Positions 1 to 56,113 of a stretch of 56,113 nt of DNA are shown piece after piece. The position numbers were made by a program, and so were the translations under genes. The DNA comes from Thermocrinis sp. (lineage in GTDB: Bacteria > Aquificota > Aquificia > Aquificales > Aquificaceae). The stretch's first letter is position 1. Each line of letters begins with the position of its first letter. The notes under the pieces were generated by a model that saw only the letters and a list, made by a program, of their open reading frames with translations, ran no database searches and had not been told where the DNA came from. The DNA is taken from contig JAPYWH010000007.1 in the NCBI GenBank assembly GCA_028276475.1, positions 1-56,113 on the forward strand. The letters are read 5' to 3'.

Positions 1-1013
1 TAAGGGACAAAAAGGACAATGTGATCATAGTTTGCTCCATTGAAAACTTTGACCCAATGGGCGTGCATACGGGAGACTCTATAACTGTTGCACCCGCCCA
101 AACCCTTACAGACAAGGAGTATCAGATCCTCAGGGATGCGTGCCTACAGATCATGAGAGAGATCGGAGTGGATACGGGGGGTTCCAACATTCAGTTTGCG
201 GTAAATCCAGAAAACGGAGATTTCTATGTTATAGAAATGAACCCAAGGGTATCAAGGTCTTCCGCCTTAGCATCAAAGGCTACGGGTTTTCCTATAGCCA
301 AGGTGGCAGCAAAGTTGGCGGTGGGCTATACCCTGGATGAGCTTAAAAACGAAATCACAAAACACACACCCGCCAGCTTTGAGCCTTCCATAGACTATGT
401 GGTAGTTAAAATTCCACGCTTTGACTTTGCCAAGTTCCCAGAGACGGACAAAACTCTAACAACCATGATGAAGTCGGTGGGTGAGGTAATGGCAATAGGT
501 AGGACCTTTAAAGAAGCACTTTTAAAGGCAATAAGAAGCTTGGAGATGGACAGGTATGGACTTTATTTACCTCAGGTGCAAAAACTATCATACGAGGAGC
601 TGAGGAGAATGATAAGAACACCCAACCCAGACAGACTTTGGCATTTGGTGGAAGCCTTCAGAAGGGGTTGGAGTGTGGAAGAGCTTTATGAGCTTTCCCG
701 CATAGACAGATGGTTCCTGTATAACTTAAAGCAGGTGGTAGATTTTGAAAGGAAGCTGGCGGAAGGAAAGATAGACGAAGAGCTTTTAAGACAGGCAAAA
801 GAGCTTGGTTATTCGGATATAGAGATCGCAAGGCTTACAGGGACCACAGAGGATCAAATAAGACAATTAAGGGAGACCTATGGATTAGTTCCCACCTTTA
901 AGGGAGTGGATACCTGTGCGGGAGAGTTCTTTGCCTACACGCCCTACTATTACTCTACTTACGAAATGCCTTATTACCACCTACAGGAAGGTGTCATTCT
1001 TGATGAAGATTGA
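1..1013 (+). CDS. carB: Carbamoyl-phosphate synthase large subunit, N-terminal half (partial, 5' end outside window)
   Basis: This is the ATP-grasp carboxyphosphate half of carbamoyl-phosphate synthase, which makes carbamoyl phosphate for arginine and pyrimidine synthesis. The reading frame is open from base 3 and the first residues already match the family ([17 protein letters not shown]), so the GTG at 21 is internal and the true start lies upstream. ATP-grasp motifs such as [20 protein letters not shown] are clear, followed by the helical oligomerisation domain. The protein stops just after the [18 protein letters not shown] segment, which in ordinary CarB is the mid-protein junction (about residue 550 of 1070). 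The C-terminal half is therefore encoded elsewhere, as known for Aquifex carB1/carB2. Translation ends with a normal TGA and there is no sign of frameshift. Confidence 0.95.
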
Positions 1014-1031
1014 GCATAAAATTAAAAAGCC

Positions 1032-1673
1032 ATGAACCTTCAGGAGATAATTATAGCCATCCCTGCCATTATGATGGCGGTAATATTTCATGAATACGCC
1101 CATGGATGGGTTGCCTACAAGATGGGAGATAGCACCGCCAAAGAGTATGGCAGGCTTACTATAAATCCTATACCTCACATAGACCCTCTGGGGACTATTA
1201 TTTTCCCAGCAATACTTCTTTTGCTGGGCTCACCTATACTCTTTGGTTGGGCAAAGCCTGTTCCCATAAATCCCTTCAGGTTTAGGGACCTTAGGGTTGG
1301 CACCTTTTTTGTGTCCATTGCGGGCGTTTCTATGAACTTGGCTTTAGCCTTTCTCTTTGGGCTTCTCTTCAGATTGTCCCATGGGGGATATTTGGACTTT
1401 CTGGGCTCTACTGTCCTTGAGCCTCTTGAGGTCTTCTTTGTGAAATCGGTGATGATTAACACCGTTTTGGCAGTTTTCAACATGGTGCCCATTCCTCCCT
1501 TGGACGGTAGCAGGGCGGTTATGAGCTTTTTTTCCCTCAAACATTGGGAGCTTTTTTACAGGTTTGAAATGTATGGCTTTTTGGTGATAACTCTCCTTCT
1601 CTTTACTGGCATCCTGCAAAAGATCATTGCACCTCCCATCCTTTTTCTTTACAGTTTATTTTTAGGATTATGA
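1032..1673 (+). CDS. Site-2-protease-type membrane metallopeptidase (M50 family)
   Basis: A 213-residue integral membrane zinc peptidase of the short S2P/YwhC-like branch. The zinc-binding HEYAH (residues 20-24, HExxH) lies in the first membrane segment. The third ligand lies in the second conserved motif VFNMVPIPPLDG (about 147-158, Asp157). Four to six hydrophobic segments cover most of the chain, and there is no PDZ domain, so this is not RseP. Family members cleave substrates within the membrane; the substrate here is unknown. The gene starts 18 bases after carB and its TGA overlaps the ATG of the next gene (ATGA), suggesting translational coupling. Confidence 0.88.
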   Translation: MNLQEIIIAIPAIMMAVIFHEYAHGWVAYKMGDSTAKEYGRLTINPIPHIDPLGTIIFPAILLLLGSPILFGWAKPVPINPFRFRDLRVGTFFVSIAGVSMNLALAFLFGLLFRLSHGGYLDFLGSTVLEPLEVFFVKSVMINTVLAVFNMVPIPPLDGSRAVMSFFSLKHWELFYRFEMYGFLVITLLLFTGILQKIIAPPILFLYSLFLGL

Positions 1674-2101
1674 GGTCCTGGAGTTATTTAATACAAGTTA
1701 GGGCACAGTTTGAAGATGGAAGGGTGGAGGAGGAAGGAGTGCTTTACGTGGTGTCGCTTCCTTCAGACCCAGCGCTTTTGAAGGAAGTGGAAATGGAGTG
1801 CTATGCGGTTTCCTACATACCCTTTCAGACGGTATTAGAGGTGGCACAGGCTTATGCCTTGGGCACAGACGCACAGATCAAAGATTTACAAAGCTACCAC
1901 CTACAGGGCTACAGGGAAGACATGGACCTTTACATCTTCCAAGAGGGGGTGGGTTTTAAGGAGGGCTTAACAAAGGCTTATGAGCTAATACTTAGCTTGC
2001 TCAAAGGAAGGGGGGAGGTAGTAAGAGTGGAGCCAGTAGTGGATGTGGGCACGCCACCCACTGAGGTTATGATGGAGTGTTTGAGGTCCGCCTTAGCTTA
2101 G
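1670..2101 (+). CDS. Conserved hypothetical protein, 143 aa
   Basis: I do not recognise this family. It is a soluble-looking acidic 143-residue protein with no signal peptide, no membrane segment and only one or two cysteines. The N-terminal third reads as alternating beta strands (YLIQVRAQFEDG, EEGVLYVVSL) and the middle as helix with aromatic residues. It overlaps the upstream membrane protease by 4 bases and is probably co-translated with it. Its last 9 bases overlap the 3' end of the convergent DUF151 gene. Codon use matches the neighbours, so it is likely a real gene rather than a shadow. Confidence 0.7.
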   Translation: MRSWSYLIQVRAQFEDGRVEEEGVLYVVSLPSDPALLKEVEMECYAVSYIPFQTVLEVAQAYALGTDAQIKDLQSYHLQGYREDMDLYIFQEGVGFKEGLTKAYELILSLLKGRGEVVRVEPVVDVGTPPTEVMMECLRSALA

Positions 2102-2575
2102 TCCCTTTTCAAAATCCTCGGGCTTTATGTTCTCCAACCATTCTTTGAGCTTTTCCTTTTCTTCGTCTTCTTCGGGCTTTGGCACCTTAGACTTTTCCAA
2201 AACGCTTTCCTCCACGAATATGGGTGCAGAAAAACGCAGGGCTATGTTGATGGCATCGCTGGGTCTTGAGTCAATGATCAAAAGGTTGTTTCCTTGGAGT
2301 ATGTGCACCTCCGCGTAATAGGTGCTGTCTCTCAGGTCGTTGATTATCACCTTATCTACCACTCCGCCCATTTGAGTGATCACATTTTTCATCAGCTCGT
2401 AGGTCATAGGTCTTGGTGGCTCCACCTTTTGGAGCTCTCTGAGGATGCTGTCCGCCTCAAAAATTCCTATCCATATGGGAAGAACTGTTTCTTCATCGTC
2501 CTTTGCCTTTAGCACCACTATGGGCATCTGGGACACTGGGTCCAGGGTAATACCATGCACCACCATCTCCAACAT
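2093..2575 (-). CDS. Bifunctional nuclease family protein (DUF151)
   Basis: A 160-residue member of the DUF151/BFN domain family, named after plant proteins with DNase and RNase activity. Recognisable blocks are the N-terminal hydrophobic strand, LPIWIGIFEADSI, the RPMTYELM block, and the signature RPSDAINIALRFSAPIFVEE. The C-terminal 30 residues are highly charged (PEEDEEKEKLKEW). Bacterial members are often clustered with central metabolism or tRNA-modification genes and their role is unsettled. The start codon is preceded by a strong GAGGAGG ribosome-binding site at about 2582-2588. The 5' end faces the divergent ABC ATPase gene with only about 33 bases between the start codons. Confidence 0.85.
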   Translation of the reverse strand: MLEMVVHGITLDPVSQMPIVVLKAKDDEETVLPIWIGIFEADSILRELQKVEPPRPMTYELMKNVITQMGGVVDKVIINDLRDSTYYAEVHILQGNNLLIIDSRPSDAINIALRFSAPIFVEESVLEKSKVPKPEEDEEKEKLKEWLENIKPEDFEKGLS

Positions 2576-2608
2576 CTTTTTTCCTCCTCTTTATTAAAAT
2601 ATAAGCCT

Positions 2609-3259
2609 GTGGTTTTGGTTGAAAACGTTTACAAGGTATATCCCGATGGCACAAAGGCATTAAAGGGTGTGGGCTTTAGGATAGAAAGGGGGGAGTTTGT
2701 GGGCTTGATGGGACCTTCTGGCTCTGGCAAAAGCACATTACTGCACATCATAGCTGGCTTAGACAAGCCCACAGAGGGAAGGGTACTGGTGGATGGAAAA
2801 GACATCACCCGCATGGACGAAGACCAACTGGCGGAGTTCAGAAAGAACAACATAGCCTTTATTTTTCAGTTTTACTACCTTTTGGAGGACTTTACCGCCT
2901 TAGAAAACCTCGTATTAATAGGACAGTTGGCTGGGCAAAGGGAACCCAAAAAGAGAGCCTTGGAGCTTTTGAGCTTTCTAAGGCTCTCCCATAGAGCCAA
3001 CCATAGACCCTATCAGCTATCGGGGGGAGAACAGCAAAGGACAGCCATAGGTAGGGCATTGATGCTAAACCCTAAGCTCATACTGGCAGACGAGCCCACG
3101 GGCAACTTGGATTTAGAAGAAGGTAAAAGAATTTTTGAGCTTTTTTTGGAACTCAGAGATAAGGAAGGTATCACTTTCTTGATAGCAACCCACAACCAAG
3201 AGATGGCAAAGTATTTTGACAGGGTTTTGAGGATCAGGGATGGACTTTTGGAAAATTGA
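2609..3259 (+). CDS. ABC transporter ATP-binding protein, LolD/MacB-like
   Basis: A complete ABC nucleotide-binding subunit: Walker A GPSGSGKST, Q-loop FIFQFYYLLEDFTALEN, signature LSGGEQQRTAIGRAL, Walker B LILADEP and H-loop ATHN. The FQ..LL..LTALEN style of Q-loop and the NLDLEEG D-loop fit the LolD/MacB branch, which in Gram-negatives moves lipoproteins or other lipids from the inner membrane. No permease partner lies next to it. I place the start at GTG 2609 because the upstream in-frame ATG (2555) is on the complement of the DUF151 start region and its first 18 residues have no ABC similarity; no clear Shine-Dalgarno is visible. The 3' end overlaps nadC by 20 bases. Confidence 0.85.
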   Translation: MVLVENVYKVYPDGTKALKGVGFRIERGEFVGLMGPSGSGKSTLLHIIAGLDKPTEGRVLVDGKDITRMDEDQLAEFRKNNIAFIFQFYYLLEDFTALENLVLIGQLAGQREPKKRALELLSFLRLSHRANHRPYQLSGGEQQRTAIGRALMLNPKLILADEPTGNLDLEEGKRIFELFLELRDKEGITFLIATHNQEMAKYFDRVLRIRDGLLEN

Positions 3260-4073
3260 CAGGGCTCTTTTGCAATTCCTTGAGGAGGACATAGGCCACG
3301 GGGATATAACCACCGAGGGCGTTTTCAGGGGAGAAAGGGCTCGGGCGGTAATGGTGGCAAAGGAAGGGGGAGTCTGTGCGGGGCTACCTTTTTCCGTTAG
3401 GGTCTTTGAACTTTTGGGTGATGTGAAGGTTCTAAAATCTATGGCGGAGGGAGAACGTTTTAAAAGGGGAGATGTGGTCTTGGAGTTGGAAGGTCCTGCG
3501 GGTGTGCTTTTGAAGGGGGAAAGGGTTGCCCTCAACCTACTTCAAAGACTGAGTGGTATAGCAACCCTAACGGGTGAGTTTGTAAAAAGGCTTGAAGGGA
3601 CAAAAACCAAGCTCTTGGACACGAGGAAGACAACGCCGGGGCTTAGGTTCTTTGAAAAGTATGCGGTGAGGGTGGGTGGTGGCACCAACCATCGCTTTGC
3701 CCTTTACGATATGGTCCTCATAAAGGATAACCACAAAAGAGTGGCGGGTTCCCTCTCCGAGGCGGTAAGAAGGGTAAGGGAAAGGCTTGGACCAGCCCAT
3801 AAAATAGAGGTGGAGGTGGAAAGCTTGCAGGAGTTGGAGGAAGCCCTTGCCTGCGAGGTAGATATGGTGATGCTGGACAACTTTAGCTTGGAAGAGGTGA
3901 GGCAAGCGTTGAAGCTCATAAAGGGAAGGGTAAAGGTGGAGGTCTCTGGCAACATAACCCTTGAGAACATTAGAGATTACGCCCTGGAGGGCGTGGATTA
4001 CATCTCCACTGGTGCCATTACACACTCCGCCAGATGGGTGGATGTTAGTATGAATATAATAGAAGTGTTATGA
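3240..4073 (+). CDS. nadC: Nicotinate-nucleotide pyrophosphorylase (carboxylating)
   Basis: Quinolinate phosphoribosyltransferase, the third step of de novo NAD synthesis: quinolinate plus PRPP gives nicotinate mononucleotide, CO2 and pyrophosphate. The 277-residue length is typical. The N-terminal EEDIGHGDITTE block, the central LLDTRKTTPGLRFFEKYAVRVGGG, the IKDNH motif and the VMLDNF / VEVSGNIT / ISTGAITHSA blocks are all present, including the active-site Arg and Lys residues. The start overlaps the ABC ATPase gene and the stop overlaps the phosphorylase start by 4 bases. nadK later in the same run and pncB at 14824 also serve NAD(P) synthesis. Confidence 0.97.
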   Translation: MDFWKIDRALLQFLEEDIGHGDITTEGVFRGERARAVMVAKEGGVCAGLPFSVRVFELLGDVKVLKSMAEGERFKRGDVVLELEGPAGVLLKGERVALNLLQRLSGIATLTGEFVKRLEGTKTKLLDTRKTTPGLRFFEKYAVRVGGGTNHRFALYDMVLIKDNHKRVAGSLSEAVRRVRERLGPAHKIEVEVESLQELEEALACEVDMVMLDNFSLEEVRQALKLIKGRVKVEVSGNITLENIRDYALEGVDYISTGAITHSARWVDVSMNIIEVL

Positions 4074-5749
4074 TCGCGTACTTTGCAATGGAAGTGGGTA
4101 TTGAGGATAGAATTCCCACCTACAGCGGAGGGTTGGGGACTTTGGCGGGTGATACGCTTTATGCCTTTGCGGACCTAGGCATTCCTGCGGTGGGTGTAAC
4201 CCTTCTATACAGAAAGGGCTATGTTTCACAAAAGCTAACTCCGGGTGGAATGCAACTGGATTTTGATACCGTCTGGGATTATAAAAAAATCCTAAAGCCC
4301 ACAAGGCTATACTTGGACATAAGCTTTGGAGACCTTGATCAAAAATTCACCGCTTGGGAGTATTCCCTGTGGGGAAGGGAAGAGGTAAAGGTGTTCTTTT
4401 TGGATGCAAACCTTCCAGAGAACGACCCAGAGATCAGAAAGCTAAACGACAGGCTGTACGGCGATGATGGAATCTACAGACTTAGGCAGGAGATCCTTTT
4501 GGGCATTGGTGGATACAGACTTTTGAAGGCTTTAGGCTACAACGTCAGCGTCTATCATATCAACGAAAGCCACTCTGCCTTTTTGTTGGTGGAGCTACTT
4601 AAGGAGCTGGGTAGAAAAGAGGAGGTTCGTAGGAAGTGTGTCTTTACGACCCATACGCCTGTGGCTGTTGGACACGAGAGGTTTCCAGTGGATATGGTAA
4701 AGGAGGAGTTAAAAAAATACGACCACATAGATTGGGACGAAGAGACAGAGGATGGCTTTATAAACCTCTCAAGGCTTGCCCTAAAATACAGCGAAAAGGT
4801 TAACGCAGTTTCTTACAAACACATGTTTGTGTCTGCAAACCTTTTCCCAGAATGTTCAATAACCTCTCAGGGCTACTGCAAAATGGATTATGTGACCAAC
4901 GGTGTCTATCATAAAAGATGGATCCACGAGGAGATACAGGCGCTTTTGAACGAATACCTGCCCGGTTGGGACGAAAATCCCATACTGCTTGGACAGGTGT
5001 ACAGTGTGCCCTCCGAGCTTTTGCTTAAGGCTCACATGAAGGTAAAGGGTGAGCTCATAAACTTGGTAAATAAACTTACAGATGCAAGCTTTTCGGACGA
5101 TGCGCTAACCATAGGCATTGCAAGGAGGATAACAGCATACAAGAGGAACAATCTGATACTCCAAGATTTAGAAAGGCTAAGGTCCATAGCAGAGCATAAG
5201 GGAGAGGTCCAGATTCTTTTTGCGGGAAAAGCCCATCCAAAAGATAGCATCGGTAAAGAGATGATCGCAGATATAATAAGCAGGACAAAAAAACTTAAAG
5301 AGATTACAAATAGCGTAAAGATAGCCTTTTTGGAAAATTACAGCATAGAAATGGCAAAGTTAATCATAGCAGGGTGTGATGTGTGGTTGAACGTTCCAAA
5401 AAGACCTTACGAAGCCTGCGGCACCAGCGGTATGAAGGCGGGCATGAACGGAGTTTTGAACTTTAGCACTTGGGATGGGTGGTGGTTGGAGGGTGGCATC
5501 GAGGGAATAAACGGCTGGGGAATAGGACCGAGGACCAAATGGGATGACCTAACCGAGTCCGACGACAAAGAGGATTTAGAAGACATTTACGGAAAGCTTT
5601 CCCACATAATAATACCTACTTTTTATAATAGGAAGGACGAATGGGTTAGGATGATGAAAAATAGCATCGCGACAATCGGTCCTTACTTCAACACCTACAG
5701 GATGGTAAACGAATATTTAGGTAAAATCTATCAAATTGGTTTGAGGTGA
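4070..5749 (+). CDS. glgP: Alpha-glucan (glycogen/maltodextrin) phosphorylase, short form
   Basis: A GT35 family phosphorylase that releases glucose 1-phosphate from alpha-1,4-glucan. The N-terminal IPTYSGGLGTLAGD block, YHINESHSAF, the THTPVAVGHERF block and the VTNGVYHKRW block are characteristic. The PLP-binding lysine motif is ACGTSGMKAGMNG (Lys456). At 559 residues it is much shorter than the 800-plus-residue E. coli enzymes and also shorter than many thermophile short forms, mainly through loss of N-terminal regulatory segments. It overlaps nadC by 4 bases, so the two are translationally coupled. It indicates glycogen or maltodextrin turnover. Confidence 0.92.
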   Translation: MIAYFAMEVGIEDRIPTYSGGLGTLAGDTLYAFADLGIPAVGVTLLYRKGYVSQKLTPGGMQLDFDTVWDYKKILKPTRLYLDISFGDLDQKFTAWEYSLWGREEVKVFFLDANLPENDPEIRKLNDRLYGDDGIYRLRQEILLGIGGYRLLKALGYNVSVYHINESHSAFLLVELLKELGRKEEVRRKCVFTTHTPVAVGHERFPVDMVKEELKKYDHIDWDEETEDGFINLSRLALKYSEKVNAVSYKHMFVSANLFPECSITSQGYCKMDYVTNGVYHKRWIHEEIQALLNEYLPGWDENPILLGQVYSVPSELLLKAHMKVKGELINLVNKLTDASFSDDALTIGIARRITAYKRNNLILQDLERLRSIAEHKGEVQILFAGKAHPKDSIGKEMIADIISRTKKLKEITNSVKIAFLENYSIEMAKLIIAGCDVWLNVPKRPYEACGTSGMKAGMNGVLNFSTWDGWWLEGGIEGINGWGIGPRTKWDDLTESDDKEDLEDIYGKLSHIIIPTFYNRKDEWVRMMKNSIATIGPYFNTYRMVNEYLGKIYQIGLR

Positions 5750-5754
5750 TAGCC

Positions 5755-6639
5755 ATGAACAAAAGGGAGCTTATAAATCTTTTGCTTTATGATGTGGCTT
5801 TGGAGCATTCTGCCATAGTGCAGTATCTTTATCACATTTTCTTAATAACCGACGCAAACATTACCACAGAGATAGAGGAAATTGCAAGACAGGAGATGAG
5901 GCATTTAAAGTGGTTTGCCCAAAAGGTAGTCCAGTTGGGGGGTGAGGTAGTCCTGAATAGATTGGAGGACCTGATCGTTATAGGTGGTCCCGATTGGGAG
6001 GGTATGCTTTCAGAGGATATAAAGGCGGAGGAGATGGCTATTGAAATATACACAAAACAGTTAGACATGGTAAAGGACGATTCGGTAAAAAGACTGCTTG
6101 AAAGGGTCATAAGGGACGAAAACTTTCACAGAATAGAGTTCAGTGAGCTAAAGGAAAAGGTGATGGAAGGTATTTTATGCATGCAGGAGGAACAGAGAAA
6201 GGCAGACCCAAAGGTTATAGAAGTCCTAAACAAGTTCCTCCAAGAGGAGTATCAGAGCATAATAAATTACCTTTATCAGTTCTTCTACTCAAAGGACCTA
6301 AACCACAGGGACGCAATGCTCGATATAGCAATAGAGAGCATGGTGCATATGGGTAAGTTGGGAGAAGCCATTGGTGAGTTAGGTGGTATGCCAGACATAA
6401 GGGCAGACCTGGGCAGGAAGGACAGAAAAACTATGCAAGAGAGCCTTGCGGAAGACATAAAGTTTGAACAGGAAGCGGGCGGAGATTACAAAAAGGAACT
6501 TGGGCACATAGAGGATGAGGGAGTGAAAAAACTTTTTGAGTTCATAGAGAGCCAAGAGGAGTATCACAGGCACATGCTAATGGAGTTGTTCAAAAAGATG
6601 AGAAGGCTAACAGTGGGAGATCTGAGGAGAAAAGAATGA
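5755..6639 (+). CDS. Tandem ferritin-like (diiron four-helix bundle) protein
   Basis: Two ferritin-like domains in one 294-residue chain (about 1-145 and 153-290), each with the pattern of a four-helix diiron carboxylate protein. Domain 1 keeps the ligands: Glu17, ExxH at Glu47-His50, Glu92/93, and ExxH at Glu122-His125. Domain 2 keeps Glu164/165, Glu238 and ExxH at Glu268-His271, but has Ser195 where Glu47 aligns, so its metal site may be altered. No signal peptide is present; a cytoplasmic role in iron storage or peroxide/oxygen handling is likely but not shown. I chose ATG 5755 over the GTG at 5746 because GAGGTGAT sits 5 bases upstream of the ATG and covers the stop of glgP. Confidence 0.82.
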
Positions 6640-7199
6640 TTGACCTGGTGGTAAACTCATTCAGGGAAAGTGCGGACGTAAAGCTTGCCTTTGTGGAGAT
6701 GTATGCGGAGAGGCTTTTGGAGGTGGGGAGGATCATGGCAAACGCCTTGAAGGAGGGGAATAAGGTTCTGCTCTTTGGAAACGGAGGATCCGCAGCAGAC
6801 GCCCAACACATCGCCGCAGAGATCGTGGGAAGGTTCAAAAAGGAAAGGAGAGCCCTGCCCGCCATAGCCCTAACCACAGACACATCCATCCTAACCGCAG
6901 TAGGCAACGACTACGGATTTGAAACGATCTTTGAAAGACAGGTGGAAGCCCTGTGTATGCCCGGGGATATAGCCATAGGCATATCCACCTCCGGCGAGTC
7001 TGAAAACGTAATAAGGGGGCTCATAAAAGCCCGCGACCTTGGTGCAACCACGGTAGCCCTTACGGGGAAGAAGGGGGGAAGGTTGATTGATATAGCCCAT
7101 TACTGCTTTGTGGTTCCCTCTTGCGATACCGCAAGGATACAAGAGTGCCACATCACCATAGGGCATGTGCTCTGTGAGATCATAGACCACTATTTATGA
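6636..7199 (+). CDS. gmhA: Phosphoheptose isomerase
   Basis: Sedoheptulose 7-phosphate isomerase, first step of ADP-heptose synthesis for the lipopolysaccharide inner core. The 187-residue SIS-domain protein shows [42 protein letters not shown] and the C-terminal [13 protein letters not shown] that carries zinc and catalytic residues. It implies a Gram-negative type outer membrane with heptose-containing LPS. It overlaps the ferritin-like gene by 4 bases and nadK by 4 bases, all in one transcription unit. Confidence 0.96.
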
Positions 7200-7993
7200 A
7201 GGTTTTACTTTTTGTAAAAGACTCTCCCAACGCCATAAACACCGCGGAAGCCCTTGAAAAATTTTTAGAGAATAAAAAAATACAGGTGGAGTTTTTTGTA
7301 AATGAGCCCGGTAAAAAACCAAGGGAAGGAGATTACGCATTAACTTTGGTGGTGGGTGGGGACGGCACCTTTTTGGCTGGCGCTCGCTTTTCTGCAGTCA
7401 GAGACATTCCGATAATAGGGGTAAATGAGGGAAAGTTTGGCTTTTTGACAGAAATAGACAGGGATGAAGCCTTTGAGTATGTGGAAAAGGTTTTGGATGG
7501 AAAGTTAAAACCTCAAAAAAGAATGCTGGTCTGTGCTTTTGTGGATGGAAAACCCGTAGGACATTACCTTAACGATGTGGTGCTTTCTAAGCTAAACTTG
7601 GCAAGAATGGTGGAGGTGGAGGTCTTTGCGCAGGATGAGTTCATGGTCAGGGTCTATGGGGATGGGGTGATCATCTCCACACCCACTGGCTCCACCGCCT
7701 ACGCCCTCTCCGCAGGGGGTCCCATCATACATCCAACCATGGAAGCCCTTTTATTTGTTCCAATATGCCCACACACTCTTTCCAACAGACCTATGCTTAT
7801 CCCTCCCGATTTTCGCATCAAGCTAATTTCCAACATGCCCACCTTTTTAACCCTTGATGGGCAGGAAGGCATAGAGGTTAGCCCAAGGCAGGAGGTTTGG
7901 GTGGAAAAGTCGCCCTTTTACTGCACCCTATACACCCATCCTCATAGAAGCTTTTTCTACATCCTCAGGGAAAAACTCAAGTGGGGAAGGTAG
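7196..7993 (+). CDS. nadK: NAD kinase
   Basis: ATP-dependent phosphorylation of NAD to NADP. The 265-residue protein contains the hallmark VVGGDGTFL (GGDG), the [10 protein letters not shown] segment, the [22 protein letters not shown] block and the C-terminal LDGQEG motif. It closes a plus-strand run that begins with the ABC ATPase/nadC, so two NAD-related steps are in one operon. Its last 66 bases overlap the 3' end of the convergent PHP-domain gene, so both C-termini are encoded by the same DNA. Confidence 0.96.
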
Positions 7994-9004
7994 CACCACC
8001 ACCGCTGCAGGCTTTAATCCCAAGTAAAGCCTTCCAAGTCTAAGAGCGTAGCTAAAGCATACATACACATTGCTACTTTCTGCAAGTGGCAAAATCAAGT
8101 TCTCGCCCAAATAGAAATCTCTGCCCTTTTCCGTCAAATGTGCCACCAAAAGGGGTCCGTGCGGAGCCAAAAGCCTTAACTTTCCCTCCTCCACATAAGC
8201 CAGAAAGGATTTTCTTTGAAAGGATATTAAGCTCAAGCCCGACCTTAGTGCATTGGTCAGCTCCTCCGCAGAATCAACCGGCTTTGGCGAGATTAAGAGG
8301 TTTCTCATTAAATAGAAGGAGTGTTCGTAGGAAGGGAATAAAAACCTTACTCCCACCTCTCGTATGGACACTTTGGTGTGATGGTCAAGCCCGCCCAAAA
8401 CTGGGTTTTTCCATCCCTCTTGCATATACCTTTGGACATACTTTTCCACCGGCAAGACCTTTTTTAAAAGCTCAAGGGCTCTCTTTTTTAAAAAGGGATA
8501 AAGTAGCACAGTGCCAAAGAGAAAGAAAAAGAACTTGCCTTTATCCTCCAAAAGGGCATCCTTTAGGTCTATAAGCTCCAAAAAGTATCCATCCCTTTCC
8601 AACTTCCATCTGTATTTTTCTTTAAAGGGATGGGCTATTACCTTTAGGCTACCTATCTCAAGGAGGTCTCCAAGCAAGCCTTTCTCTCCGTCAATTTTTC
8701 TTTCTACACCTGCAAGGCATCTGTGGTTGCAAAAATGTTTAAAGTGGTCGTTATCGTGGTCTGTTATTAGTGCAAAGTCTATGCCCTCCACCTCCATGGC
8801 GCTGTATATATCCTCTGGCTTTCCCAAAGAATCGTAAGAAAACTGGGTGTGGATATGAACCTGGTAAGAATACACATAAAGCTCTGGCAGTTTTTGAGGC
8901 AGTTGGTCGGCGGGTATGGCTTTTACCCACCTTAGGGGCAGGGCAATTATGAGGACAAAGTATGCAGAAAATAAAGTCAGAACAAAGAGCCCAAGCTCTA
9001 TCAC
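7928..9004 (-). CDS. Membrane-anchored PHP-domain phosphoesterase-like protein
   Basis: A 358-residue protein with an N-terminal membrane helix (about 3-24) followed by a PHP domain. Metal-ligand motifs of the family are visible: QVHIHTQFSYDS, ITDHDNDH, CLAGVERK, IAHPF and GGLDHHT. A second hydrophobic stretch (about 163-175, FFFFLFGTVLLYPFL) suggests a second membrane contact inside the domain. The C-terminal 90 residues look like a small beta domain. PHP proteins hydrolyse phosphoesters using two or three metals; this substrate is unknown. It is the last gene of the kinase-deacetylase-trpS operon; its ATG overlaps the trpS stop by 4 bases. Confidence 0.8.
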   Translation of the reverse strand: MIELGLFVLTLFSAYFVLIIALPLRWVKAIPADQLPQKLPELYVYSYQVHIHTQFSYDSLGKPEDIYSAMEVEGIDFALITDHDNDHFKHFCNHRCLAGVERKIDGEKGLLGDLLEIGSLKVIAHPFKEKYRWKLERDGYFLELIDLKDALLEDKGKFFFFLFGTVLLYPFLKKRALELLKKVLPVEKYVQRYMQEGWKNPVLGGLDHHTKVSIREVGVRFLFPSYEHSFYLMRNLLISPKPVDSAEELTNALRSGLSLISFQRKSFLAYVEEGKLRLLAPHGPLLVAHLTEKGRDFYLGENLILPLAESSNVYVCFSYALRLGRLYLGLKPAAVVVLPSPLEFFPEDVEKASMRMGV

Positions 9005-10182
9005 AACTTCATCTTCTCCCTAACTTCCTCCAAGGTTTGCCTTGCGGTCTGCCTTGCCTTTTCGGAGCCTTCCAAGAATATGTCTTTGAGCTCCTTTAGG
9101 GAACCTTCCACCTGTGCTCTCTTTTCCCTTATGGGCTCCAAAAAGGCGTTCAAGCCTTCAAACATCAACCTCTTACAATCTACGCATCCAAGGGCACCGC
9201 TTTTGCAGTCCGCCTCTATCTGTTTTGTTTGTTCTGGATTGGTGAAGATCTTATGGTAGGAGAAGACGGGGCAAAGGTGAGGTCTGCCGGGGTCTCCTTT
9301 TCTGAGCTTTTGGGGGTCTGTGAAGAACTTCATTACCTTTTGTTGGACTTCCTCTTTGCTGTCTGCAAAGTATATGGCGTTGTTGTATGACTTGCTCATC
9401 TTTCTGCCATCCGTTCCCAAAAGCCGGGGCGTTTCCGTTAGCAGTGCCTTGGGTTCTGGAAAGACCTCTCCATAGAGCTGGTTGAACCTTCTGGCGATCT
9501 CCCGGGTAAGCTCTATGTGGGGCAGTTGGTCCTCTCCCACGGGCACCGCCTCCGCCTTGTAGATGAGTATATCAACCGCCTGCAAAACAGGATAGCCCAG
9601 AAAGCCGTAGGTGTCTGTGTCATAAAAGTCCCTCTTTGACACGTTTAGCTTACTTAGGACCTCCGGTTCAAGTATGCCATCAAAGACAGCCCTCACAAAG
9701 GCTTCTGAGATAGTGTCCAAAAGGTTCTCCTCCAAGGCTTCAAAGTTCTCCACCTTGTAGGGTAGCTTAGCCAAAAACTCCTTTACCAGGTCCCTCAGTC
9801 CTCCCTTAAAGCTGAGCTCTAAGTCGGCGATCCTTAAAAGGTTATACTTCGTATCCTTGTAGGTGGGGTTCCACTCAAGCCAACTTTTTGGTGTGATCAT
9901 AGAAAAAATTAAAAAGAGCTCCAGCTCCTCCTTTACATGGGATTGGATAAAGAGCACGCTTTTGTTTGGGTCTAAGCCCAAGGCGATCCAGTCTATCATC
10001 ATCTGTTCAATGTTCTCCTTTATCTGCCCTGCGTTTTTGTAGCTGTTGGTCAATGCGTGCCAGTCTGCGATCGTGTAATAGGTTTCGTGGTCCTTTTGGA
10101 GTTCTATCCAGTTTTTTATTACGCCAAAGTAATGTCCCAGATGAAGCTTTCCCGTCGGTCTCATACCACTCAAAACTCGCAT
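9001..10182 (-). CDS. trpS: Tryptophanyl-tRNA synthetase
   Basis: Class I synthetase charging tRNA-Trp. The HIGH motif reads HLGH (TGKLHLGHYFG, residues 10-21) and the KMSKS motif is KMSKSYNN. At 393 residues it is longer than the 330-residue mesophile enzymes; a central helical insertion (about 125-180, with DLELSFKGGLRDLVKEFLAKLPYKVENF) accounts for the difference and resembles thermophile TrpRS with extra helical segments. A Cys cluster (C..DCKSGALGCVDCK) near the C-terminus looks able to bind metal or an Fe-S cluster, as reported for the Thermotoga enzyme. It lies 7 bases downstream of the deacetylase gene. Confidence 0.95.
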   Translation of the reverse strand: MRVLSGMRPTGKLHLGHYFGVIKNWIELQKDHETYYTIADWHALTNSYKNAGQIKENIEQMMIDWIALGLDPNKSVLFIQSHVKEELELFLIFSMITPKSWLEWNPTYKDTKYNLLRIADLELSFKGGLRDLVKEFLAKLPYKVENFEALEENLLDTISEAFVRAVFDGILEPEVLSKLNVSKRDFYDTDTYGFLGYPVLQAVDILIYKAEAVPVGEDQLPHIELTREIARRFNQLYGEVFPEPKALLTETPRLLGTDGRKMSKSYNNAIYFADSKEEVQQKVMKFFTDPQKLRKGDPGRPHLCPVFSYHKIFTNPEQTKQIEADCKSGALGCVDCKRLMFEGLNAFLEPIREKRAQVEGSLKELKDIFLEGSEKARQTARQTLEEVREKMKL

Positions 10183-10189
10183 GGCACTA

Positions 10190-10861
10190 TTATTTTAAAC
10201 ATTCCCACAAAAATCTAAGCGTTGTCCAATAGCCAGATGCATAAATTCTTCTAATTTCCCATTTACTTGGGCTTTGGGCATAGGTTCCCTTTATGGTAGT
10301 AAAGGCATATTGATAACCTGCCTTCTTTACCATTTCTACCACTTCAGCGTTGTGGTCTCCGTATGGATAGCAAAAGCCCTTTACTTCAACGCCGAGCTTG
10401 TCTTCCAAGAGCTTCTTTGAGTCCTCTATCTCTCTGCGTGCCTCTGCGGGAGGGATTTTTGTCAGAAAGGGATGGGTGAGGGTATGCGAACCAATCTCTA
10501 CGCCCTCCTTTACAAGAAAGGAAAGCTCCTCCCAGTTCATTATGGGTTTTATCACGTTCAGCTTTTGGTAGTCCCAACGGTTGAACTGCCCTACCAACTT
10601 GGCAGGCACAAAGACTATGGCGTGAGCCTTTAGGGCTTTGATAACCGGGAAGGCGTTTTCCAAAAAGTCCCTGTAAGCGTCATCAAAGGTAAGTAGCACA
10701 CCTCTGCCCGTAGGTTCAAGCCCTTGTGGCTTAACAAACCTAAAGTTAAGTCTGTCTAAGAGATTTAGCCAACGTTTGAACTTTTCCGGTTTAACATAGA
10801 GGGATTTCAGCCGGGCATTCTTTGGTGGGTTTTCCACATTGTGAAACATAAGAACTTTCAT
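10190..10861 (-). CDS. Polysaccharide deacetylase family protein (NodB homology)
   Basis: A 223-residue carbohydrate esterase family 4 domain. Motif 1 is LTFDDAY (catalytic base and metal Asp), motif 2 is SHTLTHP (the two metal His residues), motif 3 contains CYPYGDHN. No signal peptide is obvious (starts MKVLMFHNVENP), so it may act in the cytoplasm or be released by another route; MKVLMFHNV is the usual start of the domain itself. Substrates of the family are N-acetylated glycans. It overlaps the kinase gene by 4 bases, so kinase and deacetylase are coupled. Confidence 0.88.
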   Translation of the reverse strand: MKVLMFHNVENPPKNARLKSLYVKPEKFKRWLNLLDRLNFRFVKPQGLEPTGRGVLLTFDDAYRDFLENAFPVIKALKAHAIVFVPAKLVGQFNRWDYQKLNVIKPIMNWEELSFLVKEGVEIGSHTLTHPFLTKIPPAEARREIEDSKKLLEDKLGVEVKGFCYPYGDHNAEVVEMVKKAGYQYAFTTIKGTYAQSPSKWEIRRIYASGYWTTLRFLWECLK

Positions 10862-11697
10862 AACAGCCTCTGTGCAAGCATATAGTTTATGAGCTCCTTG
10901 GCGGTTTTGAACCTTTTTTCATGGTCCCTTTCAAGCATCAGCCCTAACAAAACCTGAGCCTTTGGAGATATTCCCTCCAGCATAGTGTATATAACCTGCT
11001 TGTTCCTTCTCAATTTCTCTTGCTCCTCCTCCGCATCAAAGGGAGATTTGCCCGTAAGGGTAAAGTAAAGAACGCATCCCAAGGAGAATATATCACTGCT
11101 CCTGTGAATTTGATTCTTGAAAACCTCCGATGCGATGTATCCCACCGTTCCCTTTATGTCTATTATGCCCGAGTATCCTCTTACCCTAAGCAGGCTAAAA
11201 TCTCCAAGCTTCCAAAGGATGCTCTTCATGACCCTTTTGCCAAAGATATTGTCGGGCTTTATGTCTCCGTGTATGTAGCCTCTGTTGTGTAAAAACTCTA
11301 AGCCCTTAGCAGCTTGGAATATTACCTTCAGGGCTTCTGCCTCCTCAAGGGGACCCTGCTTGGCAACATAGTGTTTGAGATTTCCAACATCCATAAACTC
11401 GTAGATCAAAAAGAGCTCTCCTCTATCCTTTTTATAGAGGTAGCTCTGCATGGTTAGGATATGGGGATGGTTAAAGAGTATGTGGGTTTGGGCTTCTTTC
11501 CAGAGGTAGGGTAGCATAGTTTTGTCCCTTGCCACCTTCAGCGCCACAATTTGCCCTGCATACCTTCCCTTTAGCACTTCCACCTTATAGACCTCTCCAA
11601 AGTTTCCTACGCCGATCAAGTCTATGACCCTATACATTCCCAGCAAGATGTCTCCTTCTTTATAAAGGCTCAGAGGCTGTTCTAAAAAATCACTCAT
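10858..11697 (-). CDS. Serine/threonine protein kinase (Hanks type) with atypical DFG
   Basis: A stand-alone 279-residue eukaryotic-like kinase domain. The glycine loop is GVGNFGEV (29-36), the ATP-anchoring lysine VALK (Lys54), the catalytic loop HGDIKPDN (143-150, so a non-RD kinase with Gly before Asp145), the metal motif is DFS (166-168) rather than DFG, and the APE position reads ASE. Asp145, Asn150 and Asp166 are all present, so catalysis is plausible. There is no transmembrane segment or PASTA domain. GGAGG at 11707-11711 is the ribosome-binding site, 9 bases from the ATG. The leader upstream contains the structured RNA described at 11726-11891. Confidence 0.88.
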   Translation of the reverse strand: MSDFLEQPLSLYKEGDILLGMYRVIDLIGVGNFGEVYKVEVLKGRYAGQIVALKVARDKTMLPYLWKEAQTHILFNHPHILTMQSYLYKKDRGELFLIYEFMDVGNLKHYVAKQGPLEEAEALKVIFQAAKGLEFLHNRGYIHGDIKPDNIFGKRVMKSILWKLGDFSLLRVRGYSGIIDIKGTVGYIASEVFKNQIHRSSDIFSLGCVLYFTLTGKSPFDAEEEQEKLRRNKQVIYTMLEGISPKAQVLLGLMLERDHEKRFKTAKELINYMLAQRLL

Positions 11698-11705
11698 CGA
11701 GATGC

Positions 11706-11724
11706 CCCTCCAACCTCTAAAGGG
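11706..11724 (-). promoter_or_regulatory. Possible hairpin masking the kinase ribosome-binding site
   Basis: In the minus-strand transcript CCCUU (11724-11720) can pair with GAGGG (11710-11706), which contains the Shine-Dalgarno sequence of the Ser/Thr kinase gene; the loop is 9 nt. It follows directly after the closing helix of the structured leader RNA. That is the position expected for an expression platform that controls translation. It is short (5 pairs, one G-U) and only suggestive. Confidence 0.35.
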
Positions 11725-11725
11725 A

Positions 11726-11891
11726 CTAACCTACCCCTCGCCCTATCCCACTAGTAAGACCTTTCCAAGGACAGGGAAGAGAAGGGCTACCTTCAAAACT
11801 CGCCAAGCGGATTGAGAGACCTTTTTAGTCTCTCCCTGCTCGGGATTCCTTCCGTTGGCTCCCTCCAGTTCAAGCTTGAACTGTAGGCTAA
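11726..11891 (-). ncRNA. Candidate structured leader RNA (multi-branched, possible riboswitch-like element)
   Basis: A 166-nt segment on minus folds into a closed multi-branch structure by eye. Closing helix: 11883-11891 with 11726-11734 (9 pairs, including two G-U). Inner helices: a self-complementary hairpin 11867-11882; 11851-11859 with 11802-11811 (9 pairs, one bulge) capped by hairpin 11814-11834 (7 pairs, 7-nt loop); hairpin 11781-11794 (5 pairs); and 11769-11776 with 11741-11748 (8 pairs, one G-U). The G-U pairs become C-A mismatches on plus, so minus is the RNA strand. A near-consensus promoter lies just upstream. I see no match to tmRNA, SRP RNA, RNase P RNA, T-box, TPP, SAM, lysine or cobalamin motifs. 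6S RNA or a new class remain possible. Confidence 0.6.
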
Positions 11892-11907
11892 CAAACATCA
11901 GGGTCAG

Positions 11908-11936
11908 ATTTTAGAGTAAAAAACTTTGTGTGTCAA
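11908..11936 (-). promoter_or_regulatory. Near-consensus sigma-70-type promoter of the kinase operon / leader RNA
   Basis: On minus, a perfect -35 box TTGACA (11936-11931) and a -10 box TAAAAT (11913-11908) are separated by exactly 17 bases. Transcription would start near 11901, a few bases before the structured RNA and about 200 bases upstream of the kinase ATG. It is the strongest promoter-like sequence I noticed in the window. Confidence 0.75.
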
Positions 11937-11971
11937 TGGGTTTGTATTTTTGGAACAGCCTTATTGAACGC

Positions 11972-11999
11972 TTGCAAATCCTGAAAAATGATATTAAAT
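11972..11999 (+). promoter_or_regulatory. Possible promoter of thiS
   Basis: TTGCAA (11972-11977), a 16-base spacer and TTAAAT (11994-11999) lie just before thiS. The predicted start of transcription is about 12006, only a few bases from the ATG at 12010. No Shine-Dalgarno is visible, so thiS may be translated from a nearly leaderless message. Confidence 0.4.
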
Positions 12000-12009
12000 T
12001 ATTACACAA

Positions 12010-12216
12010 ATGAGGTTATATCTCAACGGAGAAGAGTTGGAAGTTCCTGAAGGCACTACGATTTCTGAGCTTATCAAAAGTTTAAACATTCAGGTGCGGG
12101 AAGTGGGCTTTGCGGTGGCGGTCAACGAGGAAGTGGTGCCTAAATCTAAGTATGAAAGCTACAAACTATCGGAGGGAGACAGGGTGGAAATCGTGCATCT
12201 GGTGGGTGGTGGCTGA
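12010..12216 (+). CDS. thiS: Sulfur carrier protein ThiS
   Basis: A 68-residue ubiquitin-fold sulfur carrier for the thiazole moiety of thiamine. It has the typical N-terminus with NGEELEVPEGTTISELIKSL, the central GFAVAVNEEVVPKSKY block, and ends in VGGG, giving the C-terminal Gly-Gly that is adenylated and thiocarboxylated. It stands alone here: no thiG, thiF or thiH is adjacent. Its stop codon abuts the stop codon of the convergent Na+ symporter gene with no bases between. Confidence 0.9.
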   Translation: MRLYLNGEELEVPEGTTISELIKSLNIQVREVGFAVAVNEEVVPKSKYESYKLSEGDRVEIVHLVGGG

Positions 12217-13719
12217 TCACATGTGAGGACCTGCCAGATACCTTCTCCTGCTTTCCACAGAAAAGAAGGCAATAAGCACGATCACAAATATAACGAAAGC
12301 CCTTGCGATGAGAACGCCGGGTTCAGTTTGGGATAAGACCTCCGGTAGTTTGGTAACGCCCCAGAAATACAGGAGGATGATCAAAAATACTGGTGAGACA
12401 ACCGCAAAGAAATAGACCAATGACTTTGGAATTTTTATAAAGCTGTTGGTGTTTAGCTCCCTGTGGAAGTTATGAACGCCAAAGACCCAAACAAAGATTA
12501 TGATCTCCAAAAGACCAAAGAACAGGAGCATCAATGTGCCCGCCCAAAAATCCACATCGTCTATAAAGCCCGGCACAAAGGCAGACAAAAAGGCACCCAC
12601 GCTAACCAAAAGCATAGACACATTAACCGCCTTGGAGTGGCTCCACCTCATCTCATCCTCCAAGAGGGCAACCAAAGGCTGTATTAGGGCTAAGGAGGAG
12701 GTAAGGGCCGCTATGAAAAGTAGGAAAAACCAGACAGCGGATAGCAGGCTTCCAAGGGGCAAGGACATTAAAATGGCTGGCATGGTCATAAAGCCAAGGC
12801 GGAAGGTCCCCTCTTTTGCAAGCTCTGGAACCGCCAAAGCACCAAAGACCGCAAAGGCGGCCGGAATGGCTATGCTGGCACCGATAACCACCTCCACAAA
12901 CTCATTAAGACCGGCAGTCCACAAACCTGCCTTTACCACATCCTCGTTCCTTTTGACATAGCTGGCATAGGTTGCGATGGCACCCATACCCAAGGATAGA
13001 GTAAAGAATATTTGACCCGATGCCTCGAGCCACACCTGAGGGTCCGAGAGCTTTGAAAAATCAGGGGTGTATATGAAAAGCAAGCCCTCCACACCCTTCC
13101 ATCCGTTCATACTCAAAGATACAAAGCTCAAGAATATTCCCATTAAAATCAGCAGCGGAAGACCATACTTGGCGGTTAGCTCTATGCCCTTAACTATACC
13201 CCTCTGTAGGATTACCCAGTTGATGGCTAAGGTGATCACCAAAAAAACAAGGGCAATGAAAGATGGTTGTGTGTAGTCTTTGAAGAAGGAAATGTATGGC
13301 TCCATGGCGGTTTTGTAGTCAGGACTTTGCACCGGTTGGGGCATCTGCCCAAAGAGAGACAAAAAGGCAAAGCCCAGGGTCCAAGATTCTATGTATATGT
13401 AATAGCAAACGATGAGGATGGGAATGGAGACTCCGATGGAGCCAAGAACCCTTGAGCCATAGGAGTGGTTGAAGAAGGAACCTATTATACCCGTCATAGA
13501 GCCATGCCCCTTTGCCCCCGCATACCTACCTATAACCCACTCTATGAGCATCAAAGGAAGCCCTAAAAGGAATAGGGCAACAAAATATGGAACCATAAAG
13601 GCTCCACCCCCGTATAGGGCTACCTTGGAGGGAAATCTAAGAAGGTTTCCGAGCCCTATGGCGTTACCCGCAGCAGCAAAGATAAGCCCTATCTTAGTTT
13701 GCCAAGTTTCCCTCTTCAT
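12217..13719 (-). CDS. Sodium-dependent transporter, neurotransmitter:sodium symporter (SNF) family
   Basis: A 500-residue LeuT-fold transporter with about 12 membrane helices. The diagnostic N-terminus with IGLIFAAAGNAIGLGNLLRFP carries the unwound helix 1 and sodium-site residues; GGGAFMVPYF and the helix 6/8 region (SLGMGAIATYASY) also fit. Bacterial members import amino acids such as Leu or Trp with Na+; the substrate cannot be read from sequence. It is the last gene of the pncB-acpS-dsb-symporter operon and overlaps the preceding gene by 4 bases. Confidence 0.93.
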   Translation of the reverse strand: MKRETWQTKIGLIFAAAGNAIGLGNLLRFPSKVALYGGGAFMVPYFVALFLLGLPLMLIEWVIGRYAGAKGHGSMTGIIGSFFNHSYGSRVLGSIGVSIPILIVCYYIYIESWTLGFAFLSLFGQMPQPVQSPDYKTAMEPYISFFKDYTQPSFIALVFLVITLAINWVILQRGIVKGIELTAKYGLPLLILMGIFLSFVSLSMNGWKGVEGLLFIYTPDFSKLSDPQVWLEASGQIFFTLSLGMGAIATYASYVKRNEDVVKAGLWTAGLNEFVEVVIGASIAIPAAFAVFGALAVPELAKEGTFRLGFMTMPAILMSLPLGSLLSAVWFFLLFIAALTSSLALIQPLVALLEDEMRWSHSKAVNVSMLLVSVGAFLSAFVPGFIDDVDFWAGTLMLLFFGLLEIIIFVWVFGVHNFHRELNTNSFIKIPKSLVYFFAVVSPVFLIILLYFWGVTKLPEVLSQTEPGVLIARAFVIFVIVLIAFFSVESRRRYLAGPHM

Positions 13720-14462
13720 TGAAGGAGCTTATCCAAATCCTGCTCTGTGGGCAAGCCCGCATGGATTTTGCCGTTCATACCTATGAAGGTGGGTGTTCCG
13801 TTTATGCCATATTTTTCTGCAAGGGAGAGGTTGTTTTCAATTTTTTTCTTTCCATTCTCGCACTGGTTGTTGGAGTTATATCCACTTTTATACTCTTCCC
13901 ATCCCTTTTTGTCGCATACCAAGGCAACAGACTTTCCAAAAGCCTGCGGATGTATAGGTAGTGGGAAGAGAATTACACGAACCTCCACTCCCTTTTCGTT
14001 AGCCCATTTTTCCACTATAGGCTCAGACTTTTTGCAGAAGGGACAGTCTGGGTCTGTCCATAGATAAATATACTTTTGGGAACCTACTTTGCCAAAAGCA
14101 AAGTCCTTGTGCTTTTCAAGTTCCTTGAGAAGGTCTTGGCTAACCTTCATAAACTCTTGCTGTCTTTCTCTGGTAATGTTCTTCTTGTCCGCAAGGCTTA
14201 TGAGATTGCCCGCCATCACATACTTCATCTCCTTGTCTGTGTAAAAGACAAGAGGTTGGGCTCCCACTTTTATAACCACTTCACAGAGTCCCGGAATATC
14301 CTTTAGTGCCTGAACGCTCTCTACCTTAAACTCTTGAGGGATAAGCTCCTTGACGCCCGTCTTTATCTTCTCCTCTGTGGGGCAAGCCTTACTCTGTTGA
14401 CAGCTTACGAGCCCAGCAAACAAAAAGCTAACAAACAACCCAAAGGCTAAAATCTTCTTCAT
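13716..14462 (-). CDS. DsbC/DsbG-like thiol:disulfide interchange lipoprotein
   Basis: A 248-residue thioredoxin-fold protein exported as a lipoprotein: signal peptide with lipobox LVSC (Cys21). The N-terminal region (about 30-95) resembles the DsbC dimerisation domain, and the catalytic domain holds CPFC (140-143) and the cis-proline motif GTPTF (222-226). A second Cys pair (183, 201) matches the structural disulfide of DsbC-type domains. It would act in the periplasm as a disulfide isomerase or reductase. Membrane anchoring by lipidation differs from soluble DsbC of E. coli. Overlaps acpS by 4 bases. Confidence 0.87.
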   Translation of the reverse strand: MKKILAFGLFVSFLFAGLVSCQQSKACPTEEKIKTGVKELIPQEFKVESVQALKDIPGLCEVVIKVGAQPLVFYTDKEMKYVMAGNLISLADKKNITRERQQEFMKVSQDLLKELEKHKDFAFGKVGSQKYIYLWTDPDCPFCKKSEPIVEKWANEKGVEVRVILFPLPIHPQAFGKSVALVCDKKGWEEYKSGYNSNNQCENGKKKIENNLSLAEKYGINGTPTFIGMNGKIHAGLPTEQDLDKLLQ

Positions 14463-14827
14463 AAAAAACCTCCTTTGCTATTAATTATAACAGCAACCGC
14501 CACCGAGTATTCCCTTTCGTGGGATAGGGAAACAAGGATCTGTAGGTTTTTAAGCTCTTCCCTCAAAAGTCTAACTTTTGCGGGCTTTCCAAAGTCTCCC
14601 AAAATTTCAATCTCAGAGAACTTTAGGACCACACCTTTACTCTGATAAACTGCCTTTAAGACCGCCTCCTTTCCTGCCCAACGGGCTGACAGGCATGCTA
14701 TCCAATCTGCCTGTTTTTTGCAATATTCAAGCTCCAAAGGGGTGTATATGCGTTTTAAAAACCTCTCGCCGAACCTTTCTACTGCTTTCCTTATCCTCTC
14801 GTTGGAAACTATATCAACGCCTATCAT
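14459..14827 (-). CDS. acpS: Holo-[acyl-carrier-protein] synthase
   Basis: Transfers 4'-phosphopantetheine from coenzyme A to the serine of acyl carrier protein, here probably the acpP product encoded at 54902. The 122-residue length is normal. Motifs: N-terminal IGVDIVSNERI with the metal-binding Asp, FLKRIYTPLELEYC, and ARWAGKEAVLKA with the conserved Glu and Lys. It overlaps the upstream pncB and the downstream dsbC-like gene by 4 bases each, so all are translationally coupled. Confidence 0.95.
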   Translation of the reverse strand: MIGVDIVSNERIRKAVERFGERFLKRIYTPLELEYCKKQADWIACLSARWAGKEAVLKAVYQSKGVVLKFSEIEILGDFGKPAKVRLLREELKNLQILVSLSHEREYSVAVAVIINSKGGFL

Positions 14828-16068
14828 TCATCCACTTCCACCCTATACTCTACCTTCTTTCTTAAGCTTTTTAGCTCCTCCGGAAGCTGATTTATCTGTT
14901 CCAAGACCCTTTCCCTTATTTCCTTAAGGCTTGGCAGGGGAAGGCTTACCTTTTTCACCAATCCACCCTCTTGAAACCTGCTGACCTTGTCGTAATCAAA
15001 CTTTCCATCCTTGAAAAACCTCCAAACTTGCCTTTTGTATGGAAAGGTCCTCTTCCCGGGACTCTCTTTGAACTTGGGCTTTCCCTCATACTCCACAAGC
15101 TTGTATGCTATGTCCAGATAAGGTGCATCCGCGGAGGTCAAAAGCTTTGTCCCAACTCCAAAGGCGTCTATGGGCACACCCTCGGAGACCCACCTTTCTA
15201 TATCGTACTCATCCACTCCTCCGCTGACCAAAATTTTCACATCCTTAAAGCCCTCTTGGTCAAAGATCCCTCTTACCTCCCTGCAAAGCTCCGGAATATC
15301 TCCGCTGTCTATTCTTACACCCAAGACCTTTATACCTTCTTTCAGAAGCTTTAAAGCCCTTTTTGCCCCTTCCACCGTGTTGTAGGTGTCTATCAACAAA
15401 AAGACCCTGTCTGGAAAGCTCCTTGCAAAAGCCCTGAAGGCTTCCTCCTCTTGGTCAAAGACCATTATGTAGGAGTGTGCCATGGTGCCAAAGACGGGTA
15501 TGCTATAGAGCATTCCAGCCTGAAGGTTGGAGGTGCCGTTAAAACCTCCAATGTAGCATGCCCTTGCAGAAAGTAGCCCAGCCATGGGAGAGTGTGCCCT
15601 TCTGAGCCCAAAATCCACCAAAGTTTTACCCTTGGCGGCAATGTAATTTCTTACCGCTTTGGATGCAATTAAGGTTTCAAAGTGTATTAGGTTTATAACT
15701 AAGGTTTCTATGAGCTGAGCCTTTGGCAGAGGACCCTCCACCTGAAGGATGGGCTCGTTCTGGAAGAAGATAGTTCCCTCCTCCAAGGTATAAAACTCTA
15801 GATCCAGCTCCAGCTCCCTCAGATAGTCCAAGAACCAATTTTTGAATATACCTAAACTTTTTAGGTATTTCAGCTCCCTGTCTCCAAATTTGAAGTTTTC
15901 TAAGCTCTTCATTAGTGTTTCAAGCCCGCAGGCAACCAAAAAGTTTCTGTTTTCCGGGAGTCTCCTGACAAACAGGCTAAAGACCGCATTCCCAGTCTTT
16001 CCGTGCTCCAAGTAGCTTTGGGCCATGGTTAGCTCATAAAGGTCTGTAATTAGTGCGGTGCTTTCCAT
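14824..16068 (-). CDS. pncB: Nicotinate phosphoribosyltransferase
   Basis: NAD salvage: nicotinate plus PRPP gives nicotinate mononucleotide. At 414 residues it fits the shorter branch of the family. Recognisable parts are LITDLYELTMAQSY at the N-terminus, the DFGLRRAHSP loop with the catalytic His region, the GGFNGTSNLQAG segment, and the C-terminal GVDEYDIERWV / GVGTKLLTS block. First gene of a minus operon. Its upstream region is shared with the insertion-sequence remnant, whose left inverted repeat begins 36 bases before the start codon. Confidence 0.95.
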   Translation of the reverse strand: MESTALITDLYELTMAQSYLEHGKTGNAVFSLFVRRLPENRNFLVACGLETLMKSLENFKFGDRELKYLKSLGIFKNWFLDYLRELELDLEFYTLEEGTIFFQNEPILQVEGPLPKAQLIETLVINLIHFETLIASKAVRNYIAAKGKTLVDFGLRRAHSPMAGLLSARACYIGGFNGTSNLQAGMLYSIPVFGTMAHSYIMVFDQEEEAFRAFARSFPDRVFLLIDTYNTVEGAKRALKLLKEGIKVLGVRIDSGDIPELCREVRGIFDQEGFKDVKILVSGGVDEYDIERWVSEGVPIDAFGVGTKLLTSADAPYLDIAYKLVEYEGKPKFKESPGKRTFPYKRQVWRFFKDGKFDYDKVSRFQEGGLVKKVSLPLPSLKEIRERVLEQINQLPEELKSLRKKVEYRVEVDE

Positions 16069-16103
16069 GTTTAAAATTATAGGTTATGCAAAAACCTTAC
16101 CTT

Positions 16104-16564
16104 GGGTGAGAAATTCCGAGAAGCTGGAAATCTCTTAGGAAAAAAGTCTTGGCAGGGAGGGGACTTATAATACCCCAAAACCCCACCAAGGAGGTGCTAA
16201 AATGAAAAATCACCTCTATAGTTTATACCAAATGGTCTTAAAGTCCCTAACTTTCTATCTTGGAGTTGATCAGGAAAAGAAAAGGGCAGGCAGACCTCCA
16301 AAAGTCTCTGACCTCCAGTTTAGTGGATAGATTTGGGCTTATGGGAGATAGGGAATACAGGGGTTGTGAGTATGTAGAGGTTTGCGAAAGTAAGGAACAA
16401 AAGGGCATAAGGCAGGTGGTAGAGGGTGTAAATTCTCAGATAAAGCTTTTCAACCGAGTGAGCAGGTGGAGGAAAGGGATTACTTTACTTACCTACCTTT
16501 ATGGCTACGCTATAGGCTCGTAGCTTTTTCAGGAAGTTTCAAATATGAGGGTAATTTCTCACCC
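16104..16564. mobile_element. Decayed insertion sequence with terminal inverted repeats
   Basis: A 461-base element bounded by a perfect 12-base inverted repeat, GGGTGAGAAATT at 16104-16115 and its complement at 16553-16564. Beyond the 12 bases the ends still resemble each other weakly. It contains two disconnected pieces of a transposase-like reading frame in different frames. I found no clear target duplication next to the repeats. The element lies between pncB and bioB, filling what would otherwise be their shared upstream region. It could be a relic or a non-autonomous derivative moved by a full copy elsewhere. Confidence 0.7.
16202..16523 (+). pseudogene. Transposase remnant (N- and C-terminal fragments)
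   Basis: ATG 16202 has a strong ribosome-binding site (AAGGAGGTG) and opens a 42-residue frame ending at TAG 16328-16330. Its end, KKRAGRPPKVSDLQ, is typical of the N-terminus of DDE transposases. A second frame continues to 16523 and ends with VVEGVNSQIKLFNRVSRWRKGITLL, which reads like the C-terminal catalytic Glu region. The central part with the two catalytic Asp residues is missing, so the gene is inactive through an internal deletion and frameshift. The family cannot be named safely. Confidence 0.65.
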
Positions 16565-16586
16565 GACGTATTTTTTTAAGAAGGAT

Positions 16587-16592
16587 TATAAT
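16587..16592 (+). promoter_or_regulatory. Possible -10 box of bioB
   Basis: A perfect TATAAT lies 10 bases before the bioB ATG at 16602, so the message would begin only a few bases upstream and be nearly leaderless. No good -35 box is seen; the -35 position falls at the outer edge of the IS inverted repeat (16564-16569). Confidence 0.4.
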
Positions 16593-16601
16593 TTATTTGC
16601 T

Positions 16602-17606
16602 ATGGACAAATGGGAAAAATTTTTAATAGAGCTTTCAGATAGAGTTATTGAGGGCGAAAAGCTGGGTAGAGAGGAAGCCCTTGCTATTTTACAAGCGCCC
16701 GACGAATATATAGCCCTTTTGGTTTATCTTGCCAAAAAGGTCAAAAATCACTTTCATGAACCCAACAAGGTGGAGCTCTGCTCTATAATAAACGCCAAAA
16801 GTGGGGCTTGCTCGGAGGACTGTAAGTTCTGCGCCCAGTCTAAGTTTTATAAAACTCCCATAAATGTTTATCCTTTGGTGCCAAAGGATGAGATCGTGGA
16901 AGGTGCCTACAGGGCGGTGGAGTTTGGGGCAAACAGATACTGCGTAGTTTTGAGTGGAAGGTCTGCCACACCGGAGGAGGTGGAAAGGATAAAGGAGGGC
17001 GTGGAGGAAATAAAAAAAGTAGAAGGCTTGCCCATAAATGTCTGCGTGTCTGTGGGCACATTGGATGAGGAGTCCCTCTTAAAGCTAAAGTCAGCGGGTG
17101 TTAAAAGGGTCAATCATAACTTGGAGGCTTCCAAGAATTTCTTCCCAAAGATCGTCAGCACCCACACTTGGGAAGAAAGATATGAGACTATAAAGAGGAT
17201 AAAAAAGGTTGGACTTTCCACCTGTTGTGGGGGTATCTTTGGGATGGGTGAGTCTGATGAGGACCGGGTAGATTTAGCCCTAACCTACAGGGAACTGGAG
17301 GTGGATTCCATACCTTTGAACTTTTTGATGCCCATTGAGGGAACGCCCTTAGAGAAGGCACCGGGTGTGGAGCCATTGGAAGCCCTCCGGATAATTGCCA
17401 TGTTTAGATTTACAAACCCAAAGGCAGAGCTCAGGCTCTGCGGTGGGAGGGAACAAACCCTGAGAGACTTTTATGGCATGGCAACGCTAATGACCAACGC
17501 CATGATGGTAGGGGGCTACTTGACAAGGGCAGGAAGGGACATAAAGAAGGACTATCAGCTCATAAAGGACCTAAAGCTTGAGAGGCTTGAAAAGGTTTTG
17601 GAATGA
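16602..17606 (+). CDS. bioB: Biotin synthase
   Basis: Radical SAM enzyme inserting sulfur into dethiobiotin. The CxxxCxxC cluster motif is present in SGACSEDCKFCAQS, and the second-cluster residues lie in YCVVLSGR, NVCVSVG, VNHNLEAS and TCCGGIFGMGE, ending with LRLCGGREQTLRD. I start at ATG 16602 (334 residues), since the 19 in-frame residues before it come from the IS edge and are unlike the family. The dethiobiotin-synthesis genes are not adjacent. It overlaps the next gene by 4 bases. Confidence 0.95.
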   Translation: MDKWEKFLIELSDRVIEGEKLGREEALAILQAPDEYIALLVYLAKKVKNHFHEPNKVELCSIINAKSGACSEDCKFCAQSKFYKTPINVYPLVPKDEIVEGAYRAVEFGANRYCVVLSGRSATPEEVERIKEGVEEIKKVEGLPINVCVSVGTLDEESLLKLKSAGVKRVNHNLEASKNFFPKIVSTHTWEERYETIKRIKKVGLSTCCGGIFGMGESDEDRVDLALTYRELEVDSIPLNFLMPIEGTPLEKAPGVEPLEALRIIAMFRFTNPKAELRLCGGREQTLRDFYGMATLMTNAMMVGGYLTRAGRDIKKDYQLIKDLKLERLEKVLE

Positions 17607-18241
17607 TTGAGGTCTGTGATGGCTATGAGAACATGCAAAAAGATTATGAGAACTTCCTGCGGGTTGAAGAGGGTGGAGGACCTTTTTTTAGGCTTTACCT
17701 TTGGAAGAAACCCGTCATCAGCTTGGGATTTCACCAAGAACCAAGGGATTTTCCTGTGGATGTGGTAAAGAGACCTACTGGTGGTGGTGCCCTTCTGCAC
17801 GGATGGGACGTCTCCTTCTCGGTGGTGGATGTGAAAGAAATGTGGGGCAAAAGCCCAAAGAAGATTTACCTCAGGCTTATGGGACTTTTAAAGGAGAGCC
17901 TTGAGCGTTTAGATCTTTCCCTTGGGATTTCCAACTACGAAGGCTCTCACGGGGAATACTTTTGCCTATTCCAGCCTACCTTTGGGGAGATAACATACAT
18001 GGGAAAGAAGTTGGTAGCCTGCGCTATGAGGATGGGAAAAAAGGGCTTTTTGCTCCACGGGAGCCTTTTCTGGACTTTGGACTATCTTAGGGCGGAGCAG
18101 ATAATGGGCATCCCAGGTGAAAGGCTCAGGGATAGGATGATCACCTTTGAGGAGCTATCAGTATCTTGGGAGGAACTCCTGAAGGCTGTTGAGTATTTTT
18201 TCACAAGGATTCTGGTCTGCAAAGCAAGCTATAGCCTTTGA
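17603..18241 (+). CDS. Lipoate-protein ligase / octanoyltransferase family protein (LplA/LipM-like)
   Basis: A 212-residue member of the BPL_LplA_LipB fold. The signature RPTGGGALLHGWDVSFSV (about 56-73) and MGKKLVACAMR..GFLLHGSL with the conserved lysine (about 133) identify the family. It would attach lipoyl or octanoyl groups to carrier proteins such as glycine-cleavage H protein. It overlaps bioB by 4 bases. Because biotin protein ligases share this fold, a role in biotinylation cannot be excluded from context, although the motif fits lipoate enzymes better. Its last 84 bases overlap murG, which is convergent. Confidence 0.8.
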   Translation: MIEVCDGYENMQKDYENFLRVEEGGGPFFRLYLWKKPVISLGFHQEPRDFPVDVVKRPTGGGALLHGWDVSFSVVDVKEMWGKSPKKIYLRLMGLLKESLERLDLSLGISNYEGSHGEYFCLFQPTFGEITYMGKKLVACAMRMGKKGFLLHGSLFWTLDYLRAEQIMGIPGERLRDRMITFEELSVSWEELLKAVEYFFTRILVCKASYSL

Positions 18242-19216
18242 AAATTCCTCCCTGTTGGAAAGGATCCTTTCCAAAAGCTTTAGAACAGTGTTAAGCTCAG
18301 CTTCTTCTTGCCTTATAACCAATCCACCTCCAATCCCTTCTATCTCCTTGGCGTTGTAATACTGATGATCTCTGATGGCATGAGGAAAGGGGACAAACAG
18401 GGCAGGAACACCATAAAGGGAGAGCTCAGTTATGGTGCTGGCACCCGCCCTGCATAAGGCTAGATCGCAAGCCCTGTATATCAAGCCCATGTTTTCGGTA
18501 AAGGGTAGGACCAAGACGGGCATGTTTTTGTAGGCATCTTTGAACCTTTCGTAATCCCTCTCTCCTGTTATATGCACACCTTGAAAACCCGTCCTTTTAA
18601 ATATCTCAAAGGCTAAGTTGTTTAGAAAGACAGCACCTTGACTGCCACCCATCACCAAGAGGGTTGGCTTGTCAGAAAGGTTTAACAACGCCCTTGCCTG
18701 TTCTTTGGAGAGCTTTAGTCCATCTATTAGAGCCCTTCTCACCGGCAAGCCCGTTTTTACGACCTTTTCCTTTGGGAAAAACTTTTTGGAGTATTCAAAG
18801 GATACGAACACCCTTTTGGCAAACCTGCTGAGAAGTTGATTGGTAGCACTTGGGACAGAGTTCTGCTCGTGAAGAAAGAGGGGAGTTCTTTTTAGCACAG
18901 AGGCAAGACCAAGGGGAAGGCTCGCATAGCCACCGAAGATAATGCTAACATCCTTCCTTCCAAGCCTTGGCACAAGAGACAAAGAAGAGGAAAAAATACT
19001 AAAAAGGGACCTTAGCTTTTCTACGGGGGACCTTCCAAAAAAGGGATAGACCTTTAAAAATTTTCCCTCCACCGGCAGTAAATGGCTAAGTTTTCTTTCT
19101 ATACCTCTTTCTGCACCTATGAACTTACAGGGAATTTCCCTCTCCAAAAGGCACTCTATTAGAGACAACGCTGGAAAAAAGTGTCCTCCTGTGCCACCGC
19201 CTGCAACGTAAAGCAT
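18158..19216 (-). CDS. murG: UDP-N-acetylglucosamine--MurNAc-(pentapeptide) pyrophosphoryl-undecaprenol transferase
   Basis: GT28 glycosyltransferase making lipid II from lipid I on the cytoplasmic face of the inner membrane. N-terminal glycine-rich loop GGGTGGHFFPALSL, the second loop FGGYASLPLGLAS, HEQNSVPS, and the C-terminal MGGSQGAV and CRAGASTITEL blocks are all present. The length (352) is normal. It is the last gene of a long minus operon beginning with ino1. It lies outside the mur/fts cluster at 42565-47335. Confidence 0.97.
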   Translation of the reverse strand: MLYVAGGGTGGHFFPALSLIECLLEREIPCKFIGAERGIERKLSHLLPVEGKFLKVYPFFGRSPVEKLRSLFSIFSSSLSLVPRLGRKDVSIIFGGYASLPLGLASVLKRTPLFLHEQNSVPSATNQLLSRFAKRVFVSFEYSKKFFPKEKVVKTGLPVRRALIDGLKLSKEQARALLNLSDKPTLLVMGGSQGAVFLNNLAFEIFKRTGFQGVHITGERDYERFKDAYKNMPVLVLPFTENMGLIYRACDLALCRAGASTITELSLYGVPALFVPFPHAIRDHQYYNAKEIEGIGGGLVIRQEEAELNTVLKLLERILSNREEFSKAIACFADQNPCEKILNSLQEFLPRY

Positions 19217-19217
19217 T

Positions 19218-19928
19218 TCAAAAAGAATACCACACCAAGCCTAAGTATTCCCTTAGGGCTTTGTAGCTGTCTGCAAAGACGCCCATTTTTGGCAAAAGGC
19301 TGTAAAGATTATACTTCATGTCCCTCTTAAAATCGGTAGGGTATGGCACCACCTCCAAGCCCGCTTTTTGAAAGGCAAGCACTGCCCTTTTCATATGGTA
19401 AGCTGAACTCACCAATACGACCCTTCTACATCTCAGTCTCTCGCAGAGCTTTTTTACCTCTTGGGCGTTCTCTTCTGTGTCTTTACTATTCACGTCCGTG
19501 TGGATTTTACCTTTATCCACACCCAAGGTTAAGAGGAGTCCTTTCATGATCTCCGCCTCCGGCAAAGCACCAATGGAGGCACCACCTGAAAGTATGATGG
19601 GAAGGTTTGTCTGTTTGTGAAGCACAAAGCCCGTGAGCAGTCTCTTTGTGGAATCCTCTTTGAGGATGCCCGTGTTGTAGGCACCACCACCTAATATTAC
19701 TATGGCGTCTCCCTCCGGTTTGGAGGGCACAGGGTAGGCTTCCTCCAAAGGTTTATAAAGCACATCCTTTATGGGCTCTATTGAAAGCAGATAGACAAAA
19801 AGGGCAAAGGAAAAGGCGATAAGTTTTGCGAGCTTCCTCTTGGTTAAAATGCCAAGGAGCACAAAAACTATTACCAAAAGTCCGGGTGGAAGGATAAAGT
19901 GGGTAATCAGCTTTTTCAAAAAGAACAT
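19218..19928 (-). CDS. DUF218 (YdcF/ElyC/SanA-like) membrane protein
   Basis: A 236-residue protein with two N-terminal membrane helices (about 8-60) and a C-terminal DUF218 domain. Domain motifs are AIVILGGGAYNTG, LSGGASIG, DVNSKDTEENAQ and LVSSAYHMKRA. E. coli ElyC of this family affects envelope and peptidoglycan biogenesis, and undecaprenyl-phosphate metabolism has been proposed. Its position immediately before murG supports a cell-wall role. It shares one base with the exbD stop and lies 1 base from murG. Confidence 0.85.
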   Translation of the reverse strand: MFFLKKLITHFILPPGLLVIVFVLLGILTKRKLAKLIAFSFALFVYLLSIEPIKDVLYKPLEEAYPVPSKPEGDAIVILGGGAYNTGILKEDSTKRLLTGFVLHKQTNLPIILSGGASIGALPEAEIMKGLLLTLGVDKGKIHTDVNSKDTEENAQEVKKLCERLRCRRVVLVSSAYHMKRAVLAFQKAGLEVVPYPTDFKRDMKYNLYSLLPKMGVFADSYKALREYLGLVWYSF

Positions 19929-20323
19929 CAGGGTCTTCTTCTGGTGGCAATAAGCACTTCTTCCACCTGCTTAGCCTTTGCTATGTCCATCAAAGAGACC
20001 ACAAACTTGTGGGCGGAATCCTCGTCTGCTTCTATTATCAGTCTTTTTGGCTTTTTTTCTTCAAATACCCTTGCCAACTCTTCCAAAGTAGCCCTTTTGC
20101 CTTCGTAAAGGTATTCTCCATTTTTCAGAACCTGAACCCTAAGCACTTGCGTGATCTGTCCCTTTTCGCCTTCTTTGGCAAAGGGAAGTTTGACTGCCAA
20201 AAGGGTTATTGGCGACTGAAAGGCAAGCACCGCCAAAAATAGGAAGACCGCCAAAAGGGTATCCACCAACGGAACCACATCTATGTATGCCCTCTCATCA
20301 AAGCTCAGCCTACGCCTTCTCAC
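19928..20323 (-). CDS. ExbD/TolR family biopolymer transport protein
   Basis: A 131-residue single-pass protein: short Arg-rich cytoplasmic start, one membrane helix (about 16-36) containing the conserved proton-carrying Asp (Asp21 in VDTLLAVFLFL), and a periplasmic domain. Together with the ExbB/TolQ protein encoded next to it, it would form a proton-driven motor in the inner membrane. Overlaps exbB by 4 bases. No tonB, tolA, tolB or pal gene is seen in the operon, so the pathway (TonB-like, Tol-like or other) is open. Confidence 0.88.
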   Translation of the reverse strand: MRRRRLSFDERAYIDVVPLVDTLLAVFLFLAVLAFQSPITLLAVKLPFAKEGEKGQITQVLRVQVLKNGEYLYEGKRATLEELARVFEEKKPKRLIIEADEDSAHKFVVSLMDIAKAKQVEEVLIATRRRP

Positions 20324-20937
20324 GGTAATAACCTCACAAATTCCAACAGTTCCTCCTCCAAGCGGTTCAGGAGGTTACTTCCCCATATTCTAAGGACCCA
20401 ATAGAAGAAGAGGGCTGGAATGGCAACCGCTAAACCCGTCGCTGCAGCCACCAAAGCTTCACCAATGCCCGACGCAAGAATGTTCAAAGCAGTTTCAGAC
20501 TGGTTTATGGAAAAGGCGTTGAAGACCTTTATGAGCCCCGTAATAGTTCCAAAAAGACCGATCAAAGGAGAAAGGCTAGCAATCGTTGAAAGAAGGGCTA
20601 AGTTCTTTTCCACCTTTGGCACCAAAAGGTCAATCTCTGTTCTCAGGGCTTCTGTTAGCCCGTTCTTGGGAACCTTTCCACTTTTGAAGTCCTCCAAAAC
20701 CCTCAAAATGGCTTTGCTTCCCAGGGATGTGTCTAAGGAAAGCAGTTTGATCGCACCATCAAGGTCTCCGTTCCTCAGTAAATTTTTTGCCTCTTTTAGG
20801 TTCTTTGAAAGAAAGTTTGAAGAGCGTAGGTTTATCAACCTTTCTAAAGCCACAGCCCAGGAAATTACAGAAAGCAAAAGCAAAGGATATATAGCCAATC
20901 CGCCCGTCTTTAAAAGGGCAAATACTCCCTCCATCAT
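20320..20937 (-). CDS. ExbB/TolQ (MotA) family proton channel
   Basis: A 205-residue inner-membrane protein with three helices: about 12-30, 120-145 and 160-185. The typical segments LALLSTIASLSPLIGLFGTITGLI and GIGEALVAAATGLAVAIPALFFY are present. It pairs with the following ExbD-like protein as a stator of a proton-motive-force engine. The preceding gene encodes a large TPR protein and overlaps by 4 bases, so the three products are probably made in fixed proportion. Confidence 0.92.
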   Translation of the reverse strand: MMEGVFALLKTGGLAIYPLLLLSVISWAVALERLINLRSSNFLSKNLKEAKNLLRNGDLDGAIKLLSLDTSLGSKAILRVLEDFKSGKVPKNGLTEALRTEIDLLVPKVEKNLALLSTIASLSPLIGLFGTITGLIKVFNAFSINQSETALNILASGIGEALVAAATGLAVAIPALFFYWVLRIWGSNLLNRLEEELLEFVRLLP

Positions 20938-23474
20938 CGCACCTCACATTTTGGAAGTTCTCTTTTCAACCTCTCAATTTTAACCCTTTCTTCCCGAGAA
21001 AGGGTGTTAGCATCAACCCTTTCAAGAAAACAGCTGGCATCCCTTCTTAAACGGAGCTCCAAAAAGGTTTGGACGCCTTCCAAGATGGCTGAGTTGTATA
21101 CCTGGGCACCTTTGTTGTTTAGGGATATATCCACAAGGTACTCAAGGGCTTCCCTTGGCTTTCCTTCCGCTTTTAAGAGTTTTGCCATTTCCAACTTGGC
21201 TTTGGCGGAGAGGTTAATGTCTTGACTTCTTGTGAGGGCAGTCAAGATGTTTCTGTCCTTGGTATTCTCGTATATTTTCCATAAAGTGTTATCAAAGGAG
21301 GGACTTCTGTAGCCAAGGCTGATCAACTGGTTGGCAATGGCTCGGGCTTTGTCCCACCTTTTAATGTTTGCATAAATCTGCATTGCCCTCTCCTTATCTG
21401 ACAAGTCTCCGCCTTCCAAGAGCTCTGCCGTGCTTTGTTGATCTCCAACCTCTTCATATAGCCTTACAAGCTCCCTCCTTGCAATGGCAGACTCTTCACT
21501 GCTTCCTTCTTTATACACCTTATAAAGTAGCACCGCCTTGTTTCTTTTATCCTCTTCAATAGATGCCAATTTTAGCAATGCTTTGTATTTTAAGGGTGAG
21601 CTTCCTTCAAAAAGCTCTATCAGGATTTTTTCAGCTTCCTTCTTTTCTCCTCTCTTTATGAGCAGGTCTGCCAATTGATACTTTAGCTCTGGGGCATAGG
21701 GAGAGTTAGGTTCCTTTTGAAGATAACTCTTTATGAGATTCTCTCTATCGCTTGGGGGCAATTCCCTTTCTTCCATTCCCAAAAGGGCAAGGGTTGCCTG
21801 GCTCGCCAATGGGTCCTCTGGAAAGTTCTTTAATATCTCCCAGTAAACTTCCTTGGCAGCATCCACTTTCCCCAAGTTATACAGGGCATCTCCAGTTTTC
21901 ATGAGTGCTCTTGCACCAAAGGGACTATCCTTTGGAACTTTTTTAAAGTAATCTATAGACCTCTCATATTCGCCCTCCATAAAATAGCTCAGCCCCAAAA
22001 GGTATAGTTCTTCGGGAGAACTTTCTGTAAGAAAGCTCCTTGCCAAGGCGGGTTTGCCCAAAAAGAGGGCAGATTTTGCCTTTAAAAGCCTTGCCTTTGG
22101 ATGGTCTATTCCTCGAAGAACTTTTAAAACATCCTCGTACTTTTTAAGGTTATAGTAGCACAGTGCCCTGTAGTAAGAGTCCTCAAAGTAGCTTAGGGCT
22201 GAAAGCCAATCCCCTTTTCTAAAAAAGCTCCAACCCAAGTATTCCTTATAGAGCTCTGGATAGCGTCCCCTTACAGCCTTCAGTGGTTCCTCCATGGGCA
22301 AGTTAGCCCAATAAGCACTTTCCAAAAGCCAGAGGTAATCTTCTCTATCCTTTTCCTTTTTGCCCTCCAAAAGGGTGTAGGCGGTCTTGTAGTCGCCCAT
22401 TCTAATAGCAGAATAGACTGCGTATCTTATGTTTTTAGCTTCAAGAAAGTTGGAAAGGGCAAGCTGATAGTCCCCTCTGTTGTATGCTATAATTCCCGCA
22501 AGCTCTAAAAAGCTCGGGTCCTTGGTTACGCTGTATGTGATCCTAGCCAAAAGCACATCCCTTTGGGCTATCTGAGAGTAAAGGGAATTGGCGTATTCCC
22601 TGTTTAGGGTCTCAAGGAGACTGGCATACTGATAAGCCCGGTTGGTATCCTTCTTCTGCAGGGCTATAAGCCCAAGGTAGTATAGGGCGACACTTCTGTA
22701 GGGTTTGGTGGGTTTTGAGTATTCAAGGAGTAGTTTTTCCGCCTCATCCAGCTTTCCTGTCTGAAAGAGAAGGATAGCCCTTCTCAGGGTTGTGCTGTCT
22801 TTGTATTCTTCTCTGACTCTCCCTTTAACGAAGTCCAAAACATAGTTGCAATAATTTTTAAACACAACCTCTTGACAGTTGGACTCCCTGTAGGTTTTTT
22901 TCTCTTTAATCTCGTAAATGACACTCCACAGAGGGTTTTCGTTTTTAGGAACACTGTCCTTCAACTCAAAGTTCAGGGCGTAATAGAGCTCGCAGGCGGA
23001 ATCTCTGTATACGTGCGGAAACCTACAGGAATTTTCAAAGAATTTGAGGGCTTCTGACATTTGCCCTTCTTTAAGCTTTATAAGACCGAGCACATACTCC
23101 GCCATAGGTCTATAGGGAGAAGGCATTGTTAAAATTGGGCTGAGTTCCCTTTCTGCACTAAGAAAATCACCTTTGAGGTAGTGATCAACTCCCACTTTGT
23201 AAGCAATGGCATCTTTGGGTTTTCCACAACTTAAGCCGTCTCCTTCCACCTTGGCGACCGGTATAAACTCCATCTCCTTTGGAGGCTCCAAAAGCCTTGG
23301 AGACAGATCCATAGGTTCAGACCCTTTCAATGGGAGGTTCTGAGGGGGGCTCAGTTTGGGCTTTTCCTCCACCTCTTTGGCTATGATCTCCACCTGAAGG
23401 TCAAACTCCTTTTTTATCTGTGAGAAAGCTATTAGCAACAGAGATAGACTAAAGAGCGTGATGAGCCTCAACAT
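20934..23474 (-). CDS. Large exported tetratricopeptide-repeat protein
   Basis: An 846-residue protein with an N-terminal hydrophobic segment (about 3-19), then a Pro-rich stretch (35-75) and many TPR-like helical repeats through to residue 830 (for example LYLLGLSYFMEGEYERSIDYFKKVPKDSPFG and ARALMKTGDALYNLGKVDAAKEVYWEILKNFPEDP). It is likely anchored in or exported across the inner membrane and acts as a scaffold in the periplasm. It sits directly upstream of exbB-exbD in the same operon and is the best candidate partner of that motor. I cannot name an orthologue. Confidence 0.75.
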   Translation of the reverse strand: MLRLITLFSLSLLLIAFSQIKKEFDLQVEIIAKEVEEKPKLSPPQNLPLKGSEPMDLSPRLLEPPKEMEFIPVAKVEGDGLSCGKPKDAIAYKVGVDHYLKGDFLSAERELSPILTMPSPYRPMAEYVLGLIKLKEGQMSEALKFFENSCRFPHVYRDSACELYYALNFELKDSVPKNENPLWSVIYEIKEKKTYRESNCQEVVFKNYCNYVLDFVKGRVREEYKDSTTLRRAILLFQTGKLDEAEKLLLEYSKPTKPYRSVALYYLGLIALQKKDTNRAYQYASLLETLNREYANSLYSQIAQRDVLLARITYSVTKDPSFLELAGIIAYNRGDYQLALSNFLEAKNIRYAVYSAIRMGDYKTAYTLLEGKKEKDREDYLWLLESAYWANLPMEEPLKAVRGRYPELYKEYLGWSFFRKGDWLSALSYFEDSYYRALCYYNLKKYEDVLKVLRGIDHPKARLLKAKSALFLGKPALARSFLTESSPEELYLLGLSYFMEGEYERSIDYFKKVPKDSPFGARALMKTGDALYNLGKVDAAKEVYWEILKNFPEDPLASQATLALLGMEERELPPSDRENLIKSYLQKEPNSPYAPELKYQLADLLIKRGEKKEAEKILIELFEGSSPLKYKALLKLASIEEDKRNKAVLLYKVYKEGSSEESAIARRELVRLYEEVGDQQSTAELLEGGDLSDKERAMQIYANIKRWDKARAIANQLISLGYRSPSFDNTLWKIYENTKDRNILTALTRSQDINLSAKAKLEMAKLLKAEGKPREALEYLVDISLNNKGAQVYNSAILEGVQTFLELRLRRDASCFLERVDANTLSREERVKIERLKRELPKCEVR

Positions 23475-24084
23475 ACCATTCTCCTAAGTGGCAAGTTATG
23501 TTTAACTTTACTATAACATTTCTTTTTTCTTCCATACGCACCAAGCTATAGCTGGCGTTATCACAGCCAAAAACCCAAAACTTTGAAAGGTCTATGTTCA
23601 ATAGGGCACAGAGCATAGCCCTTATTGGAACTGTGTGGGAAACTGTAGCCACCGTTTGTCCCCAGTGTTTTTCTCTTAAAAACTCCAAAAAGTCCTTTAC
23701 CCTTTTGAAAACATCCTCCAAAGATTCACCCCCTTCAAACTTTACCCGGTGCGGTTCCTCAAGCCACATTCTGAAATCCTCCGGAAACCTTTCCTTTACC
23801 TCCTCCACAAGCATACCAGACCAAACTCCATGGTCTATCTCTATGATCCTTTTGTCCTCTATGATCTCCAATCCATGCCTTTTGGCGACCTCTTGGGCAG
23901 TTTGATAGGTTCTCCTCAGGGGGGAAGAGTACAGAAAATCTATCTTTTCCTTTTCCAAAGCCCTGCCCAAGAGCTCTGCTTGCTTTAGCCCACGCTCGGA
24001 AAGCCCAGGGTCCAAAAGCCCCTGATACCTACCTATTGGGTTCCACTCGCTTTCTGCATGCCGAACTATAAAGAGCTTTACCAC
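23449..24084 (-). CDS. pspA: Metal-independent phosphoserine phosphatase (histidine phosphatase superfamily)
   Basis: A 211-residue dPGM-like enzyme. The phosphohistidine motif is VRHAESEWN (His9), with Glu82, His85 and His150 (VSHTVP). The full length and the C-terminal tail (CHLGEWYVEAHHAL) correspond closely to PspA of Hydrogenobacter thermophilus as I remember it, where His85 and the C-terminal tail help select phosphoserine over 3-phosphoglycerate. It would catalyse the last step of serine synthesis. The next gene upstream encodes a class V aminotransferase that could supply phosphoserine. Overlaps the aminotransferase by 7 bases and the TPR gene by 26. Confidence 0.88.
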   Translation of the reverse strand: MVKLFIVRHAESEWNPIGRYQGLLDPGLSERGLKQAELLGRALEKEKIDFLYSSPLRRTYQTAQEVAKRHGLEIIEDKRIIEIDHGVWSGMLVEEVKERFPEDFRMWLEEPHRVKFEGGESLEDVFKRVKDFLEFLREKHWGQTVATVSHTVPIRAMLCALLNIDLSKFWVFGCDNASYSLVRMEEKRNVIVKLNITCHLGEWYVEAHHAL

Positions 24085-25199
24085 AACCCGCCCTCTGTTA
24101 GCACCTCGGAGTATGCCCTCACACCCTCACCCAGACCATCAAACAAGCCAAGCCTTTTTAACACCACCTCCAACATTCCCACCAGCATGAGCCCATCCTT
24201 TGGGTCTACGCCCATGTGGGATATCCTGAATATTTTACCCTTTAACCCATCCTGCCCGCCGGCAACCCTCACTCCATATTTCAAAAGGAGCTTTCTTATG
24301 TCCTCTGCCATTGGAGAAAAAACCGAAGAAACTGAAATGGAGGGCTTTTCTGCAAAGGCCTTTAGTCCAAGCACCTCCACCGCCCTAAGTGTAGCCTTTG
24401 AAATTAGCCTGTGCCTGTTTTCCACCCTTTCCATACCCTCCTCCAATAGCATGCTGAGGCTTTCCTTTAGGGCTAAGATCAGGCTTATGGCGGGTGTCCA
24501 GGCGGTCTGTCCTTCTATCTGCTTTTTTAATTCCTTCTTTACGCTAAAGTAAAAGGCACGGTCCTTTAGCCTTCTTTCTGCCCTTTGAGAAAACCAAAGC
24601 ACCGAAAGTCCCGGAGGCAAAAGAAGGGCTTTTTGGGAGCCACCAATTAAAACATCAATGCCCCATTGGGAGGGCACGATCCTATACACACCCAAGGCGG
24701 TTATGGCATCCGCTACCAGTAAAACCTCCCGATCCCTGCACAACCCACCAATCTCCATTGTGGGATGGTAGGCACCAGTGGAAGTCTCTGAAATCTGCAA
24801 AAGGACACCCCTGCAATCTGTATGCTGGTCCAGAAGTTTTTTTACTTCCTCCGGGTCGGCGGATTTACCCCATTCAACTTTATACTCTATTGGCTCCAAG
24901 CCCCAGTGTTTTGCCAGGTTTAACCATCTTTCCCCAAACTTTCCACCGTTTATAACCAGAACTTTTTCCCCCTGCCCAAAGAAGTTCAGAATGGCAGACT
25001 CCATGGCACCGGTGCCCGAGCTGGCAAAGAACACAAAGTTCTCAGAGTTCTCCTCCAACAGCCTCTTAAAGAGCTCCCTAACCTCCAGAAAGCTCCTTTT
25101 GAACTCCTCCGTTCTGTGATGGATGATCTGCTCCCCTAAAACCTTCCTTACCCTTTCGGGAATTTCTACAGGACCGGGTGTAAAAAGCCTCTCTTTCAT
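24078..25199 (-). CDS. Class V aminotransferase (serine/alanine-glyoxylate or phosphoserine type)
   Basis: A 373-residue PLP enzyme of fold type I. It starts LFTPGPVEIPERV, has SSGTGAMESAI, the ISETSTGAYHP and VADAITALGVY blocks, and the PLP lysine in GGSQKALLLPPGL. Annotations in this subfamily include serine-pyruvate, alanine-glyoxylate and 'soluble hydrogenase 42 kDa' proteins. Its position beside pspA suggests that it works in serine synthesis, for example phosphohydroxypyruvate to phosphoserine, but the substrate is inferred. Overlaps ino1 by 4 bases. Confidence 0.88.
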   Translation of the reverse strand: MKERLFTPGPVEIPERVRKVLGEQIIHHRTEEFKRSFLEVRELFKRLLEENSENFVFFASSGTGAMESAILNFFGQGEKVLVINGGKFGERWLNLAKHWGLEPIEYKVEWGKSADPEEVKKLLDQHTDCRGVLLQISETSTGAYHPTMEIGGLCRDREVLLVADAITALGVYRIVPSQWGIDVLIGGSQKALLLPPGLSVLWFSQRAERRLKDRAFYFSVKKELKKQIEGQTAWTPAISLILALKESLSMLLEEGMERVENRHRLISKATLRAVEVLGLKAFAEKPSISVSSVFSPMAEDIRKLLLKYGVRVAGGQDGLKGKIFRISHMGVDPKDGLMLVGMLEVVLKRLGLFDGLGEGVRAYSEVLTEGGLW

Positions 25200-26302
25200 C
25201 TTTCCCTTTCTCCTCTTATGAACTCCTCCACCATCTTCTTTGCCTGCCAGTCAGGATATTGGATGGGTGGATGCTTCATGGTGTAGGCACTTATGGAATA
25301 TAAGGGTCCTCCTATGCCCCTATCCCTTGCCAACTTACAGCACCTTATGGCATCTATCATAGAACCCGCACTGTTTGGCGAATCCTCCACATCAAGCTTT
25401 AGCTCCAAGTACATGGGCACATCGCCAAAGAGCCTTCCCTCCAACCTTATGTAGGCGATCTTTCTGTCCTTTAACCAGGGCACCCAGTCGGAAGGTCCTA
25501 TGTGTATGTTTTGGTCTCCTATTTCGTAAGGAAGCAAAGACTCTACCGCCTGAGTTTTTGAAACCTTCTTGGTTTTTAGCCTACTTCTTTCTAACATGTT
25601 TAAAAAGTCTGTGTTCCCGCCAAAGTTTAGCTGGTATGTGCGGTCTAACTTTATACCCCTGTCCAAAAATAACTGCACCAGGGTTCTGTGCACTATGGTT
25701 GCACCCACTTGGGACTTTATGTCATCTCCCACCACAGGTATGCCTTCACTTTCAAACTTCTTTACCCACTCTGGGTCAGAGACTATAAAGGTGGGCATAC
25801 CGTTTATAAAAGAAACGCCCGCCTTCAGGCACGCAGTAGCGTAAAACCTCGCAGCCTCCTCTGAGCCCACGGGCACATAGTTTATGAGCACCTCCGCACC
25901 AGTATCCTTTAGCACTTTAACCACATCCTCCAGTTCGTCTTCTTTTTCCTCCGCAAGCACAAAGGTCCTGTCGGGTGGGTAATTCTTCATATGCTCCGCA
26001 AAGCCGTCCAAGACCTTTCCCATACGCACTTTTACACCAGTCTTTGGCACGTTTGGTTCAAAAATTGCTGTGCAGTTGGGTGGAGAGAAGATCGCCTCCG
26101 AGATGTCCTTTCCTACCTTTCTTGCGTCTATGTCCCACGCAGCCACCACTTCAATATCCCAGGGTTTGTATCCCCCCACGTCCTCAAACATTAAACCACT
26201 GACCCCTTGACCTTGATTTCTTTGGTAATAATAGATGCCCTGAACCAAAGCACTTGCGCAGTTGCCCACACCCACTATTGCCACCTTGATTTTTTTGCCC
26301 AT
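25196..26302 (-). CDS. ino1: myo-Inositol-1-phosphate synthase
   Basis: Converts glucose 6-phosphate to 1L-myo-inositol 1-phosphate using NAD. The 368-residue size fits the short prokaryotic/archaeal form. Seen motifs: Rossmann start VAIVGVGNCASALVQGI, AAWDIDARKVG, LINYVPVGSEEAA, GDDIKSQVGATIVHRTL, LNFGGNTDFLNM and the SPNSAGSMIDAIR block. In hyperthermophiles the product commonly feeds di-myo-inositol phosphate, a heat-stress solute. An inositol-monophosphatase-like gene lies at 38414. A good GGAGG site precedes the ATG. First gene of the operon running to murG. Confidence 0.94.
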   Translation of the reverse strand: MGKKIKVAIVGVGNCASALVQGIYYYQRNQGQGVSGLMFEDVGGYKPWDIEVVAAWDIDARKVGKDISEAIFSPPNCTAIFEPNVPKTGVKVRMGKVLDGFAEHMKNYPPDRTFVLAEEKEDELEDVVKVLKDTGAEVLINYVPVGSEEAARFYATACLKAGVSFINGMPTFIVSDPEWVKKFESEGIPVVGDDIKSQVGATIVHRTLVQLFLDRGIKLDRTYQLNFGGNTDFLNMLERSRLKTKKVSKTQAVESLLPYEIGDQNIHIGPSDWVPWLKDRKIAYIRLEGRLFGDVPMYLELKLDVEDSPNSAGSMIDAIRCCKLARDRGIGGPLYSISAYTMKHPPIQYPDWQAKKMVEEFIRGERER

Positions 26303-26328
26303 TCCAAACCTCCAAGAAGCTTATAACT

Positions 26329-26334
26329 ATTATA
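26329..26334 (-). promoter_or_regulatory. Possible -10 box of the ino1-murG operon
   Basis: TATAAT on minus, 26 bases before the ino1 ATG and just after the stop of the PsiE-like gene. The matching -35 position is weak (GGCACC at 17-base spacing). A GGAGG ribosome-binding site follows. Confidence 0.4.
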
Positions 26335-26341
26335 TGAATAC

Positions 26342-26758
26342 TTAACCCTTTGGTGCCCTATAAAAGAAGCTCACCGCCCTCGCACCTATGAGGGACACGA
26401 TCCCAAAGGACCAAAAGAATACATCCATCCCAGAGAGCTTTCCTTCAAAGAGATGCAGCATAAATTCCCTTATAACAAAGGCTATTAGGACTTCTAAGAG
26501 TATATCCACCCTAACCCTTTCGTGTTCAAAGAAGTCTATAAAAGCCCTTATGAGCTCAAGCACTACAATCAAAGAGAGCACGTTGGTAACTAACTCTTTG
26601 AAACCTAATCTGACTGTGGCTTCTGTGATGGTAAGACCAAGCTCTGAAATGGTCCTGAATATACCTACAAAAAGCCCGATTATGAGAACTATTATGGTTA
26701 TGTTAAAAGCCAGTTTAACAAACTGCTTGTATAGTTTAGAGACAACATCCTGAAACAT
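26342..26758 (-). CDS. PsiE-like phosphate-starvation-inducible membrane protein
   Basis: A 138-residue protein with four hydrophobic helices (about 17-37, 58-72, 84-98, 112-130). The pattern with LELIRAFIDFFEHERVRVDILLEVLIAFVIRE matches the PsiE family, whose molecular function is unknown. It lies in front of ino1 with 39 bases between and is divergent from the sigma-54 activator gene (31 bases between starts). Confidence 0.78.
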   Translation of the reverse strand: MFQDVVSKLYKQFVKLAFNITIIVLIIGLFVGIFRTISELGLTITEATVRLGFKELVTNVLSLIVVLELIRAFIDFFEHERVRVDILLEVLIAFVIREFMLHLFEGKLSGMDVFFWSFGIVSLIGARAVSFFYRAPKG

Positions 26759-26789
26759 TTCCTATGGTTTATATTTTAAGATAGAAAAG

Positions 26790-28298
26790 ATGGAAAAGAC
26801 CTTAGAGGTTGGCATACTTTCCGTAGTTAATCAAACCGCAAGGATCCTTAGCAAAAGCTTAAGCTTTGAGGAGGGTGCGGAGGAATTTCTAAAGATACTA
26901 TACTCCTTTTGGGATGTGCCCTACAGCTACATAGCCCTTTATGATAGACCCAGTAAGGTCCTCAGGATTGTTCGGTCTTTTGGCTTGAGTAGGGAGGAGG
27001 CAGAAAGAGGAGTGTTCAAAAGAGGAGAAGGGATCATAGGAAAGGTTTATAAGATGGGCTTGCCTGTTGTTCTCTCTGACCTTCACGTAAGCCAATACTT
27101 AAACAAGACGGGCTTGAGGGATAGACTGAGCGGAAGGGAAACCTTTGTGGCGGTGCCTATAAAGGTAGGTGAGGAAACGGTGGGTGTGCTGGCGCTTTTT
27201 AAAGAGTTCAAAAGGGAGAGCGTAGAGGAAGGAATAAAACTCGCCATGATCCTTTCAACCATGTTAGGAATGCTATACAAGATAAGCCAGAGGGTGGAAC
27301 AGGAAAAGCAGGAGTGGGAAGAGGAAAAGAGAATGCTAACGGAAGCCCTCTCGGAGAACTTCCGCATTGAAGGGATCGTAGGCAACAGTCCAGCCATAAG
27401 GCACTTGGCTGAGCTTGTCCGAAAGGTGGCACAAACGGACATAACCGTTTTGATCACCGGAGAGAGCGGGACTGGGAAAAGCCTTATTGCCAAGGCTATA
27501 CACTTTGCAAGCCCCAGAAAATCAAAACCTATAATAACCATAAACTGCTCAGCCATACCCGAAAGCCTCTTAGAGGCAGAGCTCTTTGGATATGAAAAGG
27601 GTGCCTTCACGGGCGCCTATGCGCCAAAGAAAGGAAAGTTTGAGCTTGCCAACGGTGGCACTCTCTTTTTGGACGAGATAGGAGACATGCCTTTGTCTAT
27701 ACAGCCCAAGATCCTGAGGGCTATACAGGACAAAGAGATTGAAAGGCTGGGTGGAGAAAAGACCATAAAGGTGGATGTGCGTATTATATGTGCCACCAAC
27801 AAAAACTTGGCAGAGATGGTGGAAAAGGGAGAGTTCAGGGAGGACCTCTTCTATAGGATAAGCGTGTTTCCTATACACATTCCGCCCCTCCGGGAAAGAA
27901 AAGAGGACATTCCTTTGCTTGTGGAACACTTTTTAAGGGTCTTCAACCAAAGATACAAAAAGAATGTGCGGATAAGCTGGAGGGCTATGGAAAAGCTGAT
28001 GGAGTATCCTTGGTATGGAAATGTGAGGGAGTTGGAAAATTTCATAGAAAGGCTCGTTATTTTGAGGGATGGGTTGCTAACAGAAAAGGACATTCCCGAA
28101 TACTTCCATCCGGAGCACGGAAAGGTGAGCTTTAAACATCTGCCGAGCTTTGTAGAAGCTACGGAAAGAGAAGAAATCATAAAGGCTTTGGAAAAAACCG
28201 GATATGTAAAATCCCGCGCTGCAAAGCTCTTGGGTCTTACCCTAAGGCAACTTGACTACAGAATAAAGAAATACAACATAGAACTGAAAAAGTTCTAA
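26790..28298 (+). CDS. Sigma-54-dependent transcriptional activator, GAF-AAA+-Fis (NifA-like architecture)
   Basis: A 502-residue enhancer-binding protein. N-terminal GAF domain (about 10-165), a charged linker helix (165-195), then the AAA+ domain with Walker A GESGTGKS (224-231), GAFTGA (271-276, contacts sigma-54) and Walker B TLFLDE (291-296). A Fis-type helix-turn-helix ends the chain (about 459-502). No receiver domain, so it is not NtrC; the layout is that of NifA or other GAF regulators. It is convergent to and adjacent to the glnB-glnA-amt operon, which has a sigma-54 promoter, so it is a good candidate regulator. Overlaps the amidotransferase gene by 4 bases at the 3' end. Confidence 0.92.
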   Translation: MEKTLEVGILSVVNQTARILSKSLSFEEGAEEFLKILYSFWDVPYSYIALYDRPSKVLRIVRSFGLSREEAERGVFKRGEGIIGKVYKMGLPVVLSDLHVSQYLNKTGLRDRLSGRETFVAVPIKVGEETVGVLALFKEFKRESVEEGIKLAMILSTMLGMLYKISQRVEQEKQEWEEEKRMLTEALSENFRIEGIVGNSPAIRHLAELVRKVAQTDITVLITGESGTGKSLIAKAIHFASPRKSKPIITINCSAIPESLLEAELFGYEKGAFTGAYAPKKGKFELANGGTLFLDEIGDMPLSIQPKILRAIQDKEIERLGGEKTIKVDVRIICATNKNLAEMVEKGEFREDLFYRISVFPIHIPPLRERKEDIPLLVEHFLRVFNQRYKKNVRISWRAMEKLMEYPWYGNVRELENFIERLVILRDGLLTEKDIPEYFHPEHGKVSFKHLPSFVEATEREEIIKALEKTGYVKSRAAKLLGLTLRQLDYRIKKYNIELKKF

Positions 28299-28969
28299 AT
28301 TAGCCTTCTTATAAGGCTTTCGATGAGCCGGTAATTTCTCTCATACACCCAGTCCTCCACCCGTAGCATGTCTTCCCCGACCTTCTCCTCCTGAAGCTCA
28401 TTGCGGTAAAGCTCCGCCCACTCTTTAGCCATATTCTGGTCCACTTCTATGTGAAACTGCAAGCCCACAGCCTTTCCATACACAAAGGCTTGGTTTTCAT
28501 ACTTTTCGGATGCATAAACCCTTACTGCACCCTTTGGAAGCTCAAAGGTGTCTCCGTGCCACTGAAAGACCTTTAATACGTTTGGAAACTCTTGGAAAAG
28601 CTCATGCCCTCCCACCTTAAAAACATCCATCCAACCTATTTCCTTTCCCTTATCACCCTTAAAGACCCTTGCCCCCAAAACCTTTGCGAGCATTTGGGCT
28701 CCCAAGCATATGCCCAAAATAGGAATGTTCAATTTCAGGGCTTGTTCCATGAGCCTAAACTCGTAAGAGAGAAAGGGATAAAGGTTCTCTTCATAAGCAC
28801 CCATATACCCGCCGAGAACAACAAGAAGGGAGTACTCTTCCAAGGGCTCTTTTAGAGTTTCCTCCTTTACGGTGTCCAGATATTCCACTTTAAAGCCTAA
28901 ATTTCTCAGGGACCTTTCCATCATTCCCAGGTGTTCCGCAAGCACATGCCTTATGGCTAAAGCCTTCAT
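28295..28969 (-). CDS. Class I glutamine amidotransferase-like protein
   Basis: A 224-residue stand-alone GATase1 domain. The nucleophile elbow is GICLGAQMLAKVLGA with the catalytic Cys. The His-Glu pair lies in LQFHIEVDQ. It resembles the 'GMP synthase-like' amidotransferases (for example YfeJ/YLR126C-like) that lack a synthetase domain. The acceptor is unknown. It is the last gene of the run that begins at glnB, 1 base after the HAD gene, so a link to nitrogen metabolism is reasonable. Confidence 0.85.
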   Translation of the reverse strand: MKALAIRHVLAEHLGMMERSLRNLGFKVEYLDTVKEETLKEPLEEYSLLVVLGGYMGAYEENLYPFLSYEFRLMEQALKLNIPILGICLGAQMLAKVLGARVFKGDKGKEIGWMDVFKVGGHELFQEFPNVLKVFQWHGDTFELPKGAVRVYASEKYENQAFVYGKAVGLQFHIEVDQNMAKEWAELYRNELQEEKVGEDMLRVEDWVYERNYRLIESLIRRLI

Positions 28970-28970
28970 T

Positions 28971-29732
28971 CTAAAGCGCCTCCATTAAAGCTTTTGGTAG
29001 TTCATTTACATTTTCCAACAGAAGGTCTGGCTTTATACCCTTCTCAAGGTCGCTTTCCCTGAATTTTCCCGTTTTTACAAGGCAAGCCTTCATTCCAACT
29101 TTTTGGGCTCCCAAAATATCAAACTCAATGTCATCACCCACCATCAAAGCTTCTTCAGGTTTAACTCCTAAATATTCTAAAACCAATCCGAAGAATTCCG
29201 CGGAGGGCTTACCTATTACAGTTGCAGTCTTTCCGCTTGCATACTCAAGGGCTTTTACAAAGGGTCCCGCATCAAGGGAAAGTTTTCCATCTTCATCCAG
29301 AAAATATCTGTTTGGGGCAACCGCTATGAGCTCCGCACCCTCTAAAAGTAGCCTAAAAGCGGTGTTTAGGTTCTGATAGGTAAAGTTCGTGTATGCATCC
29401 GCAACAACCACATACTTTATTGGATAATCCTCCAAGCCTTCAAACTCCTCCCGTGCCATGTCAGAAACCAAAAGGTAGGCGTTGGCTTTGTTCTTTACCA
29501 AGAACTCCCTTGAAGCCTTGAGTGCAGTAAAGAGCTCTTCCCTTCCCAGGTCAAAGCCGAGATTTCTCAGCCTTTCAAAAATCATGCGAGAGGAAACCCT
29601 CGTCGTGTTGGTGACGAGGGCTATTTTGAAGTTTTTTCTAAGTTCTTTGAGGGTCTGCGGAGCCCCCTCTATTAACCTATCCCTTATGGTTAGCACCCCA
29701 TCTATGTCCAAGAGGACAGCCTTTATGCCCAT
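28971..29732 (-). CDS. HAD-superfamily phosphatase, subfamily IIA (NagD-like)
   Basis: A 253-residue HAD hydrolase. Motif I is LLDIDGVLT, motif II VTNTT, motif III in VIGKPSAEFF and motif IV MVGDDIEFDILGAQKVGM. The cap lies between motifs II and III (C2A type, NagD/AraL-like). Substrates of this subfamily include sugar phosphates and nucleotides; none can be assigned. It lies between the porin-like gene and the amidotransferase gene in the nitrogen cluster. Confidence 0.88.
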   Translation of the reverse strand: MGIKAVLLDIDGVLTIRDRLIEGAPQTLKELRKNFKIALVTNTTRVSSRMIFERLRNLGFDLGREELFTALKASREFLVKNKANAYLLVSDMAREEFEGLEDYPIKYVVVADAYTNFTYQNLNTAFRLLLEGAELIAVAPNRYFLDEDGKLSLDAGPFVKALEYASGKTATVIGKPSAEFFGLVLEYLGVKPEEALMVGDDIEFDILGAQKVGMKACLVKTGKFRESDLEKGIKPDLLLENVNELPKALMEAL

Positions 29733-29735
29733 ACC

Positions 29736-30794
29736 TCAAAATATAAACCCAACTTCTGCACCTATGCGTGTTTGATCCTTCTTATTGTTCTGAGTGAAGG
29801 GTTGGTCTGCCTTTACATAGGATAGCTCACCCCTCAAGAATAGGGGACCCTTGGTGTAGGCGGGAGTTAGGGTAAAGGTCCAGCCTTTGTTTCCGTCGCT
29901 AAGACCCACTAAATCTATGCCCCCAGCGTCAGAGTTGTCCACTACATACTCTATCCTACCAGAGAGCTTAAAGGGTTTTAGGTCGTAAGATAGATGCAGT
30001 GCTACACCGCTTGCCTTTGCCTTCTCGGACACACCTGCAGTGTTGCTCCTTGGAGCCTCCACATAGAGCAAGTCCGCACCAAGGGAAAGTTTATCCAGTG
30101 TGTAGGAAGCTACCAAGTTTAACTCCCTCTTGTTGGAAGGATTCGCGGTATTATTTGGTTTTGAGTCTTTGTCAGGAAAGATCACATTAATGGCTATTGA
30201 GCCATCTTTTATGGGAGTTAGTCCAAGGCTTGCCTCAAGGGCGGGTTTTGGGTCGGTTGTGCTGAGAGTATAAAAGCCGTCGTTTACTCCAAGCTTTACA
30301 AAGAAGAGCTCTGTGCTGTAGGTTAGCCTAACGCCGTTGTTTATTACAGGTTGCATGTTCCAAACCAAACCCCTTTGGATGTAGTTGTTTTGGTAAGTAA
30401 AGGCGGACTCATAGCCTATTATGGTGGGAAGCTTTCCCGCTTGAACGGAAAGCCCTTTCATAGGAGAGTATTCCACATATGCTACAGGAATTGGGCTGAA
30501 TGGGTCTGTGTATTGGGAAGTTCTTATGAGTCCCAAGCCCACCACTGGAGTTGCGTATGCACCACCGATCAAGGTAAAGCCAAAGGGCTCTGCGGACTTG
30601 GAAAGACTTACAATGGCTGAGCCAACATCGTAGCGTGTTTCTTTGTCGTCATTGACGGCTCTGTTGTTGGAGTTGATGATATAAACAGATAGCGCACCAT
30701 TAACGTTGATGGTGCCTATGGGCTCAAGCTTTAGCTCAAGGGCTTGTGCAAGGGCTAAGGGACCAAAAAGGCTGAGAAGGGCTAACTTTTTCAT
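29736..30794 (-). CDS. Outer-membrane beta-barrel (porin-like) protein
   Basis: A 352-residue exported protein. Signal peptide MKKLALLSLFGPLALAQA, then alternating amphipathic strands rich in Tyr, Gly and Ser to the end, finishing with a C-terminal aromatic (GAEVGFIF), a typical outer-membrane assembly signal. Segments such as YVEYSPMKGLSVQAGKLPTIIGYE resemble short porin-like proteins annotated in Aquificales. I place the start at ATG 30794, preceded by AAGGAAG, rather than the in-frame upstream ATG at 30833, which lies inside amt. Sitting just after amt, it might help ammonium or another solute cross the outer membrane; that is inference. Confidence 0.82.
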   Translation of the reverse strand: MKKLALLSLFGPLALAQALELKLEPIGTINVNGALSVYIINSNNRAVNDDKETRYDVGSAIVSLSKSAEPFGFTLIGGAYATPVVGLGLIRTSQYTDPFSPIPVAYVEYSPMKGLSVQAGKLPTIIGYESAFTYQNNYIQRGLVWNMQPVINNGVRLTYSTELFFVKLGVNDGFYTLSTTDPKPALEASLGLTPIKDGSIAINVIFPDKDSKPNNTANPSNKRELNLVASYTLDKLSLGADLLYVEAPRSNTAGVSEKAKASGVALHLSYDLKPFKLSGRIEYVVDNSDAGGIDLVGLSDGNKGWTFTLTPAYTKGPLFLRGELSYVKADQPFTQNNKKDQTRIGAEVGFIF

Positions 30795-30810
30795 GGCAAA
30801 ACTTCCTTTG

Positions 30811-32085
30811 TTAAAGGTTGTAAGCCTTTTCACGGTGCTGGGAGCTGTCTAGCCCAGCTACTTCCTCTTCAGGGCTTACCCTCAGACCTGTGAGGGCTTT
30901 CACTACCATGAGGATCACAAGGGTGGCTATGGCATCGTAGATTATAGTTACTACAACTGACGAGGCTTGGATCAAAACTTGCTCCGGGTTTCCGTAGAGG
31001 AGACCTTTGCCCGCCTCGTTGATGGAAGGGTCCGCAAAAACACCGGTAAGGACTGCACCAAGTATGCCCGCCACTCCGTGAATGCCAAACACATCAAGGG
31101 CGTCGTCATAGCCAAGCTTGTGCTTTAACACTGCCACTGCAAAGTAGGGCACAACGCCAGCCACCAAGCCTATGATGATGGCACCTATCACGTTCACAAA
31201 GCCCGCCGCCGGAGTTATGGCTACAAGCCCAGCTATGGCACCGGATACAAGACCAAGGACTGTGGGCTTTTTGGCGTGGAGCCATTCCACAAACATCCAA
31301 GATAGGGCTGCAACCGCCGTGGCAACGTTAGTGTTTAGAAGAGCCACCGATGCCAGAGCATTTGAAGCTACCGCGGAGCCTGCGTTAAAGCCAAACCATC
31401 CAAACCACAAAAGCCCAGTGCCTATAACAACCATGGGAAGGTTGCTGGGAATGAGGGCAGTATCCTTACGCTTACCCAATATCAAGGCACCCACCAAGCC
31501 CGCAATACCTGCGTTTATGTGCACCACTGTGCCACCCGCAAAGTCCAAGGCACCAAGCTTTGCCAAAAAGCCATTACCCCACACCCAGTGGGCTACGGGC
31601 ACATAGACCAAGCTCACCCAAAGGATGCTAAAAAGTAGCCATGCGGAAAACTTCATCCTTTCTACGTAGGAACCGCTTATGAGGGCAAGGGTTATTGATG
31701 CAAAGGTTCCTTGAAAGGCTACGAACAGAAGCTCTGGAATTGTCCCCTGAAGGCTTTTAATATCCACACCGCTTAGAAAGAGCTTGGCTGGACTACCTAT
31801 TACTCCTCCAATGTCCGTGCCAAAGGCTAAGGTGTATCCATAGATTACCCACACCACGGAAGCAATGGTATAGGCGGTAAAGACCATGGCTATGGTGTTT
31901 AGGGTGTCCTTTGCCTTTGCCAATCCGCCGTAGAAGATGGCAAGACCGGGCAGGCTCATGAGCATAACTAAGGCTGTGGCTGTAAGCATCCAAGCGGTGT
32001 CCCCTGTGTCTAACTTGGGGGCTTGCCCTTCCGCAAAGGCTAAGCTTGAAAGCAATAGTGGTATAATACTTGCTACGCGACGCAT
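30811..32085 (-). CDS. amt: Ammonium transporter
   Basis: A 424-residue Amt protein with a cleavable-looking signal sequence (ends LAFA-EG) and 11 membrane helices. Conserved segments: [11 protein letters not shown], the twin pore histidines in VPVAHWVWG and [22 protein letters not shown] and GSYVERM. It imports ammonium and is normally gated by the PII protein, encoded three genes upstream in the same cluster. It is separated from glnA by 46 bases that contain a GC-rich hairpin. A GGAGGAG ribosome-binding site is present. Confidence 0.96.
32059..32067 (+). promoter_or_regulatory. Possible extended -10 promoter antisense to the amt start
   Basis: TGG-TATAAT on plus (extended -10, TGnTATAAT; -10 box 32062-32067) lies inside the first codons of amt, on the opposite strand. 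The same TGGTATAAT is found before acpP and rpsT. No good -35 is present at 17 bases. Transcription would begin near 32074 and run into the hairpin terminator at 32101-32129. Confidence 0.4.
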
Positions 32086-32129
32086 TCTATCTCCTCCTTT
32101 GCCCCGCCTTGAGGGCGGGGCGGTTTTTT
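32074..32129 (+). ncRNA. Candidate short antisense RNA over the amt translation start
   Basis: Predicted from an extended -10 promoter at 32059-32067 and a strong intrinsic terminator ending at 32129, both on plus, where there is no protein gene. The product of about 55 nt would be complementary to the amt start codon (32083-32085) and its ribosome-binding site (about 32091-32100). Such an RNA could lower amt translation in cis. It is a sequence-based prediction only. Confidence 0.4.
32101..32129 (+). terminator. Intrinsic terminator-like hairpin with U tract on plus strand
   Basis: GCCCCGCC (32101-32108), 5-base loop, GGCGGGGC (32114-32121), then GG and six T (32124-32129). All eight pairs are G-C. 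The T tract follows only on plus, while glnA and amt flank it on minus; on minus the hairpin is followed by the amt ribosome-binding site instead. It may therefore end an antisense transcript and/or act as an mRNA-stability hairpin between glnA and amt. Confidence 0.65.
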
Positions 32130-32131
32130 AA

Positions 32132-33541
32132 TTAAATGTCAAAGTAAAGTTCAAACTCCTTGGGGTGGGGTATGAACCTTATCTCGTCTATCTCCTTTCT
32201 CTTGGCTTCTATCCAAGTTTGGATTAGATCCTCGGTGAAAACACCACCTTTCAGAAGGAACTCAAAATCGTTTTCGAGGGCTTTTAGGGATTCCTCCAAG
32301 GAGCCGGGCAGTTGGGGTATGTCCTTTAGCTCTTCCGGAGGCAGTGAGTATATGTCCTTGTCAAAGGGCTCTCCGGGATGGATTCTGTTCTCTATTCCGT
32401 CTATTGCAGCCATCAATATGGCGGAGAAAGCCAAGTATGGGTTGCAGGTGGGGTCTGGGAACCTGATCTCAATCCTCTTTGCCTTGGGAGATTGGGAGTA
32501 GGTGGGTATTCTTATTGCAGCGGAGCGGTTTCTTGCAGAGTAGGCGAGCCTTACAGGTGCCTCAAAACCGGGCACAAGCCTGTGGTAAGAGTTTATGGTG
32601 GGGTTGGTAAAGGCGGTCAGTGCAGGTCCATGCTTTAGAATACCACCTATGGCATAAAGGCATATCTCAGAGACGCCCGCATATTCGGAGCCCGCAAAGA
32701 GGTTCTGCCCATCCTTCCATATGGAGAAGTGAGTGTGCATACCGTTTCCGTTGTCGTTGGGGAGAACCTTAGGCAAAAAGGTGGCAAACTTACCATACTT
32801 GTGAGCCACCATTCTAACCACATATTTGTAAATAAATAGCTTGTCCGCTTGATTTATCAGAGAATCGTAGCGTATGTCTATCTCTCCTTGCCCGGCAGTG
32901 GCAACCTCATGGTGGTGCAGTTCTACCACAATCCCAAGCTGGGACATAATGGAGACCATCTCGTTGCGGAGTGCATGGGTCTTATCCACAGGTGGCACTG
33001 GGAAGTAGCCCCTCTTGTAGGGTATCTTGTAGCCGGAGGAGGTGATCTCCCTATTCCACCATCCTTCCTCTGAGTCTACCTTCCAGAAGGCATAGTTAGC
33101 GGAGGTGCCAAACTCCACCGAGTCAAAGATGAAAAACTCCGCCTCAGGTCCATAGTAGGCGGTATCCCCTATGCCCGTTTGTCTCAAATACTGCTCTGCC
33201 TTTTGGGCTATATAACGGGTGTCTCTGCCATAGCGTTCTCTGGTGATGGGGTCGTAAATGTCGCATATCATCACAAGGGTTTTTGGCTCCATGAAGGGGT
33301 CTATGAAGGCAGTGGTTGGGTCAGGAAAGGCAAGCATGTCCGACTCGTGTATGGACTGCCAACCCCTTATGGAAGAGCCATCAAAGCCTCTACCCTCTTC
33401 AAAGGTAGAGAGAGACAGCTCGTAGGCTGGGATGGTAAGGTGTTGCCACTGACCAAAAAGGTCAGAGAAGCGGAGGTCCACATACTGGACCCCTTCCTGC
33501 TCAATGAGGCTCAGCACCTCCTCCGGTGAATACTTTGGCAT
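32132..33541 (-). CDS. glnA: Glutamine synthetase, type I
   Basis: ATP-dependent synthesis of glutamine from glutamate and ammonia. The 469-residue length and motifs are those of GSI: FDGSSIRGW, the PEAEFFIFD and EVATAGQGEID metal sites, the NGMHTHFSIW ATP site, and RIPTYSQSPKAKRIEIRFPDP. The adenylylation-type motif KDIYSLPPEE with its Tyr is present, so control by a GlnE-like adenylyltransferase is possible. It follows glnB by 25 bases and has an AAGGAGG site. Expression likely starts from the sigma-54 promoter before glnB. Confidence 0.98.
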   Translation of the reverse strand: MPKYSPEEVLSLIEQEGVQYVDLRFSDLFGQWQHLTIPAYELSLSTFEEGRGFDGSSIRGWQSIHESDMLAFPDPTTAFIDPFMEPKTLVMICDIYDPITRERYGRDTRYIAQKAEQYLRQTGIGDTAYYGPEAEFFIFDSVEFGTSANYAFWKVDSEEGWWNREITSSGYKIPYKRGYFPVPPVDKTHALRNEMVSIMSQLGIVVELHHHEVATAGQGEIDIRYDSLINQADKLFIYKYVVRMVAHKYGKFATFLPKVLPNDNGNGMHTHFSIWKDGQNLFAGSEYAGVSEICLYAIGGILKHGPALTAFTNPTINSYHRLVPGFEAPVRLAYSARNRSAAIRIPTYSQSPKAKRIEIRFPDPTCNPYLAFSAILMAAIDGIENRIHPGEPFDKDIYSLPPEELKDIPQLPGSLEESLKALENDFEFLLKGGVFTEDLIQTWIEAKRKEIDEIRFIPHPKEFELYFDI

Positions 33542-33566
33542 GGTTTGACCTCCTTTATAAGGTTTT

Positions 33567-34040
<474 letters not shown>

Positions 34041-34049
34041 TTAGCACAG

Positions 34050-34781
34050 TTAAAAGCTAACCGTATCAAGAAAGAGCATAAGAAGAACTCCCGCCAAAAA
34101 GCCAAGGGTGGTGGCAAGGGCTCTACCTTCCGAGTAAGCCTCCGGGAAAACTTCCTTAACGGTTATGTAAAGCATGGCACCCCCTCCAAAGCCCATACCC
34201 ACCGGAAGGGAACCCTCAAAGACCCTCATAAAGCCAAAGCCGAAGAGTGAAAAAAGTCCCTCTATTGCACCACTCAAAAAACCAACCGCCAAAGCAGTTC
34301 CCATCCCTCCCCCCAAGGCATATATAGGCAGGCTAACCACCAAGCCCTCTGGGATATCCTGAAGGGATATAGCCAAGGCGGTCGCTAGTCCGTCCTTACC
34401 CGAGTATGCGGTAGCTATACCCACACTAAGACCTTCCGGGATGTTGTGAATGATTATTCCCAACACAATCAATGTTAGCTTTTTCATTTTCAGGGGCAGT
34501 ATGCCCTCCTGTCCCATAGTAGGATGTTCGTGAGGAAAGAGCCTCTCCACGAAAGCCATAACTCCAAAGCCAAGAACTACACCCAAGGCGGTTTTGAAAA
34601 AGCCACCCCTTTCCACTGCAGGCAGTATAAGGCTTGTAAAGCTGGCGGTTAGCATCACACCACCCGCAAAGGACAGGCTAACGTTCAGGGATGGAGAAGT
34701 TTTTCCTCTGAAGAACAAAACCATAAAACTGCCAAGGGCGGTGCCTATTACCAAAAGCAAAGACGCCAGCCAAATTTCCAT
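34050..34781 (-). CDS. ZIP family metal transporter
   Basis: A 243-residue membrane protein with about eight helices. Helix 4 contains IIHNIPEGLSVGIA and helix 5 LQDIPEGLVVSLPIY, the paired metal-site signatures of ZIP (GufA-like) transporters. It probably imports zinc or another divalent cation. The gene shares one base with pyrE and is the last of the leuD-pyrE-zip run. The glnB promoter region starts right after its stop. Confidence 0.92.
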   Translation of the reverse strand: MEIWLASLLLVIGTALGSFMVLFFRGKTSPSLNVSLSFAGGVMLTASFTSLILPAVERGGFFKTALGVVLGFGVMAFVERLFPHEHPTMGQEGILPLKMKKLTLIVLGIIIHNIPEGLSVGIATAYSGKDGLATALAISLQDIPEGLVVSLPIYALGGGMGTALAVGFLSGAIEGLFSLFGFGFMRVFEGSLPVGMGFGGGAMLYITVKEVFPEAYSEGRALATTLGFLAGVLLMLFLDTVSF

Positions 34782-35323
34782 TAGACCAACTGGGAGAGCT
34801 TAAAGAGAGAATAAAGTTCAACGCCCTCTTTACTCAAGTTCTCCTGTGCCCCTTCCTCTCTATCTACCACCGCAAAAACGCCCACCACCTCCAAGCCCTC
34901 CCTTCTGCAAGCTTGCACCGCCTTTAAAGAGGAACCGCCAGTGGTGATCACATCCTCCACCACCGCTACCCTTTCCCCCGCCCTTAGGAGTCCCTCCACC
35001 TGCCTTCCTGTGCCGTGTCCCTTTGGCTCCTTTCTAACCACAAAGGGCTTTATGGGATTTCCGTCCAAATAGGATACAAAGGCTACCGCATAAGCTATGG
35101 GATCTGCACCAAGTGTGAGCCCACCCACTCCTTGAACGCCAAACTGCCTCACCAACTCATACATGAACTTGCCAACCAAATAGGCTCCTTCCGGGTCAAG
35201 GGTAACCTGCTTTAGGTCTATGTAGTATCTACTGAGTTTTCCAGAGGAGAGCTTAAAGATTGGCTCCTCTGCTACCTTTAGGGCTCTTCTGAGTATGAGC
35301 TCCTTTAACTTATCCGCTGACAT
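34781..35323 (-). CDS. pyrE: Orotate phosphoribosyltransferase
   Basis: Pyrimidine synthesis: orotate plus PRPP gives OMP. The 180-residue protein shows FKLSSGKLSRYYIDLKQV at the N-terminus, GGLTLGADPIAYAVA, KEPKGHGTGRQVEG and the PRPP motif VAVVEDVITTGGSSLKA. It fits the shorter archaeal/thermophile branch. It overlaps leuD by 14 bases. Together with the carB half at the window start it shows a full pyrimidine route in this genome. Confidence 0.96.
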   Translation of the reverse strand: MSADKLKELILRRALKVAEEPIFKLSSGKLSRYYIDLKQVTLDPEGAYLVGKFMYELVRQFGVQGVGGLTLGADPIAYAVAFVSYLDGNPIKPFVVRKEPKGHGTGRQVEGLLRAGERVAVVEDVITTGGSSLKAVQACRREGLEVVGVFAVVDREEGAQENLSKEGVELYSLFKLSQLV

Positions 35324-35825
35324 TTTTGCTCAGCTTTTCTTTTGCATACTCCATGAGCCCACCAGCCCGCAGGATCGCCTGAAGCTCCTCTGGGAACTTG
35401 GTAGCCTTGTATTCCTTGCCCGTGGTAAGGTTTCTTATTATGCCACTCTCCAGATCCACCTCCAGCTCATCGCGGTGATTTATCTCATCCACCGCCTCTG
35501 GTGCCTCTGCAATAGGAAGCCCTATGTTTATGGCATTTCTAAAGAAGATCCTCGCAAAGGACTTGGCAACCACCACAGGGACCCCCGCATACTTTATGGC
35601 AATGGGTGCATGCTCCCTTGAAGAGCCACTGCCAAAGTTCCTACCCGCCACTATTATGTCCCCCTGCTGATGTTCCTTGGCAAAGTTGGGATGTTCTGAA
35701 TCTTCCATAACATGCTGTGCCAGTTCATAAGGGTCCGAGGTGTTCAAATAGCGGGCTGGTATGATCTGGTCTGTATCCACATTGTCTCCAAACTTCCAAA
35801 CCTTTCCTCTAAAGCGCATGGGCAT
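35310..35825 (-). CDS. leuD: 3-Isopropylmalate dehydratase small subunit
   Basis: Small (swivel) subunit of isopropylmalate isomerase in leucine synthesis. The 171-residue short form starts with [23 protein letters not shown] and contains [22 protein letters not shown] and the [11 protein letters not shown] block. The large subunit leuC is not in this window. The short form can also act as homoaconitase or methyl-malate isomerase small subunit in related organisms, so the substrate is not fully certain. Its 5' end is divergent from the methyltransferase gene, with a dyad between them. Confidence 0.92.
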
Positions 35826-35830
35826 ATTTT

Positions 35831-35847
35831 AACACAATGCGTGTGTT
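35831..35847. promoter_or_regulatory. 17-base dyad between leuD and the methyltransferase gene
   Basis: AACACA-ATGCG-TGTGTT is a perfect inverted repeat (6-base arms) 6 bases upstream of the leuD ATG and 52 bases before the methyltransferase. A TATAAT for the plus strand begins at its edge (35847-35852). It may be an operator for either gene. Confidence 0.4.
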
Positions 35848-35898
35848 ATAATTCTTTCCATCAAAGGGATAGGCGTCTTAAACTATTCTGAGGATATA

Positions 35899-37113
35899 AT
35901 GAAGGCAAAACTTTATTTAGCGGATGCCCGCAGTATGCAAGAGCTTGAAAATGAAAGCGTGCAACTGATCATAACTTCACCACCTTACTGGCATATAAAA
36001 GATTATGGAGTTAAAGGGCAAATAGGCTACGGGCAGAGCCTCCACGAATACCTGAGGGATCTTTACAGAGTTTTTTCCGAGTGCTACAGAGTGCTTGAAA
36101 AAGGTTCGCGGTTTTGCATAAACATAGGCGATCAATTTGCAAGAAGTGTGGTATATGGAAAGTATAAAGTAATACCCATACACGCAGAAGTAATATCTAT
36201 GTGCGAAGAGGTCGGTTTTGATTATATGGGAGCTATAATTTGGCAGAAAAAAACCACTATGAACACCACAGGCGGAGCTGTAATCATGGGAAGCTTTCCT
36301 TATCCACCCAACGGCATAATTGAGATAGATTACGAATTTATCCTTATCTTTAAAAAAGAAGGTAAGAGAAAAGTTCCCAAAGATAAAAAAGAGCTGTCAA
36401 TCTTAAGCAAAGAGGAGTGGAAAGAGTATTTTAGCGGACACTGGAAATTTGGAGGCGCAAAGCAGGTAGAACACGAGGCAGTTTTTCCCGAAGAACTTCC
36501 CAAAAGGCTCATAAAGATGTTTTCTTTTGTCGGTGATAGGGTGCTTGACCCCTTTGTAGGTAGTGGAACTACTTTAAAATCTGCATTGGAACTGGGTAGA
36601 GAAGCAATAGGCTACGAAATAAACCCTGAGTTTGTTGAGTTAATTAAAAGAAAAGTTGGAACTTTAAACCTAAAAATTATAGAAAGGAAGGAAAATCCAA
36701 GATTTCCTGAAGTGAATTATCAACCCAGAATAAAGGACGCAAAGCCAATTATTGAGGAGAAAAAACTAAGGTTTGGAACACAAAAGTTTTACAAAGTGGT
36801 AGAAGTAATATCAGAAAAAGAATTGCTGTTAGATACTGGATTGGTGGTTAGGCTTTTAGGCTTGGAAGTGCCAGAGAGTAAGGCAAAAGAAGCTATGGAT
36901 TATCTAAACAGGTATGTGAAAGGCAAACAAGTATTTTTGAAGTTTGCAACGGGAAAAGATTTTTATCACAATACCTCTGTGGATGCTTATGTGTATCTAA
37001 AGAACAAAATCTTTATTAACAAAAAGATGTTAGAGATGGGTCTGGCGAAGGTTGATACGGAAAAGGATTTTTTCTACAAAAATAAATTTATGGAGGCTTC
37101 AAAAATTGGCTAA
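35899..37113 (+). CDS. DNA methyltransferase (N4/N6, beta-type order) fused to a degenerate SNase-like domain
   Basis: A 404-residue two-domain protein. Residues 1-260: amino-methyltransferase with motif IV TSPPYW (26-31) before the SAM motif I DPFVGSGTT (217-225), the order of the beta class; SPPY suggests N4-cytosine but N6-adenine is possible. Residues 297-404: similar to staphylococcal-type nucleases (VRLLGLEVPE, then AYVYLKNKIFINKKMLEMGLAKV). Arg318 and Glu326 align with SNase Arg35 and Glu43, but the Arg87 position is Ser360, so nuclease activity is doubtful. The DNA is visibly more AT-rich than its neighbours, which suggests transfer. No restriction gene is adjacent. GAGGAT precedes the ATG. 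Confidence 0.82.
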   Translation: MKAKLYLADARSMQELENESVQLIITSPPYWHIKDYGVKGQIGYGQSLHEYLRDLYRVFSECYRVLEKGSRFCINIGDQFARSVVYGKYKVIPIHAEVISMCEEVGFDYMGAIIWQKKTTMNTTGGAVIMGSFPYPPNGIIEIDYEFILIFKKEGKRKVPKDKKELSILSKEEWKEYFSGHWKFGGAKQVEHEAVFPEELPKRLIKMFSFVGDRVLDPFVGSGTTLKSALELGREAIGYEINPEFVELIKRKVGTLNLKIIERKENPRFPEVNYQPRIKDAKPIIEEKKLRFGTQKFYKVVEVISEKELLLDTGLVVRLLGLEVPESKAKEAMDYLNRYVKGKQVFLKFATGKDFYHNTSVDAYVYLKNKIFINKKMLEMGLAKVDTEKDFFYKNKFMEASKIG

Positions 37114-37153
37114 GGAGTGGGTTTTAAACGGAGTTTGGGAGGGTTTGTATAAA

Positions 37154-38395
37154 TCACTTCTCAGCATATCTCAACACGAGCCTTTTAAAAACTTCTCCCC
37201 TCTCTTTATAATCCTTAAACATATCAAAGGATGCACAGGCGGGCGAAAAGAGAATAATGTCTCCTTCCTTTGCCAAATCAAAGGCTTTTTCTATCGCATC
37301 CTCAAGCCCGTGGCAGAGATAAGCCTCATTCCAAGCCTTTGCCATCTTCTCCTTTGCCTCCCCTATCAAAAGGCAAGCCTTTGTTTTTTTCTTAACCAGC
37401 GGTAGAAGTTCCTCAAAGTTAAATCCCTTGTCTTTGCCTCCTGCAATGAGGACTACCTTGCCATCGGGCATACTTTCCAAGGCAGACTGCAGGGCATGAG
37501 GTGTAGTAGCCTTAGAGTCGTTATAAACCCTCACACCCCTTATCTCTCCCACATACTCCAAACGGTGAGGAAGCCCCCTGAAGGTGTAGGCAACCTCCCG
37601 AATGTTCTCGGTGGGAACACCCATCCTCTTTGCTATGGCGGAGGCAAACAGAAGATTGTATGCGTTATGAAGACCAAAGAGTTTGAGTTTTTCCAACTCA
37701 AAGAGGGGTTCCCCAAAAAGGTAGGCTTTGCCATCTTCGATGAAGGCATCCCTCTGCCCTATAAAAATCTTTTGCGCCCTTGTGGGCATTTCTGCCACTT
37801 CCTTTTGGAATTCGTTTAGCACTATAAAATCCTCTTCCGTTTGCCTTGCAAAGATGTTGTATTTACTATGGAGATAGTCTTCTAAGGTGGGATGCCAATC
37901 TAAGTGGTCTGGAGAGAAGTTCAAAAAGGCTCCTCCCACAGGGCGGAAAGTGTTTAAGGTTTTACCCTGAAAGGAAGAAACCTCCAAGACCGCCAAGCTA
38001 TTTGGTTTTTTTAGGACAATGTCCGAAAATGGAACCCCAATGTTTCCACCCTCCTCCACATTGTCAAAATGGGAGCTCAGCATAAGGTAGGTTAGCCTGG
38101 TGGTAGTAGATTTCCCATCAGTGCCCGTGATGGCTACTGCCCTTCCCTCAAAGAACTTCCATGCCAACTCCAACTCTCCGATAACTTCTATGCCCCTTTT
38201 TTGTGCTTCCTTCCAAAGGGGATGGCTTGGGGGAATACCCGGTGAGAGAACCACCGTATCCACAACCCCCAAAAACTCCCTAAAATCCACCTTGTCTTTA
38301 TCATCACCCCAATAAACCTCAATACCTTTACTCTTTAAAAGTTCAATGGCAGACCTTCCGCTTACTCCTAAGCCCCAAACTAAGACTTTTTTCAT
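37154..38395 (-). CDS. murD: UDP-N-acetylmuramoyl-L-alanine--D-glutamate ligase
   Basis: Cytoplasmic Mur ligase adding D-Glu to UDP-MurNAc-L-Ala. The 413-residue protein begins VLVWGLGVSGRSAIELL, has the ATP loop ITGTDGKSTTTRL (Asp where most MurD have Asn), NFSPDHLDWHPTLEDY, the HNAYNLLFA block, and NDSKATTPHA. The C-terminal SPACASFDMFKDYKERG is diagnostic for MurD. It is alone here rather than in the mur/fts cluster. It is convergent with the methyltransferase gene, 40 bases apart. Confidence 0.96.
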   Translation of the reverse strand: MKKVLVWGLGVSGRSAIELLKSKGIEVYWGDDKDKVDFREFLGVVDTVVLSPGIPPSHPLWKEAQKRGIEVIGELELAWKFFEGRAVAITGTDGKSTTTRLTYLMLSSHFDNVEEGGNIGVPFSDIVLKKPNSLAVLEVSSFQGKTLNTFRPVGGAFLNFSPDHLDWHPTLEDYLHSKYNIFARQTEEDFIVLNEFQKEVAEMPTRAQKIFIGQRDAFIEDGKAYLFGEPLFELEKLKLFGLHNAYNLLFASAIAKRMGVPTENIREVAYTFRGLPHRLEYVGEIRGVRVYNDSKATTPHALQSALESMPDGKVVLIAGGKDKGFNFEELLPLVKKKTKACLLIGEAKEKMAKAWNEAYLCHGLEDAIEKAFDLAKEGDIILFSPACASFDMFKDYKERGEVFKRLVLRYAEK

Positions 38396-38413
38396 GTGTG
38401 ATAATATTTTACT

Positions 38414-39199
38414 TTGATGAGCTTAGAGAACTTTCTTCAGGTGGCAAAGGAGGCTTCCTTGATTGGCGGTTTGGTGCTAAAGGAGCACTTCCGCAAACTT
38501 CTATCTAACCAGGTTTATTTCAAGGGCGAGAAGGATGTGGTGAGCGAAGCAGACAAGAAAGCGGAGGAGAGAATAAGAGATTACATCCTAAAGCACTTCC
38601 CCCATCACTCGGTGGTGGGTGAGGAAAACGGTGGGTCCATCTTTGGAGAGGCGGTATGGTATATAGACCCCCTGGATGGCACAAAGAACTTTCTGTGTGG
38701 GTTTCCCATGTTTTGTGTGTCGGTGGGTTTGGTGTTGGAAGGAAAACCCGCCGTGGGTGCGGTCTATCTCCCTTACTTTAACAGTCTCTATTATGCGGGA
38801 GAGGGGCTTGGCGCCTACAAAGATGGAAAAAGGATCCAGGTGAGCACGAGGGAAGAAATGCGAAGGATGTCCGTCTCTTATGGTTTTCCCTCAAGGGCAA
38901 AAAGGAACTTAAACCTTTACTGGGAGATCTTTAAGGAGGTTTTTGAAAAGGTAGGGTCTATGAGAAGACCGGGCGCAGCGGCTGTGGACCTGTGCTTTCT
39001 GGCGGAGGGAGTTTTTGATGGGCTTATTGAGTTTGAGTTGAACCCTTGGGACGTGGTTGCGGGAATGGTTATCGTGAAGGAGGCGGGAGGGACAGCGGAG
39101 CTTACAAAGGGTTTAAACAATGGCACCGACGTTGTGGCGGGCACTCCAAACCTCTTCCCTTATCTATGGGAGGTGGTAAAATTAAAACTGGGAGTGTGA
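38414..39199 (+). CDS. Inositol-1-monophosphatase family protein
   Basis: A 261-residue Mg2+-dependent, lithium-sensitive type phosphatase. Motifs: VVGEENGG, the metal site DPLDGTKNFLCGFPMFCVSVGL and WDVVAGMVIVKEAGG. Family members act on inositol 1-phosphate, fructose 1,6-bisphosphate or PAP. With ino1 present at 25196 the inositol phosphate role is plausible; in thermophiles such proteins are often bifunctional with FBPase activity. It starts 18 bases after, and divergent from, murD, and leads a plus run through the stress protein, TPR and LptF-like genes. Confidence 0.9.
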   Translation: MMSLENFLQVAKEASLIGGLVLKEHFRKLLSNQVYFKGEKDVVSEADKKAEERIRDYILKHFPHHSVVGEENGGSIFGEAVWYIDPLDGTKNFLCGFPMFCVSVGLVLEGKPAVGAVYLPYFNSLYYAGEGLGAYKDGKRIQVSTREEMRRMSVSYGFPSRAKRNLNLYWEIFKEVFEKVGSMRRPGAAAVDLCFLAEGVFDGLIEFELNPWDVVAGMVIVKEAGGTAELTKGLNNGTDVVAGTPNLFPYLWEVVKLKLGV

Positions 39200-39201
39200 A
39201 G

Positions 39202-40083
39202 ATGAAATTTTTAGTCCCTGTGGATTTTACTGACATAACGAACCCCCTCTTGAAAGTAGCCAAACTTTTAGCCCTTAAGCACAACGCCAGCGTGATCCTG
39301 TTGCACGCGGTATCTCCTATTATCTACCTTCCATACCCTGAGGGTTTCGGAATTACTCCCATTGACCTTTCCAAATTGGCAGAGTTAGAAGCCCAAAGCA
39401 TTGAATCCGCCAAACAGCGCCTTGAAGCCCTGAGGGATTTCTTAGCGGAGCTGTCCGTGGATATAGTAGTGGATGTGGGAGAACCGTCGGAGGTTATATT
39501 GGCAAAGGAAGAGATGGCAGACCTTATAATCTTGGGGAGCCACAGCAAGGGTTTGGTAGAAAGGATTTTGATAGGCTCCACCTCCGAGAGGGTGGCAAGG
39601 TATTGCCACAAGCCCCTTTTGGTCTTGAAGGGTAAAGCCCCAGAGAGCTTTAAAAATGTATGCCTTGCCCACGACCTTTCAAAGCACGCCCAATCTGCCT
39701 TTGAATTTTTCCTCAACCTAGTCCCACCGGAGGAGGATGGAAGGCTAACCCTTTTGCATGTGGAAGAAACCATAGAACTGCCTATGGTGGACGCCCTAAC
39801 GGAAGGGCTAACTAAGAAGATAGAAGAGGAGAAAATCAATTATCTCAATTCCCTTTTGGAAAGGGCTGAGGAAAAGGGATGGAAGGCAGAGCTCGTGGTG
39901 AAAAAGCACAGCAACACCGCCGATGGCGTAGTGGAGTTTGTAAAGGAGGGCGATTACGACCTTGTGGTGATGGGCAGTAGAGGACTTTCGGGTCTCAAAC
40001 GTGTGCTAATTGGTAGCACATCCTCCCAGGTTCTTAGGAGAGTGGACGTTCCTGTGCTGATCCATAAAGGTATGCCCTCATGA
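39202..40083 (+). CDS. Tandem universal stress protein (two UspA domains)
   Basis: A 293-residue protein made of two USP folds. Both have the ATP-binding signature G-x2-G-x9-G(S/T): GSHSKGLVERILIGSTSE in domain 1 and GSRGLSGLKRVLIGSTSS in domain 2, so both may bind ATP. It is a cytoplasmic stress-response protein of unknown partner. I use ATG 39202 (KFLVPVDFTD start of the USP fold). The longer in-frame reading from 39046 lies inside the phosphatase gene and is not plausible. It overlaps the TPR gene by 4 bases. Confidence 0.92.
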   Translation: MKFLVPVDFTDITNPLLKVAKLLALKHNASVILLHAVSPIIYLPYPEGFGITPIDLSKLAELEAQSIESAKQRLEALRDFLAELSVDIVVDVGEPSEVILAKEEMADLIILGSHSKGLVERILIGSTSERVARYCHKPLLVLKGKAPESFKNVCLAHDLSKHAQSAFEFFLNLVPPEEDGRLTLLHVEETIELPMVDALTEGLTKKIEEEKINYLNSLLERAEEKGWKAELVVKKHSNTADGVVEFVKEGDYDLVVMGSRGLSGLKRVLIGSTSSQVLRRVDVPVLIHKGMPS

Positions 40084-41717
40084 AGCTTTTGTTTTTTCTA
40101 TCTTTTTTTCTATACTTTGCCTTTGCCTACAATCCATACAGGGATTATGTCTTCTGCAGGTATCTGCAAGAGAGTAAGCCCCAAGAGGCACTCAACTTCT
40201 GCCTTAGGGCACTGCAGAAGGCTCCCACTCCCACCCTGTATGTGGATACCATAAGGCTTTTGGCGGTGCGGAAACGATTCCAAGAAGCCCTTGTCTATGC
40301 GGAAAAGTTTAAAAGGGAATATCCTCAAGACAAAGAGCCCTACTTGGTGCTTCACAGCATTTATGTTCTCAAAGGGGACCGTCAAAAAGCTTTGGAAGCC
40401 TTAGAGGAGGGCTACAGGGCAAATCCAAACTCCAAGGAGATCATGGTTTTCTTGGCGGAGGAATACATAAGGAGGAACCGCCTACAGGATGCAAAGGGCG
40501 TGTTGGAAAGGCTGGCAAATTTGGCGGTTGATAATCCCCTGCCTTACTATATGTTAGCTCGGATTTATCTGACTGAGGGTAAAAAGGAAAAGGCAATAGA
40601 GTATTTAAACAAGTCTCTGCAAATAAAAAGAACCTTTGAGGCAGGCTTTACCACCTTGGGAAGCATCTACGAAGGCGAAAAGGAGTTTTCAAAGGCGGAG
40701 AGCCTTTATTTGAGTGTGCTGAAGGAGGAGCCCACCAACCGCACCGCCCTTGAAAGGCTCGCAAACCTTTACACAATAACCGGACGCTTTCAGGACGCCA
40801 AGGATGTTTATAAAAGGCTCATTGACTATTACCCGGAGCAGGGCTACAAGCTAAGATACATTTACCTCCTAATAAAAACTTCAGACTTTAGGGAGGCGGA
40901 GGAGCTGGCGAGGGAGCTTTACTCTCAAGAGCCCAATAACTTAGACATAGCCTTTGCTTACGGTGTATCCCTTGAAGCCAACAAAAAAACAGACCAAGCC
41001 TTAAAGGTTTATGAAAAGCTGTTGGAACAGAACCCCAACAACCCCAAAATCATGGAAAGGCTCGCAGTGGCTTATATGGACCAGAAGGACTACAAAAAGG
41101 CTGAGGCTTTGGTTAAGAGGGCTTTGGAATTGGAACCCAACAATCCAGACCTTAATCTGCTCATGGCAAACCTCCTGAGCGAACAGGAGAAGAACGCAGA
41201 AGCCTTGCCCTTTGTGGACAAGGCAATAGAGCTAAACCCAAGGGATTACAGAGGATACTTCTTTAAAGCTATCGTTCTGGACAAGTTGGGAAGGATCATA
41301 GATGCGGAAAGGAGCCTAAGGGAAGCCATAAAGCTAAATCCCGAGGATCCTGAGCTCTTTAACCATCTTGGGTACTCCCTCCTTTTGTGGTATGAGGATG
41401 CAAGGCTATCAGAGGCAGAAGAGCTCATACTAAAGGCACTCAGCAAGGACCCAGAAAATCCTGCATACATTGACAGCTACGCATGGGTGCTTTACTATAA
41501 AGGAGAATACAAGAAGGCATACGAGCTTTTGCTAAAAGCCCTTGAAAAGGAAAAGGAAGACCCCGTAATATGGGAACACATAGGGGATGTTCTGATGAAG
41601 TTAAACAAAAAAGACCAAGCCCTGGACGCCTACAGAAAGTCTTGGCAACTTTTGGAGAAGGGTAAAAGGGGCGAGCCGGGGCAAAAAGAGAGACTAAAGG
41701 AAAAATTAAAACCCTGA
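40080..41717 (+). CDS. Exported tetratricopeptide-repeat protein
   Basis: A 545-residue protein with a signal peptide (MKLLFFLSFFLYFAFA) followed by about 14 TPR units, several close to consensus (for example NPKIMERLAVAYMDQKDYKKAEALVKRALELEPNNPD). The C-terminal 30 residues are Lys/Glu-rich. It probably acts in the periplasm as an assembly scaffold. It shares one base with the following LptF/G-like permease gene, suggesting that the two products work together in envelope assembly. Confidence 0.85.
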   Translation: MKLLFFLSFFLYFAFAYNPYRDYVFCRYLQESKPQEALNFCLRALQKAPTPTLYVDTIRLLAVRKRFQEALVYAEKFKREYPQDKEPYLVLHSIYVLKGDRQKALEALEEGYRANPNSKEIMVFLAEEYIRRNRLQDAKGVLERLANLAVDNPLPYYMLARIYLTEGKKEKAIEYLNKSLQIKRTFEAGFTTLGSIYEGEKEFSKAESLYLSVLKEEPTNRTALERLANLYTITGRFQDAKDVYKRLIDYYPEQGYKLRYIYLLIKTSDFREAEELARELYSQEPNNLDIAFAYGVSLEANKKTDQALKVYEKLLEQNPNNPKIMERLAVAYMDQKDYKKAEALVKRALELEPNNPDLNLLMANLLSEQEKNAEALPFVDKAIELNPRDYRGYFFKAIVLDKLGRIIDAERSLREAIKLNPEDPELFNHLGYSLLLWYEDARLSEAEELILKALSKDPENPAYIDSYAWVLYYKGEYKKAYELLLKALEKEKEDPVIWEHIGDVLMKLNKKDQALDAYRKSWQLLEKGKRGEPGQKERLKEKLKP

Positions 41718-42568
41718 TGCTATACAGCTTTCTAAGCTGGAAGGTAGTAAAGTTATCCCTTTTAATAAGCATAATTTTGTCTTTTCTCTTTTTATTCGTT
41801 CAGCTTGTTCAGTTAGACCAAGTTCTTTTCAAAACTCCCTTCATAGAATCCTTCGCCTTTTTTAGCCTTTGGTTTTTGTATTTTGTTAGCTACTTTTTAC
41901 CATCCTCCTTTTTTGTTTCCTTCAGTTGGCTAATTTTTGAACTAAAAGAGTCTAAAAAATTAAGTGTTTTGGCTTCCTTTGGCATAGACCCAAAGGTTTT
42001 ATTTTTCAAGATTTTTTTGGTGTCTTCTCCTCTGCTGTTTTCTGTTTTGCTTGTAGGCTACTTCATAAGGCAAGAGGATGTGTCTTACATAAGAAGACTT
42101 TTTGTTTATAAGTATTACACGGAGGTTGTGAAAACAATACCTGAGAAGAGCTTTTACACCTTTGGCGGAATAACTATAAGAATTGAAAGGAGAGAAGAAG
42201 ACCTTTTAAAGGGTGTTTTTCTCAAGATGGATGACTTTTCAATAAGCGCAGGACAGGCTCAGTTCAAAGGTGATGAACTGATTTTAAAGGACGGTTCTTT
42301 GGTTGTTAAAAGGGACGATAAATACTATCTGACCAAGTTTAAGACTTACGAATTAACCGTATCAAAGCTCTTTTTTCCTGAGAAAAAAAAGAGAGAAGCT
42401 TACCTTTTGCAAGTGATGAATGTAGGTTTTGCTGTTTTATTTACCTTTTTACTTTTTCAAATCATACTCCGATGGATAGACAAACATACCAAGCTATACT
42501 ACACCTTAGGTTTGATTTTGCTCATCCATCATATAACCTTGATCCTTTTAAAAACTAAGCTATCTTAA
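41717..42568 (+). CDS. LptF/LptG (YjgP/YjgQ) family permease
   Basis: A 283-residue membrane protein shorter than E. coli LptF/G (about 360). It has helices at about 10-32, 45-72, 96-114, then a soluble beta-rich region (130-230) and helices at 240-258 and 263-280. The cytoplasmic loop FELKESKKLSVLASFGIDPKVLFFKIFL matches the region that contacts the LptB ATPase. It is expected to help move LPS from the inner membrane. Only one such gene is visible; a second may be elsewhere. It is convergent with ftsZ, overlapping by 4 bases. Its DNA is AT-richer than the neighbours, as usual for membrane proteins rich in Phe and Leu. Confidence 0.78.
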   Translation: MLYSFLSWKVVKLSLLISIILSFLFLFVQLVQLDQVLFKTPFIESFAFFSLWFLYFVSYFLPSSFFVSFSWLIFELKESKKLSVLASFGIDPKVLFFKIFLVSSPLLFSVLLVGYFIRQEDVSYIRRLFVYKYYTEVVKTIPEKSFYTFGGITIRIERREEDLLKGVFLKMDDFSISAGQAQFKGDELILKDGSLVVKRDDKYYLTKFKTYELTVSKLFFPEKKKREAYLLQVMNVGFAVLFTFLLFQIILRWIDKHTKLYYTLGLILLIHHITLILLKTKLS

Positions 42569-43635
42569 ATTCTTTTTTTTCTACGAAGATAAGCGGGCAA
42601 CTCTTCTATGTCAGGTTGGACGGGCTCCACCGTAGGTTCAGGAACCACCTTTTGGAGGGGCTTTTGTTCCTTCTTGACGACGCGGAGTTGTGCTTGCTGG
42701 ACTGCGTTTTCAAAATCCGTAGCCACAACCGCCACACGCATAAAGTTTTCTTTATTCTCTTCCAATATAGCGCCAAATATGATCAGTGCGTCGTCGTGGG
42801 CAGATTCTCTTATTCTGCCTATGGTCTCCTCCACATCTCTAAAGGGCACATCCTCGCTTACCCACAGGGTCACCAACAGCCTTCTTGCCCCGGCAACGGT
42901 GTTCCCTTCCAAAAGTGGGCTGGCAATAGCCTGCTCTATGGCAAAATCTTTCTTCCCTTCACCCATACCTATGAGGGCTAGTCCTCCCCTCTCCATCACA
43001 GTGCGCACATCCGCAAAATCCACATTTATCAAAGCTGGTGTTACCACTATGCTGGTTATACCCCTAACTGCCTTAGAAAGCACATCATCAACCATCTTAA
43101 AGGCATCCTTTATGCTAAAGTTCTTTTCTGCCACCTCCACCAATTTTTGGTTATTTATGACTATGTATGTGTCAACTACCTCTTTCAGCTTTTCTAAACC
43201 CTCCAGGGCGACTTGCATGCGTTTTTGTCCCTCAAAGTTAAAGGGCTTTGTAACCACTGCCACGGTGAGAATACCCATCTCCTTTGCTGTCTCTGCGATC
43301 ACTGGCGCGGCGCCCGTTCCAGTCCCACCACCTAAGCCCACCGCCAAAAAGAGCATGTCCGTGTTTCTTAGCACATCCTTTATCTTGTCAATGTCCTCCA
43401 AAGCTGCTTGCTCTCCCACTTCAGGTTTTGCCCCCGCACCCAACCCCCGAGTGACCTTTTCTCCTATCTGTATTTTGTTGGGCACAGAGAGGGAAGTAAG
43501 ATGCTGTATGTCCGTATTGATTGCAAAAAGCTCCACACCCTCAATACCATCCAAGTGCATTCTATTTACCGCATTGGACCCACCGCCCCCTATCCCAAAG
43601 ACCTTTATCCTTGTTGGATTTACCACTTCCATCAC
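42565..43635 (-). CDS. ftsZ: Cell division protein FtsZ
   Basis: Tubulin-like GTPase forming the division ring. 356 residues. GTP-binding parts: GGGGSNAVNRM, the tubulin signature GGGTGTGAAPVIAE, and the T7 loop NVDFADVRTVM with the catalytic Asp. The GTPase domain is followed by a short linker (about 315-340) and the C-terminal peptide PDIEELPAYLRRKKRI, which would bind FtsA. Two ATG codons open the frame (43635 and 43632); either may be used. Overlaps ftsA by 4 bases. Confidence 0.98.
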   Translation of the reverse strand: MMEVVNPTRIKVFGIGGGGSNAVNRMHLDGIEGVELFAINTDIQHLTSLSVPNKIQIGEKVTRGLGAGAKPEVGEQAALEDIDKIKDVLRNTDMLFLAVGLGGGTGTGAAPVIAETAKEMGILTVAVVTKPFNFEGQKRMQVALEGLEKLKEVVDTYIVINNQKLVEVAEKNFSIKDAFKMVDDVLSKAVRGITSIVVTPALINVDFADVRTVMERGGLALIGMGEGKKDFAIEQAIASPLLEGNTVAGARRLLVTLWVSEDVPFRDVEETIGRIRESAHDDALIIFGAILEENKENFMRVAVVATDFENAVQQAQLRVVKKEQKPLQKVVPEPTVEPVQPDIEELPAYLRRKKRI

Positions 43636-44879
43636 AGCACCTCCTTAAAGAAAGATTTTATCCTTTCTAATAGAGAGCCAAGCTTAATTTTACCCTCCCC
43701 ACCCAAACTTTCTGGGTTTTGGTTAAGAGAATAACCCTGCACCAATTGGGGCTTTAACTTGAGCAAGCCTACTGCAGTGGCGTAGGCAGGGTCCTGAACC
43801 TTTTCCCTCAAACCTATAACACCCATCGGACTGCCCAGCCTAACGGGTAGGTCCATGTATCTTTCAAAAAACTCTTTTATGCCCGCAAGCTTTGAAGAAC
43901 CACCAGTTATGACAATCCCTGCGTTTATGGCGGACAAATTTACTCCCTGATTGTTTATCTGTTCAAGAACTTTGTCCGCTATCTCCTCCAGTCTTATCTG
44001 TATAACTTCAGAAACTTCCCTCTTCCCTACCATAGTTTCTTTATCCTCCCCCCTTGGTTTTACCTTTATTCTCTCCGATTCATTGACCATATCCGCCAAG
44101 GCAAAACCGTGTTCTATTTTTATTCTCTCCGCTTGTTCTATGTTTACTTTCATAAAGTGGGCTATGTCCTTGGTTATGCTGTTCCCGCCCATGGGTACTG
44201 TGCCAGTTAGCACGGGGGAGCCTTCCACAAACAGTATAAAGTCCGTAAGTCCGGCCCCCATGTCTAAGAGCAAAACACCCTCTTCCTTTTCCTCCTGTGA
44301 TAAAACTGCCTCCGCACTGGCAAGGATGGAAGGATATCTATCCGCTATGGTCAAACCACTGGAGAGGACAGCTTTTTCAATGTTTTTTAAGAGGCTTGTG
44401 CCTACCTTTATAAGGTGCACCTCTGCAGTCAGCTTCGAGCCTAAAAGCCCTACGGGATTTAGAATTCCCTCTTGGTCATCCAATATGAACTTTCTTGGAA
44501 TGTCGCTTATTATCTCATAGCCTTCCTCCTTAGCCCTTGTGGTAGCCCTCTCTAACAGCCTTTCTATTTGACTTTCGTCTATTTCCACCGGTTGTGGCGA
44601 TACGTTTATTGTGTCCCTTTCGTTTTGACTTTTGAGAACAGGGGAGGATATTCCAAGGTTTACAGAGGTTAACTTGACACCAGCCATCTCCTGGGCTTCT
44701 TTCATAGCCTTTAGTATAGAGGCAACCGCCAGGTCCAATCGGGTTATTTGTCCCTTCTCTACGCCCTTACTTGGCACCTCCCCCACGCCTATAATGTGCA
44801 TATCTCCGTAGCTGTCTATCTCCGCAAGGAGGGCAACGGTCTTGCTGGTACCAAGGTCTAAGGAGGCTACAACCTTCAT
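43632..44879 (-). CDS. ftsA: Cell division protein FtsA
   Basis: Actin-like protein that ties FtsZ to the membrane. 415 residues. Phosphate-1 SLDLGTSKTVALLAEID, the phosphate-2 region LLLDMGAGLTDFILF, and adenosine motif ITGGSSKLAGIKEFFE are present, as is the 1C subdomain inserted in the chain. The end IKSFFKEVL is a typical amphipathic membrane-targeting helix. It lies 4 bases after ftsQ and overlaps ftsZ. Confidence 0.97.
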   Translation of the reverse strand: MKVVASLDLGTSKTVALLAEIDSYGDMHIIGVGEVPSKGVEKGQITRLDLAVASILKAMKEAQEMAGVKLTSVNLGISSPVLKSQNERDTINVSPQPVEIDESQIERLLERATTRAKEEGYEIISDIPRKFILDDQEGILNPVGLLGSKLTAEVHLIKVGTSLLKNIEKAVLSSGLTIADRYPSILASAEAVLSQEEKEEGVLLLDMGAGLTDFILFVEGSPVLTGTVPMGGNSITKDIAHFMKVNIEQAERIKIEHGFALADMVNESERIKVKPRGEDKETMVGKREVSEVIQIRLEEIADKVLEQINNQGVNLSAINAGIVITGGSSKLAGIKEFFERYMDLPVRLGSPMGVIGLREKVQDPAYATAVGLLKLKPQLVQGYSLNQNPESLGGEGKIKLGSLLERIKSFFKEVL

Positions 44880-44883
44880 TCCT

Positions 44884-45615
44884 TTATTTCTCCTCCTTTA
44901 TCACCGCTATATTTCCAGAAGTTATAAGAACATCCATTTTCCCCATCCCAATTCTATTATAAATCTTTTTTATCCTATCAAAAACCAAGGGAGATATCTG
45001 GCTAAGTGGGGGCAGGACCATTCTCCCGCCCGATATGTATATAATGGTATTCCTATCGGTAACATATACTTCGTTAATGCTAAAACCCGTATCTTTAATG
45101 GACTCCACTAAATTGTTTAAATTGGTGTGATGTTTCTTTATGTAGTCAAAGGAAAATGTGTATATGGTGGGTAGTTTGTTTTCAATAGCTGGGTTATAAA
45201 AAAGCTCTCCCTGCCCGTCTATCATCATAAGGATGTTTTCATGCACCACATAGGCTATGGGAACCCTCTCCTGAACATAAACATTCACACGGGCACCATC
45301 CAAAGAGGGTATTCTCTCTATTTTTATATCCTTTAGAGAATTATTTGTTAATTCGTTGGTCTTTGCCAAAAGCCTCTTGGAATCCAAAAAGAGCCAGTTG
45401 TTTTTTGAGACCTTATAAACGCTTGAGGAAATGGCAGAAGGAGGGATGCTGTTAGTGCCGTATATCTGAATTTCCTTTATTTTAAAAACTGGGAGGGAGG
45501 TCAGAAAACCAGGAAAGAAAAAACCAACAAGTGCCATGGCGCTTAACCATACCAAAGCTAATGTGATCTCAAGGACTGCTACCCACCTTCTTTTCCCCTC
45601 CTTTTTCATAGCCAC
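44884..45615 (-). CDS. ftsQ: Cell division protein FtsQ/DivIB
   Basis: A 243-residue bitopic protein: a charged cytoplasmic start (KKEGKRRW), one membrane helix (about 12-36), a POTRA domain (VFKIKEIQIYGTNSIPPSAI...) and the FtsQ beta domain with IPSLDGARVNVYVQERVPIAYVV. It is part of the divisome complex with FtsL and FtsB. Sequence conservation is low, but the domain order and place between ddl and ftsA support the call. Confidence 0.92.
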   Translation of the reverse strand: MAMKKEGKRRWVAVLEITLALVWLSAMALVGFFFPGFLTSLPVFKIKEIQIYGTNSIPPSAISSSVYKVSKNNWLFLDSKRLLAKTNELTNNSLKDIKIERIPSLDGARVNVYVQERVPIAYVVHENILMMIDGQGELFYNPAIENKLPTIYTFSFDYIKKHHTNLNNLVESIKDTGFSINEVYVTDRNTIIYISGGRMVLPPLSQISPLVFDRIKKIYNRIGMGKMDVLITSGNIAVIKEEK

Positions 45616-45618
45616 AGG

Positions 45619-46485
45619 TTAAAATATTAACATGGATATCATTCTGTTAAAGTCTATACCTTTTTTTCTGCAAGCCATAGGGAAAAGGCTAAGCTCTGTC
45701 ATACCCGGTATGGTGTTGATTTCTAAAACAAAGGGCTTACCTTCATCGGACACCCTAAAATCAACCCGGGATATGTCCTTGAGCTCCAGCGCCCTATGGG
45801 AACGCAGTGCCAACTCTTGCAATTCCATTGCCAGTGTTTCGTCTTCCAAGAATTCATACTGGCTCATTCCCTTTGTGTATTTGCTTTCATAGTCGTATAT
45901 ACCCTTTTTGGGCTTTATCTCTATGGGGGGTAAGGCTTCTTCCTTTAAAATGGCTACGGTGATATCTCTACCCTTTATGAACTCCTCCACAAGAACCTTT
46001 TGAGTTATGCTCCATAGCTTTTCTATGGCAGTTTCTAACTCTTTTTTATCATTTGCCACAAACAATCCAACGCTTGAGCCTTGGTCGGCGGGTTTTACCA
46101 CCGCAGGAAAGCGGTCCCAAGACACCTCTTCTCCTCTCCTTACCGCCACCCAATCGGGCGTGGGAATTTGATGAAACCTGAGAATTTTCTTTGTAAAGTC
46201 CTTGTCCATAGCTAAGGCGCTACCCAGCACACCAGAGCCCACATAGGGAATGCCGAGAAGGTCCAAAAGTCCTTGCACCCTTCCATCCTCTCCGTAAGGA
46301 CCGTGCAATGCTATAAAAACCTTGTCGGGCTTTATCTCTCTCAACCTCTCGCAGAGGTTTTCATCTAAATCTAGAGCTATAGCCTCACAACCTAGCTCTT
46401 TTAGGGCTTTTAAGATGGCTTCGCCAGTTCTCAGGGATATTTCACGCTCCGCCGACCTTCCACCCATAAGCACTACTACTTTCAA
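45619..46485 (-). CDS. ddl: D-alanine--D-alanine ligase
   Basis: ATP-grasp ligase making D-Ala-D-Ala for peptidoglycan. 288 residues. Motifs: MGGRSAEREISLRTG, ALHGPYGEDGRVQGLLDLLGIPYVGSG, VKPADQGSSVG, EEFIKGRDITVAI, and FVLEINTIPGMTELSLFP. It overlaps murB by 44 bases and is 3 bases from ftsQ. With murC absent from the cluster, murC must lie elsewhere. Confidence 0.97.
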   Translation of the reverse strand: MKVVVLMGGRSAEREISLRTGEAILKALKELGCEAIALDLDENLCERLREIKPDKVFIALHGPYGEDGRVQGLLDLLGIPYVGSGVLGSALAMDKDFTKKILRFHQIPTPDWVAVRRGEEVSWDRFPAVVKPADQGSSVGLFVANDKKELETAIEKLWSITQKVLVEEFIKGRDITVAILKEEALPPIEIKPKKGIYDYESKYTKGMSQYEFLEDETLAMELQELALRSHRALELKDISRVDFRVSDEGKPFVLEINTIPGMTELSLFPMACRKKGIDFNRMISMLIF

Positions 46486-47335
46486 TTAGCCTTACCTCCT
46501 CTTCAAGCTCAATGTCAAACTCTTCAAAAACCCTTTTCTTTGCGTGATTGATAATTTTAACAACATCCTCAAAGACCGCTCCGCCTAAGTTTATTAAAAA
46601 GTTTGCATGCTTTTCCGAAAAGGCAACTTGCCCAACCCTGTAGCCTTTCATTCCTACCTTTTCCAAAAGTCGCCCAGCACTGTCAGTAGGTGGATTTTTA
46701 AAAGTGGAACCCGCAGTGGGCATTTGAATTGGCTGACTTTCTTTCCTTTTGCTTTTTATCCTCTCATACTCTTCATAAACGCCATAATTCAGTTTGGGAA
46801 AGAAAAAGATTGCCTCCAAGATTATACCCATGGAAGGGAAAGGAGAGCTTCTGTAGGAAAAGTTAAGATCTTCCCTCTTTAAAAGAATTTCTTCACCTTC
46901 ATAAGAGAGAAATTTTACCGCCTTTAAATGCTGGGAAATTTCATAACCAAAGGCTCCTGCGTTCATAGCTACAGCTCCACCTACGGTGGCAGGAAAGCCC
47001 ACCAGTCTGTAGATACCCTCCAAGTTTTCCTTGACCCCGAGCTCCACCAAAGTGTTTAAAGGAACACCTGCTTGGGCTATGATCTCCAAACCTCCATCTT
47101 GTTCCCTTATTTTCAAATCTCTCAACATCTTTGTATTGATCACTATGCCTTCAAAATCTCCAAAGATGGTGTTTGCACCCCTACCCAAAACAAAGAAGGA
47201 AATACCCTCCCACTGGGCTATTCTGAGGCATTCCTTTACCTGCTTTGCGTTTTCTGGAAAAGCCATATACTTTGCTATTCCCCCGATCCCTATGGTGGTA
47301 TATTTGGAAAGCGAAATTTCTTTTTCCAGCCTCAT
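46442..47335 (-). CDS. murB: UDP-N-acetylenolpyruvoylglucosamine reductase
   Basis: FAD/NADPH enzyme finishing UDP-MurNAc. 297 residues. FAD-binding blocks YTTIGIGG, FVLGRGANTIFGDFEGIVI, GFPATVGGAVAMNAGAFGYEI and the C-terminal PTAGSTFKNPPTDSAGRLLEKVGMKG (with catalytic Ser in GSTFKNP) are present. First gene of the murB-ddl-ftsQ-ftsA-ftsZ run. Divergent from the diguanylate cyclase gene, 31 bases apart. Confidence 0.97.
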   Translation of the reverse strand: MRLEKEISLSKYTTIGIGGIAKYMAFPENAKQVKECLRIAQWEGISFFVLGRGANTIFGDFEGIVINTKMLRDLKIREQDGGLEIIAQAGVPLNTLVELGVKENLEGIYRLVGFPATVGGAVAMNAGAFGYEISQHLKAVKFLSYEGEEILLKREDLNFSYRSSPFPSMGIILEAIFFFPKLNYGVYEEYERIKSKRKESQPIQMPTAGSTFKNPPTDSAGRLLEKVGMKGYRVGQVAFSEKHANFLINLGGAVFEDVVKIINHAKKRVFEEFDIELEEEVRLIESSSAYGWKVGGA

Positions 47336-47366
47336 ATCGTATAATTATAGAGTAGGGAGAGTTTGA

Positions 47367-48389
47367 ATGTTTGACGTAAAAACCTGTCCTCTTTACGAAA
47401 AGCTAAGTAGGGGAGAGCCCCTTAGCCAATCTGAGAAAAAGCTTCTGGCGGATATAGTTAGGGAGGAAATAAAATTCTTGCTGAGGAATCAAATACTGCC
47501 CACACCCAAAGATTATGAAAGATGGTTTTATATATTTTGTAATCTTGTTGCAAGCGGGCAAAAGCTTGAAGACAGCGCTCTTATAGAACTTTATAACAGT
47601 ATTTATAAGAAAGAAAGCGACCTTGTAAATATTGAATTAGACCTCAAGCACACTACCCAAATTTTAAGCGATATAGTTACTGAGCTTCGAAAGTCTTTAA
47701 AAGAGAGCTACGAGCAAGCATCCATAAAAGAGCAGAAGATCGCTGATCTACAAAAGAAAGAAGCTAAAGAGGATTCCTTAACCTCTCTTCTTTTCGAGAT
47801 GTTGATGCTTGTAAGAGACTTAAAGCGTCAAAATGAAGGCTTTTTGGAAAAAGTGGAAGCTCAGCAGAAGGTTATAAACGAGTTGAAATCAAACCTTGAA
47901 AAGGTTGAGGCGGAGGCAAATCTTGATCCATTAACTGATCTGTTTAATAGGCGTTCTTTGGAGAGGGCTCTTAAGGAGTTTTTTACCTTGTGTAAGCAAT
48001 CCAAGATGTCTTTTAGTTTGGTTCTTATAGACCTTAATGATTTTAAGCATGTTAACGACAACTATGGGCATCATGTGGGAGACCTTGTGTTAGTAAAGGT
48101 GGCAAAGGTTTTAAGAACGAACATGCGTGCAAAGGATATAGCGGGTCGCTGGGGTGGGGATGAGTTTGTAGTTATAATGCCAAACACGGATTTAGAAAAT
48201 GCAAAAAAGGTCCTTGAAAGGATAAAGTCCCAACTAGGGAAAATGGAAATACTTGCAGAAGGCAGGAGGTTTAAGGTATCTATAAGCGCGGGTGTTGTGC
48301 AATGTGGAGAAAACTTCCAAAGCTGGTTGGATATGATTAAAGAGGCAGACAGACTTATGTATGAGGAAAAAAAGAAAAAAGCCCTATAA
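47367..48389 (+). CDS. Diguanylate cyclase with N-terminal helical region
   Basis: A 340-residue soluble protein making cyclic di-GMP. The GGDEF domain (about 185-338) has DPLTDLFNRRSLE, LIDLNDFKHVND and an intact GGDEF (263-267). A product-inhibition I-site RAKD (254-257) is present exactly five residues before GGDEF. The N-terminal half is helical; residues 85-185 look like a long coiled coil likely to mediate dimerisation. No known sensor domain or membrane segment is seen in residues 1-85. No EAL or HD-GYP gene is nearby. Confidence 0.93.
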   Translation: MFDVKTCPLYEKLSRGEPLSQSEKKLLADIVREEIKFLLRNQILPTPKDYERWFYIFCNLVASGQKLEDSALIELYNSIYKKESDLVNIELDLKHTTQILSDIVTELRKSLKESYEQASIKEQKIADLQKKEAKEDSLTSLLFEMLMLVRDLKRQNEGFLEKVEAQQKVINELKSNLEKVEAEANLDPLTDLFNRRSLERALKEFFTLCKQSKMSFSLVLIDLNDFKHVNDNYGHHVGDLVLVKVAKVLRTNMRAKDIAGRWGGDEFVVIMPNTDLENAKKVLERIKSQLGKMEILAEGRRFKVSISAGVVQCGENFQSWLDMIKEADRLMYEEKKKKAL

Positions 48390-48398
48390 TATCCTTCC

Positions 48399-49430
48399 AT
48401 GAAGGCGGTAATTTTGGAAAACTTTGGGGATGAAAAGAACTTAAAGTATGTGGAAGATTTTCCCATCCCCGATATAAGAGAGGATGAGGTCCTTGTTAGG
48501 GTGAAGGCGGTTGCCCTTAACCATCTGGATGTATGGGTCAGAATGGGTGCTTTGGCGGTCAAGCCTGAGCTTCCTCACATACTTGGTTCAGATGTTAGCG
48601 GTGTGGTGGAAAGGGTTGGTTCCTTAGTGAAGAATGTAAAGGTGGGAGAGGAGGTGGTAATTGCCCCCGGTCTGTCCTGTGGTGTGTGTTATGAGTGTCA
48701 GTCTGGAAGGGACAACCTCTGCAAAGATTACGATATACTTGGGCTAAAAAGCAAGGGTGGTTATGCGGAGTTTGTAAAGGTGCCCGCAAGGAATGTCTTG
48801 CCAAAACCAAAAAGCTTGAGCTTTGAAGAGTCCGCCAGCTATCCGCTCACCTTTTTGACCGTTTGGAACGCACTGGTTAGGAAGGGAGGGTTAAAGCCCC
48901 ACAGTAGGGTTTTAATATGGGCTGGCTCTTCTGGTGTAGGCGTGGCGGGAATACAAGTAGCCAAGCTCTTTGGTGCCTTTGTGATAGCCACCGCAGGGGA
49001 CGAAAGGAAGGCAAAGATGTGCAAAGACCTTGGGGCGGATGTGGTCATAAACCACTATGAAGAAGACGTGGTAAAGAAGGTTAGAGAGCTGTTCAAAGAG
49101 GGAGTGGATATTGTTATGGACCATGTGGGGGAGGCAACCTTTTGGAGGAGTGTAGAATGTCTTAAAAAGGGTGGAAGACTTGTTTTCTTTGGCACTACCA
49201 CGGGCTCAAAGGCAGAGATAGATATAAGATATATTTTTGTTAGGGAAATTGAACTTTTGGGTGTTTATATGGGACCAAGGGCGGACCTCTTTAAGATCAC
49301 CGAACTCTTTGAGAGGGGGCTTTTAAAGCCGGTGGTTGATAAGGTTTTTGACCTGAAGGATGCCCAGGAAGCTCACAGATACTTGGAAAGCTCTAAGCAC
49401 TTCGGAAAGGTTGTGCTGAAGGTTGGATGA
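48399..49430 (+). CDS. Zinc-type alcohol dehydrogenase / quinone oxidoreductase family protein
   Basis: A 343-residue MDR-superfamily enzyme. The GroES-like domain has LNHLDVWVRMG, HILGSDVSGVVE, and a four-cysteine structural zinc set in CGVCYECQSGRDNLC. The Rossmann part contains AGSSGVGVAGIQVAKLFGA. The substrate is unknown; alcohols, aldehydes and enoyl compounds are used by relatives. It follows the diguanylate cyclase gene by 9 bases. Its 3' end overlaps the convergent mscS gene by 38 bases. Confidence 0.9.
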   Translation: MKAVILENFGDEKNLKYVEDFPIPDIREDEVLVRVKAVALNHLDVWVRMGALAVKPELPHILGSDVSGVVERVGSLVKNVKVGEEVVIAPGLSCGVCYECQSGRDNLCKDYDILGLKSKGGYAEFVKVPARNVLPKPKSLSFEESASYPLTFLTVWNALVRKGGLKPHSRVLIWAGSSGVGVAGIQVAKLFGAFVIATAGDERKAKMCKDLGADVVINHYEEDVVKKVRELFKEGVDIVMDHVGEATFWRSVECLKKGGRLVFFGTTTGSKAEIDIRYIFVREIELLGVYMGPRADLFKITELFERGLLKPVVDKVFDLKDAQEAHRYLESSKHFGKVVLKVG

Positions 49431-50400
49431 AGGATATGCCCTCCCTCTCGTAAGTCTTTTTGAGCCTCTTTATAAACTCGTGGCGTATAAAAAACTGATC
49501 GTCCGGGTCAAGAACTCTAAGAGTGATGTTTAAGGTGATCCCAAGCTCTGTAAAGGCACTGTAGCGCACGGAGGGCTCAAAGCTTGGGTCCGCACCTTCA
49601 ACAGTTTTTTGCACCTCCCTTGCAACCTCTAAGGTTAACCTTTCTGCCCTTTCAATGTCTGAGGAATAAGGGATCACAACCGAAACTGTAATGTTCATTG
49701 AGGGCGTTGGTTTTTTGTAGTTTATTACTATGGAGTTAACCAACCGGGAGTTTGGCACCACCACAATGTTATTGTCTCTCCTCTTAATGACTGTGTTCAT
49801 CCATGTTATGTCTTCTACATAACCTTCTTCACCGTTTTCTAACCTAACAAAATCTCCCACTTCAATCTGTCTGCTGGCAATTAGGTTAAGCCCTGAAAAG
49901 ACGTTGGAAAGCGTGCCCTGAAGGGCAAGGGAGACCGCAAGTCCAGCAATGCCCAAGGTAGTTATAAAGTGTGCTACCTGAATGCCAAGATAGGACAGGA
50001 GGGTTATAACACCCAAAACAAAGACAACCAATTTTATTATCACAAAGACAATACCAGTCCTGGGAAATTTTAAGTTTGTCTTTGAAATATAAACCTGTAA
50101 AAGTTCAGGGAGTAGATTAGAAAAGAAAGAAGTTATGGAAAGGATCAATAGGGATAGTAAAACCTTTTCTACTACCGAAGAGTACCCCAAAAGTTGCCTA
50201 GGGCTGAGCTCTACCGTAAGGTAAAGGCTAATAACAATTGCCCAAAACAGAGAGGGTAGGCGGAGCACCCGAAGAAGCATTAAAGCATAGTCGTGGGAAG
50301 ATTTTTTAATGAAGCCCAAAAACAGCCTTCTAACGAACAACAAAACTAACAGTGATCCCAAGAATATCAAACCGCTTAACAAAAGCCCATGCCTTACCAA
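49393..50400 (-). CDS. Small-conductance mechanosensitive channel (MscS family)
   Basis: A 335-residue protein with N-terminal helices (about 6-26, 45-65, 80-100, 115-140) followed by the MscS core. The pore helix lies in LGIAGLAVSLALQGTLSNVFSGL, and the beta domain starts with DFVRLENGEEGYVEDITWMNTVIKRRDNNIVVVPNSRLV. It would release osmolytes under hypo-osmotic shock. The start appears to be TTG 50400, with AGGAGG 6 bases upstream; it overlaps the rhomboid gene by 7 bases. Confidence 0.92.
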   Translation of the reverse strand: MVRHGLLLSGLIFLGSLLVLLFVRRLFLGFIKKSSHDYALMLLRVLRLPSLFWAIVISLYLTVELSPRQLLGYSSVVEKVLLSLLILSITSFFSNLLPELLQVYISKTNLKFPRTGIVFVIIKLVVFVLGVITLLSYLGIQVAHFITTLGIAGLAVSLALQGTLSNVFSGLNLIASRQIEVGDFVRLENGEEGYVEDITWMNTVIKRRDNNIVVVPNSRLVNSIVINYKKPTPSMNITVSVVIPYSSDIERAERLTLEVAREVQKTVEGADPSFEPSVRYSAFTELGITLNITLRVLDPDDQFFIRHEFIKRLKKTYEREGISFIQPSAQPFRSA

Positions 50401-51050
50401 TACAACCTCCTCCTGTAAAACACTCTAACGAGTTTGTAGCCTACAAAAAATCCACCTATGTGGGCAAACCAAGCCACTCCACCCATACCCGCAAAGGGCA
50501 GTGTGATTAGCCCGTTTATAATCTGAATAAACACCCACATGCCTATAAAAAATACTGCCGGTAATTCCATAAAGGTCATGAAAAAGAAAATGGGCACAAG
50601 GGCAAGAATGCGGGCGTGTGGGAAAAGATAAAGGTACGCCCCCAACACTCCGCTTATAGCCCCGCTGGCACCTACCATAGGCACGTGCACCGCACCCGTT
50701 AAAAAACTAACAAGAGATTGAATAACCGCCGCGCCAAGACCAGACAGCACATAAAACAGCAGATATTTAAACTTTCCTAAACGATCCTCCACATTATCTC
50801 CAAAAACCCACAAAAACCACATATTGCCAATGATGTGAAGCCAGCTTCCGTGTAAAAACATGTGGGTAAACAACTGGTAAGGTTTGGAGAAGACCTCCGC
50901 CGGCACCAAACCAAAGTTATAAATAAAGTCATTAAACTCATACTCTTCCAAGCTTACCTCATACAGCCATACCGCAGAGCAAATAAGGATGATGGTTAAA
51001 TTGGCGATTGGAAAGCTTCTGCTTGGGTTTATATCCTTTAAGGGGATCAT
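50394..51050 (-). CDS. Rhomboid family intramembrane serine protease
   Basis: A 218-residue membrane protein with six to seven helices. The catalytic serine lies in GASGAISGVLG (Ser129) and the histidine in HIGGFFVG (His197). The HMFLHGSWLHIIGNMWFLWVFGD segment is the other family signature. It cleaves membrane proteins within the bilayer; the substrate is unknown. I take ATG 51050 as start; an in-frame TTG at 51059 adds only three residues. Confidence 0.93.
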   Translation of the reverse strand: MIPLKDINPSRSFPIANLTIILICSAVWLYEVSLEEYEFNDFIYNFGLVPAEVFSKPYQLFTHMFLHGSWLHIIGNMWFLWVFGDNVEDRLGKFKYLLFYVLSGLGAAVIQSLVSFLTGAVHVPMVGASGAISGVLGAYLYLFPHARILALVPIFFFMTFMELPAVFFIGMWVFIQIINGLITLPFAGMGGVAWFAHIGGFFVGYKLVRVFYRRRLYW

Positions 51051-51072
51051 GCCAACCAAAGATTATAACAGA

Positions 51073-51101
51073 TTGCCTGTTCTTTAAAATATGCTTATAA
51101 T
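51073..51101 (+). promoter_or_regulatory. Promoter of sqr with overlapping dyad
   Basis: TTGCCT (51073-51078), 17 bases, and TATAAT (51096-51101). An inverted repeat CTTATAA-TC-TTATAAG (51094-51109) covers the -10 box and could be an operator. A GGAGGTG site lies before the ATG at 51134. Confidence 0.65.
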
Positions 51102-51133
51102 CTTATAAGTTAATCTAATTTTGGAGGTGTGTC

Positions 51134-52426
51134 ATGGGCAAGCATGTGGTTATATTGGGCGGTGGTGTAGGTGGTTTAGCAACCGCCTACAACCTAAGGA
51201 AGATGGACAAAAGCCTGAGGATCACGGTAGTCTCAGGCAGACCATACTTTGGTTTTACGCCCTCTTGGCCGCACTTAGCGTTGGGCTGGAGAAAGTTTGA
51301 AGACATAAGCATCCCCTTGGGGAGCTTACTGCCAAAGCACGGTATTGAATATGTGCCGGAGAATGGAGAGAGAATAGACCCAGATGCCAACAAACTTTGG
51401 ACCACATCCGGTAAAGAGCTACAGTATGATTACTTGGTAATTGCCACTGGTCCAAAGCTGGTCTTTGGTGCGGAGGGGCAAGAGCAGAACTCCACCTCTG
51501 TATGCACCGCAGAGCACGCCCTGGAACTTCAGAAAAAGCTTGAGGAATTTTATAAGAACCCGGGACCTGTTGTGATTGGTGCAATACCCGGAGTTAGCTG
51601 TTTTGGTCCAGCCTATGAATTTGCCTTTATGCTACATTATGAGCTGAAAAAGAGGGGAATAAGACACAAGGTGCCCATAACCTTTATCACTTCAGAGCCC
51701 TATGTGGGTCATATGGGGCTTGGTGGTGTGGGACCTTCAAGAAGGGTAATGGAGGACCTTTTTGCGGAGAGAAGCATAAAATGGATTGCAAATGTAAAGA
51801 TAACCAAGGTAGAAGCGGACAAGGTAATTTACGAGGACCTAAACGGTAACACCTACGAGGTGCCTTGTAAGCTATCCATGCTGATGCCAAGGTTCATGGG
51901 TCCCGAGGTGGTCGCGTCCGCTGGAGACAAGGTGGCAAACCCTGCCAACAAGATGGTGATCGTCAATAAGTGTTTCCAAAACCCCACTCACAAGAACATC
52001 TACGGCGTGGGCGTCGTAACTGCCATACCCCCTGTGGAGCAAACACCTATACCTACTGGTGCACCCAAGACAGGTATGATGATAGAACAGATGGCTATGG
52101 CAGTGGCAAAGAATATAGTCAATGACATAAGGAACTCTACAGACAGGTATGCACCGGAGCTCTCTGCCATATGCGTTGCAGACATGGGAAAGGATGCTGC
52201 CTTCTTCTATGCAAGCCCAGTTATACCCCCAAGGGCTGAGGTGAAGTTTGGCAAAGGCATGTGGGCACACTACATAAAATCTGCTTTTGAGAGGTATTTT
52301 ATGTGGAAGGTAAGGAGCGGAAACATTGCCCCCTTCTTTGAGGAGGAAGGTCTCAAGCTGTTCTTTGGCACCAAGGGAGTTGTTCTCTGTGCAGATTGTT
52401 CAGGAACACCCGGTAGCGCGTGTTAA
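51134..52426 (+). CDS. sqr: Sulfide:quinone oxidoreductase (type I)
   Basis: A 430-residue FAD enzyme on the periplasmic face of the membrane, oxidising sulfide and passing electrons to quinone. N-terminal FAD motif VILGGGVGGLATAYNL. The catalytic cysteines lie at Cys124, Cys156 and Cys347, the numbers known for the Aquifex aeolicus enzyme. The end GTKGVVLCADCSGTPGSAC adds three more Cys (419, 422, 430). There is no Sec or Tat signal, as in relatives that bind the membrane through C-terminal amphipathic helices. Transcribed alone from a good promoter. Confidence 0.96.
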   Translation: MGKHVVILGGGVGGLATAYNLRKMDKSLRITVVSGRPYFGFTPSWPHLALGWRKFEDISIPLGSLLPKHGIEYVPENGERIDPDANKLWTTSGKELQYDYLVIATGPKLVFGAEGQEQNSTSVCTAEHALELQKKLEEFYKNPGPVVIGAIPGVSCFGPAYEFAFMLHYELKKRGIRHKVPITFITSEPYVGHMGLGGVGPSRRVMEDLFAERSIKWIANVKITKVEADKVIYEDLNGNTYEVPCKLSMLMPRFMGPEVVASAGDKVANPANKMVIVNKCFQNPTHKNIYGVGVVTAIPPVEQTPIPTGAPKTGMMIEQMAMAVAKNIVNDIRNSTDRYAPELSAICVADMGKDAAFFYASPVIPPRAEVKFGKGMWAHYIKSAFERYFMWKVRSGNIAPFFEEEGLKLFFGTKGVVLCADCSGTPGSAC

Positions 52427-52431
52427 AATTA

Positions 52432-52446
52432 GGGGGCATTGCCCCC
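52432..52446. terminator. Bidirectional hairpin between sqr and the cytochrome c gene
   Basis: GGGGGC-ATT-GCCCCC, six G-C pairs, placed between the convergent stops of sqr (52426) and the cytochrome c gene (52455). T-rich stretches follow on both strands (TTTA on plus, AATTTT on minus), so it can end both transcripts. Confidence 0.65.
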
Positions 52447-52454
52447 TTTAAAAA

Positions 52455-52946
52455 TTACTTGAGAGAAAGAACCCACTCTGCAAGCTTCTTGGCTTCCTCG
52501 TCGGTTACATTCTGAGCAGGCATTGGCACATTACCCCATACACCAGCACCACCTTTCTTGATCTTTCCTGTCAGGTAATCCACTGCGTCAGCTTTGCCTG
52601 CATACTTGTTTGCCACATCCTTATATGCTGGTCCCACCTTCTTGGCGTTTACCTCGTGGCAGGCATAACAGCCCTTAGCCTTAGCTAAAGCCTCCGCATC
52701 TGCCATTGCAGTGGCTTGGGCTGGCTTTGCCTCAGACTTTGGTTGCTGGGCGGGTTTTTGTTCCTCTGCGGGTTGCTGGGCGGGCTGTTTTTGCTCAGGT
52801 TGTTGGGCTGGCTGAGGTTGTTGGGCTGGCTGTCGTTGCCGCTCGGCGGGCTTTTGCTCCCCTGCAGGCTGTTCCGCAGGTTTTTGTTGGCAGGACACCG
52901 CCAAAAAGCCCAAGCTGAAAAGTCCCAAAAGCAACGTCTTCTTCAT
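52455..52946 (-). CDS. Lipoprotein cytochrome c with Pro/Gln/Ala linker
   Basis: A 163-residue protein: signal peptide with lipobox LAVSC (Cys19), a long linker (about 22-80) built from imperfect AQQP/EQKPAQQP units, and a small class I cytochrome c domain (81-163). Heme is bound by CYACH (93-97) with Met142 as probable sixth ligand (VPMPAQN). The domain resembles cytochrome c-551/552. The lipid anchor and flexible arm would let the heme swing between membrane complexes in the periplasm. I use ATG 52946, preceded by AAGGAGGTG. It faces sqr and may serve the same electron chain. Confidence 0.9.
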   Translation of the reverse strand: MKKTLLLGLFSLGFLAVSCQQKPAEQPAGEQKPAERQRQPAQQPQPAQQPEQKQPAQQPAEEQKPAQQPKSEAKPAQATAMADAEALAKAKGCYACHEVNAKKVGPAYKDVANKYAGKADAVDYLTGKIKKGGAGVWGNVPMPAQNVTDEEAKKLAEWVLSLK

Positions 52947-52969
52947 GGCACACCTCCTTAAAATTGTTA

Positions 52970-52978
52970 TGGTATAAT
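52970..52978 (+). promoter_or_regulatory. Extended -10 promoter of rpsT
   Basis: TGG-TATAAT (-10 box 52973-52978), an extended -10 element, 40 bases before the rpsT start. It shares TGGTATAATAATA with the acpP promoter. The -35 region is weak. A GGAGG site follows at about 53007. Confidence 0.5.
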
Positions 52979-53017
52979 AATATATCACTACATTAAAATC
53001 CTTGCTGGAGGTTTTGT

Positions 53018-53305
53018 ATGCCGAACACAAAGCAGGCTGAAAAGCGTATGAGAAGGGATGCCAAAAGAAGGCTGAGAAATAGGTATCACCTTTCTCGTAT
53101 GAAGACCTACATAAGAAACTTTAAAAAGCTTATAGCCCAAGGCAAGATAGAGGAGGCAAAGGAGTATCTGCCAAAGGTAATATCTGTAATACAGCATACC
53201 GCCTCAAAGGGAGTGATCCACAAAAACGAGGCAAGCAGAAGATGCTCAAGGGTTCAAAAGCTTCTTAACCAAGCCCTTGCCAAGGTTCAGGGAAGCAACC
53301 AGTAG
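53018..53305 (+). CDS. rpsT: 30S ribosomal protein S20
   Basis: A 95-residue Lys/Arg-rich primary 16S rRNA-binding protein. The start PNTKQAEKRMRRDAKRRLRNRYHLSRMKTYIRNFKK and the KGVIHKNEASRRCSRVQKLLNQ block are typical. It is transcribed alone. The last 60 bases overlap the 3' end of murJ on the other strand, unusual for such a conserved gene pair. Confidence 0.97.
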   Translation: MPNTKQAEKRMRRDAKRRLRNRYHLSRMKTYIRNFKKLIAQGKIEEAKEYLPKVISVIQHTASKGVIHKNEASRRCSRVQKLLNQALAKVQGSNQ

Positions 53306-54724
53306 TTCTTCCCTAAAAAGGGTTAAAAGGCTAAAGTAAAGGATGATACACATAGGTATTGCTAAAAGCAGGTGTATTTTGTCTTTCAAGAATAGACCAA
53401 ACAGTCCCATCAGAAGGCTGGCAAGGGCTACCTTTACCGAACTTTCCATTAAAGTCTGCCAATCTATCAATTGGTAAGTTTTTCTCAGGAGGTATCCAAA
53501 GGAGAAGATGGAAGAGGTAGCAGTGCCCAAAGCCAAACCCACCGCACCAAGCTTTAGCACAAAGGCATAAATAAAGGCACTTGTGCCCTCAGACAAAATA
53601 GCCAAAAGGCTTGCTTTCATGGGTGTAAGGGTGTCTCCTTTGGCAAAAAATACACTGCTGAGGGCTTTCTGAAGGGAAAAAAAGACGAGCCCCAAGCTGT
53701 ATGCCTTTAGCACATAAGAGACCATCAGAACATCAGTTCCAGAGAAGTTTCCTCTACCGTATAAAAGCCTCACGATCGGCTCCGAAAAGACAAAAAGACC
53801 TACCACCGCAGGAAAGGACAGCAAAAACAGAAAACGCATAGCCAAGGTTATGCTTTTGCCTTTGTCTTCCCCCAAAGAGAGGGCAGAAAGCAAAGAGTTT
53901 GCCACGCCCACAGATATGGCACCCAAAGGTAGCTGGAATATTCTGTTGGCATAATAAAGGTAAGATATAGCACCCAAAGCCAAAAAGGAAGCCAAAAAGG
54001 TGTCTATAAAAAAAGAGAGCTGGGCAACGCCAAAGCCCATAAGGGCGGGTATCAGCCTTTTGAACAAAAGCTTAACCTCAGGATGAAGCCTAAGGCTAAA
54101 ACCCAAGGGAATGCCCCTTAAGAAGGGTAGATGAAAGGCAAACTGTAAAAAGCCTCCCACCAGAACGCCACCTATCAGTGCGTAATAGCCAAAACCCTGG
54201 GCAGAAAGGGCAATAACCAAAGAAAAGCCTATGTTAAAAATTGCTTGAGCAAAGGCAGGGACAAAAAATACACCCCGGGTGTTCAAAAGAGCCATAAAAA
54301 AGGCAGATATACCCACAAACAGAAGGTATATAAAGACCCATCTACCCATAAAAACTGCCAGGTCAAAGTAAGGCTTAGCCCTCAAGCCCGGTGCAATAAT
54401 GCTTATGAGATATTCAGCAAATAACACCCCCAAAAGAACTACCGATAGATTTATGAGCAAATAGTAGCCTAGGGCGGAGCTCAAAAACTCTCTCTCTTTG
54501 CCCTCTTTTACCTGCTTAGCGTAAATTGGCACAAAGGCGGCGTTGAACCCACCCTCCCCAAAGAGCCTTCTGAAGGTGTTGGGTAGCCTAAAGGCAACAA
54601 AAAAGGCATCTGTTATCTGGGAGACCCCAAAGTGGTATGCTATGAGGGCATCCCTAACATAACCCAAAACCCTGCTCAAAAGGGTTGCAAAGGAAAAGGA
54701 AAGACTGTGTTTTATGAGCCTCAT
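53246..54724 (-). CDS. murJ: Lipid II flippase MurJ
   Basis: A 492-residue MOP-superfamily membrane protein with about 14 helices, moving lipid II across the inner membrane. Conserved segments: FATLLSRVLGYVRDALIAYHFG, DAFFVAFRLPNTFRRLFGEGGFNAAFVPIY (with the essential Arg residues) and the IFQLPLGAISVGVANSLLSALS block. I start at ATG 54724. The open frame continues upstream, but that part is the tRNA-Leu gene read as protein. The tRNA 3' end is 7 bases before this ATG, so the two must be on one transcript. Confidence 0.95.
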   Translation of the reverse strand: MRLIKHSLSFSFATLLSRVLGYVRDALIAYHFGVSQITDAFFVAFRLPNTFRRLFGEGGFNAAFVPIYAKQVKEGKEREFLSSALGYYLLINLSVVLLGVLFAEYLISIIAPGLRAKPYFDLAVFMGRWVFIYLLFVGISAFFMALLNTRGVFFVPAFAQAIFNIGFSLVIALSAQGFGYYALIGGVLVGGFLQFAFHLPFLRGIPLGFSLRLHPEVKLLFKRLIPALMGFGVAQLSFFIDTFLASFLALGAISYLYYANRIFQLPLGAISVGVANSLLSALSLGEDKGKSITLAMRFLFLLSFPAVVGLFVFSEPIVRLLYGRGNFSGTDVLMVSYVLKAYSLGLVFFSLQKALSSVFFAKGDTLTPMKASLLAILSEGTSAFIYAFVLKLGAVGLALGTATSSIFSFGYLLRKTYQLIDWQTLMESSVKVALASLLMGLFGLFLKDKIHLLLAIPMCIILYFSLLTLFREELLVASLNLGKGLVKKLLNP

Positions 54725-54731
54725 TGTCTGT

Positions 54732-54818
54732 TGGTGCCGGAGGCGGGAGTCGAACCCGCACGCCCTTTCGGGCACTGCCCCCTCAAGACAGCGCGTCTGC
54801 CAATTCCGCCACTCCGGC
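54732..54818 (-). tRNA. tRNA-Leu (anticodon GAG)
   Basis: An 87-nt class II tRNA with encoded CCA. Acceptor stem GCCGGAG/CTCCGGC, D-arm, anticodon stem CTGTC/GGCAG with loop TTGAGGG (anticodon GAG), long variable arm (TGCCCGAAAGGGCG) and T-arm GCGGGTTCGACTCCCGC. The long variable arm and GAG fit leucine (codons CTC/CTT). It lies between murJ and acpP and is likely co-transcribed with murJ. Confidence 0.95.
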
Positions 54819-54861
54819 TTTAGATATTTATTATAACATGCCTCTGGGCTTTTTGGTTTGT

Positions 54862-54869
54862 GGTATAAT
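54862..54869 (+). promoter_or_regulatory. Extended -10 promoter of acpP
   Basis: TG-G-TATAAT with the -10 box at 54864-54869, 33 bases before the acpP start. It shares TGGTATAATAATA with the rpsT promoter. AAGGAGG at 54888-54894 is the ribosome-binding site. Confidence 0.55.
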
Positions 54870-54901
54870 AATACAAACACCATAGGTAAGGAGGTTTGAT
54901 T

Positions 54902-55138
54902 ATGGACCTGGAAACTAGGATTAAGGAGATCATCGCAGACCAGCTGGGCGTAGAAATTGAAAAACTTAGAGAGGACGCAAACTTTGTGCAGGACCTTGGG
55001 GCAGACTCTTTGGATGTGGTGGAGCTTGTGATGGCTTTTGAGGAGGAGTTTGGCATAGAAATACCCGACGAAGACGCAGAAAAGATAAGAACGGTGGGGG
55101 ATGTTATTAACTATCTCAAGGAGAGAGTGCAGGCTTGA
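54902..55138 (+). CDS. acpP: Acyl carrier protein
   Basis: A 78-residue acidic carrier of fatty-acyl chains. The phosphopantetheine serine lies in [20 protein letters not shown] (DSL motif). Modified by AcpS (14459). I use ATG 54902, 7 bases after AAGGAGG, rather than the in-frame TTG at 54896. Its stop overlaps the TTG start of fabF (TTGA), so they are coupled. Confidence 0.97.
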
Positions 55139-56113
55139 GCAGGAGGGTTGTTATTACGGGCCTTGGGGTGGTAAGCCCCATAGGCACGGGGGTTGAAAAA
55201 TTTTGGAAGAATTTAACAGCTGGTGTAAGCGGAATAGACATAATAAAAAGGTTTGACCCAGTAGAGATAGGTCTAAGCGTTCATATAGCGGGAGAGGTCA
55301 AAGACTTTAACCCAGAGCTATACTTTGACAAAAAGGAAGCCCAAAAGGTCTCCGACTTTATAAAGTTTGCGGTGGCATCGGCGGAGGAAGCTATAAAGGA
55401 CAGTGGGCTTTTGGAGGACAAGTCTGACCCTTACAGGGTGGGTGTAATAATCGGCACGGGTATAGGTGGGCTCAGGGATATTGAAGAACAGCAAAAGGTC
55501 CTTATGGAGAAGGGTCCCAGAAGGGTATCTCCTTTCTTTATTCCCTATGGCATATCCAACATGGCAAGCGGGCTCATAGCCATTCGCTTTGGGCTGAAAG
55601 GTCCCAACTACTGCGTAGTCTCTGCCTGTGCCACGGGCAACCATTCCATAGGGGACGCCTTTAGGCTTATTCAAAAGGGAGATATAGATGTAGCCATAGC
55701 GGGTGGGTGCGAAAGTGCCATCACACCCTTGGGAGTGGCGGGCTTTGCATCCATGAGGGCACTATCCACCAGGAACCACGAGCCTCAAAAGGCATCAAGA
55801 CCCTTTGACTTAGAAAGGGATGGTTTTGTTATGGGAGAGGGCGCGGCAGTGCTCGTCTTGGAGGAGTATGAGAGGGCAAAGGCTCGGGGGGCAAAAATAT
55901 ACGCAGAGCTTGTGGGCTATGGTGCCACTGACGATGCCTATCACATAACCGCACCCTGTGCGGATGGTGAGGGGGCATACATGTGCATGAAGTTGGCTTT
56001 GGAGGATGCGGGCATTCCACCCACAGAGGTAGATTACATAAACGCCCACGGCACCTCTACCCCATTAAACGACAAATCGGAAACCTTGGCAATAAAAAGG
56101 CTCTTTGGAGAGC
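55135..56113 (+). CDS. fabF: 3-Oxoacyl-[ACP] synthase II (partial, 3' end outside window)
   Basis: Condensing enzyme of fatty acid elongation. About 326 of some 410 residues are in the window. Translation starts at TTG 55135 overlapping the acpP stop: the frame reads [16 protein letters not shown], the normal FabF start, with no ATG nearby. The active-site Cys lies in [14 protein letters not shown] and the first catalytic His in [17 protein letters not shown] about 10 bases upstream serves as ribosome-binding site. The usual acpP-fabF order is conserved. Confidence 0.96.

Follow-up and report, generated by a model that had tools for sequence, protein, structure and literature searches.

What is the structured RNA that seems to precede a Ser/Thr kinase gene in Thermocrinis? 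The window, by which we mean the whole 56,113-nucleotide stretch of DNA that was analysed, carries this gene on its minus strand (10858-11697), and a sequence-only reading had proposed a promoter and a highly folded leader RNA directly upstream of it. Sequence comparison leads us to a different answer: with a probability of roughly 85%, this is a TnpB-family transposon copy that has suffered an internal deletion and is non-autonomous. Each of six of the seven same-genus genomes contains numerous copies of its DNA, as does one Hydrogenobacter genome (G012), and most of these copies are split at window position 11866/11865 by about 1.3 kb. Full copies, found in Thermocrinis and Hydrogenobacter, measure about 1.64 kb, end in 19-bp terminal inverted repeats (GAGGCTGTTCYAAAAATCC and its complement) and have tnpB as their sole gene. 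Across all of the ~45 copies the right end hardly differs, whereas the first bases of the left end are variable.

Alignment against some 20 other copies sets the limits of the window element at 11673-11961 on the minus strand (289 bp), with the left end at 11961 and the right end at 11673; the extent first given to the feature was therefore too short. The left terminal inverted repeat (11947-11961) pairs with the right one (11674-11688) at 93% match over 15 nt, compared with 19 bp in other copies. Flanking the element on the left is the target duplication AGCGTTCAATA (11962-11972), itself preceded by TTTGCA at 11973-11978, and on the right the duplication TGAGCCTTTA (11663-11672), which corresponds to native 5' codons of the kinase gene. 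Within these limits lie the promoter (11908-11936) and a 50-codon remnant of tnpB (11746-11898), which starts at the ATG at 11898 and stops at 11746. In this remnant the first 11 codons, MFVSLQFKLEL, are joined to codons ~448 onward (EGANGRNPEQGETKKVSQSAWRVLKVALLFPVLGKVLLVG), leaving about 39 C-terminal codons. The junction at 11865-11866 marks the loss of ~1.3 kb of tnpB, including all three RuvC D/E/D residues. From here to the right end runs an omegaRNA-like segment (11673-11865), which spans the tnpB 3' end and lacks 41 nt between 11752 and 11751. This second loss removes helices 8-10 of the consensus fold, and the last hairpin, at the right end, is weakened. To judge from these losses, the window copy is a relic, unable to make TnpB and without the apical hairpins of its putative omegaRNA. 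Short, non-coding, multicopy and bounded by inverted repeats, the element has the properties by which MITEs are defined.

How much of the proposed RNA survives this change of identity? The TTGACA-N17-TAAAAT promoter at 11936-11908 on the minus strand is real: 11 of its 12 positions match, and it is the element's tnpB promoter, conserved in other copies. The call of a structured RNA on the minus strand is also supported at the level of sequence: 11900-11700 folds at -80.5 kcal/mol (z = -2.91), with none of 200 shuffled sequences equally stable. Taken on its own, the stretch between deletion junction and right end reaches z = -1.31; fold stability by itself is modest, and the case for a structured RNA is carried more by conservation. 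In a consensus fold of 28 right-end regions, 98.7% of cells are paired, falling to 41-63% when the fold is slid by one to three columns, and it contains 10 two-sided covarying pairs against a shuffled mean of 4.9, a signal to which the kinship of the copies could contribute in part. The compensatory changes that had been suggested as a check do occur in relatives. At 11814-11834 they show the hairpin with about four distinct pairs of complementary arms (GAGAGAC/GUCUCUC, GAAGGGUAG/CUACCCUUC, GAAGAGG/CCUCUUC and GAGAAGUAG/CUACUUCUC), and the arm 11769-11776/11741-11748 likewise covaries. The latter belongs to a long conserved arm (11729-11787) in which 11787-11768 pairs with 11749-11729 and whose apical hairpins are deleted in the window copy.

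The remaining helices were redrawn or lost. The hairpin at 11867-11882 exists, but it belongs to the 5' part of the tnpB reading frame, where this meets the deletion junction. The supposed closing helix (11883-11891/11726-11734) is present in the centroid structure and missing from the minimum-energy fold, and it unites parts that lie about 1.5 kb apart in intact copies. Only the first half of the helix 11851-11859/11802-11811 held; the helix as proposed has 79.8% of cells paired and zero two-sided changes, against the 98.7% pairing of the consensus fold. The hairpin at 11781-11794 is not kept in most relatives, CCUUC having become CCUCC in most rows. Pairing of CCCUU with the Shine-Dalgarno sequence of the kinase gene (GGAGGGG) is genuine, and it forms a conserved hairpin of the element itself (11704-11726; helix 11 of the consensus fold). 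The lack of hallmarks of known RNA classes, remarked on at first, also stands: Rfam scans gave no family at the gathering threshold and, at E<=10, no plausible family, only two chance-level matches, both on the opposite strand. A strong promoter and a compact fold would also suit a stand-alone housekeeping RNA, and a divergent 6S RNA had been suggested. Such an identity is exceedingly improbable, since RF00013 has no match at the window feature, a gathering-level 6S RNA is encoded elsewhere in the same genome (G000:C47:11655-11823), and the element is both multicopy and mobile.

Could the RNA still be a cis-acting leader of the kinase operon, transposon by origin and now kept for regulation? 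The kinase promoter, Shine-Dalgarno sequence and start codon all lie within the element, the conserved hairpin covers the Shine-Dalgarno sequence, and a second genome, G005, also has an element right end near its kinase gene. Against this, kinase-like matches were detected in 28 of 41 related genomes, and same-genus orthologues with as much as 96% identity are not preceded by this leader: in G003 (a single-contig genome with a 96% identical kinase) and in G001, the region upstream of the kinase is unrelated to the window element, and orthologues in more distant genera also lack it. Because these orthologues do without the element while its sequence occurs many times per genome elsewhere, we rejected a kinase-operon leader as the nature of the feature. 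The Shine-Dalgarno hairpin is, moreover, conserved in copies that adjoin no kinase gene, and the window copy is decaying, with its 41-nt loss and weakened right-end hairpin. Retention for regulation is accordingly given only a slim chance, and we return to the deleted transposon as the preferred reading.

What the relic has done locally can be read from the start of the gene. The native kinase gene begins ATGAGCCTTTATAAAG in G003 and G001, whereas the window gene reads MSDFLEQP, followed by LSLYK..., from an ATG at 11697 inside the right end of the element, so that the start codon and the first eight codons are element-derived. The present effect of the window copy is probably local only, namely the gift of a promoter, a Shine-Dalgarno sequence and a start codon to the kinase operon, which the element promoter plausibly drives. 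Beyond this example of a relic rewiring the start of a gene, the window copy itself matters little. In G005 (L003, contig C88) the right end of an element lies about 25 bp upstream of the kinase start, at a position different from that in the window, and is apparently an independent insertion into the same promoter region. The G001 kinase gene (L010/L029; G001:C27:100314-101133) is broken by stop codons or a frameshift.

The two duplications flanking the window copy are partners of another locus. The left duplication, AGCGTTCAATA, recurs to the right of a second deleted copy (L078, contig C67), and the left duplication of L078, TGAGCCTTTA, is what adjoins the window copy on its right; the left flank of L078 matches the region upstream of the native kinase gene in G003 and G001 at 92-94% identity. 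Because the duplications are paired crosswise and the left flank of L078 is native kinase upstream sequence, the window locus (contig C48) and L078 appear to have swapped flanks through recombination between element copies. Misassembly is the less likely explanation, since the two copies are only ~71% identical and a second pair, L081/L086, displays the same kind of exchange.

Full copies are flanked by target duplications of 8-12 bp that directly follow a G(G/T)CA motif. A rule-based automatic search scored 13 of 32 copies as having direct repeats that set in exactly at the right end, of which 12 were credible once one lying inside the repeat was dropped; shuffled flanks gave an average of 0.3 and a maximum of 2. 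All credible left boundaries are preceded by CA, mostly as GGCA or GTCA, and among TnpB elements the motif occurs on the left side in 20 of 32 cases and on the right in one of 45. Three distant homologues have the same layout: L161 (ATCTAAACT after TTTGTCA), L180 (AAATTTATCA after CCGTCA) and L181 (AGAAGGTAGG after TTGTCA). With joined flanks as queries, uninterrupted empty sites were recovered in sister genomes for seven insertions (L130, L079, L074, L129, L139, L127 and L082), at 92-99% identity across the joint. On this comparison of sequences, the TnpB family has been mobile recently. In two copies (L074, at 416-427, and L132, with its left end on the reverse strand) the left inverted repeat is shortened by ~10-14 nt beside a full-length target duplication, an odd outcome for DDE cut-and-paste transposition.

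What does the single gene of the full copies encode? The intact reading frame is about 510-520 aa long, and a 519-aa representative scores 60.6 bits with the TnpB-related model TIGR01766 (cut-off 32), 48.4 bits with guided_TnpB NF040570 (below its cut-off of 100) and weakly with Cas12f/TnpB models; a match to Pfam TNB spans 26 residues and falls below the cut-off. The RuvC residues D225, E288 and D357 are invariant in 19 homologues from several genera with 37-100% identity. The C4 zinc finger is absent, there being no CxxC in the conserved region 330-375. AlphaFold, run on a shallow alignment, gave a pLDDT of 46.7. No intact tnpB was found in the window's own genome, G000, which is weak evidence because short-read assemblies often lack repeat elements, and a plasmid search returned no match. 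A sister lineage of the TnpB-related protein (L151 in G003, L152-L160, L177-L179 and L182) occupies elements without inverted repeats that start near the ATG, end in a hairpin (...TTTGGTTNACCAGG / ..CACTTTGGTTNACCAGG) and reach many copies in some genomes. A TnpB-related protein with 43% identity is also encoded by Thermus phage phiLo (L223).

Which enzyme moved these elements? An IS605-type Y1 transposase (PF01797) was sought and was absent from G000 and from five of six sister genomes. In G012 and G001 we detected a DDE insertion sequence with a 278-aa reading frame (PF01609, 2e-12) and the terminal repeats of the TnpB element. One copy of it, L240, has GAGGCTGTTCTAAAAAT ends and a 10-bp duplication, GCGAAACAGT; this is the only DDE copy in which a clear duplication was found. 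Since this insertion sequence agrees with the TnpB element in its inverted repeats and target motif and likewise has a duplication, of 10 bp, we infer that the likeliest mover is this IS4/IS5-like transposase, or a relative, acting in trans. No match to the DDE element was obtained in G003 (a complete genome), G045, G015 or G022, all of which hold TnpB elements, so that mobilization in trans would there require a transposase that was lost or is different. L250 (G006:C131) is a short hybrid element that combines the right end of the TnpB element with end B of the DDE element. The window also contains, at 16091-16577, what remains of another DDE insertion sequence, whose ends read ...GGGTGAGAAATT and of which many full copies exist in G045 and other copies in sister genomes; it was rejected as the mover because its repeats (GGGTGAGAAATT) differ.

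Could the TnpB-related protein and its omegaRNA instead be the transposase, so that an RNA-guided element, in need of no other enzyme, would insert itself 8-12 bp beyond its own motif? Several observations would fit: tnpB is alone between the inverted repeats of full copies, no other gene turned up at those repeat sites of the complete G003 genome that were examined, Y1 transposases are missing from the window's own and most sister genomes, the orientation is fixed relative to an asymmetric motif, and L074 and L132 combine a shortened left end with a perfect duplication. The DDE element, however, shares the repeats, the motif and the duplication length, and GNCA can accompany one of its ends or the other, in 13 of 25 cases and in 4 of 14. 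Known TnpB, furthermore, cuts 15-21 bp from its motif (PMC8612924), and known elements move without TnpB (PMC3627910). With the discovery of a DDE element sharing the ends, transposition by TnpB itself became a minor, and in our view unlikely, reading. If the DDE transposase or a related enzyme mobilizes the elements in trans, insertions would be kept, or made, solely in the orientation that lets TnpB use the motif.

The role of TnpB may then lie in retention. Unchanged codons of G001 and G002 copies agree at the third position in 42-65% of cases within codons 1-435 and in 70-93%, mostly >80%, within the last 84 codons (436-519); at the level of sequence, this shows a constraint on the RNA of the element's 3' end. 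A structured RNA that overlaps the 3' end of tnpB and stops at the right end is reminiscent of the right-end-derived reRNA, or omegaRNA, of TnpB elements (PMC8612924). By this likeness, the folded segment, the last ~250 nt of the tnpB transcript, would be an omegaRNA scaffold, and the sequence immediately beyond the right end would serve as its guide. The TnpB predicted for intact elements could thus cut empty sites bearing G(G/T)CA next to the guide sequence, and such cutting would favour retention of the element.

How does this family compare with known systems? In the open-licence literature on TnpB in Aquificales/Aquificota and on bacterial TnpB with inverted repeats, we found no report of such a family. 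The TnpB-only IS1341 group of the IS200/IS605 superfamily resembles it in its single tnpB with a RuvC triad, in a predicted structured 3' RNA overlapping the gene and in a target motif beside the putative guide in the empty site. Known members lack inverted repeats and duplications, and evidence for their movement by TnpB is missing (Bao and Jurka, PMC3627910), whereas the present family has both 19-bp repeats and 8-12 bp duplications, lacks the C4 zinc finger and has the duplication between motif and left end. It therefore departs from the IS200/IS605, IS607 and IS1341 pattern of elements free of repeats and duplications, and a Y1 TnpA of the IS200/IS605 kind has no match in G000 or in five of six sister genomes. 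We regard the family as a bacterial TnpB element with DDE-type ends. The autonomy of IS1341 elements has been called unclear (PMC9956272), and whether, and by what, TnpB-only elements move is an open question (PMC9956272, PMC3627910). The family studied here makes it testable, because its ends are well defined, its targets are duplicated, sister genomes preserve the empty sites of seven insertions, and a candidate DDE partner shares its ends. MITEs share with the window element its short length, inverted repeats, lack of a transposase and multiple copies, but the latter still has its promoter and the greater part of an omegaRNA-like segment. The motif's fixed orientation points to a match between the target motif of TnpB and the target preference of the DDE transposase, like the match with TnpA in IS605 elements. 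A further likeness is to eukaryotic Fanzor proteins, which reside in DNA transposons with inverted repeats: Fanzor1 occurs in Mariner, IS4-like, Sola and MuDr elements, again a TnpB homolog within an inverted-repeat element that duplicates its target (PMC3627910, PMC10711439). The family described here differs in being bacterial (Aquificota) and in that its elements enclose no transposase gene. It would seem to be a bacterial counterpart of the capture of Fanzor by DNA transposons.
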